The translations under genes were made by a program, and so were the position numbers. From positions 62,001 through 126,000 of the forward strand of contig JAJEBK010000053.1 of NCBI GenBank assembly GCA_022823945.1: 64,000 nucleotides of DNA. Direction: 5' to 3'. The notes beneath the pieces are model-generated. The model had not been told where the DNA came from. It made no database searches and saw nothing but the letters and a program-made list of their open reading frames with translations. Shown here piece after piece: positions 1 through 64,000 of the stretch. How positions within the stretch are numbered: the first letter of the stretch is position 1; every line of letters begins with the position of its first letter. This DNA is from Anaerolineae bacterium. Lineage in GTDB: Bacteria > Chloroflexota > Anaerolineae > Aggregatilineales > Phototrophicaceae.

Positions 1-1485
1 CCGCTGGCGCAAACCAACTTCTGTACCGTACAGGATGATGGGCGGGTTGGGCAGGCTCATCTGCATCCGTACGGCGCGTTTTAGCTTGTCGCTGTCATTG
101 TCGGCGATCAGCGAAAAGCGATCCATGTCGTGATTGTCGATGAAGCTGGGCCGCACAAAGTCGGCATCGAAGTAGCTGTCGTGGCTGTTGATGAAGGCGC
201 GCATCCGCCCCTCGTCCCAGCTGCCCCAGCCATAGGTATTGCGCAACGCCTCGGTCAGCGAAAAATCTAGGCAGCCATCCAGCCTGCCCGTATAGCTGCG
301 CAAATAGGCTGGCGTGTCGATGATCTCGCCCAGCAGCACACATTCGGAGTTTATGGCGCGCATGCGCGGTCGAAATTGTGACCAGAAGTTCTGCCCGGGT
401 CCCGCCGCTACATCCAGCCGATAGCCGTCCACGCCAAAACGGCGCAGGTTGAATTCGCCATTGGTAATCATCCATTCGCAGGCATCGGGGTGCTCCAGGT
501 TGATCTCGGGCATGGTCTTGACATTGAAGAAACTTTTGTAGCCATGCGGATAGCGCTCGCCGAAAGTAAACCAGGGGCGGTAGGGGCTGTCTTCGCTGCT
601 CAAGGCATCGAGGAAAATGGGGTGATCGTTGGAAATATGGTTGGCCGCCAGATCCAGCAGGATGCGGATGCCGCGCTTGCCTGCGGCCTCCACGACTGCA
701 TCCAGCGCCGCTTCTCCGCCCAGGCGCGGTTCAATGCGCTGATAATCGGCGATGTCATAACCGTGATGCGAGGGACTGACCCAGCAAGGGCTCAACCACA
801 GGCAATTCGCGCCCAGCTCGGCGATGTAGTCCAGCTTGTCGCGCACACCCCAGAGCGTGCCGCCGCAGACGCCTTGCAGGTCGTCAGTTTGCTGCCAGTC
901 CCTGCCGGCACCGGGATAAAAGCGGTCGAGGAAGATGTGATAGATGACCGCGTCCTTGATCCAGCCTGGCACGCGCAGCCGATCGACATGATAGCAAAAA
1001 AGCGGCGCTTCGCTTTGTGGAGTCGGCGCGAAGGGCGTGTCGGCGGGGATATTGCCAAAGTGCAGCATGGTCGCATGGCGCGTACATTCTTCGGGGGGCG
1101 GAAAGTCGGCATGCACAATTTCCCCATCGTTCTGGCGTCCGCTGATGCAATAGCGAACCAGCGTGCCATCGGCTTGCGGCGGGATGCTCGCCTGCCAGCG
1201 CGCGAGGTAGTCCCAAACGACCGTGTCCCATGCTGTGCCTGCAAGCGCGAAGTCGACGGTCCTGGCGGTCTCGCCAGCGCGCGGGTCGCTGCCATCTGTC
1301 GTATAGCGCAGCGAGGCGCTTTCTATGGGCAGATCGTTGGCGGTAGCCAAGCGGATTGTGACTGCATCGTCCGGCGTGGGGTCGAACGGCGTGATGTCGT
1401 GCTGATGCTGGATGCCGCTGCGCAAAGCACGATGCGTCGTCAGCTTGAGTTGGTCGCTGATCAACTTCCCGAAGATGATGTCCAT
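1..1485 (-). CDS. GH13 alpha-amylase-family glycoside hydrolase (3' end beyond window)
   Basis: Predicted to hydrolyse or rearrange alpha-1,4/1,6-glucans, in the manner of neopullulanase or cyclomaltodextrinase. An N-terminal beta-sandwich-like segment (about residues 15-130) precedes the GH13 barrel. Conserved regions are visible: DLAANH (region I), GVDGYRLDVA with the nucleophile Asp near residue 358 (region II), LLGEIID with the acid/base Glu near 387 (region III) and FIDNHDMDR with the transition-state Asp near 453 (region IV), followed by LYGTEVGL. The frame is open to base 1, so the C-terminal domain is missing. I chose ATG at 1485, with AGAGGAG 12 nt upstream; an in-frame ATG at 1560 would add 25 residues of unlikely composition. 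It is the last visible gene downstream of the minus-strand ABC importer, after an 81-nt gap of non-protein-coding look (1560-1641). The exact substrate cannot be told. Confidence 0.9.
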   Translation of the reverse strand, partial: MDIIFGKLISDQLKLTTHRALRSGIQHQHDITPFDPTPDDAVTIRLATANDLPIESASLRYTTDGSDPRAGETARTVDFALAGTAWDTVVWDYLARWQASIPPQADGTLVRYCISGRQNDGEIVHADFPPPEECTRHATMLHFGNIPADTPFAPTPQSEAPLFCYHVDRLRVPGWIKDAVIYHIFLDRFYPGAGRDWQQTDDLQGVCGGTLWGVRDKLDYIAELGANCLWLSPCWVSPSHHGYDIADYQRIEPRLGGEAALDAVVEAAGKRGIRILLDLAANHISNDHPIFLDALSSEDSPYRPWFTFGERYPHGYKSFFNVKTMPEINLEHPDACEWMITNGEFNLRRFGVDGYRLDVAAGPGQNFWSQFRPRMRAINSECVLLGEIIDTPAYLRSYTGRLDGCLDFSLTEALRNTYGWGSWDEGRMRAFINSHDSYFDADFVRPSFIDNHDMDRFSLIADNDSDKLKRAVRMQMSLPNPPIILYGTEVGLRQR

Positions 1486-1640
1486 ATAGTTGTTGCGCTC
1501 CTCTGGGAAAAGTGGACGGAATCGCCACGAAGAATTGTAACACCGATGCGCGACATCCATTTTGGATATCAGCCCATTTCTGGCAAATCCAATTTACAGT
1601 AGCCATTGGAAGATGTTTATCAGCGAACAACAATCATTAT

Positions 1641-2414
1641 CTATACTTGCTCAAGCGCTGTTGGTCGTTGTTGTGTCTGCCGCGATGGGTAGCGGGCGTA
1701 GTGCGCTACAATCTCGCCGCCCTCAAAATGTTCTTCGACAATGCGCTCGACTCCCTTTTCGGTCAGACCGCCATACCAGAGACCTTCGGGGTAGACCACC
1801 ATGACTGGACCCAAGTTGCAGGGATACAGGCAGCCGGTCTGGGCGACGAGCACTGTATCATCACCCATATTTTTCGCTTTCAGGCGCTGTTTGAGAGCCT
1901 GAGCGGCTTCACCCGCCCCGGCGGCGTTGCAGCGCGGACCCCGGCAGAGCAGCACATGATAGCTGTGGGGTGGAATCAGCGACCATTCGGGACTGTTGGG
2001 GCTGGCGTGATTGGCAGCCAGCGGCGTTAACGGCGCATCGGCATAACTCGCCACGAGGTCGACGACGGCGGCTGCCAGTTCCGGCGCATCACCCAGCGGC
2101 GGTGTCATGTGCACAGTGAAATCCGCGGCGGCATTATGATGCAGCCAGCGCCGGACAAGCCGATTCAGCCAGTTATGGAGGTTGCGGTCGGTCGGCAGGT
2201 AGACCGGGACGACCAGCGCCCGCGCCATACCCTGCGCGACGCACAGCCCCAGCGCATCTGGCAACGAGGGCGAGCTGCCGTCGATAAATGCGCTTGTCGC
2301 CAGCCCATGCGCGCCACTCTCTCGCAGCGCCGCAACGAGACGGGTCAGCTGCTCGCTGGGCGCGCTGCTATAGCCGTTTCGCCCCAGCAAAATCACCGCT
2401 GTGCCCGGTTTCAC
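1641..2414 (-). CDS. CbiX/SirB-like domain fused to a thioredoxin-like [2Fe-2S] ferredoxin domain
   Basis: The protein is about 257 aa. Residues 5-125 resemble the CbiX/SirB sirohydrochlorin chelatase fold. Residues 150-240 resemble a thioredoxin-like [2Fe-2S] ferredoxin, with Cys157-x4-Cys162 and Cys195-x3-Cys199 as cluster ligands. The usual first metal-binding His of CbiX (in a G-H-G-S-like loop after strand 1) is not present: the loop reads LLGRNGYS. A later His80, in the position of the second ligand, is present. The start is GTG at 2414, which overlaps the stop of the ABC ATPase by 4 nt (GTGA), implying translational coupling with the importer. A role in handling a metal or a tetrapyrrole imported by the adjacent transporter is inference; chelatase activity is doubtful given the altered loop. 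Confidence 0.72.
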   Translation of the reverse strand: MKPGTAVILLGRNGYSSAPSEQLTRLVAALRESGAHGLATSAFIDGSSPSLPDALGLCVAQGMARALVVPVYLPTDRNLHNWLNRLVRRWLHHNAAADFTVHMTPPLGDAPELAAAVVDLVASYADAPLTPLAANHASPNSPEWSLIPPHSYHVLLCRGPRCNAAGAGEAAQALKQRLKAKNMGDDTVLVAQTGCLYPCNLGPVMVVYPEGLWYGGLTEKGVERIVEEHFEGGEIVAHYARYPSRQTQQRPTALEQV

Positions 2415-3193
2415 GCGTTCGCCCTCACGCTCGTTGGGAAGTAGGTGATATGCGTTCTGCCCGTCCTTTGATGCGTAGCGACATCCGCCCGCACGCCGTA
2501 TACTTCGTAGATGAGATCCGCCGTCACCACTTCGTCTGGCGCGCCAGAGGCCACAACGCGCCCTTCGCTGAGCACATACAGTCGGTCGCAATACAGCGTC
2601 GCCAGGTTCAAGTCGTGCAGCGCGGCAAGCGTGGTGACGCGCAGCTCCCGCACGATACCCAGGATTTCCAATTGATAGCGAATATCCAGATGGTTGGTGG
2701 GTTCGTCCAGCACCAGAAATTGCGATTGCTGCGCCAGCGCGCGCGCGATGAGGACCCGCTGCTTCTCGCCGCCGGAGAGGGTGCCAAAGCTGCGTTCGCG
2801 GAAGTCCAGCATGTTTACTTGAGCCAGCGCGTCCGCCACGATTTCCCAATCATCGCTGGTATCTGGGTCAAAGGCGCTTTTGTGTGGGGTGCGCCCCATC
2901 AAGACCATCTCTTGCACGGTGAAATCGAACTGTATCGCGGTCTCTTGCAAGACGACCGCCATCCTGCGGGCGGCATCACGCGGCGGCATGGCCAGCAGGT
3001 CGGTGCCATCCAGCGAGATTGTCCCGGCGTCCGGCTTCAGACCGCGATAGATGCAGCGCAACAGCGTGGATTTGCCGCTGCCGTTGGGACCCAGGAGCCC
3101 GACGAATTCGCCCGAATCGACTGAGAGCCGTATATCGTCGATAATCTTTTGGGCAGCGACCGACCAGCCAAGCCCGCGCGCCTTGAGCGTCAT
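2411..3193 (-). CDS. ABC transporter ATP-binding protein, FecE/BtuD type
   Basis: ATPase subunit of a metal-chelate/cobalamin-type importer, 260 aa. Walker A GPNGSGKST lies near residue 38, the signature LSGGEKQR near 140 and Walker B FLVLDEPTNHLD follows, with the switch His in ALHDLN. The domain layout and length are those of the FecE/FepC/BtuD group. It overlaps the permease stop and the downstream CbiX-ferredoxin gene by 4 nt on each side, so the three genes form one operon. No substrate-binding protein lies nearby, so the ligand (haem, cobalamin, siderophore or chelated zinc) cannot be assigned from sequence. Confidence 0.93.
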   Translation of the reverse strand: MTLKARGLGWSVAAQKIIDDIRLSVDSGEFVGLLGPNGSGKSTLLRCIYRGLKPDAGTISLDGTDLLAMPPRDAARRMAVVLQETAIQFDFTVQEMVLMGRTPHKSAFDPDTSDDWEIVADALAQVNMLDFRERSFGTLSGGEKQRVLIARALAQQSQFLVLDEPTNHLDIRYQLEILGIVRELRVTTLAALHDLNLATLYCDRLYVLSEGRVVASGAPDEVVTADLIYEVYGVRADVATHQRTGRTHITYFPTSVRANA

Positions 3194-4125
3194 AGGGCAT
3201 CCTTGTTGCGGCGCATCAGCCACAGGAAGAAGGGCGCGCCGCAGAGCGATGTGATAATGCCCACCGGGATTTCTTCGGGCGCGAACAGCGTGCGCGCCAT
3301 CACATCCACCCAGATAAGATAGACCGCCCCCGCCAGCAGGCTGACTGGCAGGACACGGCGATGATCGGTGCCGACGATGAGGCGGACGATGTGCGGCATC
3401 ATCAGCCCGACGAAGCCGATCGCGCCGCTGACAGCGATAATCAGTCCCGTCAACAACGAGGTGACGACCAGCAGCCGTCGCCGCAGTCTGTGTACTTCGA
3501 TACCGAGTGTGGTTGCCGTCTCGTCCCCGATGATGAGCGCGTTCAGGGCGCGGGATTGCCCCATCAGGTAGACAATGCCCAGAACGAGCGCCAAGGCTGG
3601 CAGCGTCAGGTCTTCCCACTGCGTGCCGCTCAGTCCGCCGAGCATCCAGAACAACACGCGCCGCGCCGCCCCGCTGCTGTCGTCGCTGAGGGTGATAAAG
3701 CTGGTCACCGCCGAGAACATGAAGGAAACGGCGACGCCCGCCAGGATCATGCGGGTGGGCAAGAGCCGCCCATTTTGAATCGCCAGCGAAAAGACCAATA
3801 CAAATGCCAGCAGCGCGCCGAGAAAAGCGCCGAGCGACAGGGCATAGATGCCCAAGCCGCCAAAGACGCCCATCAGCAGTACGGAAACAGCGCCCAAAGC
3901 CGCCCCGGATGAAATGCCCAGCAAGAAGGGGTCAGCCAGCGGATTGCGGGTTACCGCTTGCATCACGACGCCGATTACCGCCAAGCCCCCGCCGACAACG
4001 CCCGCCAGCAAGACCCGCGGAAAACGAATGAGCCAGACGATATTGGCTTGCGCGTTGGACCAGTCGCCCTCTACGCCGGTCGCTTTTCCGAAGACAATTT
4101 CCCAGTCAGACATCCCAACGCTCAT
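3190..4125 (-). CDS. FecCD-family ABC transporter permease
   Basis: Integral membrane subunit of a metal-chelate importer, 311 aa. The family signature runs from RFPRVLLAGVVGGGLAVIG (residues 33-51) through NPLADPFLLGIS and GFVGLMMPHIVR to the C-terminal EEIPVGIITSL. It is slightly short: family members usually have a first hydrophobic helix before the R-x-P-R motif, whereas here the first 30 residues are hydrophilic. The frame cannot be extended, because an in-frame TGA lies inside the upstream palindrome (4151-4169). It is the first gene of the minus-strand operon and shares its 99-nt upstream region with the divergent Fur-family gene. Metal-dependent repression is therefore likely. Confidence 0.9.
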   Translation of the reverse strand: MSVGMSDWEIVFGKATGVEGDWSNAQANIVWLIRFPRVLLAGVVGGGLAVIGVVMQAVTRNPLADPFLLGISSGAALGAVSVLLMGVFGGLGIYALSLGAFLGALLAFVLVFSLAIQNGRLLPTRMILAGVAVSFMFSAVTSFITLSDDSSGAARRVLFWMLGGLSGTQWEDLTLPALALVLGIVYLMGQSRALNALIIGDETATTLGIEVHRLRRRLLVVTSLLTGLIIAVSGAIGFVGLMMPHIVRLIVGTDHRRVLPVSLLAGAVYLIWVDVMARTLFAPEEIPVGIITSLCGAPFFLWLMRRNKDAL

Positions 4126-4150
4126 TTCAGATTTCCCACTTGCGTCGCTT

Positions 4151-4169
4151 ATTGATACTTGGTATCAAT
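4151..4169. promoter_or_regulatory. Palindromic operator between divergent metal-regulated operons
   Basis: This is a perfect 8-bp inverted repeat with a 3-bp centre (ATTGATAC-ttg-GTATCAAT). It lies 56 nt before the Fur-family gene and 26 nt before the permease gene. Its left half contains a TTGATA that could be the -35 of the plus-strand promoter, with TAATGT 16 nt further on as a weak -10. Position and symmetry fit a Fur/Zur-type autoregulatory box controlling both operons; the assignment to the adjacent regulator is inference. Confidence 0.6.
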
Positions 4170-4224
4170 AGGGTAATGTGCGTGCCGAATAGTCGAAATT
4201 TGGAAGCGTTAGGTTGAAATTCTC

Positions 4225-4665
4225 ATGCCCAACAACACGATCAACCCCGAAGACTGGCTGACGGCGGTTGACGAGAGCGGCTTCCGCGTGACAACAGTTC
4301 AGGAGAGCTTGATCGATATTTTCGCGCACAGCGAGTATCCGCTCAGCGCCGAGCAGGCTTGGGAAATCGCCCGTCAGTCGCGCCCGAAAACGGGTCGAGC
4401 GACGGTCTACCGCATGGTCGAGAAGCTCGAAAAACTGGGCTTGATACGCCGCTTGCATGGGTATCAGGGATGCAGTCACTTCGTGCCGACCCTGCCTGAG
4501 CTAATGATGCTATTTATCTGTCTGAGTTGCGGACGCGCGGATTATCTCGACAGCCAACCGCTGAACGACCTGATTCAGCAAAGTGAGCATATCAGCGGGC
4601 ATCACATCACCGACAGTCGGTTGCAATTCTTCGGTGCCTGCGCGGACTGTCAGCAAAACGCATAG
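4225..4665 (+). CDS. Fur-family metalloregulator, Zur-like
   Basis: The protein is 146 aa, normal for the family. A winged helix (residues 15-85) contains the recognition segment RATVYRMVEKLEKLGLIRR. The dimerisation domain follows, with two CxxC pairs (Cys99/Cys102 and Cys139/Cys142) that form the structural zinc site, and an SGHH segment at 124-127 suited to regulatory metal binding. It is the first gene of the operon that continues into an aminotransferase-like protein and two COG0523 proteins; linkage to COG0523 is characteristic of Zur regulons. I therefore prefer zinc as the sensed metal over iron. It is probably autoregulated through the palindrome just upstream. Confidence 0.85.
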   Translation: MPNNTINPEDWLTAVDESGFRVTTVQESLIDIFAHSEYPLSAEQAWEIARQSRPKTGRATVYRMVEKLEKLGLIRRLHGYQGCSHFVPTLPELMMLFICLSCGRADYLDSQPLNDLIQQSEHISGHHITDSRLQFFGACADCQQNA

Positions 4666-4687
4666 ATATTCAAGGAGAAACAACACG

Positions 4688-5842
4688 ATGAATTTGCCAA
4701 TCGACTGGGAAACATTGTGGCTGGGCGGTTTTTGCGCTGTGGGGGCGCTGGGCGGTTTGCCGGTGCGGGGCGCGGATTATGATGCCCATGCGCCGCTGGA
4801 TGATTTGCTGACCCCGCCTCCCGACGCCGCATTACGCACCGATGTGACGCTTGAGGCCGCCGAACAAGCCTGGTCGGAACGACTGGGCGGTGCGATGGTT
4901 GTGCTGGTGCGCGATTCCTACCGGGCTCGCCGCTTGCTGCATCAGGCGGCGGGAATTCAGCCAGGCGAATGGGTCGGTGTCCCGGCGAATGCCAGCCATG
5001 ACCTGGCTGAGTCGGTCAAGCATCATAAGGCATTGCCGCGTTTTCTGGACTTTGACGCGCAGCTGCGGCTCGCGAAGTCCAGCGCCCGTTTCACCTGGAC
5101 CCAGGTGCTGCGCGGGTTGTGGCAGCCACAGAATGCTACCTGGCTCGATTGCGCGGATACCCTGCCTATTCCGGGCGCGGCCGATCGCTCGGCAGTGACG
5201 CTCTATGGCTTGCATTTGGCTGATGACCGCCCCGGCGCGCTGTTGGCATTCAGAGACGAGGCGCTCCATGCAGAGGTGAAAGCATTGCGTCAAGCGGCTG
5301 ACTGCCCGGACGCGGCGCGGGCATTAGCGCAATGCGAACGGCTGCCGGAATTGGCGCGGCGGCAAAGCGCGAACTTGGCGGAGGTTCGGCGCGGTCTGTG
5401 TGAAGCCGCCGGGCTGACGACGCACGAGCCCAACAACTTGGCGCTGGCGACCGCGGTCGCGGTACAGGCTCCGCTGGAATGCGATCCGGCCACATTTTAC
5501 GCCTATGTTGAGCAGGAAAATACGCCCGTGCGCTGGCTGCCACAGATTCAGCCTTTGCATTATGCTGCGCTTCGTGCTGACGGCGCGCCAGATCATCGGA
5601 AAACGGCGCAGAACCTCGCCCGTTGGTTCTATGTCCCGGTGGGACCAGATTACACCTTTGAGGAAGTCAAACACGGTGTCCTGGGCATCGTCAAAGCAGC
5701 GGAATATCTCGGTGTGCGCTGGCGCAGCAATCCAGCCCATGCTGCCGAATACGCTGCCTTGATGGATCGGACTTATGGCGCCGGGCATGATGCCTACCGC
5801 CCGTTGTTTGCGTTGGATGGCGCCTTCGCTGCGGGAGATTAG
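4688..5842 (+). CDS. DegT/DnrJ-like PLP-aminotransferase homologue lacking the catalytic lysine
   Basis: The protein is 384 aa. Residues 53-125 follow the DegT/DnrJ/EryC1/StrS pattern: an alpha/beta segment, a GIQPGEWVGVPANAS stretch in place of the usual G-D-E-V-I-V-P loop, then ALPRFLDFDAQL. DCADTLP at 154-160 matches the conserved Asp region that contacts the PLP pyridine nitrogen. The strand-loop that normally holds the Schiff-base Lys reads TLYGLHLADDRPGALLAF (171-188) and has no Lys. The protein is thus probably a pseudo-aminotransferase. ATG follows AAGGAG by 9 nt, 22 nt after the Fur-family gene, and its stop lies 2 nt before the next gene, so it is in the Zur-like operon. The true function is unknown; a metal-binding or scaffold role is only a guess. 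Confidence 0.6.
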   Translation: MNLPIDWETLWLGGFCAVGALGGLPVRGADYDAHAPLDDLLTPPPDAALRTDVTLEAAEQAWSERLGGAMVVLVRDSYRARRLLHQAAGIQPGEWVGVPANASHDLAESVKHHKALPRFLDFDAQLRLAKSSARFTWTQVLRGLWQPQNATWLDCADTLPIPGAADRSAVTLYGLHLADDRPGALLAFRDEALHAEVKALRQAADCPDAARALAQCERLPELARRQSANLAEVRRGLCEAAGLTTHEPNNLALATAVAVQAPLECDPATFYAYVEQENTPVRWLPQIQPLHYAALRADGAPDHRKTAQNLARWFYVPVGPDYTFEEVKHGVLGIVKAAEYLGVRWRSNPAHAAEYAALMDRTYGAGHDAYRPLFALDGAFAAGD

Positions 5843-5844
5843 CC

Positions 5845-6330
5845 ATGCGGTTGATCGCCATCATCGGGATGCTGCATCAGTCAAAAGCCAGGTTCACGCA
5901 GGCGCTCATTGAAGTGTTGTTTGACGAAACCGACCGCCTCGCGCTGCTCGATAATAACGATGTGCCGCTGGCGATAGATGGGGTCATGCGCCAGCGGCTG
6001 GCGGGTGGTTGTGTCTGTTGCTCGCTAGCGGCGGCGCTGATCTCGCAGCTTGGGCGACTGGATGCCGATTATGCGCTTCTGCCTGTCTCGGCGATGGCAG
6101 ACCCGGCGGCGCTGGCGTCAATCCTGGTTAGTTTGCGGAGTGAAAGCATGCAGGTAACAACGGTGTCCCTCATTGACAATTTGACTCAGAATCACAACCC
6201 GTATCTGGCGCGGAAACTGGAGTTTCACAGCGATTTCCAGCTGTATGAGCCATTTGATTTCTCGGAGGCTGTTCATGCCGCGATAGGCGCGCCAAGTTTC
6301 CCCCACCCCCAAACTCCCTCCCCCATATAG
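5845..6330 (+). CDS. COG0523-like metallochaperone homologue without a P-loop
   Basis: The protein is 161 aa and aligns by eye with the N-terminal half of the COG0523 GTPase encoded just downstream. The metal-binding signature GGCVCC (54-59) is kept. So is the AMADP segment that corresponds to the TGMADP stretch of the active protein. The Walker A motif is replaced: GMLHQSKAR (8-16) stands where GFLGSGKTT would be. The NKxD box and C-terminal domain are absent. The last dozen codons lie in an interspersed repeat (6297-6416) that supplies the stop, so the gene may once have been longer. It starts 2 nt after the preceding stop. Possible roles are metal handover without GTP hydrolysis or a partner for the full-length protein. 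Confidence 0.6.
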   Translation: MRLIAIIGMLHQSKARFTQALIEVLFDETDRLALLDNNDVPLAIDGVMRQRLAGGCVCCSLAAALISQLGRLDADYALLPVSAMADPAALASILVSLRSESMQVTTVSLIDNLTQNHNPYLARKLEFHSDFQLYEPFDFSEAVHAAIGAPSFPHPQTPSPI

Positions 6331-6416
6331 AGGGAGGGGACTTAAGCACAGCACTTTCGTGGCTTGTCTCCCCTTCCCTCATTTTGGGGGAAGGGGCCGG
6401 GGGGATGGGGGATTGA
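6297..6416. repeat. Interspersed GC-rich repeat, family C, copy 1
   Basis: A left end of the form TTTCCCCCACCCC followed by a C-run and G-run hairpin (CCCTCCCCC...GAGGGAGGGG), and a right end GGGGGATGGGGG. The same left end, internal hairpins and right end occur at 50350-50461, and a related hairpin at 58125-58170. The two ends are inverted relative to each other, as in a MITE-like element. No coding potential. Confidence 0.6.
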
Positions 6417-6491
6417 AGAGCGACCACTTGCACGACTAACCATCATCTACTTCAAGTACGAAAACGACGATTCAAAAGAGGAGACAGAAAC

Positions 6492-7850
6492 ATGATGAAT
6501 TCCGTTGACACACGCGTTCCCGTAACTGTGCTGACCGGCTTTCTGGGGTCAGGCAAAACCACCCTGCTCAACCGCATCCTGACCGAAAATCACGGCAAAA
6601 AAATTGCGGTGATTGAGAATGAATTTGGTGAGGTCGGCATTGATAACGATCTGGTGATTGGCGCGGAAGAAGAAATCTTCGAGATGAACAACGGCTGTAT
6701 CTGCTGCACTGTGCGGGGCGATTTGATTCGCATCCTTGGCCATCTCATGAAACGTCGCGACAAGTTTGATTACATCATGGTCGAAACCACCGGCATGGCT
6801 GATCCGGGTCCCGTCGCGCAAACCTTTTATGTCGATGACGATATGCAGCAGAAGCTCCATCTGGATGCGATCGTCACGCTGGTCGATGCCAAGCATATTT
6901 GGGAACACATTGACGACAGCGACGAAGCCAAAGAACAGGTCGCCTTTGCAGATGTCATCCTGCTCAACAAGATTGACCTGGTCGCCCCGGAAGACCTCGA
7001 GAAACTCGAAGCCCGCATCAAAAGCATGAACAGCATGGCGAAAATCTACCGCAGCCGTGACGCGGTGGTGGAGATGGACAAAATCCTGAATGTGGGCGGC
7101 TTCAACCTCGACCGGGCGCTGGAAATCGACCCCAAGTTCATGGAGCCGGAATACCCGTTTGAATGGTCGGGCATCTATCAACTGAACGCCGGGACTTACG
7201 AATGGGTGATGGGCGAAGGACCTGACCCGTCGATGGGAGCCGCTCTGTTGCCGTTGGCGAATACGGGACTAGCGGCGCAGGAAGCAACGCTGATGGACGC
7301 AGTTCTGACCTTCTCTGATGATGAGCAGGCTATCGAGGCGGGCGAAACGATGCGCCTTGGCAAAGGGCAGCACAACCAGCTCGTGCTGAACGAAAGCGGC
7401 GAGACCGTCTTCAATTTCACGATTCAGGAGCCGGGCTATTATATGCTCTTCACCGAACATCACCCCGATGAATTCGACGCGAGCTTGCGCTGCGCAGAGT
7501 CCGGGCTTGAACCGCTCGCCGATCGTGAGTACAAGCCCGATCATGAACACGACGAAGAAGTGACATCCGTTGGTATCACCCTGCCTGGCGATCTCCAGTT
7601 AGAGAAGCTCAATGGCTGGCTCGGCAAACTTCTGCGCGAACAGGGACAAGACATCTTCCGCATGAAAGGCGTGTTGAGCGTGCGCGGGTGGGATAAGCGC
7701 TTCGTATTTCAGGGGGTGCATATGCTCTTTGATGGCCGCCCCGATCGTCCCTGGGGGAGCGAACTGCGTCATAATAAGATGATCTTTATCGGGCGCAACC
7801 TGAATCGGGCTGAGTTGGAAAACGGCTTCCGGGAATGTCTCGCCGCATGA
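6492..7850 (+). CDS. COG0523 (CobW/ZNG1-type) GTPase metallochaperone
   Basis: The protein is 452 aa. P-loop GFLGSGKTT begins at residue 16, the metal-binding GCICC at 68-72, the Walker B-like ETTGMADP near 98-105 and the guanine-specificity NKID at 159-162. The CobW C-terminal domain (about 360-452) follows an extra acidic segment at 205-350 that is longer than in typical members and contains a DHEHDEE stretch able to bind metal. Family members couple GTP hydrolysis to delivery of zinc or cobalt to client proteins. It sits in the operon with the Zur-like regulator, 161 nt after the P-loop-less homologue, and its stop overlaps the WD40 gene by 4 nt. Zinc rather than cobalt is inferred from context. 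Confidence 0.9.
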
Positions 7851-8890
7851 TGCAGCGCAAGCGCAAGCCCAAACCAGCCAAGCCATCGCTCAAGGCGCTA
7901 TGGCGCACCAACATTGACGATCATCCGATTGGGCTGGCATGGTCGCCGGATGGCAAAGACTTGGCAGTTGCAGAGGTGTCTGGTCCCATCACGCTGTTTA
8001 ATGGCGCGGAGGGCGCGATTCGGCACAGGCTGTCGGGACATGCCCTCGACACAATGGCCATTTCCTGGCACAAAGACAGCCGCCTCCTCGCCAGCGTCGG
8101 GCAAGACGGCAAGGTGCGGCTGTGGGATGCCAAATCAGGCGCGCAAAGAGCCGAAATGGCGGGCGGGGCGAGCTGGGTAGAGCGCGTCGCTTTCAGCCCG
8201 GTGGGCGATTGGCTGGTGTCAGCCGCCGGGCGCAAACTGCGCTTGTGGAACAGCAGCGGGGAATTGGTTCGCGAATATGCCGATGCGAACAGCACGATTA
8301 CGGATATCAAGTGGCGTTATGATGGCAAGCAGTTCGCCATCTCCGCCTACAATGGAGTCGTGCTGTATGACCCTGCAGAAGCGGAACCGCTGCGCCGTTT
8401 CGAATGGCAGGGTTCGACGCTCACCTTGGAATGGAGTCCCGATGGCAAGTACATCGCCACTGGCGACCAGGACTCGACGGTGCATTTCTGGATCGCCAAA
8501 ACCGGGCAGGACTTGCAAATGTGGGGCTACCAAACGAAGGTGCTGGAACTGGCCTGGAGCTTCAATAGTCGCTATCTGGCGACCGGCGGCGGGTCTCAGG
8601 CAGTGGTCTGGGACTGTTCTGGCAAGGGACCAGAAAATACTCGACCGATGATGCTCGAAGGACATCAGCACCTCATCAAGCATCTGAAATTTCAGCATCG
8701 GGGCATGCTGCTGGCATCTGGCGGCAACGAGGGTATGCTGGCGATCTGGAATATCAAGAAGAAGAAACCCGCCATGCTGGTGGATGCTGTGTTCAAAGCG
8801 CCGATTGCCGGCCTGGCTTGGTCGCCGGATGATCGCTGTATCGCGGTGTCAGACGAGAGTGGCACCCTGTCGATAGCGGCAGTGCAGTGA
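7847..8890 (+). CDS. WD40-repeat beta-propeller protein
   Basis: The protein is 347 aa. After a basic N-terminus ([10 protein letters not shown]) about seven WD40-like blades run to the end, recognised from repeated units such as [40 protein letters not shown] and [16 protein letters not shown]. No signal peptide or membrane helix is seen, so it is cytoplasmic. The start at 7847 overlaps the COG0523 stop (ATGA), which suggests coupled translation; an alternative ATG lies at 7835. As the last gene of the metal operon it could be a scaffold or client of the COG0523 protein, but that is inference from position only. Confidence 0.85.
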
Positions 8891-9050
8891 GTGTGCGAAA
8901 TTTGCTCGTGTGAAAACCCCTCTCTCGCACATCGCCCAAAAAGTCGCCATGTGTGATTGATGGGCATCGTTTTGACGCAATTGCCTGCGAGCATAGGCGA
9001 TTCGCCCTGTCTGTGCTATACTCTTGTTTGTTGTCGAAGGCATGGGAAAA

Positions 9051-9362
9051 ATGGGAAGCTCCATGAACTTGTCACAGGAAGCCAAGAGCCTGCTCGCGAT
9101 TATGGCGCTGGTTGGCGCGGTGGCGGTTGGATTGAACGCCGTCCTGCCACTCGAAGCTCAGCGCGGCGATGGCACATGGACGATCATCTTGCTGGCTTTG
9201 GCTTTGCTGATGGCGCTGTGGATGCGGCGCGACGCTTTGCCGTTGGATGGTGGCGCGGCTGCCGCTGCCGATGATGCCGCCGACCAAGCCGAAGACTTCG
9301 CCAAGCGCATCGTCATCCGCCGCGAATCCGAGCCGGCGCAAGACGCGGACGAGCCAGATTAA
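9051..9362 (+). CDS. Small two-helix membrane protein of unknown function
   Basis: The protein is about 103 aa. Two hydrophobic segments follow each other (LLAIMALVGAVAVGLNAVL and TIILLALALLMALWM), joined by a short loop, and then an acidic, Ala/Asp-rich C-terminal tail of about 45 residues. ATG candidates are 9042, 9051 and 9063. GAAGG 10 nt upstream favours 9051 and GGGAAG favours 9063. A TATACT at 9017-9022 could be its -10. It ends 9 nt before the PBP-like gene, so the two are probably co-transcribed and may act together in the envelope. The interval 8891-9050 holds no other gene. Confidence 0.65.
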   Translation: MGSSMNLSQEAKSLLAIMALVGAVAVGLNAVLPLEAQRGDGTWTIILLALALLMALWMRRDALPLDGGAAAAADDAADQAEDFAKRIVIRRESEPAQDADEPD

Positions 9363-9371
9363 GCCAGGCGC

Positions 9372-12113
9372 ATGCCCGCGCTCGCGCACATCATTCGCCG
9401 CCGCAGCCATCGCAAACGCCGGCAAAAGCAGCAATCGCGCCATTCTGCGCTGCAAACTTGCCTGTTTATCGTCTTGCCTTTGGCGCTGCTAGCCGCGCCG
9501 CCATTTGCCTTGCTGGCGTTGTCGGTCTGGCTTTATATCAGCGCCCTTAGCATCATGCCCACGCCGCTGCAAACCCTGCTTGATGATTCGGCGCGTATCA
9601 CGCAATACACTGACCGTCACGGCGCTGCGCTGTTGCAAACGGGCGACAACTTTGCCGGCAGCCTTGGCCGCTGGCTGACGCTTGACGAATTGCCGCCACA
9701 CCTGGTCGCCGTCAGCCAACTGGCCGATGCGCGCGAATCTGCAGCGGGGCGGGCTGCTTTCGATGCGCTGGACACACTGACGCAGCTTTCCGCATACATC
9801 CTGGATTTGCCAATTCAGCGCGATGACAGCCGCCCGGCACAGTTGGTGCGCGCGAGCTTGCTGCCACAAGTACAGTCCAGCGCATTGGACAAAAACTTGC
9901 TGGAAATTGTCTTCAGCGCCGAAAGCAAACGGTCTCTGGATGACAAGCAACTGCTGGAATGGCATCTAAATAGCCAAGGTGTCGGCGGGATTTTGGGTAT
10001 TGACGCGGCCGCTCAGCAATTTCTGGGCAAGTCGGCTGTCCAGCTTTCGGCTGCCGAGTCGGCATTTTTGGCGGCTCTGGCTGCCCAGCCGTCGCTAAAC
10101 CCAACTGTCGATACCCAGCAAATTCGTGCGCGGGCTGCTGAATTGCTGCGCGCTATGCAAAGCGTCGGGCAGATCAACACGGCACAGGCAGCTATCGCCG
10201 AACTTGATTCATTGATTCTGCGCGCCCCCTCCACAGCGCGCGCGGGCTTGAGCGCCAACTTCCTCGCGGTGGCGCGCGCGCAGGCGAAACAGATACTGGA
10301 AAGTCAGGGCTTGGATGGCAGGCGCCTGGTCGATGGCGGCGGCTTAACCATCACGACAACAGTCGACCTGGAATTGCAACGGCGAGCGGCGGAATCATTC
10401 GCAACAGTGGTCATTGTAGATGCTCGTTCGGGCGAGATCCTCAGCATGGTGGGCGCTGCGGCACAGGCGGATCGACAGCCCGCCGGCATCTTGCAGCCTT
10501 TTGTGTACATGGATGCTTTTGCGCGGCGGATTGCTACGCCAGCTACAATGCTATATGACATTTCAAGAGTGTATCCTGGCGGCGCGGACGAGATCAGCTA
10601 CATGCCAGCCAATGCCGATGGCAAAGAGCGCGGTCCGCTGAGTCTGCGCGAGGCTTTGGCAGGTGGATTGTTGCCGCCGGCTGTGCAAGTTGCCAGCGAG
10701 ACGGGCTTGCCAAGCGCGCTGCAGTTGGCGGGAGCGCTGGGCTTCAACAGCTTGAATGTCCAGGCGACTGACCTGACCCTGCTGGAGGGCGGTGGTGCCG
10801 TGTCTGTGCTGGATGCCGCCTATGCCTACAGCGTCATCGCCGCGCTGGGCGAGATGCATGGCGTGCCGATCGCTCCAGCGGGCCAGGGCTTGCGCGGGCG
10901 CGATCCCGTGGCGGTGCTGCGCATTGAAGATGCCGCGGGCCAGCTGCTTTGGGAGTACGATGCCACCACCAGTCGCAGTGCGCTCATCCAGCCGAGCCTG
11001 GCTTATCTGGTCAACGACATCTTGTCCGATGATCTGGCGCGTGGGCGGGTTCTGGGCGCGACGGACGAGCCGCCACGAACCACCGCGCAATTCCAGGCCA
11101 GCAGCGCCGACCGCCGCGACCACTGGCTGCTTCGTTATTCGCCCGACCTGGTTCTGGCTGCGCACAGCCGGTCTGCCGCGACTTTTGAAGACAGCGAAGC
11201 CCTGCTGGAATGGGCGCATCAGCAGCGCAACTTGCCGGCGCGGGATTGGCGTTTGCCGACTGATATTGAAGAATACCTGGTCTGCGAGATTTCTGGCTTG
11301 CTGCCCGCCACCACCGACCATTGCCCGACTCGCCGCGAGATTGTGCCAGCCAACAGCCAGCTGCTGCCCGACGACCGTTGGCAGAGCTTCGAAATCGACA
11401 GCGTCACAGGTCAGTTGGCCAGCGTGAACACGCCTGACAACCTGCGCGCGACCCAGGCTTATTTTGTGCCGCCCGCCGAGATCCTGGACTGGTGGCAGGA
11501 AAATGGCAAGCCCATGCCACCGTCAAGCTACAGCAGCGAAGGCAGCGCCGATTTTGTCAAAGCTGCCCGGCTGATTGCGCCGACCGACTCCGCCTATTTG
11601 GGAGCGAAAGTCCATATTCAAGCCAAGATCGTTCGACCTGGAGCCTTGGGCTGGCGGCTGGAATATGGCGCGGAGGTCAACCCCGACCGCTGGATAGCCA
11701 TCAGCCAAAGCCAGCGCATTGAAGCGGATGGCGAACTGCTGGTGGATTGGAGCACAGCCCTGCTCAGTGGCATCCATACACTGCGGCTGGTGGTCGACTT
11801 CGCCGATGGCTCGCAAGAAAGCGACAGCAAGCTGCTGACATTCGACAATACGCCGCCGGTGGTGAAGTTGTCCGCGCCAGCGTATGCGCAAGGGGGCGAA
11901 TCGCTGATCTTGCAAGCGGAAGCGCGCGACGACTTGGGCATCGACCGGGTCGAGTTCTGGCAGGGCGATGAGCTGCTTGGCGTGGATGGCGAATGGCAAT
12001 ACAGCCTGGAAGCGGCGCTGCCCGACGCAGGCGAAGTGAGCTGGCGGGCAGTAGCTATTGACCGGGCGGGCAATCAGGCGCAGTCGAGCATGACGGTAAC
12101 CATTGGCGGCTGA
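9372..12113 (+). CDS. Class A penicillin-binding protein homologue with degenerate active sites
   Basis: The protein is 913 aa. A basic cytoplasmic N-terminus and one membrane anchor (30-58) are followed by a GT51-like region (about 65-265). That region keeps the late motif pattern (LLEWHLNS...GIDAAAQQFLGK...LSAAESAFLAAL), but the catalytic Glu-Asp stretch near 113 reads SQLADAR. The transpeptidase-like region (325-600) follows PBP1C closely (QPFVYMDAF, then YMPANADGKERGPLSLREAL). However, the S-x-x-K motif near 372 is G-I-L-Q, the S-x-N near 430 is GGLLP and the K-T-G near 569 is RTTAQ. Ig-like domains end the protein. All signature residues of both activities are absent, so I infer a structural or regulatory peptidoglycan-binding pseudoenzyme. 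The frame is intact over 2.7 kb, which argues against a decaying pseudogene. Confidence 0.75.
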   Translation: MPALAHIIRRRSHRKRRQKQQSRHSALQTCLFIVLPLALLAAPPFALLALSVWLYISALSIMPTPLQTLLDDSARITQYTDRHGAALLQTGDNFAGSLGRWLTLDELPPHLVAVSQLADARESAAGRAAFDALDTLTQLSAYILDLPIQRDDSRPAQLVRASLLPQVQSSALDKNLLEIVFSAESKRSLDDKQLLEWHLNSQGVGGILGIDAAAQQFLGKSAVQLSAAESAFLAALAAQPSLNPTVDTQQIRARAAELLRAMQSVGQINTAQAAIAELDSLILRAPSTARAGLSANFLAVARAQAKQILESQGLDGRRLVDGGGLTITTTVDLELQRRAAESFATVVIVDARSGEILSMVGAAAQADRQPAGILQPFVYMDAFARRIATPATMLYDISRVYPGGADEISYMPANADGKERGPLSLREALAGGLLPPAVQVASETGLPSALQLAGALGFNSLNVQATDLTLLEGGGAVSVLDAAYAYSVIAALGEMHGVPIAPAGQGLRGRDPVAVLRIEDAAGQLLWEYDATTSRSALIQPSLAYLVNDILSDDLARGRVLGATDEPPRTTAQFQASSADRRDHWLLRYSPDLVLAAHSRSAATFEDSEALLEWAHQQRNLPARDWRLPTDIEEYLVCEISGLLPATTDHCPTRREIVPANSQLLPDDRWQSFEIDSVTGQLASVNTPDNLRATQAYFVPPAEILDWWQENGKPMPPSSYSSEGSADFVKAARLIAPTDSAYLGAKVHIQAKIVRPGALGWRLEYGAEVNPDRWIAISQSQRIEADGELLVDWSTALLSGIHTLRLVVDFADGSQESDSKLLTFDNTPPVVKLSAPAYAQGGESLILQAEARDDLGIDRVEFWQGDELLGVDGEWQYSLEAALPDAGEVSWRAVAIDRAGNQAQSSMTVTIGG

Positions 12114-12174
12114 GCCGCGCGCATAAGAAAATCGTATAAATCCTGGCAATCGCCACCTTACGCTGCCAAAACTG

Positions 12175-12203
12175 TTGACTCGCTGCGCTGCTCATGCTAC
12201 GAT
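12175..12203 (+). promoter_or_regulatory. Sigma-A-type promoter of groESL
   Basis: TTGACT (12175-12180) and TACGAT (12198-12203, preceded by TGC) are separated by exactly 17 nt. The predicted start of transcription falls just before the CIRCE operator. Confidence 0.7.
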
Positions 12204-12215
12204 TGCGGCGATATG

Positions 12216-12242
12216 TTGGCACTCATATGGATAGAGTGCTAA
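12216..12242. promoter_or_regulatory. CIRCE operator (HrcA-binding site)
   Basis: TTGGCACTC-N9-GAGTGCTAA differs from the CIRCE consensus (TTAGCACTC-N9-GAGTGCTAA) at one base of the left arm. It lies between the promoter and groES, so HrcA repression of the operon is expected; hrcA itself is not in the window. Confidence 0.92.
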
Positions 12243-12274
12243 CAATGAGTCCTACATAGCATAAGGAGCGAACA

Positions 12275-12577
12275 ATGCCTGTATCGATCCGCCCGCTTGG
12301 CGACCGCGTTCTCGTGGAGCCAGTTGAATCGGAAGAAACATTTGCTGGAGGCGCTTTTGTCTTGCCCGAAACGGCAAAAGAAAAGCCGCAGCAGGGCCTG
12401 GTGCGCGCCGCCGGACCCGGCAAGTATGATGACGAAGGCGAGAAGCGCATCCCCATGGATGTGCAAGAAGGCGACCGCGTGCTCTTCGCCAAATACGCCG
12501 GCACCGAAGTCAAGCTCGATGGCGTCAAATTGCTCATCATGAAAGAATCCGACATCCTCGGCATCGTCGATGCCTAA
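12275..12577 (+). CDS. groES: Co-chaperonin GroES
   Basis: The protein is 100 aa, normal for Gro[13 protein letters not shown] near the N-terminus and the mobile-loop region before [12 protein letters not shown] are typical. The C-terminal segment ends [15 protein letters not shown]. It forms the heptameric lid of the GroEL chamber. ATG follows AAGGAG by 8 nt, and groEL starts 42 nt downstream in the same operon. Expression is controlled by the CIRCE element and the promoter just upstream. Confidence 0.97.
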
Positions 12578-14278
<1,701 letters not shown>

Positions 14279-14309
14279 GCCCCGCACCCCAGCAAGACAC
14301 GCAACTCCC

Positions 14310-14338
14310 GAGGACTGTCGCCAGACAGTCCTCTTTTT
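14310..14338 (+). terminator. Intrinsic terminator of groESL
   Basis: A perfect 10-bp stem (GAGGACTGTC / GACAGTCCTC) with a 4-nt loop is followed by TTTTT. It lies directly downstream of groEL. Confidence 0.93.
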
Positions 14339-14462
14339 GTTTCAACGCTCGGCAAGAATCGAAAGTCCGCTAAATTGGCACCAATTTGGGCGCAATTCGC
14401 TTGCGTTTTGGTTTATTGTGATATAGTAATAATTGTAAATATAGTTATAGAAAGGGATTGTG

Positions 14463-15038
14463 ATGATTAGCACATACATAACCATGCATTCTGGAAGGAG
14501 GAAGCTGCTCTTCTCAAGGTACTTTCCACTAGTTGCCCTGATGCTTCTTGTTGGCGTCAGCGTGCTGCCCGCGCTTGCTCAAGAGAGGTTGCCCGCTCCG
14601 ATGAAGCAGACATTTGTGCATGGGGTGAGCGATAAGGCTTCTCTTCATCAATGTGATCAAGAGTCGGGTCAGTGCATCTCCTATGACGCATCAAAGTGCA
14701 TTGGTGTGTCTTTTAGTGGAATCGATGGGGTGAACCTTCGCGACTATGCAATACGGCTCTGGAATGGCAATAACCAGGTAGCGGTAGTGGCCGGATATGC
14801 CCGCTATCCCAAGAAGTGGTTTAATCCTTGGGATTGGCATCGCAACCAATCTCCCGAGATAGGCGGCGGCATCTCACCAATTGGCGATTGGCCCGACGGC
14901 GGCAATCATGTTGAATTTACTATATGCGGGCTTGCTAGCGGCCAGACCGTGAAGCTGAAGTTCAGAGCCATGGACACTCGTGAGAATTCGCAATACAAAT
15001 ATGGCGAAAAGACCGACGGCGTCAAAGTCAAGCTCTAA
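14463..15038 (+). CDS. Secreted protein of unknown function, AT-richer than its surroundings
   Basis: The protein is about 191 aa. A basic N-terminus and hydrophobic stretch (LVALMLLVGVSVLP) ending ALAQ form a clear Sec signal peptide, so the mature product is exported. The mature part has four Cys and an aromatic-rich middle (KKWFNPWDWHRN) but matches no family I know. ATG at 14463 follows AAAGGGA; a TATAGT at 14422-14427 may be its -10. Base composition from about 14341 to 15060 is visibly lower in GC than both neighbours, which suggests separate ancestry. The following 231 nt (15039-15269) contain no recognisable gene. Confidence 0.65.
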   Translation: MISTYITMHSGRRKLLFSRYFPLVALMLLVGVSVLPALAQERLPAPMKQTFVHGVSDKASLHQCDQESGQCISYDASKCIGVSFSGIDGVNLRDYAIRLWNGNNQVAVVAGYARYPKKWFNPWDWHRNQSPEIGGGISPIGDWPDGGNHVEFTICGLASGQTVKLKFRAMDTRENSQYKYGEKTDGVKVKL

Positions 15039-15269
15039 TGTTGAGGCATGCCTTGACGCTTACTGGATGCTCATCGCTTGCCGGTCGCAATACATGAGCG
15101 GACAGGCATCGTGCCGCAGGCTGTTTGCGCTGACGTTGCTTTCCAGGTCAAACGCGAATGGCGGCACCGTCGCTGATTGCGCGCCCGCCGTTCGCGTTGT
15201 CTGAGCCTTTCATTCTCAGGAGTGCTCATCACGCTCGCTGCGAAATCTATGTGAGCAAGTTGTGCCGAA

Positions 15270-17057
15270 TTAGGTCTCTGCCAGCGTGATGCTGTCGATG
15301 TCGTAATACAGCAGCGGGCAATGATGTGTGTCGAAGGGCGCGACACTCACATAGCGAGGCAAGTCAAATGACAGCGGCGTAAATGTAAATTGTCGCTGTT
15401 TGGCGTTTCGATGCTCCACAATATAGACGTGCCGCGCATCAAACTCCCGGGCATACTGCTGGAACTTGGGCAGGAGTGCCAGATTGTCGACGACGATAGC
15501 GCCGCCCAGCCACAATGCCACCACCAGCGCGCCAGTTTTTAGCAGCCGATTCATTTGAGTGCTGGCTTTCAACGCCCAACCCAGATATACCCCCCATGCC
15601 AAGCCTTGCCAGGCAATGAGGTGTGCGAGAAAAGTGTAGGTTCGCAAGATATCTTCTTTTGAATGCAGAAAGACGGCCAGCGCGACCCCCGCGGTGCCAA
15701 ACCAGGCAATTGTATACAAGCAGGCTATGCCAATACCGAAACGCCTTGCCCATGCGCCGGGCAGCCGGGATGACATTTGCCAAGCCAAGACCGCCAGCAA
15801 ACTATGCGCGCTCGCCCACAAATAGGTGTTTGCGCGCCAGTGAATGCTGCGGAATTGCGTCAGCGCGAAGCATAGCAGGATGAGCGCCAGCAGCGCGCAG
15901 GGAACGATATGCGAATGATTGCCCAGCCAGGTATTGACTTGTCTGCGCCGCCACAGCAACAGCGCCAGGCCGAGCAGCAGCCCCGCGTTGAGAACGATGA
16001 CCACGAAGTAGCCGCCGCTGAAGCGACCCAGAATGCTGGGATAATCGCTCTGGTGCGACCAGAGCATGGGAAGCAGCAGCAACTGAACCGCCATACCGAA
16101 GAGCAATGGATTGCGCGCGACCCGCCCAAGAGAGCTTGCCTGTATCTTGGCTGGGCGCGCATAGACGATAGCCGCCAACAGTCCCGCCGCCAACAGTAAG
16201 ATGAAGCTCGAGAATGCAGCTGGATCAGAAATATGGTCGAGCCAGGCATTCTGCGCCAGCGACAGCACATCGCCGGTATCACGGCTTGCCACGATTCGCG
16301 AGCTGGTTGTCGTTTCTACGCGCGCTGACAAGCCCGGCGCTGTGATCATCACCAGCATACTGGCGACAGTACCGATCCAGCCAGCGCCCAGCACTGGCAG
16401 ACATCGCCGCGCCCCTCCCCGACCTCCCCAAAACCTTATAGCGCAAAATAGCAGCGTCAAGCCAAGCAGCATGGGGATGGTGAAAGTTTCCGCAAAGCCC
16501 GCCGCGAAGAAGCACAAAGCGGTGCCGGCAATTGTCGTCAGCCAGGAAGCAGCTCGTCCTTGTGTATGTTTCGCGACATGCAACAACAGCAGCAGATAAA
16601 GTGTCAAGATCAGCATCGGTCCCGTGTACTTCAAGCTGCCGGTGTACCAGTAGAGTGCTGCGGGTGTGCTTGTACTATCGTTGATGGCGGCCACAAGCAG
16701 CGCAGCTAGAATCAGAGCGATGACCAGCCGATGCCTGATCAGGCCAAAGCGCCCCATGAGACCGCTCAATAGCGCCACTGTGCTGACGAACCACAAGCTG
16801 ATGAGCAGGGCGGGGAAAGCGCGCACGACAGGCAAGCCAAAAGGTGTCAGCAGGCTGTTCATCGCCAGGTTTGAATAGCTGCCGTTATATTCGCCATTTC
16901 GCCAATACAGCAGATTGTCCCAGACGCTCATCTGGGATGTAATCGCTAGGTGGCAAAAGTCGTCGCTCATTGGCCGGCTGGAAAAGCCCAGCCAGGCGAA
17001 GAGCAGCATCGGCAGGGCGCACAGCGACAACAATAGCAGTTTTCGGGGCGTATTCAT
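15270..17057 (-). CDS. Polytopic membrane protein, glycosyltransferase-C-like (DUF6056-like)
   Basis: The protein is 595 aa with about 12 to 14 predicted membrane segments. After the first helix comes SSRPMSDDFCH, whose Asp-Asp resembles the acidic loop of GT-C-fold lipid-sugar glycosyltransferases and of DUF6056 proteins. A periplasmic C-terminal part (about 500-595) ends YDIDSITLAET. Members of such families transfer sugars from polyprenyl carriers or are uncharacterised; activity here is inference. It is followed downstream only by the 231-nt gap at 15039-15269. The gene stands alone, 35 nt downstream of clpC on the same strand, and may be read through from it. Confidence 0.6.
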   Translation of the reverse strand: MNTPRKLLLLSLCALPMLLFAWLGFSSRPMSDDFCHLAITSQMSVWDNLLYWRNGEYNGSYSNLAMNSLLTPFGLPVVRAFPALLISLWFVSTVALLSGLMGRFGLIRHRLVIALILAALLVAAINDSTSTPAALYWYTGSLKYTGPMLILTLYLLLLLHVAKHTQGRAASWLTTIAGTALCFFAAGFAETFTIPMLLGLTLLFCAIRFWGGRGGARRCLPVLGAGWIGTVASMLVMITAPGLSARVETTTSSRIVASRDTGDVLSLAQNAWLDHISDPAAFSSFILLLAAGLLAAIVYARPAKIQASSLGRVARNPLLFGMAVQLLLLPMLWSHQSDYPSILGRFSGGYFVVIVLNAGLLLGLALLLWRRRQVNTWLGNHSHIVPCALLALILLCFALTQFRSIHWRANTYLWASAHSLLAVLAWQMSSRLPGAWARRFGIGIACLYTIAWFGTAGVALAVFLHSKEDILRTYTFLAHLIAWQGLAWGVYLGWALKASTQMNRLLKTGALVVALWLGGAIVVDNLALLPKFQQYAREFDARHVYIVEHRNAKQRQFTFTPLSFDLPRYVSVAPFDTHHCPLLYYDIDSITLAET

Positions 17058-17092
17058 GCAGGCGTAACAAATTACTCGACGGAGCGAGCCGT

Positions 17093-19591
17093 CTAGACAG
17101 CCACCTCCAGGGAGTCGTGGAACTCTTCTTCTTCGACATTCCGCAGCGCCAGCCCACCATCTTCGTCAACCTCGATGCGCACAATGCTCGCCAGGCTAAA
17201 CTCGCCCGTGAGGATGCCGTCTGAAAGGCGATCTTCGATTTCGTTTTGGATCAGCCTCCGCAGCGGACGAGCGCCAAATTCGGGATTGTAGCCATGGTCG
17301 CCCAGCCAGCCCAGCGCTGCGTCGCCGGCTTCCAGGGTGATGGCGTGCTCCAGCAGCCGCTCGCGCACTTTGTTCAGCTCCAGGTCGACGATCTGCTTGA
17401 TTTCATCGCGGCTGAGCGAGCGGAAGATGATGGTGGCATCGACCCGGTTGAGGAATTCGGGACGGAAGAGGCGCTGCAACTGGTCGGTTACATTGCGGCT
17501 CATATCTTCGTAGGCTTCGTCATCTTCGCTGTCGATATCGCGGCTGGTGGTGAAGCCCAAAGCCGAGCCAGGCTTGATCAGATCTGCGCCGACATTGCTG
17601 GTCATCACCAGCATGGCATTGCGAAAGTCGACGCGGCGGCCGCGCGCATCGGTCAGCGTGCCTTCTTCCATCATCTGCAGCAGCATGTTGAAGACTTCGG
17701 GGTGGGCTTTTTCCACTTCGTCAAAGACGATGATGCTGTAGGGACGGCGGCGAACGGCTTCGGTCAACTGTCCGGCGTCATCATAGCCGACATAACCTGG
17801 CGGCGCGCCCACCAATCTGGCGACAGAGTGCCGCTCCATGAATTCGCTCATGTCCAGTTGGATCAGCGCGTCTTCGCTGCCAAAAAGGAATTCTGCCAGC
17901 GCTTTGGTCAGCTCGGTTTTGCCGACGCCGGTGGGACCCAAAAACATGAAGGAGCCGATGGGCCTGCGCGGGTCTTTCAAACCGGCGCGGGCGCGGCGGA
18001 CAGCGCGGCTGATCTTGACGATGGCTTCGTGCTGGCCCACGATGCGTTCGTGCAGGCGCTCTTCCATCTCCAGCAGGCGTTCGCTCTCTTCGTTGGCGAT
18101 GCGCGTAACGGGGATGCCGGTCCACATCGCAGCCACTTCGGATATGTCGTCGGAAAGCAGGCGCGGCAGCCCGGTTTCGCCATTCCAGTTGACTTTGATA
18201 TCGTCCAGGGTCGCCGAAAGCGACTGCTGACGCCGGCGCAGGTTGTCCGCTTCGCCATGTTCGCCAGCCATTTCAGCCAGCTCGATCTCGTCGTCCATGC
18301 CTTCCAACTCGTCCAGCACGCGCCGCACCGAAACCGCGTCCGGACTCTTGTACATGCGCAGGCGGGCGGCTGCTTCGTCTATGAGGTCGATGGCTTTGTC
18401 GGGCAGGTAACGATCGGGGATGTAGCGGGCGGATAGGTTGGCGGCGGTTTCGATGGCGTCATCGGTGATTTCAACATTGTGATGATCTTGATACGGCGAC
18501 TTGATGCCCTGCAAGATTTCGATGGTTTCTTCAATGGTCGGTTCTGCCACCTGGATTTGCTGGAAGCGCCTTTCGAGCGCGGCGTCGCTTTCGACATGCT
18601 TGCGATATTCGTCCAGTGTGGTCGCGCCGATGCATTGCAGCTCGCCCCGCGCCAATGCCGGCTTCAGGATATTGGCGGCATCGACGCTGCTGCCGGCTGC
18701 TCCCGCGCCCACCAGCATATGCACTTCGTCAATGAATAAAATCGTATCCGACTTTTTGAGCTCTTCAATGACGCGCTTCAGCCGCTCTTCGAATTGTCCG
18801 CGATACATCGTACCCGCGACCAACGAGCCGACATCCAGCTGCAAGACGCGCTTGCGCAGCAGGGGTTTGGGTGTTTCGCCTTCCACAATGCGTTGTGCCA
18901 AGCCCTCGACAATGGCTGTCTTGCCGACGCCCGGTTCACCGATCAGCGCCGGATTATTCTTGCGCCGCCTGCTGAGCACCTGGATGACGCGCTCAATTTC
19001 CATTTCGCGTCCGACAACGGGGTCGAGCTTGCCCGACTCCGCCAGGCTGGTCAAATCGGTGGAAAGCTGATCGACCAGTGGGGTGCCATCTTTGCGCGAT
19101 GACTTGCCTTGCGCGCGCTGATGACTGCGCTGTGCCGACTGCACCGGGCTTTCTTGCAAGACCTTGCTGGTCTGGCGGCGGATTTCATCGGGGTTGACGC
19201 CCAAACGCCGCAGCACATCCAGGGCGATGCCTTCTTGCTGGCGGACCAGCCCCAACAGCAAGTGTTCCGTGCCAATGTAGTGGTGCCCCATGCGCCGCGC
19301 TTCGTCGACAGCCAACTCGAGCACTTTTTTCGTGCCAGGCGACAAATCCAGTTGGGCAACGCCGCCGCGATATTCCGATGTAGACAGGCGCGAGACCAAT
19401 TCTTCAACGCGCCGCAGGTCCAGACCCAAGTCGCGCAATACCCGACCAGCCACGCCGCCTTCTTCGCGCATCAAGCCCAGCAGCAGGTGCTCGGTGCCGA
19501 TCTGATGATGCCGCAGGCGCTCGGCCTCTTCCTGCGCCAAACTCAATACGCGCCGCGCCCGCTGTGTAAAGCGTTCCATTTTGTTTGGCAC
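17093..19591 (-). CDS. clpC: ClpC-type AAA+ unfoldase
   Basis: The protein is 832 aa. Two Clp-N repeats (residues 5-75 and 80-148) precede AAA-1 with Walker [10 protein letters not shown] near 218. A short middle segment (not the long ClpB coiled coil) and AAA-2 with GPTGVGKTE follow, then a ClpB C-terminal domain. An ALGF loop after MTSNVGA matches the position of the ClpP-docking loop. It should unfold substrates for ClpP degradation. The start is GTG at 19591, because GGAGGG lies 7 nt upstream; the ATG 12 nt later has poorer spacing. A TATACT on the minus strand (plus 19653-19658) may be its -10. Strong minus-strand neighbours are the S1 protein and a second ClpC-like protein. Confidence 0.95.
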
Positions 19592-19810
19592 GGTCTATCC
19601 CTCCATCATCAGCCAGCCAACGCGTGCAACGGCATGAAACCTAATTGAATCCAGTATAGCAGCAACTCAAGGTTCGCGGGCAGCTTGCGCATCGGCAAGA
19701 CGAACCAGCGCACTAAAGCATAGCCGATGCCAAGCCGACTTTCAACCGACAATACCTATGAGCTGCGTAAGAGGCGCGCGCGTCAAGCCCAGGCACAGAA
19801 GTTTATCCAA

Positions 19811-19930
19811 TGAATTTATGCAACAATCTAATGGAATGGCATAGGGGCAACACTGGCGTCGCCCACATGATTCTCGGTCGAGAATTGGGTGATTCAAATA
19901 TCGCCCCTACGGTTGCAAATGAGGGACGGG
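19811..19930. repeat. Interspersed repeat, family A, copy 1, in a 379-nt intergenic gap
   Basis: The gap 19592-19970 holds the clpC promoter region and this element. The left part (TGCAACAATCT... then TAGGGGCAAC and GTCGCCCACATGA) is repeated at 40530-40590 and, in part, at 32353-32385. Outer arms TAGGGGC and GCCCCTA are inverted, and the centre has an ATTCTCG/CGAGAAT palindrome. No gene is visible in the gap. Confidence 0.6.
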
Positions 19931-19970
19931 GCTGCAGTGAGGGGTACGGGAGCTTGTCCGGCCCGTCAAG

Positions 19971-21419
19971 TCAGTCGGCGCTGACCTCGGCAACTTCTTC
20001 GCTGACCTCGGCAGTGTCTTCCTCGGCCGGCAGGGTAACCGACTCCTGGATCGCCATCTCCCAATCCAGGTCCAGGTATTCTGTAGAATTGACCGACTTC
20101 AGACTCAGCCCCAGGCGGCGCTCTTTGATATCGATTTTGATGACGCGCAGCACTAATTCTTGACCGCGTCTGACCACATCGCGCGGGTGTTCGACTCGCG
20201 CTGCCGAAAGCTCGGAGATATGGATCAAACCTTCGACCGCTTCATAATCGTTGAGACGGGCAAATGCGCCGAACTGAGTCAGCTTGGTCACTGTCGCGCG
20301 AGCCAGTTGCCCGCGCCGCAACGATGTGGCGATCTCGTCCCAGGGGTCGCCCAGCACGCGCCGGCGGCTCAGCCCGATACGGTTCGCTTCAGGATTGACA
20401 CTGATGACTTCGACTTCGATTTCTTCGCCTAGGCTCAGCACCTGCCGCGGGTGGGTCACATGTCCCCATGCCAACTCGGACACATGCACCAAGCCTTCGC
20501 CACCGCCGATATCGACGAATGCGCCGAAATTCTCCAGGCTGACCACCTTGCCCTTGCGAATCTCGCCCACCGTCAGCTCGGCGATCAGCGACTCTTTGCG
20601 TTTGACGCGGACTTCGCGGGTGGCGGCTCGCTCGGACAAAATCAGCCGATTGCGGTGGCGGTCGACTTCCATGACCTTGACGCCGATGGGCTGGTTGACC
20701 ATCGGGCTATAGCGCTCTTCGGGCGTGTTGCCGCTGATTTGGCGCGCGCGACTCTCGGACAACTGGCTCTGTGGCACGAAGCCGCGCAGCCGCCCAAAAC
20801 GCACGATAAGCCCGCCTTTGTTGTAGCCGCCGATCAGCGCTTCGTAGACCGCCTTGGATTTGGCGAGCTTTTCCGCATGACGCCAGTCCATCTCTTCCAT
20901 GGCATGATTGATAGACAGCACCATTTTGCCGCGGTGATTGCGAGGATTGACCACATAGACATCGACTTGTGCGCCGACCACCAGCGACTCTAGCATGCGT
21001 TTGGTCATCAGCTCCAGTTCGCGTCCGGGCACGACGCCGATATCGCCTTCGCCCAGATCGACCAGTACGGCTGTCGGCGAAGTCTCGCAGATTGCGCCCT
21101 GATACACCTGGCCCCGCTGGTACTTTGGCTGCGCTTTGGCTGGCTCTGGCGCGGGCTGGGTGTTGGCGGCAGCCGATTCGCTGGCCTCGTCCGTTTCGAC
21201 AGGCTCTTCAGCTTCAGTCTTGTTGGCAGTTTCTGCCGAAGTGTCTGCGCTGTCCAAATCTGCCACAGCTTCAGTCGCTTCCTGCACTTCCTGGCTGGGC
21301 TTTTCGACTGGCGCTCCGGCGCTGGCTTCTGCAGGCGCAGTTGTCTCGACAGGTGGCAACTCGACAGGCGCAGGGGCTTCGATAGTCGCTTCGCGCGTGT
21401 CGTGTTCTTGGTCACTCAT
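19971..21419 (-). CDS. Multi-S1-domain RNA-binding protein (ribosomal protein S1-like)
   Basis: The protein is 482 aa. The first 95 residues are acidic, Ala/Glu/Pro-rich and probably disordered. Four S1 domains follow (about 97-170, 185-260, 275-350 and 365-435), recognised from repeats such as GQVYQGAICETSPTAVLVDLG, GKVVSLENFGAFVDIGGGEGLVHVSEL and GLIHISELS. An acidic tail ends the protein. The arrangement is that of the shorter S1 homologues of Gram-positive bacteria and Chloroflexota, involved in mRNA binding and translation. The gene has its own strong promoter at 21455-21482 and is transcribed away from the second ClpC-like gene's end. Confidence 0.9.
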   Translation of the reverse strand: MSDQEHDTREATIEAPAPVELPPVETTAPAEASAGAPVEKPSQEVQEATEAVADLDSADTSAETANKTEAEEPVETDEASESAAANTQPAPEPAKAQPKYQRGQVYQGAICETSPTAVLVDLGEGDIGVVPGRELELMTKRMLESLVVGAQVDVYVVNPRNHRGKMVLSINHAMEEMDWRHAEKLAKSKAVYEALIGGYNKGGLIVRFGRLRGFVPQSQLSESRARQISGNTPEERYSPMVNQPIGVKVMEVDRHRNRLILSERAATREVRVKRKESLIAELTVGEIRKGKVVSLENFGAFVDIGGGEGLVHVSELAWGHVTHPRQVLSLGEEIEVEVISVNPEANRIGLSRRRVLGDPWDEIATSLRRGQLARATVTKLTQFGAFARLNDYEAVEGLIHISELSAARVEHPRDVVRRGQELVLRVIKIDIKERRLGLSLKSVNSTEYLDLDWEMAIQESVTLPAEEDTAEVSEEVAEVSAD

Positions 21420-21454
21420 GGCAATTTCCGTATTTGCTAAGATGTTGGACGCTG

Positions 21455-21482
21455 ATTATAGCGATTGCGCTGGCATAGTCAA
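21455..21482 (-). promoter_or_regulatory. Sigma-A-type promoter of the S1-domain gene
   Basis: On the minus strand TTGACT (plus 21477-21482) and a perfect TATAAT (plus 21455-21460) are 16 nt apart, 36 nt upstream of the start codon. Confidence 0.8.
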
Positions 21483-21516
21483 AGGACAATTCGCGCAGCC
21501 TGCAGCGGATCTCTCG

Positions 21517-21560
21517 GTCATCCCGACAGGTCAGTGAGGCAAAGCGCGCGCGGATTTTGC
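21517..21560. repeat. Interspersed repeat, family B, partial copy 1
   Basis: The core CCCGACAGGTCAG then GAGGCAAA and GCGCGGATT matches the copies at 32290-32340 and 58060-58105, with lower identity and shorter flanks. It lies between the S1-domain gene and the ClpC-like gene. Confidence 0.55.
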
Positions 21561-21597
21561 AATAGGCAGAAGATGTTGTAAAGGCAGAGGCAATTCC

Positions 21598-24204
21598 TCA
21601 AGCCCGCGGTGGCGCTGGATAGGCGTCGATTTCGTCATCGTCTTCGGTGCGCGACAAAAAGTCGGCGAAGTCTTCTTCTTCGTAGCTCGCCTGATAATAG
21701 TCGCCCTGCGGATAATTCTCCGCGTAGTATTCGTCTGTGCCGCTATCGGCTGCTTCGCCAAAATCGCTGGATTGGTCGGCATGGCGGGTGAAAGACAACG
21801 CGCCCTCGCTCGCGTCTATGACGACCAGGTCGCCAGCGCGGAAGTCGCCTTTCAGCAAGTGGATGCTCAGCGGATTTTCGATATGTCGCTGGACAGCGCG
21901 GCGCAAGGGCCTCGCGCCAAATAGCGGGTCATAGCCCTGCCGGGCCAGCCAGTTGCGCGCCGACTCGGTCAGATGGATAGCCAGGCTAGATTCGTCCATG
22001 CGCGCCGCCAGCTCGCGCAGCTGCAAGTCGACCATTTGCTCGACTGCTTCCAGCGTGAGCGGCTCGAAGATGATGACTTCGTCGATGCGGTTGAGGAATT
22101 CGGGGCGGAAAGTATCGCGCATAGCCCGCTCGATCTGCTGATGATCGGCGACGGCGTCATCATCCTGCGGCAAGAAACCCAGCGCGCCGCCTTGCCTGGC
22201 AAACTCGGTGCCCAGGTTGCTGGTCATAATCAGGACTGTATTGCGGAAGTCGACGATATGCCCTTGCCCATCGGTCATGCGCCCATCTTCCAGCACTTGC
22301 AGCAGCGCGCTCCACACATCGGGATGGGCTTTTTCGATTTCGTCAAAGAGGATGACCCGGTACGGTCGGCGGCGGACAGCTTCGGTCAATTGTCCGCCAG
22401 CTTCATAGCCTACATAACCCGGTGGCGCGCCAAACAGGCGGCTGACGGTATGCTTTTCGCGGTATTCGCTCATATCGACGCGCACCAGATTGTCTTCGTC
22501 GTCGAACATGAACTCTGCCAGCGCCTTCGCCAATTCGGTTTTGCCGACGCCGCTGGAGCCGAGGAAGATGAAGGAGCCTATAGGACGTTTGGGGTCTTTC
22601 AAGCCGCTGCGCGCCCGGCGGATGGCGTCCGAAAGCGCCACGATCGCCTTCTTTTGGCCGATGACCCGCCCACTGATGACTTCTTCCATGCGCAGCAGCT
22701 TTTCCGATTCAGTTTCCAGCATGTTCTGCACAGGGATGCCCGTCCACTGCTCGACCACCTGGGCGACATTGTCGGCGGTGACCAGTTCGTCCAGGGTGTT
22801 TTCTTGACGCCAGGTGTGGTGGGCGAGCTCGTATTGTTCTTCCAACTGGATGCGCTGCATTTTGCAATCGGCGGCGCGCTCGTAATCTCGCGACAAACCG
22901 GCTGCCTGCTCTTCCATTGCCAGTTGTTCGATGGTCCCGCGCATCTCTTTGAGGTAGGACGGCATGGAAAAGAGGGCGACGCGCAGCTTGGCGGCGGCTT
23001 CGTCCAACAGGTCGATGGCTTTGTCGGGCAGTTTGCGCTCGGTCAAATAGCGGGCGGACAAGCGGGCTGAAGCTTCGATGGCGTCATCGGCGATATTGAC
23101 ATTGTGATGCGCCTCGTAGCGGTCGCGCAAGCCATAGAGCATGTCGATGGTGTCGTCGATATTCGGCTCTTCCACAAAGATGGGCGCGAATCGGCGATCA
23201 AGCGCGCTGTCTTTTTCTATATGCTGGCGATATTCGTCCATGGTTGTCGCGCCGACGGTCTGCAGCTCGCCGCGGGCCAAAGCCGGCTTCATCATATTGC
23301 CCGCATCCATTGCGCCGCTGGCCGCGCCCGCGCCAACCACCTGATGCAACTCGTCAATGAAGAGGATGATCTCGCCTTCAGAGCGCTGGATCTCTTCGAT
23401 TGTGCTCTTCAACCGTTCTTCAAATTCGCCACGGAAGCGGCTGCCCGCCAGCATGGCGCTGAGGTCGAGGCTGAGCACGCGTTTGCCCAGCAGCAGGTCG
23501 GGCACATCATTGCTGGCGATCTTTTGCGCCAAGCCCTCGACGATAGCGGTCTTGCCGACGCCTGCTTGGCCGATCAGCACCGGGTTGTTTTTTGTGCGCC
23601 GGCTGAGCACCTGGATGACACGCAGAATCTCGGCATCGCGCCCGATGACAGGATCGAGCTTGCCTTCGTGCGCCAGACGGGTCAGGTCTGTGCTGTATTT
23701 TTCCAGTGTGCGATAGCGGCTTTCGGCTTGCGGATCGGTGACGCGCTGTCCGCCACGGATGTCTTTGACGGCATCGGCGACCCGCTCGCGGGTGATGTTG
23801 TATTCGGCAAAAGTCCTGGAGACGGCAGTGTTGCGCTCGCCAAGCAGGGCGAGAAAGATGTGCTCGGTGCTGATGTACTGGTCGCGCAGGCGGTTGGCTT
23901 CTTCGTTGGCGCGGTCGATGACACTTTTCAGGCGCGGTGTGATAAATACCTGGTTGGCACCTTGCCCATAAATGGTGGCGGTGCGCGGGCTTTGCCGCAA
24001 TATGTCGTCCACGCGCGAACGAAGCCCGCTGGCATCAATGCTCAACTGCTCGAGGATATGGGGCACCAGGCCGTCGGTCTGTTCCAGCAGGGCGAGCAAT
24101 ATGTGCTCGGTATCGACCTGGGAATGACTGTAACGGTGCAAGATTTCATAGGCGCGGGCGGCGGCATCCTGGGCGCGTTCGGTAAAGCGGTCGAATCGGA
24201 TCAT
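21598..24204 (-). CDS. Second ClpC/ClpB-family AAA+ unfoldase, divergent
   Basis: The protein is 868 aa. Clp-N repeats occupy residues 5-72 and 83-150. Walker A of AAA-1 is GQAGVGKTA (212-220), where most relatives have GEPGVGKTA. Walker A of AAA-2 is GSSGVGKTE in place of GPTGVGKTE. The middle segment is short and carries a UVR-like motif ([17 protein letters not shown]), so it is ClpC-like rather than ClpB-like. An ALGF loop could dock ClpP. Unlike the neighbouring clpC it has a 60-residue acidic, Tyr-rich tail. Both copies have intact catalytic machinery and are probably specialised paralogues. Nothing is seen in the 171-nt gap 24205-24376 downstream of the toxin gene's end. Confidence 0.9.
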
Positions 24205-24376
24205 GGGAGGTCCTCTATCGGCGAGCTGACAGGCGCGCTGCGAACGCCTATTTTACTATCAGGCGAGAATCGCGCCTAGCCTGTGCGGCGTATGATAGGG
24301 GCAGAGTGTAAGAGAATTGTTGGACTTGCCGACAATGTGGGCTAACGCAGCCAGCAAAAGCAAATGGCTTATCGAG

Positions 24377-24754
24377 TCAAGCCGTGCGCCCTGGTGCTGT
24401 CAGTCCGATACACAGGGCGATTGCTGACAACACTTCTTGCAACAAGTTATCCGAAGTGACTTCTCCGCGTTTTCTGACGAAGCGATCAGTGGACACGGAC
24501 TTCAATTGAAAAGTATCGGCAAAGGAATCGTGGTCGAGGCCATTGGTCGCATTTGCGCGGATACCGACCATCCAGAAATGTCTCAAGAATTGTGGATTGC
24601 CTGATGTAATCGGGACAACCAATCGCAACCTCAAACGCCCAGCATTGCGAACATTTATCACTAGGGCAGGATGAAGCCTCCGGATTTCATCGCCGCGCGT
24701 ACGGTCGAAATTCACATCCCAAATCTCTCTTCGTCTTGGATCAATGACCGCCAT
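24377..24754 (-). CDS. PemK/MazF-family toxin (endoribonuclease)
   Basis: The protein is 125 aa. The N-terminal motif RREIWDVNFDRTRGDEIRR matches the beta1-loop of PemK/MazF ribonucleases, followed by HPALVINV and VVPITS. The family cleaves mRNA at short sequences. Its start lies 2 nt after the stop of the XRE-ImmA/IrrE gene, so the two are co-transcribed, with the presumed antitoxin first. The usual Arg-Pro after the loop is His-Pro here, which leaves some doubt about full activity. Confidence 0.82.
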   Translation of the reverse strand: MAVIDPRRREIWDVNFDRTRGDEIRRLHPALVINVRNAGRLRLRLVVPITSGNPQFLRHFWMVGIRANATNGLDHDSFADTFQLKSVSTDRFVRKRGEVTSDNLLQEVLSAIALCIGLTAPGRTA

Positions 24755-24756
24755 GG

Positions 24757-25926
24757 CTAGAATTCTTCCTCGCCATAGGCTTCAAATATATTGAACTCGA
24801 CATCTTTCGCCCACTCAAACATTTGTGCGCCCCATTTGTCGCGTTCTGCTTCGTCCATTCTGAGCAGTTCGGTGGCGCTGGGGTACTTACCTCTTGTCAT
24901 CAATTCGTCCAGTTGCTCGACAGGTTCCAAATCCAAGATCGCGAGCCGATCTGGCTCAATCAATCGCTCGGCCAAAGCTCGATGCGCCATTTGCTTCAGT
25001 AAAAGCGTCTCTTCGTCGCCCAGGTACTCGCCCGGTTCGTCCTTTCGCCATCCGCGCTTGGATAGTTCTATGAATTGATTCTTGTAAGTGTGGTCGTTGA
25101 TTATGTTCAGGTCTCTGGCGCGCCCCAGCCATGCCGCCATGCTCATGCCGTACTTGCGCTTTAGAGTCTTGAGTTCGCGCCAACTGAGTTCAGGTCGATT
25201 GTTGCCCAGCTCACGCAGGGCATGTTCCTCTGGAACCAGGAAAGCCGCCGCAAAGCGATGTGCGAGCTTTTCTTCGTCCTCGACTGCATTCGATGTGTCC
25301 ATGACGAGATGACCAATTTCGTGGGCGAGAGTAAAGCGAATGCGGTCGGTGCTTTTGTTTTGATTTATCACGGTAACTGGGTATTCGCCGCACCAGCCAG
25401 ACAAGCCATCAAATTCGCCACTCTCGTCATCCCAGCCGATCACAATCATGCCTTTGTCTTCAGCCGTCTGCACCAGATTGTCCAGAGGACGATCACCCAC
25501 TTTCCATGCCTTTCGCAAGTGATTGGCTCGTTCTTCGGCTTCTTCAAAGCGGCGTACAGGCACCGGTTCTGGCAGTGCAGCCGACGCATTAGGATACAAA
25601 AGGGAATGCAATTCGACCTGCAATTCCGCCAGATCTGCGGCATAAGCTTTAAGCGATTCTTGCTTTGTTTTGCCAAATCTGCTCTGACGCCGAAATGCTG
25701 ACCACCGCACTTCGATTTCGGGATGATGAAAAAGGTAAGAACCTGGCACATCAAGCACACCGCTTGCCAGCAACATGAAGCGCGCAGACGGAAAACTCTT
25801 GCCCGTTTCGTACTTCGAAATAGCCTGCTTCGTGATACTAAATCCAACTTCCTTGACGGCATCTGCCAACTGCTGCTGTGTCATGCCCGCCAACATACGC
25901 GCTTGCTTGAGCCTCGCCCCAATCAT
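24757..25926 (-). CDS. XRE-type regulator fused to an ImmA/IrrE metallopeptidase
   Basis: The protein is 389 aa. A helix-turn-helix domain (residues 1-60, with GMTQQQLADAV and QAISKYETGKSFPSA) is joined by a linker to an ImmA/IrrE peptidase domain that contains the zinc-binding HEIGHLVMD near residue 210. The C-terminal 150 residues are of unknown fold. Such fusions act as antitoxins or as stress-responsive repressors that cleave a partner. It is placed immediately before a PemK/MazF toxin, so I infer an antitoxin that represses its own promoter. ATG at 25926 follows GGGGGTGG. Its promoter and operator are at 25937-25979. Confidence 0.85.
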   Translation of the reverse strand: MIGARLKQARMLAGMTQQQLADAVKEVGFSITKQAISKYETGKSFPSARFMLLASGVLDVPGSYLFHHPEIEVRWSAFRRQSRFGKTKQESLKAYAADLAELQVELHSLLYPNASAALPEPVPVRRFEEAEERANHLRKAWKVGDRPLDNLVQTAEDKGMIVIGWDDESGEFDGLSGWCGEYPVTVINQNKSTDRIRFTLAHEIGHLVMDTSNAVEDEEKLAHRFAAAFLVPEEHALRELGNNRPELSWRELKTLKRKYGMSMAAWLGRARDLNIINDHTYKNQFIELSKRGWRKDEPGEYLGDEETLLLKQMAHRALAERLIEPDRLAILDLEPVEQLDELMTRGKYPSATELLRMDEAERDKWGAQMFEWAKDVEFNIFEAYGEEEF

Positions 25927-25936
25927 TTGCCACCCC

Positions 25937-25979
25937 CTTGTCCTGTTGACAAGTTTACTATATTCTCGCAAAAAGTCAA
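25937..25979 (-). promoter_or_regulatory. Promoter and operator of the toxin-antitoxin operon
   Basis: On the minus strand TTGACT (plus 25974-25979) and TAAACT (plus 25952-25957) are 16 nt apart. A 6-bp inverted repeat CTTGTC-N5-GACAAG (25937-25953) overlaps the -10 and start site, as expected for autorepression by the XRE protein. Confidence 0.6.
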
Positions 25980-25982
25980 CAA

Positions 25983-27155
25983 TTATTGTCTTAGAATCCC
26001 CGCATACACGCGCTCCATATCTGCTGCTACACACGCCCAGCTGTACTTCTCCCGCGCCAGCAGCCGGGCATCCGCGCCCATCTCTTGCCGCAGCGACTCG
26101 TCATGCAGCAGGCGCCGCAGCGCCGCAGCGAACGCATCGACAGTCGCTTTTGCGACAAACCCCGCCCCTGCTTCCGCGACCTCGTTCATGTTGCAGCCCG
26201 GCGAAAGCACGACTGGCAAGCCCGCGGCCAGCGCCTCAAGCACGGCGATCGACTGGCCTTCGCCGACAGCCGGCAGGGCAAAGACATCGGCCGCGCTCAG
26301 TGCGCCCAGCCGTTGCGAGCCATCCAGGTAGCCCGCGAAGACGATTCGATTATCTCCCGCCGCCATGTTGCGCAGCGTCCGCAGCATGCCTTCGTCCGGT
26401 CCCACGATCAGCAAGCGGCTATCCGCGACATCCGCCGCCAAAAAAGCCCGCAGCAGCACATCGACGCCTTTGCGCGCCTGCAAACGTCCCATGTACAAGA
26501 CTGTCGGCGCTGCCCCCAAGCCAAAGCGAACGCGAAAATCGGTCGCAGCGGGCAACGTTTCGAATTCGCGCAGGTTCACGCCATTGGGAATCACGTTGGT
26601 CGCAGGCTGACGGGCTGATGCCAGCGTCGCCCAGAGCTGCTCTGCTTCGACAAGTTCGGTTTTTGTCAGGGCGATGATGTGGTCTATGCGAGAAAGCAGC
26701 TGCCGGCTCAACAGCCGATCCCACCCCGCTTTGAGCCAACTTCGCCCGGTGCCGAGATTGAGTGTGCCATGTGGCGAAAGCGCAATCGGCACTTGCATAG
26801 CTGCTGCAAGGGGCGCCACCAGCAGATTCTCCGCCGTGCGCAGCTCGTGAAGGTGCAGCACATCGACATCGGGCAAGATGGTTTTGGCCGCCCTGCGCAG
26901 GTCCCGCGGCGTCGACAGATTCAGCCCGCCGCGCAGCCAGACCGAAGCATTGCGACAGCGCACAATGCGGATGTCGCTGTGAGTCTCATCCAGGGGACCG
27001 GCATAACGTTGCCGCTGGTCGAATGCGTCTGTCGTCAGAATGGTGATACGATGTCCGCGAGCCGCCAGCGCCCCGGCCAGCCCCTCTACCGCGCGTACGA
27101 CGCCGCCAAAGGCATAGGCTGGCGCATAATAGGGCGTCAGCTGCAAGATGTGCAT
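25983..27155 (-). CDS. GT4-family glycosyltransferase
   Basis: The protein is 390 aa with a GT-B fold. An N-terminal PYYAPAYAFGGVVRAVEGLA acceptor-domain loop, a mid-protein VIPNGVNLREF, then YMGRLQARKGVDVLL and the C-terminal E-x7-E stretch (EGQSIAVLEALAAGLPVVLSP) are typical of GT4 retaining enzymes. It should transfer a nucleotide-activated sugar to a glycan or lipid. It is 7 nt downstream of the flippase gene, so both belong to one surface-polysaccharide operon. Acceptor and sugar are not predictable. Confidence 0.9.
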   Translation of the reverse strand: MHILQLTPYYAPAYAFGGVVRAVEGLAGALAARGHRITILTTDAFDQRQRYAGPLDETHSDIRIVRCRNASVWLRGGLNLSTPRDLRRAAKTILPDVDVLHLHELRTAENLLVAPLAAAMQVPIALSPHGTLNLGTGRSWLKAGWDRLLSRQLLSRIDHIIALTKTELVEAEQLWATLASARQPATNVIPNGVNLREFETLPAATDFRVRFGLGAAPTVLYMGRLQARKGVDVLLRAFLAADVADSRLLIVGPDEGMLRTLRNMAAGDNRIVFAGYLDGSQRLGALSAADVFALPAVGEGQSIAVLEALAAGLPVVLSPGCNMNEVAEAGAGFVAKATVDAFAAALRRLLHDESLRQEMGADARLLAREKYSWACVAADMERVYAGILRQ

Positions 27156-27162
27156 GCGCGGC

Positions 27163-28695
27163 TCACCAGCTCATTTTCGTATCGCGCTTCCAGATGCGCC
27201 CCAACTGCGAGCCGCCAGGCAGCGCCGCTAGCAGCCGATAGAGCAGGTCCCAGTCGTCGGCGCCCAGCACGCGCATTGCCAAAATGCCCCCCACATAGAC
27301 GCAAAGCCCGCCCAGAACAGGCAGCGCGATGAATGCTTCGCGCAGCGCCAGCATCGCCAGAGCGGTCGGCAGACAGATCAGCAGCAGACGCGCAGACACC
27401 CCAGCCAATGCCAGCGCTCGCCAGCCCAGCGCGCGGAAGCTCGCCAGCAGCAGCGCCACGATCAACAGTTCGCCGATGATGGACGCGACCACTGCGCCTC
27501 GCGCATCGCCCCAACTGAAGAGCAGCAGCAGGCTCAGCGCGACATTCAATGCCAGGCCGCAAGCGCGAATCGCCAGCAGAAGCCGCTGCCGATTTTGGAT
27601 GAGCAGCGCCTTGCTAAAGACATTGCCGAACATGGTGATGGCGGTGAACCAGATCAGCAAGCGCAGGATATCTGCCGATGCCGCATAAGCCTCGCCCAGC
27701 AGCGGCAGGATGATCGCCTCGGCCAAGATGCTGATGCCCAGGGCCAGCGGCAGCCCAACCAGCAGCATGTACAGCGCCAGTTTTTCGATCAAGAAACCGA
27801 AGATGGGATTGCGTCCCTGTTCATGATAGCGCGAAAGTAACGGATAGGCCGCCACCAGCACCGAACTGCTGATCAACTCGATCACGCCATAATTGATCAC
27901 GAAAGCGACAACCAGGTAGCCTGTGATGCGCTCGCCCAAGATGCCGGTCGTCAAGAGCTTGTCGGCATGTTGATAAGCCAGCGTAAGCAGCGATGACAGT
28001 GCCAGCGGCGCGCTGTTGACCAGCAGCCGGCGGGCAAGGTCGCGATCCAGGGGAAAATGTGGTTTGATGCCGGCGCGAAAGTTCAGGCTAACCAGCGCCA
28101 GCGAGCGCAGGATGCCCGAGACAAGCGCTGCTGCATATACGCCCAGCAATCCCCAGCCCAGCGTCAAAGCCAGCAGCGCCATGCCGATGCGCAGGAAGAT
28201 ATGCACGATCTCGACTGCCGAGGTCAACACCATGCGCTCGCGCGAGAGCAAGAGATCGTAGGCCATGTTTCCGAAGATGTCGACGAAGAGGTTGCAGCCG
28301 GCCAGCGCCGCAAATGCCCGCAGAGACTCGCTGTAGCCCAGCGACAGGCTGTTCATGCCCACATAAGCCAGCAGCGCCAGCAAAGTCTGCGAGAACAGCA
28401 TGGCTGTCCAGTACTTGCCGGCTTTTTCTGGCGCGCGAGCTACATCGCGGATGACGATCAATCCCATGCTGAAGCTGGCGAGCGCAGCCGCATTTGCCAT
28501 CAGCCCGCCGATTGTGCCATAGATGCCATATTCGCCTGGTCCCAGCCACAGCGAGAGCACCAATTGCCAACCAAAGAGCGCGCCTTTGCTGATAACGCTG
28601 GCGATCATCAAGGCGCTGATGTTGCGGGCAGCGCGCCGGGCATCGCCTCCGCTCATGGATGTCGCTCCAGTCGCTCGCGTTGTGTTGGATGCCAT
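27163..28695 (-). CDS. Oligosaccharide flippase (MATE/MVF superfamily, Wzx-like)
   Basis: The protein is 510 aa with about 14 membrane helices. The N-terminal segment ARNISALMIASVISKGALF and LGPGEYGIYG are typical of the polysaccharide transport branch. Family members flip undecaprenyl-linked oligosaccharides across the membrane. The ATG at 28695 is 65 nt from the divergent FolC-like start; a shorter start at 28656 with GGAG 10 nt upstream is also possible. It pairs with the GT4 enzyme downstream. Confidence 0.88.
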   Translation of the reverse strand: MASNTTRATGATSMSGGDARRAARNISALMIASVISKGALFGWQLVLSLWLGPGEYGIYGTIGGLMANAAALASFSMGLIVIRDVARAPEKAGKYWTAMLFSQTLLALLAYVGMNSLSLGYSESLRAFAALAGCNLFVDIFGNMAYDLLLSRERMVLTSAVEIVHIFLRIGMALLALTLGWGLLGVYAAALVSGILRSLALVSLNFRAGIKPHFPLDRDLARRLLVNSAPLALSSLLTLAYQHADKLLTTGILGERITGYLVVAFVINYGVIELISSSVLVAAYPLLSRYHEQGRNPIFGFLIEKLALYMLLVGLPLALGISILAEAIILPLLGEAYAASADILRLLIWFTAITMFGNVFSKALLIQNRQRLLLAIRACGLALNVALSLLLLFSWGDARGAVVASIIGELLIVALLLASFRALGWRALALAGVSARLLLICLPTALAMLALREAFIALPVLGGLCVYVGGILAMRVLGADDWDLLYRLLAALPGGSQLGRIWKRDTKMSW

Positions 28696-28759
28696 TTGCC
28701 TTGCCAAAACCTCACCCAGCGGGCAGGATTATGCCTGTGCGAGCGACGGAACTGAGCCC

Positions 28760-30079
28760 ATGATCGACAGCATGGAATCGGCTATACACTACATTTTTCA
28801 GACGCGCCGCCGCCTGGACAAAACCCCGCGCGGACTCGATGAGTATACACGCGATACCGCGCCCACGCGCAGACTGCTGGCACGGGCGGGCTTGCCGGCG
28901 CAGCAACGCGAAACCATCGTCATCACCGGCAGCCGTGGCAAAGGCAGCGTGTCCGCCATCATCGCCAAGCTGTTGAGCGCCATGGGTCGCCGCGCCGGCA
29001 CGATCACCAGCCCGCACCTTGTGCATTGGAACGAACGCATCCGTGTGGCTGGACGGATGATCCCCAGCCAGGATTTTCTGCGCATCCTGCGCGGGCTGCA
29101 GCCACATATCGACGCCGAAATCGCTGGGCTGGAGGACAACCAGTATCTCAGCCCGCAAGGCATCTTCCTGGCGATTGCGCTGCGCTATTTTGACGAGAAA
29201 CGCGCCGATGTGGCTGTGCTGGAAGTGGGTCGCGGCGGTCGCTTCGACGATATCGCCACCGTGCCGAATCAGTTGGCGCTCTTCACGCCCATCTTGCTGG
29301 AGCACACGGCGCTGCTGGGCGAGAACCTGGCACGAATCGCCTGGCACAAGGCCGGCATCATCAATCCGGGCGGCGATGCCATCAGCCTGCCGCAAGCTGC
29401 CGAAGCCGCCGCGCAGCTATCCAAAGAAGCCGCGCAGCAAGGTGCCCGCCTGGCTGTGTTGCGCGAGGACGAACTGGCTGAGTTCGTGAGTCGCCGAGCC
29501 AATGGGCAAGTCATCCGCCTGCCCGCGTATGGCGAGCTCTATCTGCCTTTGCTGGGGCGGTACCAACTGGCGAACGCCACCCTGGCCATCCGCGCTGCCG
29601 AACATTTTGGGCTCGATGAAACAGCGCTGCGGACGGGACTTTCGGCGGTGCAGTGGCAGGGACGCGCGCAGCAGTTGGAAGAGTCGCCGCGCATCGTGAT
29701 AGACGGAGCAATCTCGCCGATTTCCGCGCGGTCGTTTGTGGAGAGTCTGGGCGAATTGTCTGCGCCAGTCGTTTCCATCGTTGGCGTCCCGCGCGACCGT
29801 GATTACAGCGGCGTGTACAGGGTGATGGCGGCTGTCAGCGACGCGCTGATCATCACCGAGACCGACATCAACCCCAGCACGCGCTTCCCCGCCCGGCCGG
29901 ATGCGCTGCGAGAAGCGCGCCATGCCTGTGATGATGTTCGGTATGCAGCGAACCTGCCGGCCGCCTTTGCCTTGGCGCGTAGCATGACCGGCGGAAGCGG
30001 CACGATCTTGCTGGCTGGCTCCTTGATGCTTATCGGCGAGTGCATGCTGCTGTGGGATATTGATACGACGGCGATTTGA
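28760..30079 (+). CDS. FolC-like Mur-ligase-family protein
   Basis: The protein is 439 aa. The layout follows folylpolyglutamate/dihydrofolate synthase: ITGSRGKGS P-loop (near 56), SPHLVHWNERIRV, LEVGRGGRFD and a later LLGRYQLANATLAI. Several motifs differ from true FolC: GTNGKGS is GSRGKGS, GLGGRLDATN is GRGGRFDDIA, the D-H before LG is E-H and DGAHNP is DGAISP. It therefore probably ligates an amino acid to another carboxylate, or is a divergent FolC. ATG at 28760 has no strong Shine-Dalgarno sequence; one at 28772 is possible. It is divergently transcribed from the flippase gene. Confidence 0.7.
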   Translation: MIDSMESAIHYIFQTRRRLDKTPRGLDEYTRDTAPTRRLLARAGLPAQQRETIVITGSRGKGSVSAIIAKLLSAMGRRAGTITSPHLVHWNERIRVAGRMIPSQDFLRILRGLQPHIDAEIAGLEDNQYLSPQGIFLAIALRYFDEKRADVAVLEVGRGGRFDDIATVPNQLALFTPILLEHTALLGENLARIAWHKAGIINPGGDAISLPQAAEAAAQLSKEAAQQGARLAVLREDELAEFVSRRANGQVIRLPAYGELYLPLLGRYQLANATLAIRAAEHFGLDETALRTGLSAVQWQGRAQQLEESPRIVIDGAISPISARSFVESLGELSAPVVSIVGVPRDRDYSGVYRVMAAVSDALIITETDINPSTRFPARPDALREARHACDDVRYAANLPAAFALARSMTGGSGTILLAGSLMLIGECMLLWDIDTTAI

Positions 30080-30139
30080 ACGCCCGGGCAAAAGCATTAA
30101 AGCGAAATCCATACTGACGGCGACCAAAAAAACAAATTC

Positions 30140-30274
30140 TTGCCACAGAGGCACTGAGACACAGAGAAAAGCGTTCAATTCAACTTTGAGTGGCTGACAG
30201 CTCGCCCTCTTTACAACCAGGATTCCACATTGATCTACCTTACCAAACTCTGTGCCTCTGTGCCTCTGTGGCAA
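30140..30274. repeat. Inverted repeat element, family D (27-bp arms), in a 304-nt gap
   Basis: The left arm (30140-30166, beginning TTGCCACAGAGGCAC) and the right arm (30248-30274, ending CCTCTGTGGCAA) are inverted copies with two mismatches, separated by 81 nt. Related fragments occur near 40444-40475 and 40630-40650. The gap 30080-30383 holds no gene. Confidence 0.7.
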
Positions 30275-30383
30275 ATGAACAATCTGATGCGATTGCCCCG
30301 ATAGGAACGCGCGCGCCAATTGACAATCGCGCGACATGTCTGTAGCCTCTATGCCAGCGACAAAGGCAGAAAGGGCGGGGCGC

Positions 30384-31058
30384 ATGAAACATCCCAAGCA
30401 AACGCAGGAAAGCATGGCGGCGCGCATCATGCGCTTTGATGAGCTGAAGCGCAAGGGCATTCCCATCATGTTCATCGACAGTATGCTGCCGGGACACATG
30501 CGCATGAATTATGCTGTGATTGGCGATACTGCCGCCGAAAACCCCGACTACAGCATCCAGCGCGCCATCACCGAGCCGCATCGTTATCAGATTGGCATGG
30601 CCTGGGCGCCGCCGGGCTGCGGTCCTGCCTGGCACACGCACGATTATGTCGAATCATTCTTTATCCTGACCGGTCCCTGGACATTCTATTGGGGCAACGA
30701 AGACGATCCCGACAAGGTCGAAGGCGAATTTGTGCTCAACGAATGGGACATGATTTCTCTGCCGCCGGGCATGTACCGCAGCTTTGAATACAGCGGCGAG
30801 GCGATTGGCTGGTTCTTCGCCGTGCTGGAATCGCACCAGGTCTACGAGGGCAAAGATCCTTACTGGTCGCCCCAGGTCGAAGCGGCGGCTCGCGACAATG
30901 GCTATGAAGCCGATGCGAGTGGCAAAATGCTGCACCCGCCCGATTATCAAGCGCAAAAGCAGCGGCAGAATGACTTTCTGCTTCAGACATTCCGAGAGCG
31001 AATCGGCATCAATCTGCGCGATTATCGTCCGCCACGCCAACCGGGAGGCCGCGCATGA
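30384..31058 (+). CDS. Cupin-domain protein
   Basis: The protein is about 224 aa. One cupin barrel spans residues 60-150, with metal ligands in HTHDYVESFFILTG (His-x-His...Glu) and the second motif around LPPGMYRSFEYSGE. The C-terminal 70 residues are polar. Metal-dependent dioxygenase, isomerase or sensor roles are all possible. I chose the ATG at 30384 after a G-rich stretch; 30336 is an alternative. Its stop overlaps the next gene by 4 nt, so it is coupled to the MetE-like enzyme and may act on the same compound. Confidence 0.8.
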   Translation: MKHPKQTQESMAARIMRFDELKRKGIPIMFIDSMLPGHMRMNYAVIGDTAAENPDYSIQRAITEPHRYQIGMAWAPPGCGPAWHTHDYVESFFILTGPWTFYWGNEDDPDKVEGEFVLNEWDMISLPPGMYRSFEYSGEAIGWFFAVLESHQVYEGKDPYWSPQVEAAARDNGYEADASGKMLHPPDYQAQKQRQNDFLLQTFRERIGINLRDYRPPRQPGGRA

Positions 31059-32203
31059 AGACCAGCGCCGAACGCATTTTGACCACCCATGTCGGCAGCA
31101 TGCCGCGTCCGCAATCGGTGGTCGACCAGCTATTTGCCCAAGACCAGAGGCGGGCTTATGACCCTGACGATTTCGACCGTGTGATGCGAGCGGCTGTGCG
31201 CGAAGTGGCTGCCAAACAAGTCGCCGCTGGCGTCGACATCATCAGCGATGGCGAGATGAGCAAGATCAGCTACGCAACCTACATCCGCCACCGTTTCACC
31301 GGCTTCGAGATAGACGAAGTGCCGCGCGCCACGCCCAAAGACCTGGACGACTTCCCCGCCTACAAGCAGCGATTGGCTGACGCAGGCGGTACACCCAAAT
31401 ACCATCGTCCCGTCGTTCGCGATGCCATCGCCATCAAAGACCTGCAGCCGCTGGAAAAAGACATCGCCAACTTGCTGGCGGCGCGTGATGAGACCGATGC
31501 CCACGAAGCCTTTATGAATGCTGCTTCGCCCGGCGTCATCGCTGTCTTCCAGCCCAACGAATATTATGCCGATGACGAGCAATACCTGGGCGCGCTGGCT
31601 GATGTGATGAAAGTCGAATACGAGAAGATCACAGCCGCCGGTTTGATCTTGCAAGTCGATTGCCCAGACCTGGCGATGGGACGGCATATACGCTTCCGCG
31701 ATGTCGATACCGACAATTTCAAACGCGCCGCCCAGGCACAGGTCGAGGCGCTGAATTATGCGCTGGAAAATGTGCCCGCCGAGCAAGCGCGCCTGCACCT
31801 GTGCTGGGGAAATTACGAAGGTCCTCATCATCATGACATTGACCTGGCGGAGATCATCGACATTGTGTTGAGCGCCAAGCCGCAAGCCATCCAGTTCGAA
31901 GGTGCCAACCCGCGGCATCAGCACGAATGGGCGGTCTGGGCGCAGGCGGATATCCCCGACGACAAGATACTCATCCCTGGCTGCCTCGATACCACCACCA
32001 ATTTCATCGAGCATCCCGAGTTGGTGGCGCAGCGCATCAAGCAGTACAGCGCGATTGTCGGGCGCGAGCGCGTCATCGCTGGCACAGATTGCGGCTTTGG
32101 CACATTCGCCGGTTTTGGCGCGGTGCATCCCGATATCGCCTATGCCAAGCTGGGCTCGCTGGCGGAAGGAGCGCGCATCGCCAGCCAACGTCTTTGGGCA
32201 TAG
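31055..32203 (+). CDS. MetE C-terminal-like cobalamin-independent methyltransferase family protein
   Basis: The protein is 382 aa and corresponds to the catalytic barrel of the MetE/epoxyalkane:CoM transferase superfamily without the MetE N-terminal half. It opens TTHVGSMPRP, and the zinc ligands are visible as His-x-Cys in HLCWGNY near residue 249 and Cys in GTDCGFGTFAG near 346. Family members move a thiol- or homocysteine-linked group, and several unrelated pathways use them. Context with a cupin and an HpsN-like dehydrogenase suggests catabolism of a small organic or sulfonated compound rather than methionine synthesis. That is inference. Confidence 0.82.
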   Translation: MKTSAERILTTHVGSMPRPQSVVDQLFAQDQRRAYDPDDFDRVMRAAVREVAAKQVAAGVDIISDGEMSKISYATYIRHRFTGFEIDEVPRATPKDLDDFPAYKQRLADAGGTPKYHRPVVRDAIAIKDLQPLEKDIANLLAARDETDAHEAFMNAASPGVIAVFQPNEYYADDEQYLGALADVMKVEYEKITAAGLILQVDCPDLAMGRHIRFRDVDTDNFKRAAQAQVEALNYALENVPAEQARLHLCWGNYEGPHHHDIDLAEIIDIVLSAKPQAIQFEGANPRHQHEWAVWAQADIPDDKILIPGCLDTTTNFIEHPELVAQRIKQYSAIVGRERVIAGTDCGFGTFAGFGAVHPDIAYAKLGSLAEGARIASQRLWA

Positions 32204-32280
32204 CGCCGGGTAACCCCCTATCGGGATACTAAGGACAGGACACGTTTGCTGGAACTGAAAACTAATGCGAAGAGCGCCAA

Positions 32281-32390
32281 AAATCACCCCCCTCAATTCC
32301 CCCCGACAGGTCAGGGGGAGGCAAATCACGCGCGGATTCTGCCGTCATGTCGTAGGGGCGACTTTCCAAGTCGTCCGCATGAAAACCTGG
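32281..32390. repeat. Composite repeat: family B copy 2 joined to family A-like hairpin
   Basis: Bases 32288-32350 contain CCCCCCTCAATT, CCCCGACAGGTCAGG and CGCGGATTCTGCCGTCATG, the best-preserved family B copy. They run into TAGGGGCGACTT-tcc-AAGTCGTCC, a hairpin of family A type. The gap 32204-32417 otherwise only carries the Shine-Dalgarno AAGGAAG for the next gene. Confidence 0.65.
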
Positions 32391-32417
32391 CTGAATGTGT
32401 TATAAGGAAGAATAGAG

Positions 32418-33698
32418 ATGGCAATCCAATATATCAAACGCGGAAAAACGACCGAACAGAAAGCCGATGCCGACGCCGCCGTCCAGGAAGTTGTGCGTGG
32501 CATCCTCGCTGATATCAGCGCGCGCAAAGACATGGCGGTGCGCGAACTATCGCAGAAGTTCGACAACTGGAATCCCGCCGATTTTAAATTGTCGGACGAG
32601 CAGATCCAACAAATCATCTCGACTTTGCCGACGCAAGCTATAGACGACATCAAGTTCGCCCAGGCGCAGGTACGCAATTTCGCCCAGGCACAGCGCGCCG
32701 CTTTGCAAGATATCGAGGTGGAAACATTGCCGGGCGTTGTGCTCGGGCACAAGAATATCCCCGTCAATCGCGTTGGCTGTTATGTGCCGGGCGGTCGCTA
32801 TCCCATGATCGCCTCGGCGCACATGAGCGTGGTGACGGCGCGGGCGGCCGGCGTCAAGCAGATCATCGCCTGCACGCCACCGATCAAGGGGCAGGTCCCC
32901 GCCGGCACCATCGCAGCCATGCACTTTGGCGGTGCCGATGAAATCCATATCCTGGGCGGTGTACAAGCCTTGGCCGCTCTGGCTTATGGCGCAGTGGGCA
33001 TCGAGCCGGTCGATATGATCGTGGGACCTGGCAATGCCTATGTCGCAGAAGCCAAGCGCCAGCTATTTGGGCTGGTGGGCATCGACCTGCTGGCGGGACC
33101 CACCGAGACGCTGCTGGTTGCCGATGACAGCGCCGATGTCGAAATGTGCGCGACCGACCTGCTGGGGCAAGCCGAACATGGACCCACCTCGCCGGCTGTC
33201 CTGGTGACGACCAGCCGCGACCTGGCGCAGAGCATTGGGGCCGAGATCGGCGCGCAACTGGAAAAATTGCCCACCGCCGACCTGGCTGGCGTGGCCTGGC
33301 GCGATTACGGCGAAGTTATCCTCTGCGACAGCGATGCCGAGATGCTGGAAGTCGCGGACGACATCGCCAGCGAGCATGTGCAAATCCTGACGCGCGATCC
33401 CGATTACTTCCTGCAGAACATGAGCAATTATGGCGCGCTCTTTCTGGGCGCAGAAACCAATGTCGCTTATGGCGACAAGGTGATCGGCACGAACCACACT
33501 TTGCCGACCAAAAAAGCGGCGCGTTATACCGGCGGGCTGTGGGTGGGCAAGTTTATCAAGACCGTCACCTACCAGCGAGTCACCGAAGCCGCCAGCCTGC
33601 TGCTCGGCGAATATGGCAGCCGCCTTTGCGACCTGGAAGGCTTCATGGGGCACAAGGAACAATGCGACTTGCGCCTGCGGAGGTATGGGCGCGCCTAG
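32418..33698 (+). CDS. Histidinol dehydrogenase family protein, HpsN-like
   Basis: The protein is 426 aa. Histidinol-dehydrogenase signatures are present: [28 protein letters not shown] and IDLLAGPTE, the zinc-binding [10 protein letters not shown] and the late NHTLPT. The opening KRGKTTEQK and the GPTE (rather than GPSE) variant fit the sulfopropanediol-dehydrogenase branch (HpsN) better than HisD. No other histidine-biosynthesis gene is near, which supports a catabolic role as an NAD-dependent alcohol-to-acid dehydrogenase. AAGGAAG lies 9 nt before ATG. The 3' end overlaps the convergent RDD gene by 4 nt. Confidence 0.82.
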
Positions 33699-34447
33699 TC
33701 CGCGGGTGATTCTGCATCGTCCGCCGGCGCTAGATCAATCACGATCGTGCCAGCCATTTTGTCGTGCCAGGCTTGCTGGTCGTCATCCAGCCATGCCCAG
33801 ATGAATCCCAGCAAAAATAGCTGGCTGACGGTATAGCCAAAACCATTGCGCAGCAGGGCATCCAGGAAGCCGATGCGCTTGCCATTTTGTTTCACCACGC
33901 GCAGCTTGAAGAGCACTTTGCCCGGCGTCTGACCATTCAGGATGGTCATGAAAGCCGTCTGGTAGAGGGCGCTAATCACCAGATTGTGCAGGATCGTGGC
34001 TTGCTGAAAATGGCGAAAAGCCGCTGCTGTTATCTCTTCATCGGCGCTGTACATGGCAGCTTGCAGCGGCGCGAAACTATCGTTGGCCAGCAACACGAGC
34101 ATGGTCATGGCAGAGACGATAGCCGCATCGAGCAGCAGGGCGGTGAAACGTCTGGTCAAACCCGCCAGCCGGGGTGTCGGCTCTTTGGTCTCGGCCTGTG
34201 CGGGGCTTGTATCGCCAGGCGGCTGCATATCGCGCAATTCTTCGTTTGCCCGCGCATGTTCGGGGTCGAGCTCCAGTGCCTTTTGCAAGTATTCGACGCG
34301 TTGCCCATGATTGCGAGCAGCCAGCGAAGCCAGGTAATAGGCAGCTGCGCTGGGCTTTTCCGCCAGTTCTTCGGCTGCCAGGGCGCGCGCTTCGTCCATG
34401 CGAAATTCGTCAAGCGCCCGCTGGATCGCCGCCAGTTTGTCCGCCAT
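33695..34447 (-). CDS. RDD-family membrane protein with an N-terminal TPR-like segment
   Basis: The protein is 250 aa. Residues 1-75 look like one or two TPR-type helices ([21 protein letters not shown], then [19 protein letters not shown]). After a linker the RDD domain follows: [16 protein letters not shown] (with the Arg and Asp that name the family), two further membrane segments and [14 protein letters not shown]. The last helix carries [21 protein letters not shown] proteins are implicated in ion exchange, but most lack a function. An upstream in-frame ATG at 34483 is possible. Confidence 0.8.
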
Positions 34448-34547
34448 GCCTTGCCTTTGCCTGCGCCGACGCCAGCCAATCATAACGTAATTCACTGCGG
34501 CTGTGGTACGATATTGGCGCAATCGTAAGGGCGGAAAAAAGCGGTCC

Positions 34548-34913
34548 ATGGACGAGCTTCGACAGAGAATCGGCAGCAGCAAAGCCGGCCGGCGCTTCAT
34601 TGCCCAGATGCGCTTCTATAACGACGGCGACTTTCGGCGGCTGCGTGGCTTCATGCGCAGCGGCTATTACGACCTGGCGCTGCAGCAAAACCCGGTCGAA
34701 CGCCGACTGCTCGACTTGAAAGTGGCGCGGAGATTGCACGGGCGTCTGAAGGTCGCAGAAATCGAGGCAGCGGAAGATTATGCCATTCAACTCGTCATGC
34801 TTGGCGAAAGCGGACTGCGCCTGCGCCTGCGCCTGTGCGTAACCGAAAGCTACCCGCATCTGGTGACCGAATATTCGCTGCAGCCACTGACGGAGCGCGT
34901 CGATGACCGTTGA
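34548..34913 (+). CDS. Conserved-looking small protein of unknown function, coupled to nadE
   Basis: The protein is 121 aa. It is basic in the first half (RQRIGSSKAGRRFIAQ), with an alternating polar/hydrophobic pattern later (RLHGRLKVAEIEAAED, then LRLRLRLCVTES), which suggests a small alpha+beta fold. No signal peptide or membrane helix. It matches no family I recognise. It starts 100 nt from the divergent RDD gene and its end overlaps the nadE start by 11 nt, so the two are translated together. Start at 34548 chosen over the extended frame from 34503. Confidence 0.65.
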   Translation: MDELRQRIGSSKAGRRFIAQMRFYNDGDFRRLRGFMRSGYYDLALQQNPVERRLLDLKVARRLHGRLKVAEIEAAEDYAIQLVMLGESGLRLRLRLCVTESYPHLVTEYSLQPLTERVDDR

Positions 34914-35766
34914 CACAGCCGCTGATTTGTTGCCACGCCTGCGCATCAACCCGGCGTTGGCCACGCGCATTCTGACAGGGTTCATCCGCGACAGCATCAC
35001 CAAGGCCGGCATGCAGCGCGCGGTCATTGGCTTGTCGGGCGGCATCGACTCGGCGGTATCAGCCTACCTGGCGGCACAGGCGCTGGGCGCGGACAAGGTG
35101 CTGGCGGTGCGTATGCCCTACAAAACCTCGTCCGCCGACAGCCTGGCGCATGCCGAAGCCGTCATCGAAGACCTGGGCACTCCCCACTTGACCCTGCCCA
35201 TCAGCGAAATGGCCGACCCGTTTATCGAGCGCTTCCCTGATATGAGCCGGCTGCGCCGCGGCAACATCATGGCGCGCTTGCGCATGATCACGCTTTATGA
35301 CCAATCTATGGACTGGGGCGGGCTGGTCATGGGCACGAGCAACAAAACCGAATTCTTGCTGGGTTACAGCACCATCTACGGCGACAGTGGCGTGGCTCTG
35401 CACCCGATTGCCGACCTCTACAAAGCGCAGGTGCGGCAACTGGCGGGTCACCTGGGTGTGCCCCGCGCCATCATCGACAAGCCGCCCTCTGCTGACCTGT
35501 GGGTGGGGCAGACCGACGAAGACGAACTGGGTTTTAGCTATGATCAGGCGGATGCCGTCTTATTCCTGCTGGTCGATGAGCGCTACACGGTGGACGAAGT
35601 TGCTGCCGAGGGCTTCTCGCGTGACTTTGTGGAGCAAATCTGGGAGCGCGTCAAAGCCAATCACTACAAGCGCACCATGCCCAACATCGCCAAGCTGAGC
35701 AAGCGCAGCATCGGGCACGACTTCCTCTACCTGCGTGATTATACAGGGCGCGCCGGACGCGTCTGA
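34903..35766 (+). CDS. nadE: NAD+ synthase (ammonia-dependent type)
   Basis: The protein is 287 aa, the size of single-domain NadE without a glutaminase domain. The PP-loop ATP site is LSGGIDSAVSA near residue 44. The later MGTSNKTEFLLGYST and the DLYKAQVRQLA, KPPSADLWVGQTDEDELG and C-terminal HKR-type segments are conserved. It adenylates nicotinate adenine dinucleotide and amidates it with ammonia. The gene shares an operon with the small upstream protein and converges on the PPOX-family gene. Confidence 0.95.
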   Translation: MTVDTAADLLPRLRINPALATRILTGFIRDSITKAGMQRAVIGLSGGIDSAVSAYLAAQALGADKVLAVRMPYKTSSADSLAHAEAVIEDLGTPHLTLPISEMADPFIERFPDMSRLRRGNIMARLRMITLYDQSMDWGGLVMGTSNKTEFLLGYSTIYGDSGVALHPIADLYKAQVRQLAGHLGVPRAIIDKPPSADLWVGQTDEDELGFSYDQADAVLFLLVDERYTVDEVAAEGFSRDFVEQIWERVKANHYKRTMPNIAKLSKRSIGHDFLYLRDYTGRAGRV

Positions 35767-35770
35767 ATGC

Positions 35771-36181
35771 CTACATCCCGTTGACGCGCGTCGGCTGAAT
35801 CTTGTAGATGACGCGCTGTTCCTTGCCCTTGCCTTCGGGGTTAAAGGAATAATAGTCGTCGTTGCCAGCATACATGCCCGAAAGCTTGTTGATGTGCGCC
35901 AGCGCCGCATCGCTTTCGTCAAATTCGACCACTTCGCCACGGATCTCCGCCCAGTGGAAGGCATTCTGCGGGTCGATGACCAGCACGGTGACTTTGGGAT
36001 TGGCGCGGATGTTGCGGTCTTTGCGGCGTCCAACCGCCGAGTTGATCCACACCTGGTCGCCCTCCAGGCTGGCCCAAACCGGCGTAACCTGGGGCTGTCC
36101 GTCGGGGTTGCTGGTGGCGAAGGCGACAATGAGCGGTCGTTCGAGCAGATCTTTGAGATTGTCTTGTATAACAGCCGACAT
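35771..36181 (-). CDS. PPOX-class (pyridoxamine-phosphate-oxidase-fold) flavin/F420-dependent protein
   Basis: The protein is 136 aa. It has the split-barrel pattern of the family: LIVAFATSNPDGQPQVTPVW, VWINSAVGRRKDRNIRANPKVTV, then HWAEIRGEVVEFDE. Family members bind FMN, F420 or haem and reduce assorted substrates. The RKDRNI phosphate-binding motif agrees with the F420-dependent branch, though the cofactor cannot be fixed from sequence alone. ATG follows AAGGAG-like GGAGAAA. Confidence 0.85.
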   Translation of the reverse strand: MSAVIQDNLKDLLERPLIVAFATSNPDGQPQVTPVWASLEGDQVWINSAVGRRKDRNIRANPKVTVLVIDPQNAFHWAEIRGEVVEFDESDAALAHINKLSGMYAGNDDYYSFNPEGKGKEQRVIYKIQPTRVNGM

Positions 36182-36316
36182 GGGCAGTTTCTCCTTGGGC
36201 TGGGTTTAGGCTGCAGTGCGACGCATTCTAGCACGGCGAGGCAGCAAATGGGCGGCCTGTTCAGTGAGGAGCCTTTGTGCGCAGGACGCATTATGAAGTC
36301 GCCCGCCGCCCTGCAT

Positions 36317-37645
36317 TTATGCGAGATCCAGCGACGCGGCACCGGCTGGCAGCTGGGTGAGCATGCGCAGCAGCAATGCCGCCACATCCGTCTGTAGACG
36401 CGACTTGTATTCACGCGCTGCTTCGCCTGGCAGTTGTCCATTGAGCGTAAAATTGAATTGCTCGGGGATGCGCGCGCCAGTCTGCCCCAAATCGGGCTCC
36501 CAGGCATCCAGCAGCTGCCAATCTTCGCCGCGATGTTGATAAAGCTCGAAGAGGATGCGCGCCTCGCCACTTTGGCTTTCAAAGCGGATTTCCAGGGCGA
36601 TGGGCAGAGGCAGGTTCTGCTTTTCTATCGGCGACAGCGTGACGCGGCTGATGCGCTTTGCCAGCGCCTCGATCGCCTTGCGCCGGGTCGCTTCGTCCTG
36701 CGTCGGCGCGCGCTGCAGCAAACGATTCAGCTTTTCGATGACACCGCGCGGCATCAAGACTTCGGTGCGGCTGATGCGCCCATAGATGTCATATTGGATG
36801 CTGCGCATGGCTTTGACGCGCCAGTTGCCCATGACTTCCTTCTGCTTGCCCAGCAGGTGCTTGACGAGCACAAGCTGGTCTGGCGCAGTGGCTTCGCCCA
36901 GCAGGTTGTTCTGCGCGTGGTACTGCCAGCTCTGCCGCCTGCCCAGCGTGGAATTCATGTCGTACCAATTGTTGTGCGCATACGGCGGCTGCCAGGCATC
37001 AAACTTGGGTGGCTGGCGAAACAGCAAACGCAGCGCCAGGCTCAACAGCCACAGGCAAAATGCCAGCGCCGCCAGCAATGCCAGGAATGCCAACAAGGCT
37101 GTTCCATAGTCAAGTTGGCTGTCATTCACTGCAATGCTGTCGCCCAGGAAGACGACCTGCCAGCCCAGCAGCGGTATGGTCAGCGAAAAGGGACCTGTGG
37201 GCGCTGCGCTGCTGCCGGCGCAAACCCCGCTGCCAGCGATAGCTTCCGCTTTGTTGATGCGGAAGAGTTGTTCGTTGTCGCGCGCGATGCGGCTGCCCGC
37301 CAATTCGTATTCGTCGATGCCGGCGGTTATGCGGAAGAAGACATCTTCGCCGGGCAGGTTCGCCAAAGGCAGGCAAATGTCAAAGTCGCGCGTTTCGCCT
37401 TGTGCCAGCGGGGGCAACTCTTCAATATAGGAGCTCTGTCCGTTTTCGTGCTGGGTGATCACAATTTCAGTGGCGGCAGCCCCCGCAGCGCCACGATTGC
37501 CGACCTCAAAGCTGACAATGGCATGGGCCAAATCATCGCTGTAACTGACGCGCGGCGGCGTAATGGAATAATTGCGCGGTCCTGCCTGCCCAATAACGAC
37601 GAAGCCAAAGAGCAACATGCCGAGCGCAAGAAGCCAGCGAATCAT
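36317..37645 (-). CDS. Membrane-anchored protein with a periplasmic CARDB-like domain
   Basis: The protein is 442 aa. A signal-anchor (IRWLLALGMLLFGFVVIG) is followed by an Ig-like, CARDB-type module (residues 35-120, RNYSITPPRVSYSDDLAHAIVSFEVGN) in the periplasm. A second membrane helix lies near 185-215 (LLAFLALLAALAFCLWLLSLAL). The C-terminal 220 residues are cytoplasmic, polar and of unknown fold. ATG at 37645 follows TTGGAGC; the frame is open further upstream without a good start. It could link an envelope signal to the cytoplasm, which is speculation. Confidence 0.65.
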   Translation of the reverse strand: MIRWLLALGMLLFGFVVIGQAGPRNYSITPPRVSYSDDLAHAIVSFEVGNRGAAGAAATEIVITQHENGQSSYIEELPPLAQGETRDFDICLPLANLPGEDVFFRITAGIDEYELAGSRIARDNEQLFRINKAEAIAGSGVCAGSSAAPTGPFSLTIPLLGWQVVFLGDSIAVNDSQLDYGTALLAFLALLAALAFCLWLLSLALRLLFRQPPKFDAWQPPYAHNNWYDMNSTLGRRQSWQYHAQNNLLGEATAPDQLVLVKHLLGKQKEVMGNWRVKAMRSIQYDIYGRISRTEVLMPRGVIEKLNRLLQRAPTQDEATRRKAIEALAKRISRVTLSPIEKQNLPLPIALEIRFESQSGEARILFELYQHRGEDWQLLDAWEPDLGQTGARIPEQFNFTLNGQLPGEAAREYKSRLQTDVAALLLRMLTQLPAGAASLDLA

Positions 37646-37710
37646 CTGCTCCAACCACTTGCTCCTGTGCCCGCGATTCAAGTTGCTATGCACCGTACAA
37701 CGCCGCCACA

Positions 37711-39333
37711 TCATCCTCTACTATACTCGCTGAACCCCGCCTTTCCAAACTTGGCGGGAGCCTCCTGGCCAACTCCCAGCAGCAGCTCGGCACATTTTTC
37801 ACCGATCATGATGCAAGGCGCATTGGTGTTGGCGTTGACGATCGCGGGCATAATGGACGCGTCGGCCACGCGCAGCCCATCTACTCCATGCACCCGCAGC
37901 TGCGCGTCCACAACAGCCAGCGCATCGCTAGCGGGCCCCATCTTGCAGGTGCCGGTCGGATGAAAAATCGTATCTAGGTTGTCGCGGACGAATCGCCGCA
38001 GGTCCTTCTGGGATCGCCGTGATTCGCCAGGCAGGTATTCTCTGCCGCGCCAGCGATCAAATGCCTGCGCCGCCAAAATCTCGCGGGATATGTTGATGCC
38101 CGCCAGCAGCACTTGCATATCACGCTCGTCTGCCAGGTAGTTGGGGTCGATCAACGGTGGCGCAAATGGATCTGCCGAACGCAATCTCAAGCTGCCCGCG
38201 CTTTTTGTCGCGGCCACGCCCGGCGCCAGCATAAAACCATGCGCCTGCTGATCGGGCGGATAATCAATGCGCGGCAAGAAAATCAACTGGAGTTCAGGGA
38301 TTTCCGCGGCCGAGTCTAGCTGGATGAAAGCGCCAGCCTCGCCCAGGTTGGATGTCCAGGCGCCACGCCGTTCTTTGTCATATCGTTCGCGCTCGGTTGG
38401 ATCGTGCATGCGCGCCACAGAAACGGGCTCGCGGGAAAAGTGACTGACGAAGACCCGCGCGTGGTCTTGCAGATTTTTGCCCACACCCGGCAGATCCGCG
38501 ACAACATCAATGCCCAGCCCTCGCAGTTCGTCCGCCGCGCCCAAGCCAGACAACATCAGAATCTGCGGCGAGTTGAGCGCGCCGGCGCAGACGATGACTT
38601 CCTGCTCGGCCCAGGCTGTGTGGTTGCGCCCGTCTTTGCGCCAGGCCGCGCCGATGCAACGGGTCCCGTCCATGAGCAGGCGGGTAACTTGCGCGAAGGG
38701 CAGGACGGTCAAATTATCGCGCGGGAGAGCGGGCTTCAAGAAAGCATCAGCCGCGCTGCAACGTTCGCCAGCCAGCTGGGTTAGCTGGTGCAGCCCAACG
38801 CCCGTCTGTTCGCCATCGTTGAAGTCGGGATTGTGCGCCAGGCCGGCTTGCTGCGCCGCTTCCACGAAAGCCAGCGACAATGGATTGGGGTCGACCGGGT
38901 CGCCGACATGCAGCGATCCAGCTACGCCGTGAAAAGCCGATTGTCCGCGCGCCTGATTCTGCGATTTGATGAACAACGGCAGCACATCGCGCCATGCCCA
39001 GCCAGGATTGCCCAGCCGCGCCCAGCCATCGTAATCGGCTTGGCTGCCGCGCTGGTAGATCATGGCGTTGGTCGTGCTGGAGCCGCCGTACACCTTGCCA
39101 CGCGGCATTTGGATGCTGCGATTGTGGCAGTGCGCTTGCGGCGTGGTGACATAATTCCAGTCCAGCGGACCGCCACGCAGGTCGCGCCAGGCCAAAGGCA
39201 CGCGGATAGCCGGGTGATCGCCTGGTCCGCCCGCTTCGAGCAGCAGCACGCGCAGCTCTGCCACTTCGCTCAGACGGCTGGCGACAACACAGCCTGCCGA
39301 GCCCGCGCCAATCACGATATAATCATAGGTCAT
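37711..39333 (-). CDS. GMC-family FAD-dependent oxidoreductase (choline/alcohol dehydrogenase type)
   Basis: The protein is 540 aa. The FAD dinucleotide motif is [17 protein letters not shown] at the N-terminus. GMC signature 1 is around [17 protein letters not shown], and signature 2 is [15 protein letters not shown]. The catalytic His lies in [10 protein letters not shown] and a second His/Asn in [15 protein letters not shown]. Family members oxidise alcohols such as choline or polyethylene glycol. No betaine genes are adjacent, so betA is not assigned. ATG at 39333 has an upstream GTG 6 nt away but no better ribosome site. Confidence 0.93.
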
Positions 39334-39413
39334 GCGCACAACCCATCTTGTGCGAATAGCTTGCGCCATTGTACCGACTTGTACTCGCATAGGCTATGCG
39401 CCAGGAGGCTGCC

Positions 39414-40064
39414 ATGAACACAGTAGCGCGAATCGACAGTTTCATCAGCGCTCTGTCTCAAGCGCAGTTGCAGCCCGACGCCTTCAATGAATATGCGCTT
39501 GGCAACCCCGACAACGCCATCCGCCGCGCCAATCTGAAGCTCTATCTGCGCGCCATGCAAATGCGAAAACCTGCGGCGCTGCTGCTGTTGGAAGCGCCCG
39601 GCTACCGTGGCTGCCGCTTGACTGGCGTGCCCGTCACCAGCCGCAGAATCTTGCTGGAAGGTAGCGAGGCGCTGGGCATGTTTGGGCGCGAGGCAGGCTT
39701 CCGTGATGTCGGCGATGTCGGTTTTGAGCGCGTCCATGGCGAACAGTCGGCAACCATTGTCTGGGGCACGTTGGCAGAGATGCGCGCGCTGCCGTTGATC
39801 TGGAATGCCTTCCCTTTTCATCCTCACAGGGCTGGAAATCCTCTCAGCAATCGCAAGCCACGCCAGGCGGAATTGGCGTTGGGTGCGGACTTTACCCGAC
39901 AGCTGCTGGCGATGTGGGCATTCGAGCAAGTCATCGCGGTCGGCAATGTCGCGCATGAGTTGTTGTGCAAACAGGGAATCGCTTGTCACAAGCTGCGCCA
40001 CCCGGCAAACGGCGGCAAGAAAGACTTTGTGGCGGGACTGCGCGCCCTGCTAGCTGTCGACTGA
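39414..40064 (+). CDS. Uracil-DNA glycosylase superfamily protein
   Basis: The protein is 216 aa. Superfamily features are LLLEAPGYRGCRLTGVPVTSRR in the position of the water-activating motif 1, WNAFPFHPHRAGNPLSNRKP, and the late RHPANGGKKDFVAGL matching the HP(S/A) minor-groove loop. The catalytic Asp of classical family 1 is not evident; the motif here is EAPGYRG. Repair of deaminated or modified bases is likely, but the exact base is open. Its end overlaps the convergent EthD-like gene by 15 nt. Confidence 0.75.
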   Translation: MNTVARIDSFISALSQAQLQPDAFNEYALGNPDNAIRRANLKLYLRAMQMRKPAALLLLEAPGYRGCRLTGVPVTSRRILLEGSEALGMFGREAGFRDVGDVGFERVHGEQSATIVWGTLAEMRALPLIWNAFPFHPHRAGNPLSNRKPRQAELALGADFTRQLLAMWAFEQVIAVGNVAHELLCKQGIACHKLRHPANGGKKDFVAGLRALLAVD

Positions 40065-40403
40065 TTGCGCTTCGGGCTCGGGCTGCGTTGTCTGCGCGCC
40101 GGCTTCTTCATAGACATCGGCGAAGTACAAATCATACGAACCGCGCTTGAGTCGCTGCAATTCTTTGCCCGCTTCTTGCCCGATATCCGAAAGCAGCGCG
40201 TCTTGCTGATCTTGCGTCGAATCAAAATAAAGCTCCAGGATGCGATAGACATCGGGCGCGCCCAGCGGACTGCCGGTGATGTGCACCACTTGTCGGCGCT
40301 GGATATGCGGCATGCGCTCGACCAAACCCAGAAAGTCTTGATACACATTTTCAAAAGCCTCGGCGTCTTCTGGATGTCGAAACACAAGGATGAATTTGAC
40401 CAT
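40050..40403 (-). CDS. EthD-like dimeric alpha/beta-barrel protein
   Basis: The protein is 117 aa. MVKFILVFRHPEDAEAFENVYQDFLGLVERMP followed by RRQVVHITGSPLGAPDVYRILELYFDS is the ferredoxin-like fold of EthD/ABM proteins. Members are small oxygenases, decarboxylases or auxiliary proteins. The last 15 residues are acidic and Gln-rich. No operon partner is evident; the upstream gap to the UxaA gene (40404-40684) is filled with repeats. Confidence 0.8.
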   Translation of the reverse strand: MVKFILVFRHPEDAEAFENVYQDFLGLVERMPHIQRRQVVHITGSPLGAPDVYRILELYFDSTQDQQDALLSDIGQEAGKELQRLKRGSYDLYFADVYEEAGAQTTQPEPEAQSVDS

Positions 40404-40439
40404 GCCGCGCTCGTTGGCTGTGTATTGCGATCAAGGTCA

Positions 40440-40650
40440 TTTTCTACCACAAAGACAGTATGGACACAAAGGTTATAAAAGCTCATCGTCACAAAGGTGC
40501 TGAAACACAGAAGCAAGTCCAATAAAGTAATGCAACAATCTGAAGGAACAAGGAACGGCGTAGGGGCGACTCTTGAGTCGCCCAGATGGTCAACCGCGAC
40601 ATAGCGCTTTTTTTCGCATGACTTACTTTGTGAACCTTCTGTGGTTACAA
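40440..40650. repeat. Repeat cluster: family D fragments around family A copy 2
   Basis: Left fragment with CTACCACAAAGACAG and GGACACAAAGG (40445-40475), right fragment CTTTGTGAACCTTCTGTGGTT (40628-40650) in the opposite orientation. Between them sits TGCAACAATCTGAAGGAA then a perfect 9-bp hairpin GGGCGACTC-tt-GAGTCGCCC (40564-40583), matching family A at 19811. The gap holds no gene. Confidence 0.6.
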
Positions 40651-40684
40651 TCGTCCACAACAACCGATAATTCAAAGGCAGCCC

Positions 40685-43333
40685 ATGCCCCAGCTTCATG
40701 AACTCGCGCGCCTGCCCGATCCAGCCGACAATTGCGCCATCGCCATTCGCGACCTGCCGGCGGGCACAGCTGTCGCGCACGCAGGCAGCCGATTCGCGCT
40801 GAGCCACACTGTCCTCGAGGGACATCGTTTTGCCATTCGTCCCATTTTGCGCGGCGCGGCATTGACTTCGTGGCGACAGCGCTTCGGCATCGCCACCGTC
40901 AACATCCAGCCCGGCGATTATGTCATCAACGCCGGCGTGCAACAGGAGTTGTCGCGGCGCAGCCTGGATTTCGCGCTGCCTGCCCAGCCGAACTTCGACA
41001 ACTTGATCGCGCCCTACATCTTCGATGAAAGCAGCTTCACGCCTGCGCAGCCACTGTCGCTTCACAGCCAGCAGCGCACTTTCCCGGGCTATTTGCGGGG
41101 TGGCGGGCGCGGCACGGGCACGCGCAATATGCTCGTCGTGCTGGGCACCTCGTCGTTGACGGGCAGCTTTGCGCGGGCTGTGGCAACTCGGCTGGCGAGC
41201 ATGACGGCCGACTACCGCAATGTCGATGGCATCGTGCCGGTGGCGCATACCGAGGGCGGACACAGCGATCCCAACAACCGCGATCTGTTGCTGCGCACGC
41301 TGGCCGGCTTCATGGTGCATCCCAATGTCGGCGCGGTTCTGGCCATCGACTATGGTAACGAAGCGATCACCAATGCCGCGCTGCGCGACTATATGCTGGC
41401 GAATGATTATCCTTTGGACCATGTGCGCCATCATTTCTATTCGCTGGGGCAGGGCTTTGAAGACAATGTCGCTTTCTGCCGCGATATGTTGCGCGACTGG
41501 CTGCCGCTGGTCGACCAGGCTCAACGCAGCCCACAGCCTCTCAGCGCGCTGAAGATCGCCTTGCAATGCGGCGGCTCGGATGCATTTTCTGGCATCAGTG
41601 GCAATCCGCTGGCGGCATGGGTGGCAAAAGAAGTCATCCGCTATGGCGGCGCTGCCAACCTGGCCGAGACGGACGAACTGATCGGCGCGGAGGCTTATGT
41701 GCTGGACAAGGTCGAGCGGCTGGAAACAGCGCGCGAATTCCTGCGCAAGATCGAGCGCTTCAAGGAATGGGTGGGCTGGCATGGACAGACGGCCGAAGGC
41801 AACCCCTCGGGCGGCAACAAATACCGTGGCCTCTACAATATCGCGCTGAAGTCGCTGGGCGCGGCTTCCAAACGCCATCCCGATGTTCCCCTGCACGCTG
41901 TCATCGACTACAGCCAACCCATGACCGACGGCGGATTTTATTTCATGGACAGCCCGGGCAACGATCTGGAAAGCGTGGCTGGGCAGGTCGCCAGCGGCTG
42001 CAACATGATCTTCTTTGTAACGGGCAATGGCTCGATAACCAACTTCCCATTCGTGCCGACCATCAAATTTGTGACGACCACAGCCCGCTTCCAACTGCTC
42101 AGCCGCGACATGGATGTCAACGCCGGCACCTACCTGGATGGCGAAGCGCTGGATGAGCTTGGCGCGCGCACCTTGGATTTGACAGTCGCAGTAGCCAGCG
42201 GGACACCGTCCGTCGGTGAACGAGCCGGGCATCATCAGGTGCAGATCTGGCGCGACTGGCAGCAGACTCGCCCCGCCAATGTCGCTATCCTGGAGCGCAA
42301 ATCCTACAGCGGCCAGCCCATCGCCATCCCCCCCGTCGACAACCCGCCGCGCATCGAAATCCCCGTTTATGCGACCGAGCGCGGTTTGACCAGCGAGTTG
42401 GTGGGTATGATCTTGCCGACCAGCTTGTGCTCGGGGCAGATCGCGCGTATGACCGCCGAGAAGCTGAATGCGCTGGATATTGGGCGCGGCGCTGGCTTGT
42501 CGCATTTTGTTGCGCTGGTGCATACCGAAGGCTGTGGCGGCAGCGTCGTGCCCGAATACATCAATATGCAGCTGGGTTATTTGCAGCATCCAAAGCTGCG
42601 CCACACGCTGCTGCTGGAGCACGGCTGCGAAATCACGCATAACAGCTATTTTCGGAGCCTGCTGGCGGAACGCGGCTTGGAACCTGCCGATTTTGGCTGG
42701 GCGAGCATCCAGATGGACGGCGGCATCCAGGCGGTGATGGCGCGCATAGAGGATTTCTTCCGCGAGCGGCTGGAAAGCGACAAACCGCCACCACGCGCGA
42801 TTGTCGGGCTGGAAGCCATGCGCATCGGCTTGTTGACGCAGGGACATGTCCCCGAGTCTAGCGCGCGGGCACTGGCGGAGCTTTGCAGAAATATCGTGGC
42901 GGGCGGCGGCACGGTCGTCGCCTCGGATAAAGACGCCGTTTTCGAGGGCAGTTTCGGGTTCAGGCTGGGTTTGTCGGCGCGACCGCAAGCGAGCCTGGCT
43001 TATGGTGGGCTGCCCAGGCGCGCTGGCTTCCACATCATGACGAATCCACGCCGTCACTGGGCAGAGACTCTGGCTGGCTTGGGCGCGAGCGGCGTCGAGC
43101 TGATCCTGGCGCATGTCGCTGGCACCCCGCTGGCTGGGCATCCGCTGCTGCCGGTGCTGCAAGTGGGCGCTGGACCTGGGGCGGGCGATTTGGACTCTGG
43201 CGCAGCGGACGATGCCGGACATCTGCTCGATTTGCTGGTGGCTACGCTGAGCGGCGACTATATCCCGCGCCACCGGATCACGAACTTGAACGACTTTCAG
43301 GTTACGCGCGGTTTGGTCGGCGTGTCGTTTTGA
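40685..43333 (+). CDS. Double-length UxaA-family (altronate/galactarate dehydratase-like) hydrolase
   Basis: The protein is 882 aa, against about 500 for UxaA. Residues 10-100 are an SAF domain. The first dehydratase-like unit (125-540) has RGTGTRNM, CGGSDAFSGI near 295, PSGGNKYRGLYNIALKSLG, GFYFMDSPGND and FFVTGNGSITNFPFVPTIK, but the Cys of the usual HTxGC motif is missing (HTEGGHS near 188). The second unit (560-882) has the Cys-containing motifs instead: TSLCSGQIA, HTEGCGGS near 613 and LEHGCEITHN. The iron-dependent dehydration of a sugar acid or related hydroxy acid is likely, with metal ligands perhaps split between the two units. It converges on the shikimate-kinase-like gene. Confidence 0.78.
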   Translation: MPQLHELARLPDPADNCAIAIRDLPAGTAVAHAGSRFALSHTVLEGHRFAIRPILRGAALTSWRQRFGIATVNIQPGDYVINAGVQQELSRRSLDFALPAQPNFDNLIAPYIFDESSFTPAQPLSLHSQQRTFPGYLRGGGRGTGTRNMLVVLGTSSLTGSFARAVATRLASMTADYRNVDGIVPVAHTEGGHSDPNNRDLLLRTLAGFMVHPNVGAVLAIDYGNEAITNAALRDYMLANDYPLDHVRHHFYSLGQGFEDNVAFCRDMLRDWLPLVDQAQRSPQPLSALKIALQCGGSDAFSGISGNPLAAWVAKEVIRYGGAANLAETDELIGAEAYVLDKVERLETAREFLRKIERFKEWVGWHGQTAEGNPSGGNKYRGLYNIALKSLGAASKRHPDVPLHAVIDYSQPMTDGGFYFMDSPGNDLESVAGQVASGCNMIFFVTGNGSITNFPFVPTIKFVTTTARFQLLSRDMDVNAGTYLDGEALDELGARTLDLTVAVASGTPSVGERAGHHQVQIWRDWQQTRPANVAILERKSYSGQPIAIPPVDNPPRIEIPVYATERGLTSELVGMILPTSLCSGQIARMTAEKLNALDIGRGAGLSHFVALVHTEGCGGSVVPEYINMQLGYLQHPKLRHTLLLEHGCEITHNSYFRSLLAERGLEPADFGWASIQMDGGIQAVMARIEDFFRERLESDKPPPRAIVGLEAMRIGLLTQGHVPESSARALAELCRNIVAGGGTVVASDKDAVFEGSFGFRLGLSARPQASLAYGGLPRRAGFHIMTNPRRHWAETLAGLGASGVELILAHVAGTPLAGHPLLPVLQVGAGPGAGDLDSGAADDAGHLLDLLVATLSGDYIPRHRITNLNDFQVTRGLVGVSF

Positions 43334-43337
43334 CGGG

Positions 43338-43889
43338 CTAGCCGCGCCGCAGCGACAGCCCGCGCCAATAGTCGACGATGCGCTCGATCAAGACCGCTTC
43401 TGTGATCGTGGTGACATCAAACTCGATGATGTCTGGCAACTCGCGGATTTGCCATTCGCGTTTCAAGTCGCCCAGCGCGCGGGCGCGTTCGGCCGGGTCG
43501 TGATAGCGCGCGCCCAGCGTCAGATGCATGCGCCGCAGAATCGAATCCAGCGATGCCACCAGGCAGATGATGACGCCATTGCGCCGCAACTCTGGCACAG
43601 CGCCGCTGTTGAGCAGGGTGCTGCCAGCCACGCGGATCAATGCCCGGCGATGCAGCACGACCTGATCCATGACCTGCGTCTCCAAAGCCTTGACGCGTCG
43701 CTCGCCATACAATTCGCGGATATTGCCGATGGAGTCGCCGGCATGCGCCTCGATTTCATACTCGACATCGACCAGCGCAAGCCCCAGCCGGCGCGCCAAT
43801 TCGCGGGCGATGCGCGGACGATTGGGCTCGAGGTAGCCGGTCAGGATGAGGCTGAGGTCGCGGTGCAGCCCGGGATCAGCCTGTGCCAT
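43338..43889 (-). CDS. Shikimate-kinase-fold protein without a P-loop
   Basis: The protein is 183 aa. The spacing and hydrophobic pattern match AroK: LILTGYLEPNRPRIARELARRLG stands where the Walker A helix should be, then ALVDVEYEIEAHAGDSI in place of the shikimate-binding Asp region and IRELYGERRVKALETQV as in the lid-preceding helix. The Walker A G-x4-GK(S/T) is absent (GYLEPNRPR), as is the GGG shikimate-binding triplet (VAGSTLLN). Nucleotide binding is therefore unlikely and the protein is probably a pseudokinase or uses a different ligand. The start at 43889 overlaps the HAD gene by 14 nt, so they are co-transcribed. Confidence 0.6.
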   Translation of the reverse strand: MAQADPGLHRDLSLILTGYLEPNRPRIARELARRLGLALVDVEYEIEAHAGDSIGNIRELYGERRVKALETQVMDQVVLHRRALIRVAGSTLLNSGAVPELRRNGVIICLVASLDSILRRMHLTLGARYHDPAERARALGDLKREWQIRELPDIIEFDVTTITEAVLIERIVDYWRGLSLRRG

Positions 43890-44646
43890 TGCGCCAACCC
43901 GGATACCAGGCATCCAGGATTGTGGGCAGGTCGCGCAATGTGTGCAGCTGCGCCCATTTGTCTTCGATGTGCAGGCGCTGTCCGCTGTTGTCACGATGCA
44001 CTGCGCGCATACCCACGCCCAAAGCGCCTTCAACATCGGCTACCCAGCGGTCGCCCACGAAGACGGTTTCTGTCGCTGATGTGCCCAGCTTTGCCAGTGC
44101 GCAATCGAATATGTGCGGATGCGGCTTGATGCGACCGGTTTCGACTGCCGCAATGCGACAAGCTGGAAAGCGCTCCAGCAGGTCGTGCTGCTTCAGTTCG
44201 GCATCGCGCATGGACATGGGCTGCGAGGCGTTGGTCACGATGCCCAGCAAGATGCCCGCGTTGGCCAAGACCTCGAGCGCCGGCGGCACATCGGGGAAGA
44301 CGCGGCAGCCATCGACGCCCTGCCAATCATAAGCCTCAATCAGGTCGGCTTCATTGAAGAGCTTGCAATCAACGCCGACCGCAGCCAGCGCATCGATGAG
44401 AATCTGTGGCATGTGCGGCGCGACCAGCGTTTTGCCCGCCTCTTGCCAGGCCGCGCGATGCCGGCTGGAAAAAGCGGCGCCCAGCTTGTCGAGGCTAATG
44501 CGGCTGGCAATGCCTTCTTGCTGCAGCCAGTCGATGACATTGGGCAGGTAGCGGCGGTCAATCTGGGTCCAATTTAGCTGTACGCCTCGCCAGTCGATCA
44601 AAGTATCGTCCATGTCAAAGAGCACGGCGCGGAGCTTGTCTGCCAT
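43876..44646 (-). CDS. HAD-superfamily hydrolase
   Basis: The protein is 256 aa. HAD motifs: FDMDDTLID (I, catalytic Asp near 10 and 12), IVTNAS (II), the Lys in RIKPHPHIF (III) and VGDRWVADVEGA (IV). A helical cap of about 80 residues follows motif I (type C1). Such enzymes hydrolyse phosphomonoesters or haloacids; the substrate is not predictable. It lies between the pseudo-shikimate-kinase gene (14-nt overlap) and the reductase-like gene (5-nt gap) in one operon. Confidence 0.9.
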   Translation of the reverse strand: MADKLRAVLFDMDDTLIDWRGVQLNWTQIDRRYLPNVIDWLQQEGIASRISLDKLGAAFSSRHRAAWQEAGKTLVAPHMPQILIDALAAVGVDCKLFNEADLIEAYDWQGVDGCRVFPDVPPALEVLANAGILLGIVTNASQPMSMRDAELKQHDLLERFPACRIAAVETGRIKPHPHIFDCALAKLGTSATETVFVGDRWVADVEGALGVGMRAVHRDNSGQRLHIEDKWAQLHTLRDLPTILDAWYPGWRNGTG

Positions 44647-44651
44647 GCTAT

Positions 44652-45827
44652 TTAGCCCCCAGCGCGTTTGGCTGCGCGTTTGGCGCGGCGTTCCAATGCC
44701 TTGCGACGGCGTTCTTCGCGCTTGGCTTCGTCTTCATTCCACGGGGTGGGTCCGTCCGATGGCGGCGGTGGCGCGGCTGCCTTGACTGGCTCGGGCTGTG
44801 CTGCAGCGACCGGCTCTTCGACAGGCTCCAGTACTTCGGCGACCGGCTCGGGCAGCCCAAGCCCGCTTTCGCGCTTGGCGATCGCTTCGCCAGCTTCGTC
44901 AGCATAGATTTCATAATAATCTGCAGAGCGCGTGGCATCGTTCAAGCGCCAGGTCAATGTCGTGGCTTCCAGGCCGCTTTCAATAGTCGCATGGCGCGGC
45001 ATCCAGCCAGTTAGCTCGCGCAGGCGGCGGCTGTCGAGCAGGTTTTCCTTTGCCAGCAGTCGTTCGCGGGCGGTCGGTTGGCGCAGCATGGAAAAAATGC
45101 CTGGCCTGGCGAAACGCGGCGCGCCCAAGCCCAGCGACTGTGCCAGCGCAATGGCGAAGTCGTCCGGCGTGCAGGCTGAATCGCTGGCGGCTGTCACGAT
45201 GGTCATGCCATCACTCGGCATCTCGCTGGTTAGCAGCTCCAGCATCGCCGCGGCCAGGTCATCTTCGTGAATCCAACTGGCTGGTTTTTCTCCCGAAGGT
45301 GGCGTTGCCGAGCGCTTGATCATGTCTGCCAGCGCGGTTGTGGCGCAGCTGTTGCCACCATAGACATAGCCCGCCCGCAGGATGAAGCCGCGCAAACCAC
45401 TCGCGCGTAACACAGATTCTGCCGCTTGCAGGTGCTCGCCAGGCTGCCCGGCGCTGAGAGCGATCAGCTGTTTGACGCCCTGCTGTTCAGCGGCCCGCGC
45501 GACTGCTTGCGTCTGGGCGAAGATGCGCGCGCCTGCATCAGCATAATTGACATCCGCTTGCGGCACGCCCAATATCGCCTGCGGAGTCGTATGCAAAATC
45601 GCGTCTGCCCCCGACATGCGCAGAATGCCGCCGATTTCACTGGCGCGTTGCAGATCGGGGAAAACCGGCAGCGCGCCCAATTGCCGGATAGCCAGCGCGC
45701 CTGCAGCGTCACACGCCGTGGCTGTCGTCCGGCACCCCTTTGCCTGCAAGGCTCTGACGGCTGCCAAGCCTGCGCTGCTGTCGCCGCCGGTTACCAGGAC
45801 ACTCATTGCATCTGTCTGTTCTGCCAT
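44652..45827 (-). CDS. NAD(P)-dependent epimerase/NmrA-like protein with a charged tail
   Basis: The protein is 391 aa. A Rossmann fold begins VLVTGGDSSAGLAAVRAL (the glycine motif differs from the usual G-x-x-G-x-x-G), and continues to GYVYGGNS and a typical extended-SDR C-terminal region with WIHEDDLAAAMLEL. From residue 320 the protein is Pro/Glu/Ala-rich and then strongly basic (EDEAKREERRRKALERRAKRAAKR), probably a disordered or nucleic-acid/membrane-binding tail. ATG at 45827 has no strong Shine-Dalgarno sequence. First gene of the operon with the HAD and shikimate-kinase-like proteins. Confidence 0.78.
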   Translation of the reverse strand: MAEQTDAMSVLVTGGDSSAGLAAVRALQAKGCRTTATACDAAGALAIRQLGALPVFPDLQRASEIGGILRMSGADAILHTTPQAILGVPQADVNYADAGARIFAQTQAVARAAEQQGVKQLIALSAGQPGEHLQAAESVLRASGLRGFILRAGYVYGGNSCATTALADMIKRSATPPSGEKPASWIHEDDLAAAMLELLTSEMPSDGMTIVTAASDSACTPDDFAIALAQSLGLGAPRFARPGIFSMLRQPTARERLLAKENLLDSRRLRELTGWMPRHATIESGLEATTLTWRLNDATRSADYYEIYADEAGEAIAKRESGLGLPEPVAEVLEPVEEPVAAAQPEPVKAAAPPPPSDGPTPWNEDEAKREERRRKALERRAKRAAKRAGG

Positions 45828-45912
45828 GGTTCGCACTTTCTTCGCCGCTGCTCTTTTGCCGCCAGTATGCCACATTGAGAGGCGATTCGTCAGGGGTTTT
45901 CATCCGAACCTA

Positions 45913-45941
45913 TTGACAGCCCGCGCAAGTCTGGCTAGACT
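45913..45941 (+). promoter_or_regulatory. Sigma-A-type promoter of tRNA-Ala
   Basis: TTGACA (45913-45918) and TAGACT (45936-45941) are 17 nt apart, 23 nt upstream of the tRNA 5' end. Confidence 0.75.
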
Positions 45942-45964
45942 GCACGCAACCCGCTCGTATTCGG

Positions 45965-46037
45965 GGGCCTGTAGCTCAGTTGGGAGAGCGCCACAATGGC
46001 ATTGTGGAAGTCAGGGGTTCGAGTCCCCTCAGGTCCA
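45965..46037 (+). tRNA. tRNA-Ala (anticodon GGC)
   Basis: 73 nt fold into a full cloverleaf: acceptor GGGCCTG/CAGGTCC with the G3-U70 wobble that identifies alanine, D-arm with GCTCAGTTGGGAGAGC, anticodon stem CCACA/TGTGG around loop ATGGCAT, and T-arm GGGGTTCGAGTCCCC. The 3' CCA is not encoded. A short gene begins 44 nt downstream. Confidence 0.96.
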
Positions 46038-46081
46038 CTCGCACACCACTTTCTCCTTGTCGGGTTTTGAAAGGGTCTGGA

Positions 46082-46246
46082 TTGGCAAAACATAAGCGAA
46101 ACCTTTGGGATGAACTGCTGGAGATGGGGCGGCGGATTCTGAAGGAGATCGACGATATGCTTGACCCGAGAGCTCGTGAACCGCGCGAACCAGCGCCCGT
46201 GCCTGTGCCCATCGGCAAGCGGCGCAAAGAAACCGGCGGCGAATAA
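46082..46246 (+). CDS. Small basic protein (54 aa), TTG start
   Basis: Reading from TTG at 46082, with AAAGGG about 10 nt upstream, gives a 54-residue product beginning MAKHKRNLWDELLEM: an amphipathic helix (LWDELLEMGRRILKEIDDML) followed by a Pro/Arg-rich tail. Its stop TAA overlaps the ATG of the dipeptidase gene by 1 nt (TAATG), typical of coupling. No family recognised. Confidence 0.55.
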   Translation: MAKHKRNLWDELLEMGRRILKEIDDMLDPRAREPREPAPVPVPIGKRRKETGGE

Positions 46247-47295
46247 TGCCAGAATTCTCGATATTCGACGGCCACAACGACACGCTGCTGCGCTTTTATC
46301 AGAACGACGATGTGAGCTACAGCGACTTCCTGCGTGGCATGGAAGATGGCCATATAGACTTGCCCCGCGCGAAGCAGGGTGGCTTGGCTGGTGGCTTCTT
46401 CGCAGTCTGGACGCCCAATCTGGAAGATCGCATCGCCCCGGACAGCATGCCCGACACCAGCAAGCCCTATACGCCGCCGGCTGTTGAGCATGACTATGCT
46501 CTTGCCGTGTCGCATCGCATGACAGCCGACCTGTTCCGCATAGAGGCTGAGTCGAACGGGCAGGTCAAGATCGTGCGCAGCGCCGACGAATTGCAATCCT
46601 GCATCGAAAACGGGGTCTTCGCCGCCATCCTGCACTTTGAAGGCGCGGAAGCCATTGACGCAGACCTCAATGTGCTGGAAGTGTTTTATCAAGCTGGCTT
46701 GCGTTCGCTGGGAATCGTCTGGAGTCGGCCGACCATCTTTGCGCATGGTGTACCCATCGCCTTCCCGTCCTCGCCCGATATCGGGCCTGGGCTGACCGAG
46801 ACCGGGGCGCGTCTCGTCAAACGGTGCAACCAGCTAGGCATTTTGATCGACCTGTCCCACATGAACGAAGCCGGCTTTTGGGATGTCGCGGAATTGAGCG
46901 ATGCGCCGCTGGTCGCCACGCATTCCAATGTGCATGCGCTCTGCCCCATTTCCCGCAATCTGACCGACAAGCAGCTGGACGCCATCAAAGCGTCCGATGG
47001 CATGGTCGGCTTGAACTTCGCCACCGGCTTCCTCAACGAAGACGGCGCATGGGACAGCGACCGCGGTTTGGATGTCATGGTCCGTCACTTTGATTATCTG
47101 GTGGAACGCCTGGGCGAAACGCGCGTCGGTTTTGGCTCGGACTTTGATGGCGCGCGCGTGCCAGATGATGTGGGCGATGCGTCCATGTTGCCCAAGCTGA
47201 CTGCCGCGCTGAAAGCCGCCGGCTATGATGACGCGCTGCTGCACAAAATGGCGCATCAGAACTGGCTGCGTGTGCTGCGCAAAACCTGGAAGTAG
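46246..47295 (+). CDS. M19-family membrane-type dipeptidase
   Basis: The protein is 349 aa. Zinc-binding features of renal-dipeptidase-like enzymes are in order: FDGHNDTLLR (His-x-Asp), FEGAEAI (bridging Glu), then DLSHMNE and ATHSNVHAL, and the later VGFGSDFDGA. No signal peptide, so it is cytoplasmic here. It hydrolyses dipeptides or related amide bonds. Coupled to the small protein upstream. Confidence 0.93.
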   Translation: MPEFSIFDGHNDTLLRFYQNDDVSYSDFLRGMEDGHIDLPRAKQGGLAGGFFAVWTPNLEDRIAPDSMPDTSKPYTPPAVEHDYALAVSHRMTADLFRIEAESNGQVKIVRSADELQSCIENGVFAAILHFEGAEAIDADLNVLEVFYQAGLRSLGIVWSRPTIFAHGVPIAFPSSPDIGPGLTETGARLVKRCNQLGILIDLSHMNEAGFWDVAELSDAPLVATHSNVHALCPISRNLTDKQLDAIKASDGMVGLNFATGFLNEDGAWDSDRGLDVMVRHFDYLVERLGETRVGFGSDFDGARVPDDVGDASMLPKLTAALKAAGYDDALLHKMAHQNWLRVLRKTWK

Positions 47296-47539
47296 CCATT
47301 TACAATTGACAGGACCTGCGGTAGACTGCCTGCCAGCGAATAGAGCAGATAACGCATGAGAGTACAATTCCCGGGTTACGGGGTGACCCGCTCTTTCCTT
47401 ATCCAGGGCGCATAAGCAGCCCCTTCTTCACGCTTCCACACTTCTCTCAGTACATATCCAAGCAGGGTTTCTCGCCGCGCAGTTTGCGCCGAGACTTATT
47501 TTGCCGCGCCAGCATCGCCAGGGAGAAAGACCAGACCAT
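47296..47539 (+). other. Leader region of leuS, no gene
   Basis: A hairpin GGGTTAC-ggg-GTGACCC (about 47375-47391), flanked by GAGAG and CTCTT, is followed by TTTCC. It resembles a weak terminator or leader structure for the upstream gene or leuS. The T-box consensus (AGGGTGGNACCGCG) is not found. GGGAGAAAG at 47521 is the likely, somewhat distant, Shine-Dalgarno sequence. Confidence 0.3.
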
Positions 47540-50311
47540 ATGAACCACCGCTATCAACCCAACCAGATCGAAAGCAAGTGGCAGCAGCGCTGGGACGACA
47601 GCCAGCTTTATCGCGCGCGCGTCGACTGGAGCAAGCCCAAGCACTATGCCATGACCATGCTGCCTTATCCATCGGGCGATTTGCATATTGGGCACTGGTT
47701 CGCCATGACGCCCTCCGATGCCCGCGCCCGCTGGATGCGCATGCGCGGCTACAATGTGCTTTTCCCCATGGGCTTCGACGCCTTTGGTCTGCCGGCCGAA
47801 AATGCCGCCATCGCCCGCAACATCCACCCCTGGAAGTGGACTTACGCCAATATCGAACGGATGCGCGAGCAGATGCGCAGCATGGGCGCGATGTTCGATT
47901 GGGAACGCGAAGCCATCTCCTGTACGCCCGGCTATTACAAGTGGTCGGAGTGGTTCTTCAAGAAGTTCTACGAAAACGATATCGCCTATCGTGGCTCGGC
48001 GCTGGTCAACTGGTCGGACACTTTGCAAACTGTGTTGGCAAACGAGCAGGTCATCGATGGCAAGGACGAACGCACCGGGCAGCCGGTCGTCCAGAAGATG
48101 ATGGAGCAGTGGTTTTTCGCTATCACAAAATATGCCGACGAACTGCTGGACTTCGCTGGTCTTGACTGGCCCCCGCCCATCAAAATCATGCAGACCAACT
48201 GGATTGGCCGCAGCGAAGGCGCGCGCGCTACCTTCTATACCGAGCGCGGCGCGCACCCGATCGAGATCTACACAACCCGCCCGGACACCCTGTGGGGCGC
48301 GACCTTCATGGTGCTGGCACCCGAGCATGAACTGGTCGCCCAGATCACGACAGACGAGCGGCGCAAGGCTGTCGAGGCTTATGTGCAGGCGGCGGCGGCG
48401 CGCACCGAAGTCGAGCGCCTGTTTGTCGACCGCGAAAAAACCGGCGTCTTCAGCGGCGCTTATGCCATCAACCCGGTCAACGACGAACGTGTGCCTATCT
48501 GGATTGCCGATTATGTCATGATAACTTATGGCACGGGCGCGATCATGGCAGTGCCCGCCCACGATCAGCGCGACTTTGAATTTGCCCGCGCCCATGACTT
48601 GCCCATCAAAGTGGTCATCCAGCCCGCCGGCATCGCAGAGCCGCTCACAGCAGCCACCATGACCGAAGCCTACGATGGTCCGGGCGCGATGGTCAATTCC
48701 GATGCCATGGATGGCAGCGTCAGCTCCACCGCCAAGGGACGCAAGAATCCGGCTATCAAGCGCGTCATCGACTGGCTGGAAGCGACTGGCAAAGGGCAGG
48801 AATCGGTCAACTACCGCCTGCGCGATTGGCTGATCAGCCGGCAACGATATTGGGGCTGCCCGATTCCTGTTGTATTCCGCAATGGCGAGGTGGAAGCGGT
48901 GCCCGATTACGAGCTGCCGGTCGAACTGCCTGACGATGTCGACTTTGTACCCACCGGCCGCAGCCCGCTGACCTATCACGAACCGTTCTTCAAGGTCGAC
49001 GAGAACACGCGCCGCGAAACCGACACGCTGGATACTTTCATGTGCTCCAGTTGGTATCAGTTGCGTTATCTGTCGCCGGATTGCGACGATGCGCCCTTTG
49101 ATGCCGAAGAAGCTGCCTATTGGCTGCCGGTGGATGTGTATACGGGTGGCGCGGAACACGCTGTGATGCACCTGCTGTATACGCGCTTCTTCACCAAGGC
49201 GCTGCGAGATATCGGCGTATATGACGAGACAGCCGCCGCCATGCGCCGCCATGGGCGCGACCCGGCAGGCGCATTTGACGAACCCATGACCTTGCTGCGC
49301 AATCAGGGCCAAGTGCTGGGTGGCGAGCAGCAGGGACATTTCGTGCTGTGCAGCGGGCGCAAAGTCGGCGAGACCTTGCAAGCCGATCGCGTCGAGGTGG
49401 TTGGCTGGAACGAGGTGCCGGCGGGTTTTGATGGCGTCTTTGGCGAGATCGCGCGGCGCACAGAGCATATCTTGCGCATCGACATGGCTGGCGTCACCCA
49501 GTTGGTCGAAGTCTTGCCACAAGCCGAGATACTCATCCCCGAGATCAAGGGCGCGAACAACATCAACCAACTGCGCCAGCACCTGGAAATCCAGCGCATG
49601 TCAAAAAGCAAGGGCAATGTGGTCAATCCGGACGAGTTGGTGGCGCGTTATGGCGCGGATGTCGTGCGCTGCTACCTGATGTTCAATTTCGACTGGCAGA
49701 AGGGCGGTCCCTGGAACGAGAACAACATCAAGGGTCCGCAGGGCTGGCTGCACGACATCTGGGATATTGCCACGGCTGGCGAACCCGCTGGCGCTGGCGA
49801 TGCGGCTGCCGAGCGCGACATCATCCGCAAGCTGCACCAGTGCATCGCCGTGGTCGACCGCGGGCTGGATAACTTCCACTTCAACACCTCCATAGCCGAG
49901 CAGATGAAGTTCAAAAATGCGCTGAAAGATGCCCTGCGGCGGAACGGAATCGGCGCGGCAGCCTGGCGCGAGATCATGCATGCCGCGATCCGCCTGCTGG
50001 CGCCATTCGCCCCGCACATGGCTGAGGAGCTGTGGGCGCGGCTGGGCTGGGAATACAGCGTGCACACCGCAGCCTGGCCCCAATATGATGCCGAGCTGGC
50101 GCGGGAAGAGTCTGTCGATCTGGTGGTGATGATCAATGGCAAGCCGCGCGAAACCATCGGCGTAGCGGTGGATATCGAGCAGGGGCGGGCGGAAGAATTG
50201 GCGCTGGCGAGTGCAGCCGCCCAACACAGCCTGGCCGGCAAGTCGCCGCGGCGCGTCGTCTATATCCCGGGCCGCAATGGCACAGACCCGAAAGTGAATA
50301 TCGTGGTCTGA
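47540..50311 (+). CDS. leuS: Leucyl-tRNA synthetase
   Basis: The protein is 923 aa. Class I signatures: HIGHW near residue 49 and RMSKS near 685. The CP1 editing domain is present with the Thr-rich ARPAxxx-type TTRPDTLWGATF and GTGAIMAVPAHDQRDFEFA. A ZN1-like segment and the leucine-specific CP1 LMFNFDWQKGGPWN follow; the C-terminal part ends with the anticodon-binding helical domain. It charges tRNA-Leu and edits misactivated valine or isoleucine. Confidence 0.97.
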   Translation: MNHRYQPNQIESKWQQRWDDSQLYRARVDWSKPKHYAMTMLPYPSGDLHIGHWFAMTPSDARARWMRMRGYNVLFPMGFDAFGLPAENAAIARNIHPWKWTYANIERMREQMRSMGAMFDWEREAISCTPGYYKWSEWFFKKFYENDIAYRGSALVNWSDTLQTVLANEQVIDGKDERTGQPVVQKMMEQWFFAITKYADELLDFAGLDWPPPIKIMQTNWIGRSEGARATFYTERGAHPIEIYTTRPDTLWGATFMVLAPEHELVAQITTDERRKAVEAYVQAAAARTEVERLFVDREKTGVFSGAYAINPVNDERVPIWIADYVMITYGTGAIMAVPAHDQRDFEFARAHDLPIKVVIQPAGIAEPLTAATMTEAYDGPGAMVNSDAMDGSVSSTAKGRKNPAIKRVIDWLEATGKGQESVNYRLRDWLISRQRYWGCPIPVVFRNGEVEAVPDYELPVELPDDVDFVPTGRSPLTYHEPFFKVDENTRRETDTLDTFMCSSWYQLRYLSPDCDDAPFDAEEAAYWLPVDVYTGGAEHAVMHLLYTRFFTKALRDIGVYDETAAAMRRHGRDPAGAFDEPMTLLRNQGQVLGGEQQGHFVLCSGRKVGETLQADRVEVVGWNEVPAGFDGVFGEIARRTEHILRIDMAGVTQLVEVLPQAEILIPEIKGANNINQLRQHLEIQRMSKSKGNVVNPDELVARYGADVVRCYLMFNFDWQKGGPWNENNIKGPQGWLHDIWDIATAGEPAGAGDAAAERDIIRKLHQCIAVVDRGLDNFHFNTSIAEQMKFKNALKDALRRNGIGAAAWREIMHAAIRLLAPFAPHMAEELWARLGWEYSVHTAAWPQYDAELAREESVDLVVMINGKPRETIGVAVDIEQGRAEELALASAAAQHSLAGKSPRRVVYIPGRNGTDPKVNIVV

Positions 50312-50343
50312 GCGGGCGATTGGGGAGTGCTGAATACGTTGAT

Positions 50344-50466
50344 ATGGCGCAATTTCCCCCACCCCAAACCCCTCCCCAAAAATGAGGGAGGGGCTTATAT
50401 TCCGCGGAATCGTTGGGGAAACTCCCCTTCTTCGTTCTGGGGCAAGAGGGGATGGGGGGGTCTTGT
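50344..50466. repeat. Interspersed GC-rich repeat, family C, copy 2
   Basis: Left end TTTCCCCCACCCC, internal CCCCTCCCC...GAGGGAGGGG hairpin, a TTCCGCGGAA palindrome, second hairpin CTCCCCTTCTTCG...AGAGGGG and right end GGGGATGGGGGGG. It has the same order of blocks as 6297-6416. Confidence 0.65.
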
Positions 50467-50577
50467 TGAGAAATCAATGAATCACCACTGCCGGCGATTG
50501 CAATTGCTTGCACAAATGCGCCTGTTGCGCTATACTGCTGCTGTCGACCGCCGCAAGATTAGTAAGGAGCGTGCATC

Positions 50578-50871
50578 ATGCAAAACGGAATTATGGATAT
50601 TGTCGTCGAATACTGCGCCACTTGAGGACACCAACCCAATGCCGTCAGTTTGACGGACGAAATCTTGAACGAACGGGAAATCGAATACTTCATCAGCAGC
50701 TGGAAACTCGTTCCCGGCAGCGGCGGAGTTTTTGATGTCACGGTCAATGGCGAACTGGTTTTTTCCAAGCAAGAAGTTGGACGCCATGCCGAACCGGGCG
50801 AGGTACGCGCAGCTATCAATGCAGCGCTGGATAAAATCCGCCCCGCCGATGTAGAAATGGCCGCCAGCTAG
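50578..50871 (+). CDS. SelW-like Rdx-family protein with an in-frame UGA (candidate selenoprotein)
   Basis: Read from ATG at 50578, which follows AAGGAG by 9 nt, the frame gives 97 codons to TAG, with one internal UGA at 50623-50625. Around it stands EYCAT-UGA-GHQ, i.e. a C-x-x-U redox motif at residues 13-16. The part after the UGA continues SelW/Rdx homology without a break: LVPGSGGVFDVTVNGELVFSK, near the family's GTGGxFEVxxxGxLV(W/Y)S pattern. Rdx proteins are small thioredoxin-fold redox proteins. UGA is most simply read as selenocysteine, supported by a hairpin at 50642-50656. If it is a true stop, the gene would be a truncated pseudogene; a start at TTG 50650 would omit the active site. 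Sec machinery genes are not in the window. Confidence 0.8.
50642..50656 (+). promoter_or_regulatory. Candidate bacterial SECIS hairpin
   Basis: CCGTCA-gtt-TGACGG is a perfect 6-bp stem with a 3-nt loop beginning with G. The loop begins 23 nt after the UGA, within the range expected for bacterial SECIS elements (roughly 16-37 nt with a G near the loop start, as I recall). The stem is in the coding frame, as in bacterial selenoprotein mRNAs. Confidence 0.6.
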
Positions 50872-50895
50872 GCGCAGCTACTCGACACAGCTCAG

Positions 50896-50934
50896 AGACC
50901 GTTTCGACAGCCCATCGTTGTGGAGCGGTCTTTT
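50896..50934 (+). terminator. Possible weak terminator of the SelW-like gene
   Basis: AGACCG and CGGTCT are inverted with a 24-nt loop, followed by TTTT. It is weak but the only candidate between this gene and the transporter promoter. Confidence 0.4.
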
Positions 50935-50941
50935 GATTCGC

Positions 50942-50969
50942 TTGACAGTAAGTTTGAGTTTGTTATATC
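50942..50969 (+). promoter_or_regulatory. Promoter of the amino acid transporter operon
   Basis: TTGACA (50942-50947), then TATATC (50964-50969) 16 nt later, or TATCAT 18 nt later. It lies 55 nt before the binding-protein ATG. Confidence 0.65.
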
Positions 50970-51023
50970 ATGAAGTTGCAGTGCTTTGCAATTTGACCAA
51001 TCTCCAGAGCGAAGGGGGACGAA

Positions 51024-52064
51024 ATGAAGAAGTATACTGTATTGGCAATTTGTGTAATTGGCTTGCTGGCACTGGGCAGCGGGCTGGCGATGGCGCAGGA
51101 CGATGGGCATATCGTTGCGCGCATCATGGATCGCGGCGAAATGATCTGCGGCGTGAACACGGTGCTGCCGGGCTTCGGCACGCAGAACGATGCTGGCGAC
51201 TTTGTTGGTTTTGATGTCGATATTTGCCGCGCTGTAGCTGCCGCTGTGCTGGGCGATGCAGACGCTGTGGCATTCCGCCCCTTGACCGCCGCCGAACGCC
51301 CGACTGCGCTGGCTGGTGGCGAAATTGACATGCTCAGCCGCAACACGACCTGGACACTCAGCCGCGATACCGAATGGGGCGCCACTTTTGGTCCCACGAC
51401 TTTCTATGACGGGCAGGGCATTATGGTCAAGGTGGACTTCGGCGTTACCAACCTCGCCGAACTTGCCGAAGAAAGCGTCACCATGTGCGCCACCGCCGGC
51501 ACGACCACCGAGCTCAACATCACCGACACGGCCAACCGCCTCAATGCCGACTGGGAATTGAACACCTTCCAGGACTTTGACGCGATTATGGACGCCTATG
51601 AAGCGGGCGCTTGCGATGCCTTCACGAGCGATGTGAGCAGCCTCGTTTCGCGCAAAGCGACATCGGTCGATCCAGCCGCGCATCTGATCCTGCCGGAAGT
51701 GATCAGCAAAGAGCCGCTTGGTCCCGTTAGCCCGCAAAGCGATGCGACCTTCGCCGATATCATCCGCTGGACAGTTTGGGGTCTGGTGAGCGCCGAAGAG
51801 ATGGGCATCGACAGCATGAACATCGGTGACTTCATGGACAGCGAAGATGCTGGCATCGGCCGCCTGCTTGGCCTGGGCGACAATGTCGCTGGCGAATACC
51901 TGGGCATCAATGATGAGTTCATGGTCGATGTGATCAGCCAGGTCGGCAACTATGCCGAGATCTTCGACCGCCACCTGGGTCCGGATACGATCTTCGGTCT
52001 GAGTCGCGGCGTCAACGCGCTGTGGACAGACGGCGGCTTGCTCTACGCAGCTCCCTTCCGTTAG
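51024..52064 (+). CDS. Polar amino acid ABC transporter substrate-binding protein (AapJ/BztA-like)
   Basis: The protein is 346 aa with a Sec signal peptide (KKYTVLAICVIGLLALGSGLAMAQ). The mature part follows AapJ: RGEMICGVNTVLPGFG, GFDVDICRAVAAAVLG, GEIDMLSRNTTWTLSRD and VMCATAGTTTE, ending near GLSRGVNALWTDGGLLYA. It captures amino acids outside the membrane for the permease pair encoded downstream. GAAGGGGGACG precedes ATG. A strong terminator after its stop would keep its expression above that of the permeases. Confidence 0.93.
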   Translation: MKKYTVLAICVIGLLALGSGLAMAQDDGHIVARIMDRGEMICGVNTVLPGFGTQNDAGDFVGFDVDICRAVAAAVLGDADAVAFRPLTAAERPTALAGGEIDMLSRNTTWTLSRDTEWGATFGPTTFYDGQGIMVKVDFGVTNLAELAEESVTMCATAGTTTELNITDTANRLNADWELNTFQDFDAIMDAYEAGACDAFTSDVSSLVSRKATSVDPAAHLILPEVISKEPLGPVSPQSDATFADIIRWTVWGLVSAEEMGIDSMNIGDFMDSEDAGIGRLLGLGDNVAGEYLGINDEFMVDVISQVGNYAEIFDRHLGPDTIFGLSRGVNALWTDGGLLYAAPFR

Positions 52065-52098
52065 ATCGAACCAGGCTCCATCAGGCAAGTTGACATAC

Positions 52099-52136
52099 GA
52101 GGCGTGTCGCCCACCAGGCGGCATGCCTCTTTTTTT
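52099..52136 (+). terminator. Intra-operon terminator after the binding-protein gene
   Basis: A 13-bp stem (GAGGCGTGTCGCC / GGCGGCATGCCTC, two G-T pairs) with a 5-nt loop is followed by TTTTTTT. It separates the binding protein from the permease genes and is probably an attenuating stop. Confidence 0.9.
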
Positions 52137-52194
52137 GAATGCACAGCCAATAGCAAATCATTTTCCTTGACATGCCAGCTTTTTTGACCAATAT

Positions 52195-52257
52195 TTGTCT
52201 TTGGTGGCGCTTTCGTTTACAATCTGCTTCGGGTGGAAAAGTGGCGTGAAAGCGCCA
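52195..52257 (+). promoter_or_regulatory. Second promoter of the transporter operon with a split palindrome
   Basis: TTGTCT (52195-52200) and TACAAT (52218-52223) are 17 nt apart. A perfect inverted repeat TGGCGCTTTC (52205-52214) / GAAAGCGCCA (52248-52257) has one arm in the promoter spacer and the other about 20 nt downstream of the predicted start, as in a repressor-looping site, or it may fold in the mRNA leader. Confidence 0.55.
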
Positions 52258-52307
52258 ACTGCCCCGCTGGTCTCAGCAAGCACCGCATATCGGTTTGAGG
52301 AGCGCCG

Positions 52308-53822
52308 ATGGCAAGCGTCAAGCCCTCACGAAACATAAATGTGTTGCCGCCGATCTTCCGCGACGGGCGCATCTTGCAAGGCATCGCCCAGATCTTGTTT
52401 GTTCTGGTCGTGGCTGTGGCGTTCAACGACCTGGCTGTGCGCATCAATTCCGCGCTGGATGCGACCAACCAAACGCCCAACTTTGAATTCCTGCAAAACC
52501 GCGCCGGCTTTGATATCGCCGACTCGGGCAGCTATTCATCCAATGACCGCTATATTGATGCCTTCAGCGTAGGCTTTACCAATACCCTGCGCGTCGTCTT
52601 GCCAGGGCTGTTGTCGACAACCGTCCTGGGCATGTTGGTTGGCGTGCTGCTGCTGAGTCGCAACTTCCTGGTGCGGACTATCTCGCGCGCCTATGTCGAG
52701 GTGTTGCGCAACACGCCCATCCTCTTGCAGATATTTACCTGGTATTTCGTCGTCATCTTCGCCCTGCCGCCGCAACAAGAATCGATCGCGCTTCCGCAAG
52801 AAGGCATCCGCAGCTTGCCCCTGCTGCAATATGCCCTTTCGCTCATGTTGATCGCTGGCATCTGGCGATACAGCGGCAGCTTGCGGCGCAAGACTTGGCG
52901 AACAATCATGCGCGAAGTCGGCATCGCCATCATCATCCTGGTCAACCTGCTGGGCAGCGAACTGGTAGGCAGCGGCACACCAATTGAATTCCTGCCTGGC
53001 CTATACATCAGCATCAAAGGCGTGGCGATTTTCGAACTGATCCCATCGTCGCTGTTTGGCGTGTGGATGGTCTTCGTGGTTCTTGGCGTGCTCGTGGGGG
53101 CGGCGCTTTGGCGTTACTTCGGCTATATCACCGAGTCGACCGGGCGGCCTACTCCACGCACCAGCGCCGTTGTGATCAGCGTGGTCGGCTTTACACTGTT
53201 GGGCTGGCTGATCATGGGCATGCGCCCGACGCCGTCAGTCATCCAGGTCTATGACGACGACCGCGATGCCGTTGTCGTCATGCCCTACGATGACGCTTTT
53301 GCGTCGGGCTTGCTGACGATCGAACAAGAATTGGAATACTCTCGCCAGCCGCTGCTCTATCGCCCGCCCACCCTGGATCGCCGAGGTCGCAATGTCGAAA
53401 CGGGCATTGAAATTTCGCCGGCCTATCTGGCGGTTTTCCTGGGTTTGGTCATCTATACCTCTGCATTCATCGCCGAGATTGTGCGCGCGGGCATTCAAGC
53501 CGTGCCCAAGGGACAGCTGGAAGCGGCGCGGGCATTGGGCATTTCACAAGGCGACATGTTGCGGCGCATCGTGCTGCCCCAGGCATTGCGCGTCATCATT
53601 CCGCCCCTGGGCAACCAGTTTCTGAATCTGGCGAAGAACTCCAGCCTGGCGATCGCCGTCTCGTATACCGATATATTCCAGGTGACGAACACCATCATCA
53701 ATCAGAGCGGGCAATCTGTAACCGGCATCTTGATGGTTCTCTTGTCTTATCTCATTATCAGCCTGGCGATTTCGCTGATGATGAACATGGTCAATCAGCG
53801 CTTCCAGATTGTTACGAGGTAG
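52308..53822 (+). CDS. Amino acid ABC transporter permease (AapQ/BztB-like), enlarged
   Basis: The protein is 504 aa, against about 400 for AapQ. The N-terminus has the family's FLQNRAGFDI and GFTNTLRVVLPGLL, and the EAA loop is EAARALGISQGDMLRRIVLPQALRVIIPPLGNQFLNLAKNSSLAIAV. Between the early TMs and the EAA loop is an extra segment (about residues 175-360) with its own helices and a hydrophilic stretch (VYDDDRDAVVVMPYDDAFAS, then QPLLYRPPTLDRRGR). AGGAGCG lies just before ATG. Probably forms a heterodimer with the next gene's product. Confidence 0.9.
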   Translation: MASVKPSRNINVLPPIFRDGRILQGIAQILFVLVVAVAFNDLAVRINSALDATNQTPNFEFLQNRAGFDIADSGSYSSNDRYIDAFSVGFTNTLRVVLPGLLSTTVLGMLVGVLLLSRNFLVRTISRAYVEVLRNTPILLQIFTWYFVVIFALPPQQESIALPQEGIRSLPLLQYALSLMLIAGIWRYSGSLRRKTWRTIMREVGIAIIILVNLLGSELVGSGTPIEFLPGLYISIKGVAIFELIPSSLFGVWMVFVVLGVLVGAALWRYFGYITESTGRPTPRTSAVVISVVGFTLLGWLIMGMRPTPSVIQVYDDDRDAVVVMPYDDAFASGLLTIEQELEYSRQPLLYRPPTLDRRGRNVETGIEISPAYLAVFLGLVIYTSAFIAEIVRAGIQAVPKGQLEAARALGISQGDMLRRIVLPQALRVIIPPLGNQFLNLAKNSSLAIAVSYTDIFQVTNTIINQSGQSVTGILMVLLSYLIISLAISLMMNMVNQRFQIVTR

Positions 53823-53825
53823 GCG

Positions 53826-56800
53826 ATGGCAGACCATAGCGTTGACGCCAGCAAAACCATAATCAACCACGCGGACGAGCCGACGCTGCCACCGCCGCGA
53901 GCCGAAGCGGGCATAAGTGGCTGGCTGCGTCAAAACCTCTTTGGCTCGCCGATCGATATCGTTGTCAGCGCGCTGGCTGCGCTGTTGGTCGCCGCGCTGG
54001 CGGTCGGTTTCTTTGACTGGGCTGTGAGAAGCGGCAACTGGTTCGCCATCATCAACAACCAGCGCCTGCTGATGATGGAATCTTTCGAAAGCGCGTTTGA
54101 ATGGCGGCTGGCAATCATCGTGCTGCTATCGGCTTTTTTGACCGGCATCAGCCTGGCTGCCTGGGCGCGGGCTGCCGCGCGTACGCTGACGATGCTGGCG
54201 CTGGCGGTCATTGTGGTGGTGACGCTGTTGCCGCGGCTTATCGAAGCGAGCATCGACCAGCCCAAATCGTACTTCGCGGCTGGCAATGTTGATATCATCG
54301 ACCGCGCTTCTGCATTGACGCCCCAGCGCAACCTGGCTTTTATCGCCGCGGCTGGCGAAACTGTGTCCGTCAGCCTGGCGCTGGACGAAGTCGCTGATAT
54401 CGAAACCCTGCGCGGGTTGGCCGGTTTTTCCGACCGAGCGACCAATGCGCTGGCAAATGCCGCCAACAACCGCATTGAACAGCAGCATACGACCGGCGAG
54501 ACATTCGACCGCATGCTCAGTGGCGAGCTGACCGAGTCTCTGGAAGAACGCACTCGCCTCAGCATCCGCACCTTCCGGCGCACCAACGACATGCTCGCTT
54601 CGACCCGCGAGTTCGTGGAATCCACCGGCGCGCGATTGACCCAAAACGATGCGACAATCGCAGAAATGCGCTGGTGGCTGGACAGGCTGAAAGCGGCGGC
54701 GCGCGCAACCGACCCACGCCAGGAAACAATCCTGGACGCGATCGTGCCCCTGGAAGATGGCATCAAGAATTTGTCGGTGAATGAAGCGCTGCCTGCGCAG
54801 CTGCATGAGGCGCTCGCCAATTTGACTGCCACCACGCTCGCCAGCGACCAATTGGAAGATCTGGGCGAGCTGCTGGTCGTGCAATTGTCCGAAGACCTGA
54901 TCGGCGAACCCGACCAGAGCGATGACGACGAGGAGCTGATCAACCCATCAGCAAGAGAAGCCGCCTTCTTGCGCGACATGTTCGTGCGCCTGCTGACACC
55001 CCAATCGGTGCTGGATATTTATCAACTGGGGCAAGCGCCAATGCAAGTCGCCATACGCGACGCCCGCAGCCTGGAAGCGCTGGCAGAGGGCGTATTGAGC
55101 GCTGCTGGCGATCAGGTGACATTCACTGTCCCGCGCGACGGCTGGTATATCTTCAGCAAAAATGCCGCCGAGGGCCACACCGGCAGCGCCATCCTGTCTG
55201 TATATGGCATTCATCCCATCATTGAGCGCACGCTCAGCCCCACCGAATCGCGATTTGTGCGCGTAAATGACAATTCTTTGGTGATCCGAGAATCGCGCCC
55301 GCAGATTGACGACAGCAATATCCCCTTCGTGGTGCTGATCGACAATCAATTCCGCGGACTTCGCAATGTTCAGACCTACCTCATCCACTTCGTCCCACCT
55401 TTCTTTATGCAGGTTGAGGCGCTGCTGTTGCCTTTCTTCATCACGGTCGTATGGGGGTTTGTATTTGGGCGCTGCATGGCGCATATGCTCGGCGAGCAGT
55501 CGGTATTCAATGCGCCCGAAAATCGACTGGTGGTCATGGCTTGGGCTGCTTCGCCCCTGTTGGTCTTGATTGCCTATTTCGTGGTGGTGGCTGGCGGCGG
55601 CCTGATAGGCATTCCCAGAGTCGCGCTGCAACTCGCGGCGGCATTTGGCGTTGTAGAACTGGCGCGGCGCATCGAAGCCTGGCTGAGCCGCAGCAACCCG
55701 GGCGAAGAGGCGGAAGGTTCGCTGAATCGGCTGCTGCTGTATGGCTGGGTCGCTTTCCCCTTTGTCATGTATGTGATGGCATCGGGAGTGGGTGGCTTGT
55801 CGGGCGCAGCATTGGCCAGCGGCCTGGCAGGCTTGCTCTGGCTGCTGGTGATGCTGTGCGTGGGCATGTTGTACCGTGGCACGCTGGGTTATGCGCTGCT
55901 GGCTGGCGGATTTTTCCTGCCGCTGCTTGGCGCGCATATTATCAACCTGGTCTGGGCGGGTTGGACGACTGAGTCTATTTCGTCATTGGCGTTGTGGCTG
56001 GCGCTGGCGACTGTGGGCATGCTGGCGGGGCTTCTCGGCGAGTCCATGCGCAGCAGCTTGTCTTTTTCGGTCAAGCGCGCAGGCTATCTGCTAGGCTGCC
56101 TGGCTTTTGTTTTCGTCTTTGTTGATATCAACCTGCTGGCTGGCGATGACATGACGGGCTTGCTGGCGGGTGCGGGATTTGCGCTTTGGCTGGGCTGGAT
56201 GTTCTTCGGCGGTGCCCTGCAGTGGAACTCAAACCGCATCATCATTGGCTTACTGCTTTTGACTTTTCTGTGGCTGGGTGCCTGGACATCGCTGGATCGC
56301 ACCTCAAGCGCATTCTTCATCGTCTGGCTGGTTGCGGGCGCATTCGCATTCAAACGCGGCGAGTCTGAACAAGGCGCGCTGGGCAGCCGCAAGGGACCTG
56401 CTGGCGCGTTGATGCACAGGCTGGGCAGCACCCCAGCGCGCAGCCTGGTTGTGACGGGCGGCCTGTGGCTGGCGACGCTCCTGCTCTTGCCAAGTTTGAT
56501 GACCGGGCTGGAAGCGCAGGGCATTTTGCAAACATCGGCGTCCGACCTGCTGCCTGTATCGGACAAGCGGCTGTGGGGCGGTTTGTTGCTGACCATGCAG
56601 CTGACGATATTGGGCGTGGGCGCGTCCTTCCCGATCGGCCTGGCTTTGGCGCTGGGACGGCGCAGCTCATTGCCGGTCGTTAAGACAGCCTGCATCCTCT
56701 ACATTGAAGCGGTGCGCGGCGTTCCGTTGATCACGGTGCTCTTCATGGCGACGCTGCTGGTGCCGCTGATCGACCCCACTCTGGCGACAATCGAAGGGGC

Positions 56801-57218
56801 AGTGCGCGCCTGGGTGGGCATCACCATGTTCAGCGCGGCTTACCTGGCAGAAAATGTCCGTGGCGGCTTGCAGTCTATCGGGCGCGGGCAAACAGAAGCG
56901 GCGCAGGCGATTGGCTTGTCTACCTGGCAGACGACCCTGCATATATTGCTGCCACAGGCTTTGCGGGCGGTCATCCCGGCGCTGGTCGGGCAATTTATCT
57001 CGCTCTTCAAAGATACTTCGCTGGTCTACATCGTGGGCTTGGCGGAGATTTTGGGCATCGCCCAACGCGTGGTCGCACAGCCCGAATACTTGCAGCGGCG
57101 TCAGGAAACATTCCTGTATGTCGCCATCGTCTACTTCGTCTTCAGCTACATCATGTCCTACATCAGCCGCAAGGTCGAAGCGACGGGTTCGGGCGCGGTG
57201 CGAGCAGAACGGCTCTAG
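53826..57218 (+). CDS. Giant AapM/BztC-like amino acid permease with a large insert
   Basis: The protein is 1130 aa, against about 400 for AapM. Residues 28-80 match the AapM start (SGWLRQNLFGSPIDIVVSALAAL). Canonical sequence resumes at about 863 (MHRLGSTPARSLVVTGG) and includes the EAA loop near 1024 (EAAQAIGLSTWQTTLHILLPQALRAVIPALVGQ). Between them lie two helices (93-136), an apparently exported region of about 380 residues (137-515) rich in helical, coiled-coil-like sequence with a beta-rich end (QVTFTVPRDGWYIFSKNA), then many membrane segments (520-860). The insert has no counterpart in known AapM. It may sense an external signal or modulate gating; that is inference. Starts 4 nt after the AapQ-like stop, 33 nt before the ATPase gene. 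Confidence 0.85.
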   Translation: MADHSVDASKTIINHADEPTLPPPRAEAGISGWLRQNLFGSPIDIVVSALAALLVAALAVGFFDWAVRSGNWFAIINNQRLLMMESFESAFEWRLAIIVLLSAFLTGISLAAWARAAARTLTMLALAVIVVVTLLPRLIEASIDQPKSYFAAGNVDIIDRASALTPQRNLAFIAAAGETVSVSLALDEVADIETLRGLAGFSDRATNALANAANNRIEQQHTTGETFDRMLSGELTESLEERTRLSIRTFRRTNDMLASTREFVESTGARLTQNDATIAEMRWWLDRLKAAARATDPRQETILDAIVPLEDGIKNLSVNEALPAQLHEALANLTATTLASDQLEDLGELLVVQLSEDLIGEPDQSDDDEELINPSAREAAFLRDMFVRLLTPQSVLDIYQLGQAPMQVAIRDARSLEALAEGVLSAAGDQVTFTVPRDGWYIFSKNAAEGHTGSAILSVYGIHPIIERTLSPTESRFVRVNDNSLVIRESRPQIDDSNIPFVVLIDNQFRGLRNVQTYLIHFVPPFFMQVEALLLPFFITVVWGFVFGRCMAHMLGEQSVFNAPENRLVVMAWAASPLLVLIAYFVVVAGGGLIGIPRVALQLAAAFGVVELARRIEAWLSRSNPGEEAEGSLNRLLLYGWVAFPFVMYVMASGVGGLSGAALASGLAGLLWLLVMLCVGMLYRGTLGYALLAGGFFLPLLGAHIINLVWAGWTTESISSLALWLALATVGMLAGLLGESMRSSLSFSVKRAGYLLGCLAFVFVFVDINLLAGDDMTGLLAGAGFALWLGWMFFGGALQWNSNRIIIGLLLLTFLWLGAWTSLDRTSSAFFIVWLVAGAFAFKRGESEQGALGSRKGPAGALMHRLGSTPARSLVVTGGLWLATLLLLPSLMTGLEAQGILQTSASDLLPVSDKRLWGGLLLTMQLTILGVGASFPIGLALALGRRSSLPVVKTACILYIEAVRGVPLITVLFMATLLVPLIDPTLATIEGAVRAWVGITMFSAAYLAENVRGGLQSIGRGQTEAAQAIGLSTWQTTLHILLPQALRAVIPALVGQFISLFKDTSLVYIVGLAEILGIAQRVVAQPEYLQRRQETFLYVAIVYFVFSYIMSYISRKVEATGSGAVRAERL

Positions 57219-57251
57219 GCGCGGCGGAAATCAGCAAGCGGAGGCAACACA

Positions 57252-58022
<771 letters not shown>

Positions 58023-58043
58023 GACAGACCCCGTCAGGTCTAT

Positions 58044-58170
58044 TCAACCCCCCTCAATCCCCCCGACAGGTCAGGAGGAGTATATATCACGAGCGGATTC
58101 TGTCGTCATGTCGTGAGACAGTTCCCGAAACTCCCCTCTCCGACTCGTCGGGGAGGGGTCGGGGGGGTGA
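58044..58170. repeat. Composite repeat: family B copy 3 and a family C-type hairpin
   Basis: CCCCCCTCAAT, CCCCGACAGGTCAGG and GCGGATTCTGTCGTCATG (58047-58110) follow the order of the 32281 copy. A GC hairpin with arms CCCCTC / GAGGGG and a GGGGGG run follow. It lies in the gap after the transporter operon; no gene between 58023 and 58203. Confidence 0.65.
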
Positions 58171-58203
58171 AAACCTGTCCATCCGCTTGAAAGATTGAGC
58201 AGG

Positions 58204-59370
58204 TTATTGCCCATACACCAGCGTGTCGGGGTAGAAAGCCGCCCAGGCGAACCAGAAATGCGGGAAGGCGTTTATCCACTCCAGTTGCGCGCCGGCCAGC
58301 TCGCCAGCGACGGCCTCGCCAAACGCATTCCATACACTGCCAGTCTGCGCATCCACGAAGCCGCCGCTCTCGTCCAGCGTAAACTCCAGTGTCATGCCAT
58401 CCAGCTCTGCTCGGTACAAGCCAGCCGTGCCAATATCGCGCGCATTGTCAATGACGGCATCGCCCAGGGCGCTGGCAACGCCACCCTGATAGAAAGCCAC
58501 CACCGGCATCTGTCCAACGACATCGTTGATCACGCCATCGTCCCGCAGGATCAAAAATGGATAGGCAACCGCGATGTCATCGATATTCGCCGCCAGCACA
58601 TGCTCGACCGGGGTGGGCAGGCGCGTGTCGATTTCGCCATCAAACAAGAATGGACGCCCCGGGCGGCTGTCATATCCGCGATAGGGATTCATGCCATATT
58701 GCCGGCTGAAACCGGTATCGCGCGACATCACCAGCCCATCCGCATGCCGCTGGGCATAGGCGCCAAAGCTGATCACCTGCGATGGCACAATATCCAGCAG
58801 CACGCCAGCATGTTGCCCAGCCAGCCCTTCGCCGGTCAACTGCTGCCACCAGGTTTCGGTCTGCCGGTCGTACATGACCAGGTCGCTGTTGCGCAGCAAG
58901 CCGCTCACGCCGAAGTCCAAGACAGCCTCGTCCACGCGCCGGTCGAAAGCGATGGCGCTGTTGCACAAGGGGCAAAAGGTGACGGCCACTGGCAGATCGC
59001 CGATCTGGTCATTGGCGATCTCGTGCCACATGAGGATCGCCAGCGGATAGGCGCGCGCCTCGCCAGCGATTTCCAGCGCGATCACCGGCGAGCGATCGAC
59101 CAGCCAGGTCTGTGCCTCTTCGACTGTTTCCATGCGCGGGTCGGTGACAGCTGGGATGCCATCTTTGGTCGGATTGCCCACCAAGATTTCGCTGAAGTCG
59201 ACATGGCTGTTGCAGAAGTCGGTCTTCCAGTTGCTGGTGCGCAGGTTGCGCGGCGCGCAATTTTCATCGGACTGAGCATCGACGAACAAGGAACCGCTGA
59301 TGACGGCGACAAGCACCGCCAGGGAGCACAGCAGCAGGGCGAGTCTGTGCAAAGGCCAAGTCTTGAGCAT
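58204..59370 (-). CDS. DUF3179-domain exported protein
   Basis: The protein is 388 aa with a signal peptide/anchor (LALLLCSLAVLVAVISGSLFVDAQ). The DUF3179 core is recognisable: YPLAILMWHEIANDQIGD, VTFCPLCNSAIAFDR with its Cys-x2-Cys, and LTGEGLAGQHAG. The Cys pair may bind a metal. The family's function is not known. ATG at 59370 follows AGAGGGA by 5 nt. Divergent from the SGNH genes. Confidence 0.88.
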   Translation of the reverse strand: MLKTWPLHRLALLLCSLAVLVAVISGSLFVDAQSDENCAPRNLRTSNWKTDFCNSHVDFSEILVGNPTKDGIPAVTDPRMETVEEAQTWLVDRSPVIALEIAGEARAYPLAILMWHEIANDQIGDLPVAVTFCPLCNSAIAFDRRVDEAVLDFGVSGLLRNSDLVMYDRQTETWWQQLTGEGLAGQHAGVLLDIVPSQVISFGAYAQRHADGLVMSRDTGFSRQYGMNPYRGYDSRPGRPFLFDGEIDTRLPTPVEHVLAANIDDIAVAYPFLILRDDGVINDVVGQMPVVAFYQGGVASALGDAVIDNARDIGTAGLYRAELDGMTLEFTLDESGGFVDAQTGSVWNAFGEAVAGELAGAQLEWINAFPHFWFAWAAFYPDTLVYGQ

Positions 59371-59566
59371 GTTGTCCCTCTTTCTGAGTTGGGTTTTCGA
59401 CTCAGCATACGGCAAATTGCTTACGGCAAAGTTACGCCGCCACAATTCTCAAATCTCCCGTATCGCGGCATACAGCACGCGAAAACATGTAGTATAGTCG
59501 GGCACGAAATCGCTCTGATATCGCTGGAAATCGTAGGGCAGGTGCTTGCGGGTGAGCAGGCGACGG

Positions 59567-60877
59567 GTGACCAAATTGACTTCCATGCTGCTGATCGTGG
59601 CTGGTCTGGGCTTGGCGCTCGTTGCCTTGTTGCTCGACTATATCTTGGCGTCCAGCAATCCCGGCATCGGTCTGCCCCAGTTGTTGATCGCTGCTGCGGG
59701 CTTGGGGCTTGCTGCTTTGGGTCTGTTCTTGCGGATCGATTCTTTGCGCATGCGGCTGCTGCGCGACCTGCGGGCGAACCTGGCCAAAGCGCTGATCGTC
59801 ACTTTGATCACGCTTGTGGTTTTGGAATTCGGCTTGGGGCTGCTGGATTATTCCACCTATTATCCAAGTGACCTGCCCGAATTGAACGCTCAAATCGCCG
59901 ATGAAAAGCCCTGTGGAGAGCTAGGCTGCCGCATTCTTCCCCAACTTGGCAAGCAAGCCTGCGAGACGCTCGCGCATATCCCGCCTCGTTTCTGCAACTT
60001 GAATGCGCTGGGATACGCCGACTCGGATGAATTTGTCGCCAGCGCCGACCTCGCAGAGCGCGATCGTGTACTGTTTCTGGGCGATTCCTTCACGCACGGG
60101 TTTTCGGCTGATTTGGGCAGCTCCTTCGTGGAAACGGTGGAAAGCGAGTTGCCCGAGATGGCAATTTGGAATCTGGGCATTGGCGGGCTGGGCACCAACC
60201 ACGCGCTAGCTTCATTCCGGGGCATCGCGCCGATCATGCAGCCGCAGCTGACGATTCTCGGCTTTTTTGCTGACAACGATTTCTATGACAATCAATTTCG
60301 CATTGAGTCGCGTGTGGCGATACTCAGCGAAGAAACATTTGCGGGCTTGCTCAATACCGAGCTTCGTGGTCGCTGGGGAGGCAACTTTTTCGCCGCTCCC
60401 GAGTTGGTCTTGCAGTATCGTCCGCACGACATCTATCCGCCGCCCAACGAACTAGAGAGAATCATTGGCTTGACGCGCCTGGGCACACTGGTCCTGCGCG
60501 GCCTGGATGCGTTCAGCCAGACGATCGGCACCAGCAAGCAGCGCCTGGAAACGCATATCACGCGCGGTTACCTTGCTCAATTGCGTGACGAGGTTGCCGC
60601 GCAGCATAGTCACTTCATGATCCTGCTAATCCCCGCCAAGCAGGACTTCTCGGGTTTGACCGCCGAGTACAAAGCGGCTCTGGCTCTGTTTCGGGATCTG
60701 GGCATTCCGCACCTGGAAGTCATGGATCGGCTTGCTGTGGTTGCCGATTATCAAGAACATGACGACCACTGGAACAATAGCGGACACATAAAAGTCGGCG
60801 AGATTCTGTCGGAATGCATCGAAGCCTATTTCGCCGCGGGCAGCCTATCCGCTTGCGACAAGGTGGTTATGCCGTGA
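59567..60877 (+). CDS. Membrane-anchored SGNH-hydrolase-like protein, copy 1
   Basis: The protein is 436 aa. Three hydrophobic segments at the N-terminus (about 5-25, 35-55 and 75-95) anchor an exported SGNH domain. Catalytic blocks: FLGDSFTHG (Ser), the Gly in GIGGLG, FFADNDFYD (Asn) and DDHWNNSGH (Asp and His). Such enzymes transfer or remove O-acyl groups on glycans or peptidoglycan. I chose GTG at 59567, parallel to copy 2; in-frame ATG/TTG alternatives lie around it. Its stop overlaps copy 2 by 4 nt (GTGA). Confidence 0.8.
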   Translation: MTKLTSMLLIVAGLGLALVALLLDYILASSNPGIGLPQLLIAAAGLGLAALGLFLRIDSLRMRLLRDLRANLAKALIVTLITLVVLEFGLGLLDYSTYYPSDLPELNAQIADEKPCGELGCRILPQLGKQACETLAHIPPRFCNLNALGYADSDEFVASADLAERDRVLFLGDSFTHGFSADLGSSFVETVESELPEMAIWNLGIGGLGTNHALASFRGIAPIMQPQLTILGFFADNDFYDNQFRIESRVAILSEETFAGLLNTELRGRWGGNFFAAPELVLQYRPHDIYPPPNELERIIGLTRLGTLVLRGLDAFSQTIGTSKQRLETHITRGYLAQLRDEVAAQHSHFMILLIPAKQDFSGLTAEYKAALALFRDLGIPHLEVMDRLAVVADYQEHDDHWNNSGHIKVGEILSECIEAYFAAGSLSACDKVVMP

Positions 60878-62196
60878 CGCTGGCGCGTGTGGCAAGCTGG
60901 ATCATGTTGGCGGCCGGTTTGCTGATTGCGCTGCTGGGCATGGGACTGGACGCCGTTTTGCCCGGCAGCGAACCAGGCCTCGGGCTCCCGCAGATCCTCG
61001 TCATTGTCGGCGGGACGGGGCTGGCGGTTTTCGGCTGGCTGCTGCGTAACGACAAGTTTCGCCGGCCGCTTGGTCACAATCTGCGTGCAAACCTGGCGAA
61101 GACCGCGATCATCACGCTGGTCACGCTGCTGGCTCTGGAAATTGTTCTGACCCAACTGGACACCGGCACTTATTTCGCCAGGGACCTGCCACCCTTTGCT
61201 GGCGAGGTCCCCGACTGGTTCATCTGCGATGACGAGGGCTGTCGTTATGACTACGCAAAGACGGTTGCGGCCTGCGCCGAAGGCCGCGTGACGGGCCGAG
61301 ATTGCGCGGTCAACCAGGCCGGCTATGGCGACGCCGACGAATTTGTCCGCCCGCCCGCCGAGCTTGCCCGCCGCGTCATGCTGGTCGGCGACTCCTTCAC
61401 ACAGGGTCACTCCGCCGATGTGGGAAAATCATTCGCAGAGATTCTGGACGCAGAGCTGTCCGACACGCTGGTCTGGAACACTGGACTTGCCGGCAGCAGC
61501 ACAAGAGATGCGGTGGCGGCATACAAGAAGTTCGCGCCACTGCTGCAACCGCAATTGACCATTCTCGGCTTCTATGTGGCGAACGATTTCATTGACAACC
61601 AATATCCGGTCGGCAGTTGGCTGCATGTGTACCGGGGCACGGGGCAACGGCGCATAGTCCGTCGCTATAAGTTGGACCGCTGGGGCAACCCGGTCGAGCT
61701 CAGTAACGATTTAGTCATGCACTTCCATGCCAGACGCCGGGAAGCGCCGGCAAGTGACCTGGAATGGGCGCTGGGATCGACACGCCTGGGCACACTCCTC
61801 TTGCGCGGTCTGGACGGGCTCGCCGAGGCAATCACCGCCGACGAATTCAGCCGTCAGACAGCGCTCACCCGCAGCGCCATGGCCGACTTGCTCGAATCTG
61901 CTACAGCGCTCGACAGCGAACTGCTGGTCGTGATTATCCCGCATCGTGATAAATTGGAGACTGTCAGTCAGGAGCGCGCGGCGATCACCGACATTCTTCA
62001 ATCGCTTCAAATTGCTCACCTTGATGTCACCGATGCGCTGCAATTTGAGGATTATTATGCCGCAGGCGAAGGGCATCCGCACTGGATCAACAGCGGGCAC
62101 AGGAAAGTCGGCGAGATTCTGGCGGCGTGCATCGAAAACTACTTCTCCGCGGGCAGCCTGTCCGCATGTGACCAAGTTGTCACTCCCCAGCGCTGA
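60874..62196 (+). CDS. Membrane-anchored SGNH-hydrolase-like protein, copy 2
   Basis: The protein is 440 aa and is a tandem paralogue of the preceding gene, with the same three-helix anchor (ASWIMLAAGLLIALLGMGL first) and catalytic blocks LVGDSFTQG, VANDFIDN and HPHWINSGH. The C-terminal ending AGSLSACDQVV is almost the same in both copies, and its DNA is nearly identical. Start GTG at 60874, with AAGGTGG 7 nt upstream, inside the previous stop. The stop overlaps the ATG of radA by 1 nt. Likely an O-acyltransferase or esterase for cell-surface glycans. Confidence 0.82.
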   Translation: MTLARVASWIMLAAGLLIALLGMGLDAVLPGSEPGLGLPQILVIVGGTGLAVFGWLLRNDKFRRPLGHNLRANLAKTAIITLVTLLALEIVLTQLDTGTYFARDLPPFAGEVPDWFICDDEGCRYDYAKTVAACAEGRVTGRDCAVNQAGYGDADEFVRPPAELARRVMLVGDSFTQGHSADVGKSFAEILDAELSDTLVWNTGLAGSSTRDAVAAYKKFAPLLQPQLTILGFYVANDFIDNQYPVGSWLHVYRGTGQRRIVRRYKLDRWGNPVELSNDLVMHFHARRREAPASDLEWALGSTRLGTLLLRGLDGLAEAITADEFSRQTALTRSAMADLLESATALDSELLVVIIPHRDKLETVSQERAAITDILQSLQIAHLDVTDALQFEDYYAAGEGHPHWINSGHRKVGEILAACIENYFSAGSLSACDQVVTPQR

Positions 62197-63563
62197 TGGC
62201 AAAGCGGCGCAGCACTTACATTTGTGGCAATTGCGGGCGACGCAGCGCTGGCAAGTTCAAAATCTGCCCGCAATGCAGGCAATTCAACACCTTGCAAGAA
62301 GTGGTCGAGCAGCGTCCAACCGCTTCTGGTGCCTCCACAGGCGCGCCCGCCTCGCAGCGGCAGCCCCAACCCCTCTCTGAGATTGACCCGCGCGCCGAGC
62401 CTCGCATCCGCCTGCCCAGCGCCGAGTTCAACCGTGTGCTGGGTGGAGGATTGGTGCCGGGCAGCTTGATCTTGCTGGGTGGCGAGCCCGGCATCGGCAA
62501 ATCGACACTTGCGCTACAGCTTTCAGCCGCGATGGCGCAGAATGGCGGCGAGGTGCTCTATGTCAGCGGCGAAGAAAGCGCGCGCCAACTCAAACGCCGC
62601 GCCGACCGACTGGGCCTGGCTGCGCAGACGCTGTACCTGCTGCCAGAAACCGACCTGGCGAATATCATCGCGCAGACGCAGCCGCTGCAGCCGAGCCTGC
62701 TGGTGGTCGATTCTATCCAGACGACCCGTCATGCCGACTCCGATTCGCTGCCCGGTTTGCCTGCCCAGGTGCGTCAATGCGCTGGCGAATTGCAGCAACT
62801 GGCGAAGTCCAGCGGCATCAGCGTCATCTTGATCGGACATGTGACCAAAGATGGCAGCATCGCCGGTCCGCGCGTGCTGGAGCATATTGTCGATGCAGTG
62901 CTCTATCTGGAAGGCGATCCTTTCCAGCATTATCGGTTGCTGCGCGGGGTCAAGAATCGCTTCGGCGCAACCAGCGAAGTCGGTGTATTTGAAATGCGTG
63001 GCAGCGGCTTGGTCGAAGTGCCCAATCCGTCAGAAGCCTTCATCGCCGAGCGCCTGGTCACAGCCTCTGGATCTGCGATCGCCATCACGCTGGAAGGCAC
63101 GCGTCCACTGCTTGTGGAGTTGCAAGCCTTGACAAGCCCGACATCTTTCAGCAACCCGCGCCGCACTGCCAACGGCATCGATTCCAATCGGCTGCAGTTG
63201 ATCAGCGCCGTGCTCAGCAAACGCCTGAGCTTGAAGCTGTGGGAGCAGGATATCTTTGCCAATGTCATCGGCGGCTTGAAAATCGCTGAACCGGCCGCGG
63301 ATCTGGCTTTGGCATTGGCGATCGCATCCAGTTATCACGATCGTCCCTTGCCCGCCGACCTGGCTGTCGTGGGCGAGGTGGGGCTGGGCGGCGAGCTGCG
63401 CCAGGTGGGTCAGTTGGCGGCGCGACTATCCGAAGCGCAGAAACTCGGCTTCAAACGCGCGCTGGTGCCTCGCTTGCGGCGAAATGCAGATTTGCCCGCT
63501 GGCATCGAGCTGATCCAGGCGCGTAACCTGGCTGAGGCGTTGCGGGCGGCGCTGCCTTCTTGA
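62196..63563 (+). CDS. radA: DNA repair protein RadA
   Basis: The protein is 455 aa. An N-terminal Cys4 zinc finger (CGNCGRRS...CPQC), a RecA-like domain with Walker A GGEPGIGKST near residue 95 and Walker B LLVVDSIQTT, the RadA-specific KNRFG (VKNRFGATSEVG) and a Lon-protease-like C-terminal domain are all present. It promotes branch migration in homologous recombination. Coupled to the SGNH genes by a 1-nt overlap; its stop touches the end of the convergent asnS gene. Confidence 0.96.
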   Translation: MAKRRSTYICGNCGRRSAGKFKICPQCRQFNTLQEVVEQRPTASGASTGAPASQRQPQPLSEIDPRAEPRIRLPSAEFNRVLGGGLVPGSLILLGGEPGIGKSTLALQLSAAMAQNGGEVLYVSGEESARQLKRRADRLGLAAQTLYLLPETDLANIIAQTQPLQPSLLVVDSIQTTRHADSDSLPGLPAQVRQCAGELQQLAKSSGISVILIGHVTKDGSIAGPRVLEHIVDAVLYLEGDPFQHYRLLRGVKNRFGATSEVGVFEMRGSGLVEVPNPSEAFIAERLVTASGSAIAITLEGTRPLLVELQALTSPTSFSNPRRTANGIDSNRLQLISAVLSKRLSLKLWEQDIFANVIGGLKIAEPAADLALALAIASSYHDRPLPADLAVVGEVGLGGELRQVGQLAARLSEAQKLGFKRALVPRLRRNADLPAGIELIQARNLAEALRAALPS

Positions 63564-64000
63564 TTAGGGATACTTGCGGTTGAGCAGGCGGGCATAGGGG
63601 ATGGTCTCGCGCACATGGCTCAATCCGCAGACCCAGGCGACAGTCCGCTCAATGCCGATGCCGAAGCCGGCGTGCGGCACGCTGCCAAACTTGCGCAGGT
63701 CGAGATACCATTCATAGGCTTCGCGCCCCAAGCCCATCTTGTCGATATTTTCCGCCAGCAGATCGTGGTCGTGGATGCGCTCGCTGCCGCCGATAATCTC
63801 GCCATATCCCTCTGGCGCCAGCAGATCGACGCTGCGGCAGACTTCTGGGCGTCCCGCCACTGGCGTCATATAGAAGGCTTTCACAGCGGTGGGATAGTGA
63901 TAGACGAAGACCGGCTTGTCGAACAATCCAGCCAGCGCCGTCTCGTGCGGGCTGCCAAAATCTTCGCCCCATTCGATCGCCAGTTCGGCTTTGCGCACCG
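63564..64000 (-). CDS. asnS: Asparaginyl-tRNA synthetase, C-terminal part (5' end beyond window)
   Basis: 145 C-terminal residues are present. Class IIb features: [24 protein letters not shown] and motif 3 [16 protein letters not shown], in the order and spacing of AsnRS rather than AspRS. The frame is open to base 64000. It attaches asparagine to tRNA-Asn. It ends with no gap to radA. Confidence 0.9.

Follow-up and report, generated by a model that had tools for sequence, protein, structure and literature searches.

A predicted selenoprotein W-like gene with an in-frame UGA codon and a SECIS-like hairpin in an Anaerolineae bacterium

Our analysis of a stretch of 64,000 nucleotides (the window) from contig JAJEBK010000053.1 of an Anaerolineae bacterium (assembly GCA_022823945.1) points to a gene, here called selW, for a bacterial SelW-like (Rdx family) selenoprotein with a thioredoxin fold, whose in-frame UGA would be decoded as selenocysteine (Sec) by means of SelB and a hairpin in the mRNA. 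We assign this reading a probability of about 0.96, and within it we infer the insertion of Sec, the binding of SelB and the redox activity. The preliminary description of this DNA, made from its letters, had proposed a probable selenoprotein W-like gene with an in-frame UGA and a SECIS-like hairpin; this proposal is supported by the Sec machinery of the genome, the identity of residue 16 in the relatives, the covariation in the hairpin and the truncated entries in the databases. The features of the gene and its surroundings are summarized in Table 1.

In the proposed mechanism, SelD would activate the selenium that SelA attaches to tRNA-Sec, and SelB carrying Sec-tRNA-Sec would decode the UGA at codon 16 after its recruitment by the hairpin, the apical loop (G-U-U) of which begins 23 nt downstream of the UGA. 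The 97-residue product would carry the sequence Cys13-Ala-Thr-Sec16 between its first strand and its first helix, and would most likely be a thiol/selenol redox protein.

Table 1. Features of the predicted selW gene and its neighbours (positions in the window)
Feature	Position	Strand	Remarks
Leucyl-tRNA synthetase gene (leuS), upstream neighbour	47501..50311	+	Pfam matches; UGA used as stop
Shine-Dalgarno-like AAGGAG	50564..50569	+	Read directly; ATG 8 nt further on
selW-like selenoprotein gene (predicted)	50578..50871	+	97 residues; ATG start; TAG stop at 50869-50871
Cys13 codon, opening the CxxU motif	50614..50616	+	Cys in 202/202 scored loci
In-frame UGA, residue 16, predicted selenocysteine	50623..50625	+	202 scored loci: 192 TGA, 7 TGT, 3 TGC
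bSECIS-like hairpin CCGUCA-GUU-UGACGG	50642..50656	+	93.0% of cells paired; double changes at 6/6 pairs; 136 sequences
Apical-loop guanine, middle base of codon 24	50648	+	G in 153/153 distinct TGA sequences
73-aa ORF from TTG (74 codons with stop)	50650..50871	+	Fragment expected from standard gene callers
Family 3 solute-binding protein gene (ABC transporter), downstream neighbour	51024..52064	+	PF00497

Reading frame, protein family and annotation

Direct reading of the window from 50564 to 50871 confirmed the AAGGAG, the ATG and the frame of 97 codons with a single UGA that had been noticed before, the TGA at codon 16 being the sole stop within these codons. The ATG start is found in all 36 sequences of the genus and the family (window included). 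The C-x-x-UGA also lies at the redox position, as had been described, in the context Cys-Ala-Thr-TGA-Gly-His-Gln-Pro. When the TGA was taken as U, the protein matched the Pfam family Rdx (PF10262) with 57.1 bits (cut-off 22.6) over residues 8-81, a match that bears out the claimed homology to SelW/Rdx on either side of the UGA, and it also matched TIGR02174, the model of the SelT/SelW/SelH subfamily, with 49.5 bits (cut-off 34.2). The frame and the two-sided homology to Rdx are beyond chance. The score against the equivalog model SelTWH_Campy (NF041051) was 74.6 bits and thus under the cut-off of 88, and in this respect the protein differs from the Campylobacter-type SelW.

The AlphaFold2 model of the product (pLDDT 83.0, pTM 0.76) has a strand at residues 6-13, the CxxU loop, a helix at residues 19-30, three more strands and a last helix, and predicts a thioredoxin-like fold. 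The best PDB matches of the model in Foldseek were the SelW-related structures 2fa8, 2oka, 2obk, 3dex, 2p0g and 2ojl, followed by mouse SelW and thioredoxins. Five of the SelW-related structures (2fa8, 2obk, 2oka, 2p0g and 3dex) resemble the model with TM scores of 0.64-0.70 by query length, and 3dex and 2fa8, both of which were aligned residue by residue, have Cys where the window protein has the predicted Sec. Mouse selenoprotein W (2npb) is a weak match in sequence (E 0.012) and matches in fold with E 1.1e-3 and a TM score of 0.51 by query length. A passage of PMC8508763 gives the motif of mammalian SelW as CxxU, the same as in the window protein, whereas the eukaryotic SECIS is placed in the 3' untranslated region (passage of PMC2398784), unlike the in-frame hairpin of the window.

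The expectation that ordinary gene callers would take the 74-codon fragment beginning at the TTG at 50650 agreed with our ORF search, which gave exactly such an ORF, and the database relatives are similarly short. Entry P0003 (73 aa) shows 93% identity to this fragment. Of the 190 database relatives matched, 120 were listed, and 104 of these, all of 64-79 aa, are without residue 16. Such fragments, reported by database annotation (P0003 and others), would favour the alternative that the UGA is a true stop, that the 73-residue fragment is expressed from the TTG and that the upstream part is a leader peptide or a relic. A protein of this kind, however, would lose the first strand and the entire CxxU motif, and codons 1-15 are constrained like the fragment, with pN/pS values of 0.169 in codons 1-15 versus 0.197 in codons 25-90 (29 genus sequences) and of 0.284 versus 0.279 (36 family sequences). 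Judging from these ratios, codons 1-15, which precede the UGA, evidently are coding and under purifying selection. Moreover, Cys13 is retained in every scored locus (Table 1), and Cys replaces the UGA in G146 (locus L057), a genome of the family in which SelA, SelB and SelD are not found over their cut-offs. We consider it very unlikely that the UGA acts as a true stop; selW is almost certainly a genuine and ordinary, but usually mis-annotated, selenoprotein gene.

We also surveyed the other UGA-containing frames of the window. Among 94 frames with one or two UGA codons and at least 80 residues, seven had a Cys three residues from the UGA; the six besides selW lie to at least 94% within longer ordinary ORFs and were rejected as further candidates. 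The Pfam scan of three more UGA frames outside ordinary ORFs detected no domain spanning any UGA.

Residue 16 and the selenocysteine machinery in the relatives

The nearest named relatives of the window protein come from metagenome-assembled genomes of Anaerolineae or Chloroflexi, with identities of up to 95%. One scan of genome contigs provided 33 loci of relatives, and the SelW searches gave a match in 111 of the 249 genomes of the class and in 68 of the 98 genomes of the window's family. We collected 209 loci (L019-L227, the window being L052), 202 of which aligned over residue 16; the unscored loci (L143, L149, L161, L173, L185, L192 and L194) are weak matches from the class with no tblastn hit to the query. 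Over the 202 scored loci, which include the window as well as species present twice owing to two overlapping collections and are not independent genomes, residue 16 is encoded by UGA in 192 and by a Cys codon in 10 (Table 1), and no other codon was found. The 16 database proteins that cover this residue have Cys in 14 cases, Trp in one (P0001) and Arg in one (P0002). The preliminary description had expected Sec or Cys at this position; this was the case in all of the scored loci, but not in the latter two of the 16 database proteins.

P0001 and P0002 could be taken to suggest that the UGA is read as Trp, Arg or Cys through suppression or a changed code. However, UGA terminates leuS in the window and appears to terminate a polysaccharide-synthesis gene, the genome has tRNA-Sec together with SelA, SelB and SelD, and Cys codons are the only non-TGA codons at residue 16 among the scored loci, so that we regard a reading as one of these other residues as extremely unlikely and retain Sec as the predicted residue. 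In P0001 and P0002 themselves, the Trp or Arg at the Sec position is surrounded by residues of the UGA type, and Ser24, the commonest residue at its position among the UGA forms, is kept. Because Ser24 is retained as in most UGA forms, our guess from these sequences is that the two proteins may represent a UGA that was translated with a different code table, or else a recent substitution.

A lone in-frame stop in one draft genome is sometimes an error, and on this general ground the UGA might be ascribed to sequencing or assembly, or to a young pseudogene mutation. Yet TGA recurs in many separate assemblies of a bacterial class and is found at the same place in four Actinomycetota loci (L047-L050). 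An error or pseudogene is thus refuted by the comparison of relatives, and we give it a negligible probability beside the reading of the UGA as Sec.

The assembly of the window (3.51 Mb, 94% complete) contains a tRNA-Sec identified by ARAGORN as well as SelA (546 bits), SelB (336 bits) and SelD (392 bits), and the SelA gene lies on the window's own contig, approximately 54 kb past the end of the window. Hence all four components of the Sec machinery that had been named as worth checking are present in the genome. Note that the covariance model of tRNA-Sec alone was unspecific, as tRNA-Ser also scored above its cut-off; ARAGORN was therefore used for the decision. The SelD of the same genome (L016, 1483-2535) is itself a predicted selenoprotein, with Cys-Ala-Gly-TGA at codon 17 and a predicted hairpin, CGCAG-GTT-CTGCG, the loop of which is separated from the TGA by 33 nt and is the same GTT triloop as in selW. 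Formate dehydrogenase, considered as another selenoprotein of the genome, gave one match over the cut-off, in which there was no in-frame stop.

The UGA form of selW is present in 66 of the 98 family genomes, and SelA was found in 64 of these 66 and in 11 of the 32 others (Fisher test, P = 1.9e-11, uncorrected for relatedness; within-genus permutation, P = 5e-5). For this count, G285 was regarded as SelA-positive, its match being cut by the contig end (254.8 versus the cut-off of 267.9 bits). Both UGA genomes without SelA (G271 and G336) have SelB over the cut-off, and G271 also has SelD; no SelD match was found in G336 (68% complete). G300, which like G146 has Cys forms only, also has no SelA, SelB or SelD over the cut-offs. 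Of the 249 genomes of the class, 208 have SelA over the cut-off. Inspection of the class listing by eye gave three genomes (G132, G188 and G205; 77-86% complete) that have a TGA-bearing match with no SelA match listed, and one (G047; 81% complete) that has a TGA-bearing match with a weak SelA match only. Elsewhere in the class, Cys forms occur beside SelA in G135 and G153, and the Cys form therefore needs no loss of the machinery.

The hairpin downstream of the UGA

The stem of the hairpin (50642-50647 with 50651-50656) consists of six Watson-Crick pairs, and the loop GTT occupies 50648-50650. The hairpin starts 16 nt past the UGA with 22 nt between the UGA and the loop; the first base of the loop is thus 23 nt past the last base of the UGA, which confirms the earlier observation of a perfect stem-loop with a G at the start of its loop. 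According to a passage of PMC13188914, a bacterial SECIS has a stem of 4-16 bp, a loop of 3-9 nt, a distance of 16-37 nt from the UGA to the loop, a G at the first or second position of the loop and a minimum free energy of -7.5 kcal/mol or below. The hairpin of the window satisfies the values for stem, loop, guanine and distance (6 bp, GUU and 22 nt), and its minimum free energy was -8.6 or -8.8 kcal/mol with the leader and -6.5 kcal/mol for the 15 nt alone. At the gathering cut-offs of Rfam, the window gave a tRNA and nothing else. Recognition of the SECIS is probably in part species-specific.

We rejected single-sequence folding as a proof of the SECIS. The hairpin region of the window folds no better than shuffled sequences (z = -0.89, -0.92 and -1.22, that is, about -1), with z = -4.0 for the 15-nt hairpin excised alone. 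When the same peptide was recoded synonymously, 9% of the recodings reached all six pairs in this register, and 19% gave some equally long stem in the SECIS range. The hairpin is strong evidence because of the comparison with relatives, not because of the single sequence.

For this comparison, the hairpins were counted on distinct 48-mers (153 with TGA and 9 with Cys), and alignment A1 comprised 136 of the 153 distinct TGA sequences after near-identical members of the genus had been thinned. The stem variants among the relatives include CCGUCA/UGACGG, CGGUCA/UGACCG, CCAUCA/UGAUGG and UCGUCA/UGACGA. With sequence kinship uncorrected, A1 showed 55 double-change cells versus 14.8 in shuffles (0 of 500 reached the observed value), and slid registers gave no more than 26. 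Each of the six pairs has double changes, as was also the case in 11 of 500 shuffles. At least five pairs are formed in 141 of the 153 distinct UGA sequences, as compared with a mean of 52 and a maximum of 65 when synonymous recoding was repeated 300 times, and in none of the 9 distinct Cys sequences, for which recoding predicts 0.8. The within-column permutation of synonymous codons keeps the codons of each column and is therefore informative only about how the two arms are linked. It left a modest margin, with 88.9% pairing versus 92.3% observed and, again with kinship uncorrected, 41.6 double-change cells versus 55 observed (0 of 500 permutations reached the observed value in either case), with double changes at all six pairs in 124 of 500. 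Fewer than five pairs in this register were found in 12 of the 153 distinct TGA sequences, including L047-L050. These Actinomycetota loci keep the TGA with at most three of the six pairs, and their SECIS may sit elsewhere.

The guanine at the start of the loop is invariant among the distinct TGA sequences (Table 1), and residue 24, to whose codon it belongs, is Ser in 103 (all AGY), Arg in 46 and Gly in 4 of the 153 distinct UGA forms, counts that represent related sequences rather than independent events. At the corresponding position the 9 distinct Cys loci, a small set, carry Ala, Trp, Asp, Glu, Thr or Ser, and the 14 Cys proteins from the database carry Ala, Asp, Glu, Gly, Asn or Gln. Within the genus, the synonymous rate is 0.254 in codons 17-24, versus 0.414 before and 0.543 after them, a dip that would be explained by an RNA signal overlapping the frame, as such a signal is expected to lower this rate. 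The higher pN/pS in codons 17-24 (0.285 in the genus and 0.661 in the family) would follow from the same lowering of the synonymous rate. Judging from the residues at position 24, it seems fairly likely that in this lineage the SECIS signal, rather than the function of the protein, holds the loop base constant and in this way restricts residue 24, in which case the loss of SelA, SelB and SelD would allow the switch to Cys and free residue 24.

Neighbouring genes and known SelW-like selenoproteins

A relative of the downstream solute-binding protein gene follows selW in 27 of the 28 genus loci (L019-L046), L040 ending soon after selW, and leuS-like sequence is present in the flank of 18 of the 28 (on the opposite strand in L034). 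There is a promoter-like site between selW and the transporter gene (50942-50971; 11 of 12 consensus bases) and a weaker one before selW (50509-50536; 9 of 12), and because of these sites we do not read a functional link into the neighbours of selW. Two ABC transporter permease genes are located at 52308-53822 and 53826-57218. The longer one encodes 1130 aa, in which Pfam recognized the permease domain at residues 935-1115 only, with approximately 930 residues outside any match. The intergenic sequence CCCCAAACCCCTCCCC lies amid C and G runs at 50362-50377, and its second copy lies on the opposite strand at 58150-58165 with 2 mismatches. These two matches in the window, versus 0.05 expected from shuffles, suggest that CCCCAAACCCCTCCCC is perhaps a dispersed intergenic repeat.

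SelW-like (SELENOW-like, PF10262) selenoproteins with CxxU are listed as a bacterial family in passages of PMC13188914 and PMC9312934, and the excerpted ocean metagenome survey places SelW-like proteins, with SelD, among the most widespread selenoproteins (PMC2398784). The window protein has the Pfam family and the CxxU in common with those of PMC13188914, whereas the passages of PMC13188914 and PMC2398784 do not name Chloroflexota or Anaerolineae for SelW. It was noted in 2006 that organisms using Sec have very few, if any, Cys homologues of SelW-like proteins, and three selenoproteins were counted in Chloroflexi, in a passage that does not contain their names (both from passages of PMC1794560). 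For Campylobacter jejuni SelW, decoding through the UGA was shown by Ribo-seq, with ribosomes present beyond the UGA and terminating at the stop of the full-length frame, and by proteomics (passage of PMC11955535), and an excerpt of PMC4607533 reports that the SelW genes of Epsilonproteobacteria were missed by annotation; these genes are, like the gene in the window, short, with an in-frame UGA and overlooked by annotation. The titles and displayed abstracts for SelW with Chloroflexi, selenoprotein with Anaerolineae and selenocysteine with Chloroflexota did not describe the gene, and the available text of PMC12013277 contains none of the terms SelW, SELENOW, Chloroflex and Anaerolin. The family of SelW-like selenoproteins is already known, and the gene in the window is a further member in an unannotated form.

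The selW gene of the window thus leaves the understanding of how selenoproteins are made unchanged. It indicates a systematic annotation error, through which most of the listed database relatives (104 of 120) miss their active-site residue, and it presents one bacterial family in which the UGA form closely corresponds to the presence of the Sec machinery. A constraint at the RNA level is seemingly visible in the protein sequence of SelW and, if this is true, the relatives would constitute a natural replicate set for the Sec-to-Cys conversion in SelW.
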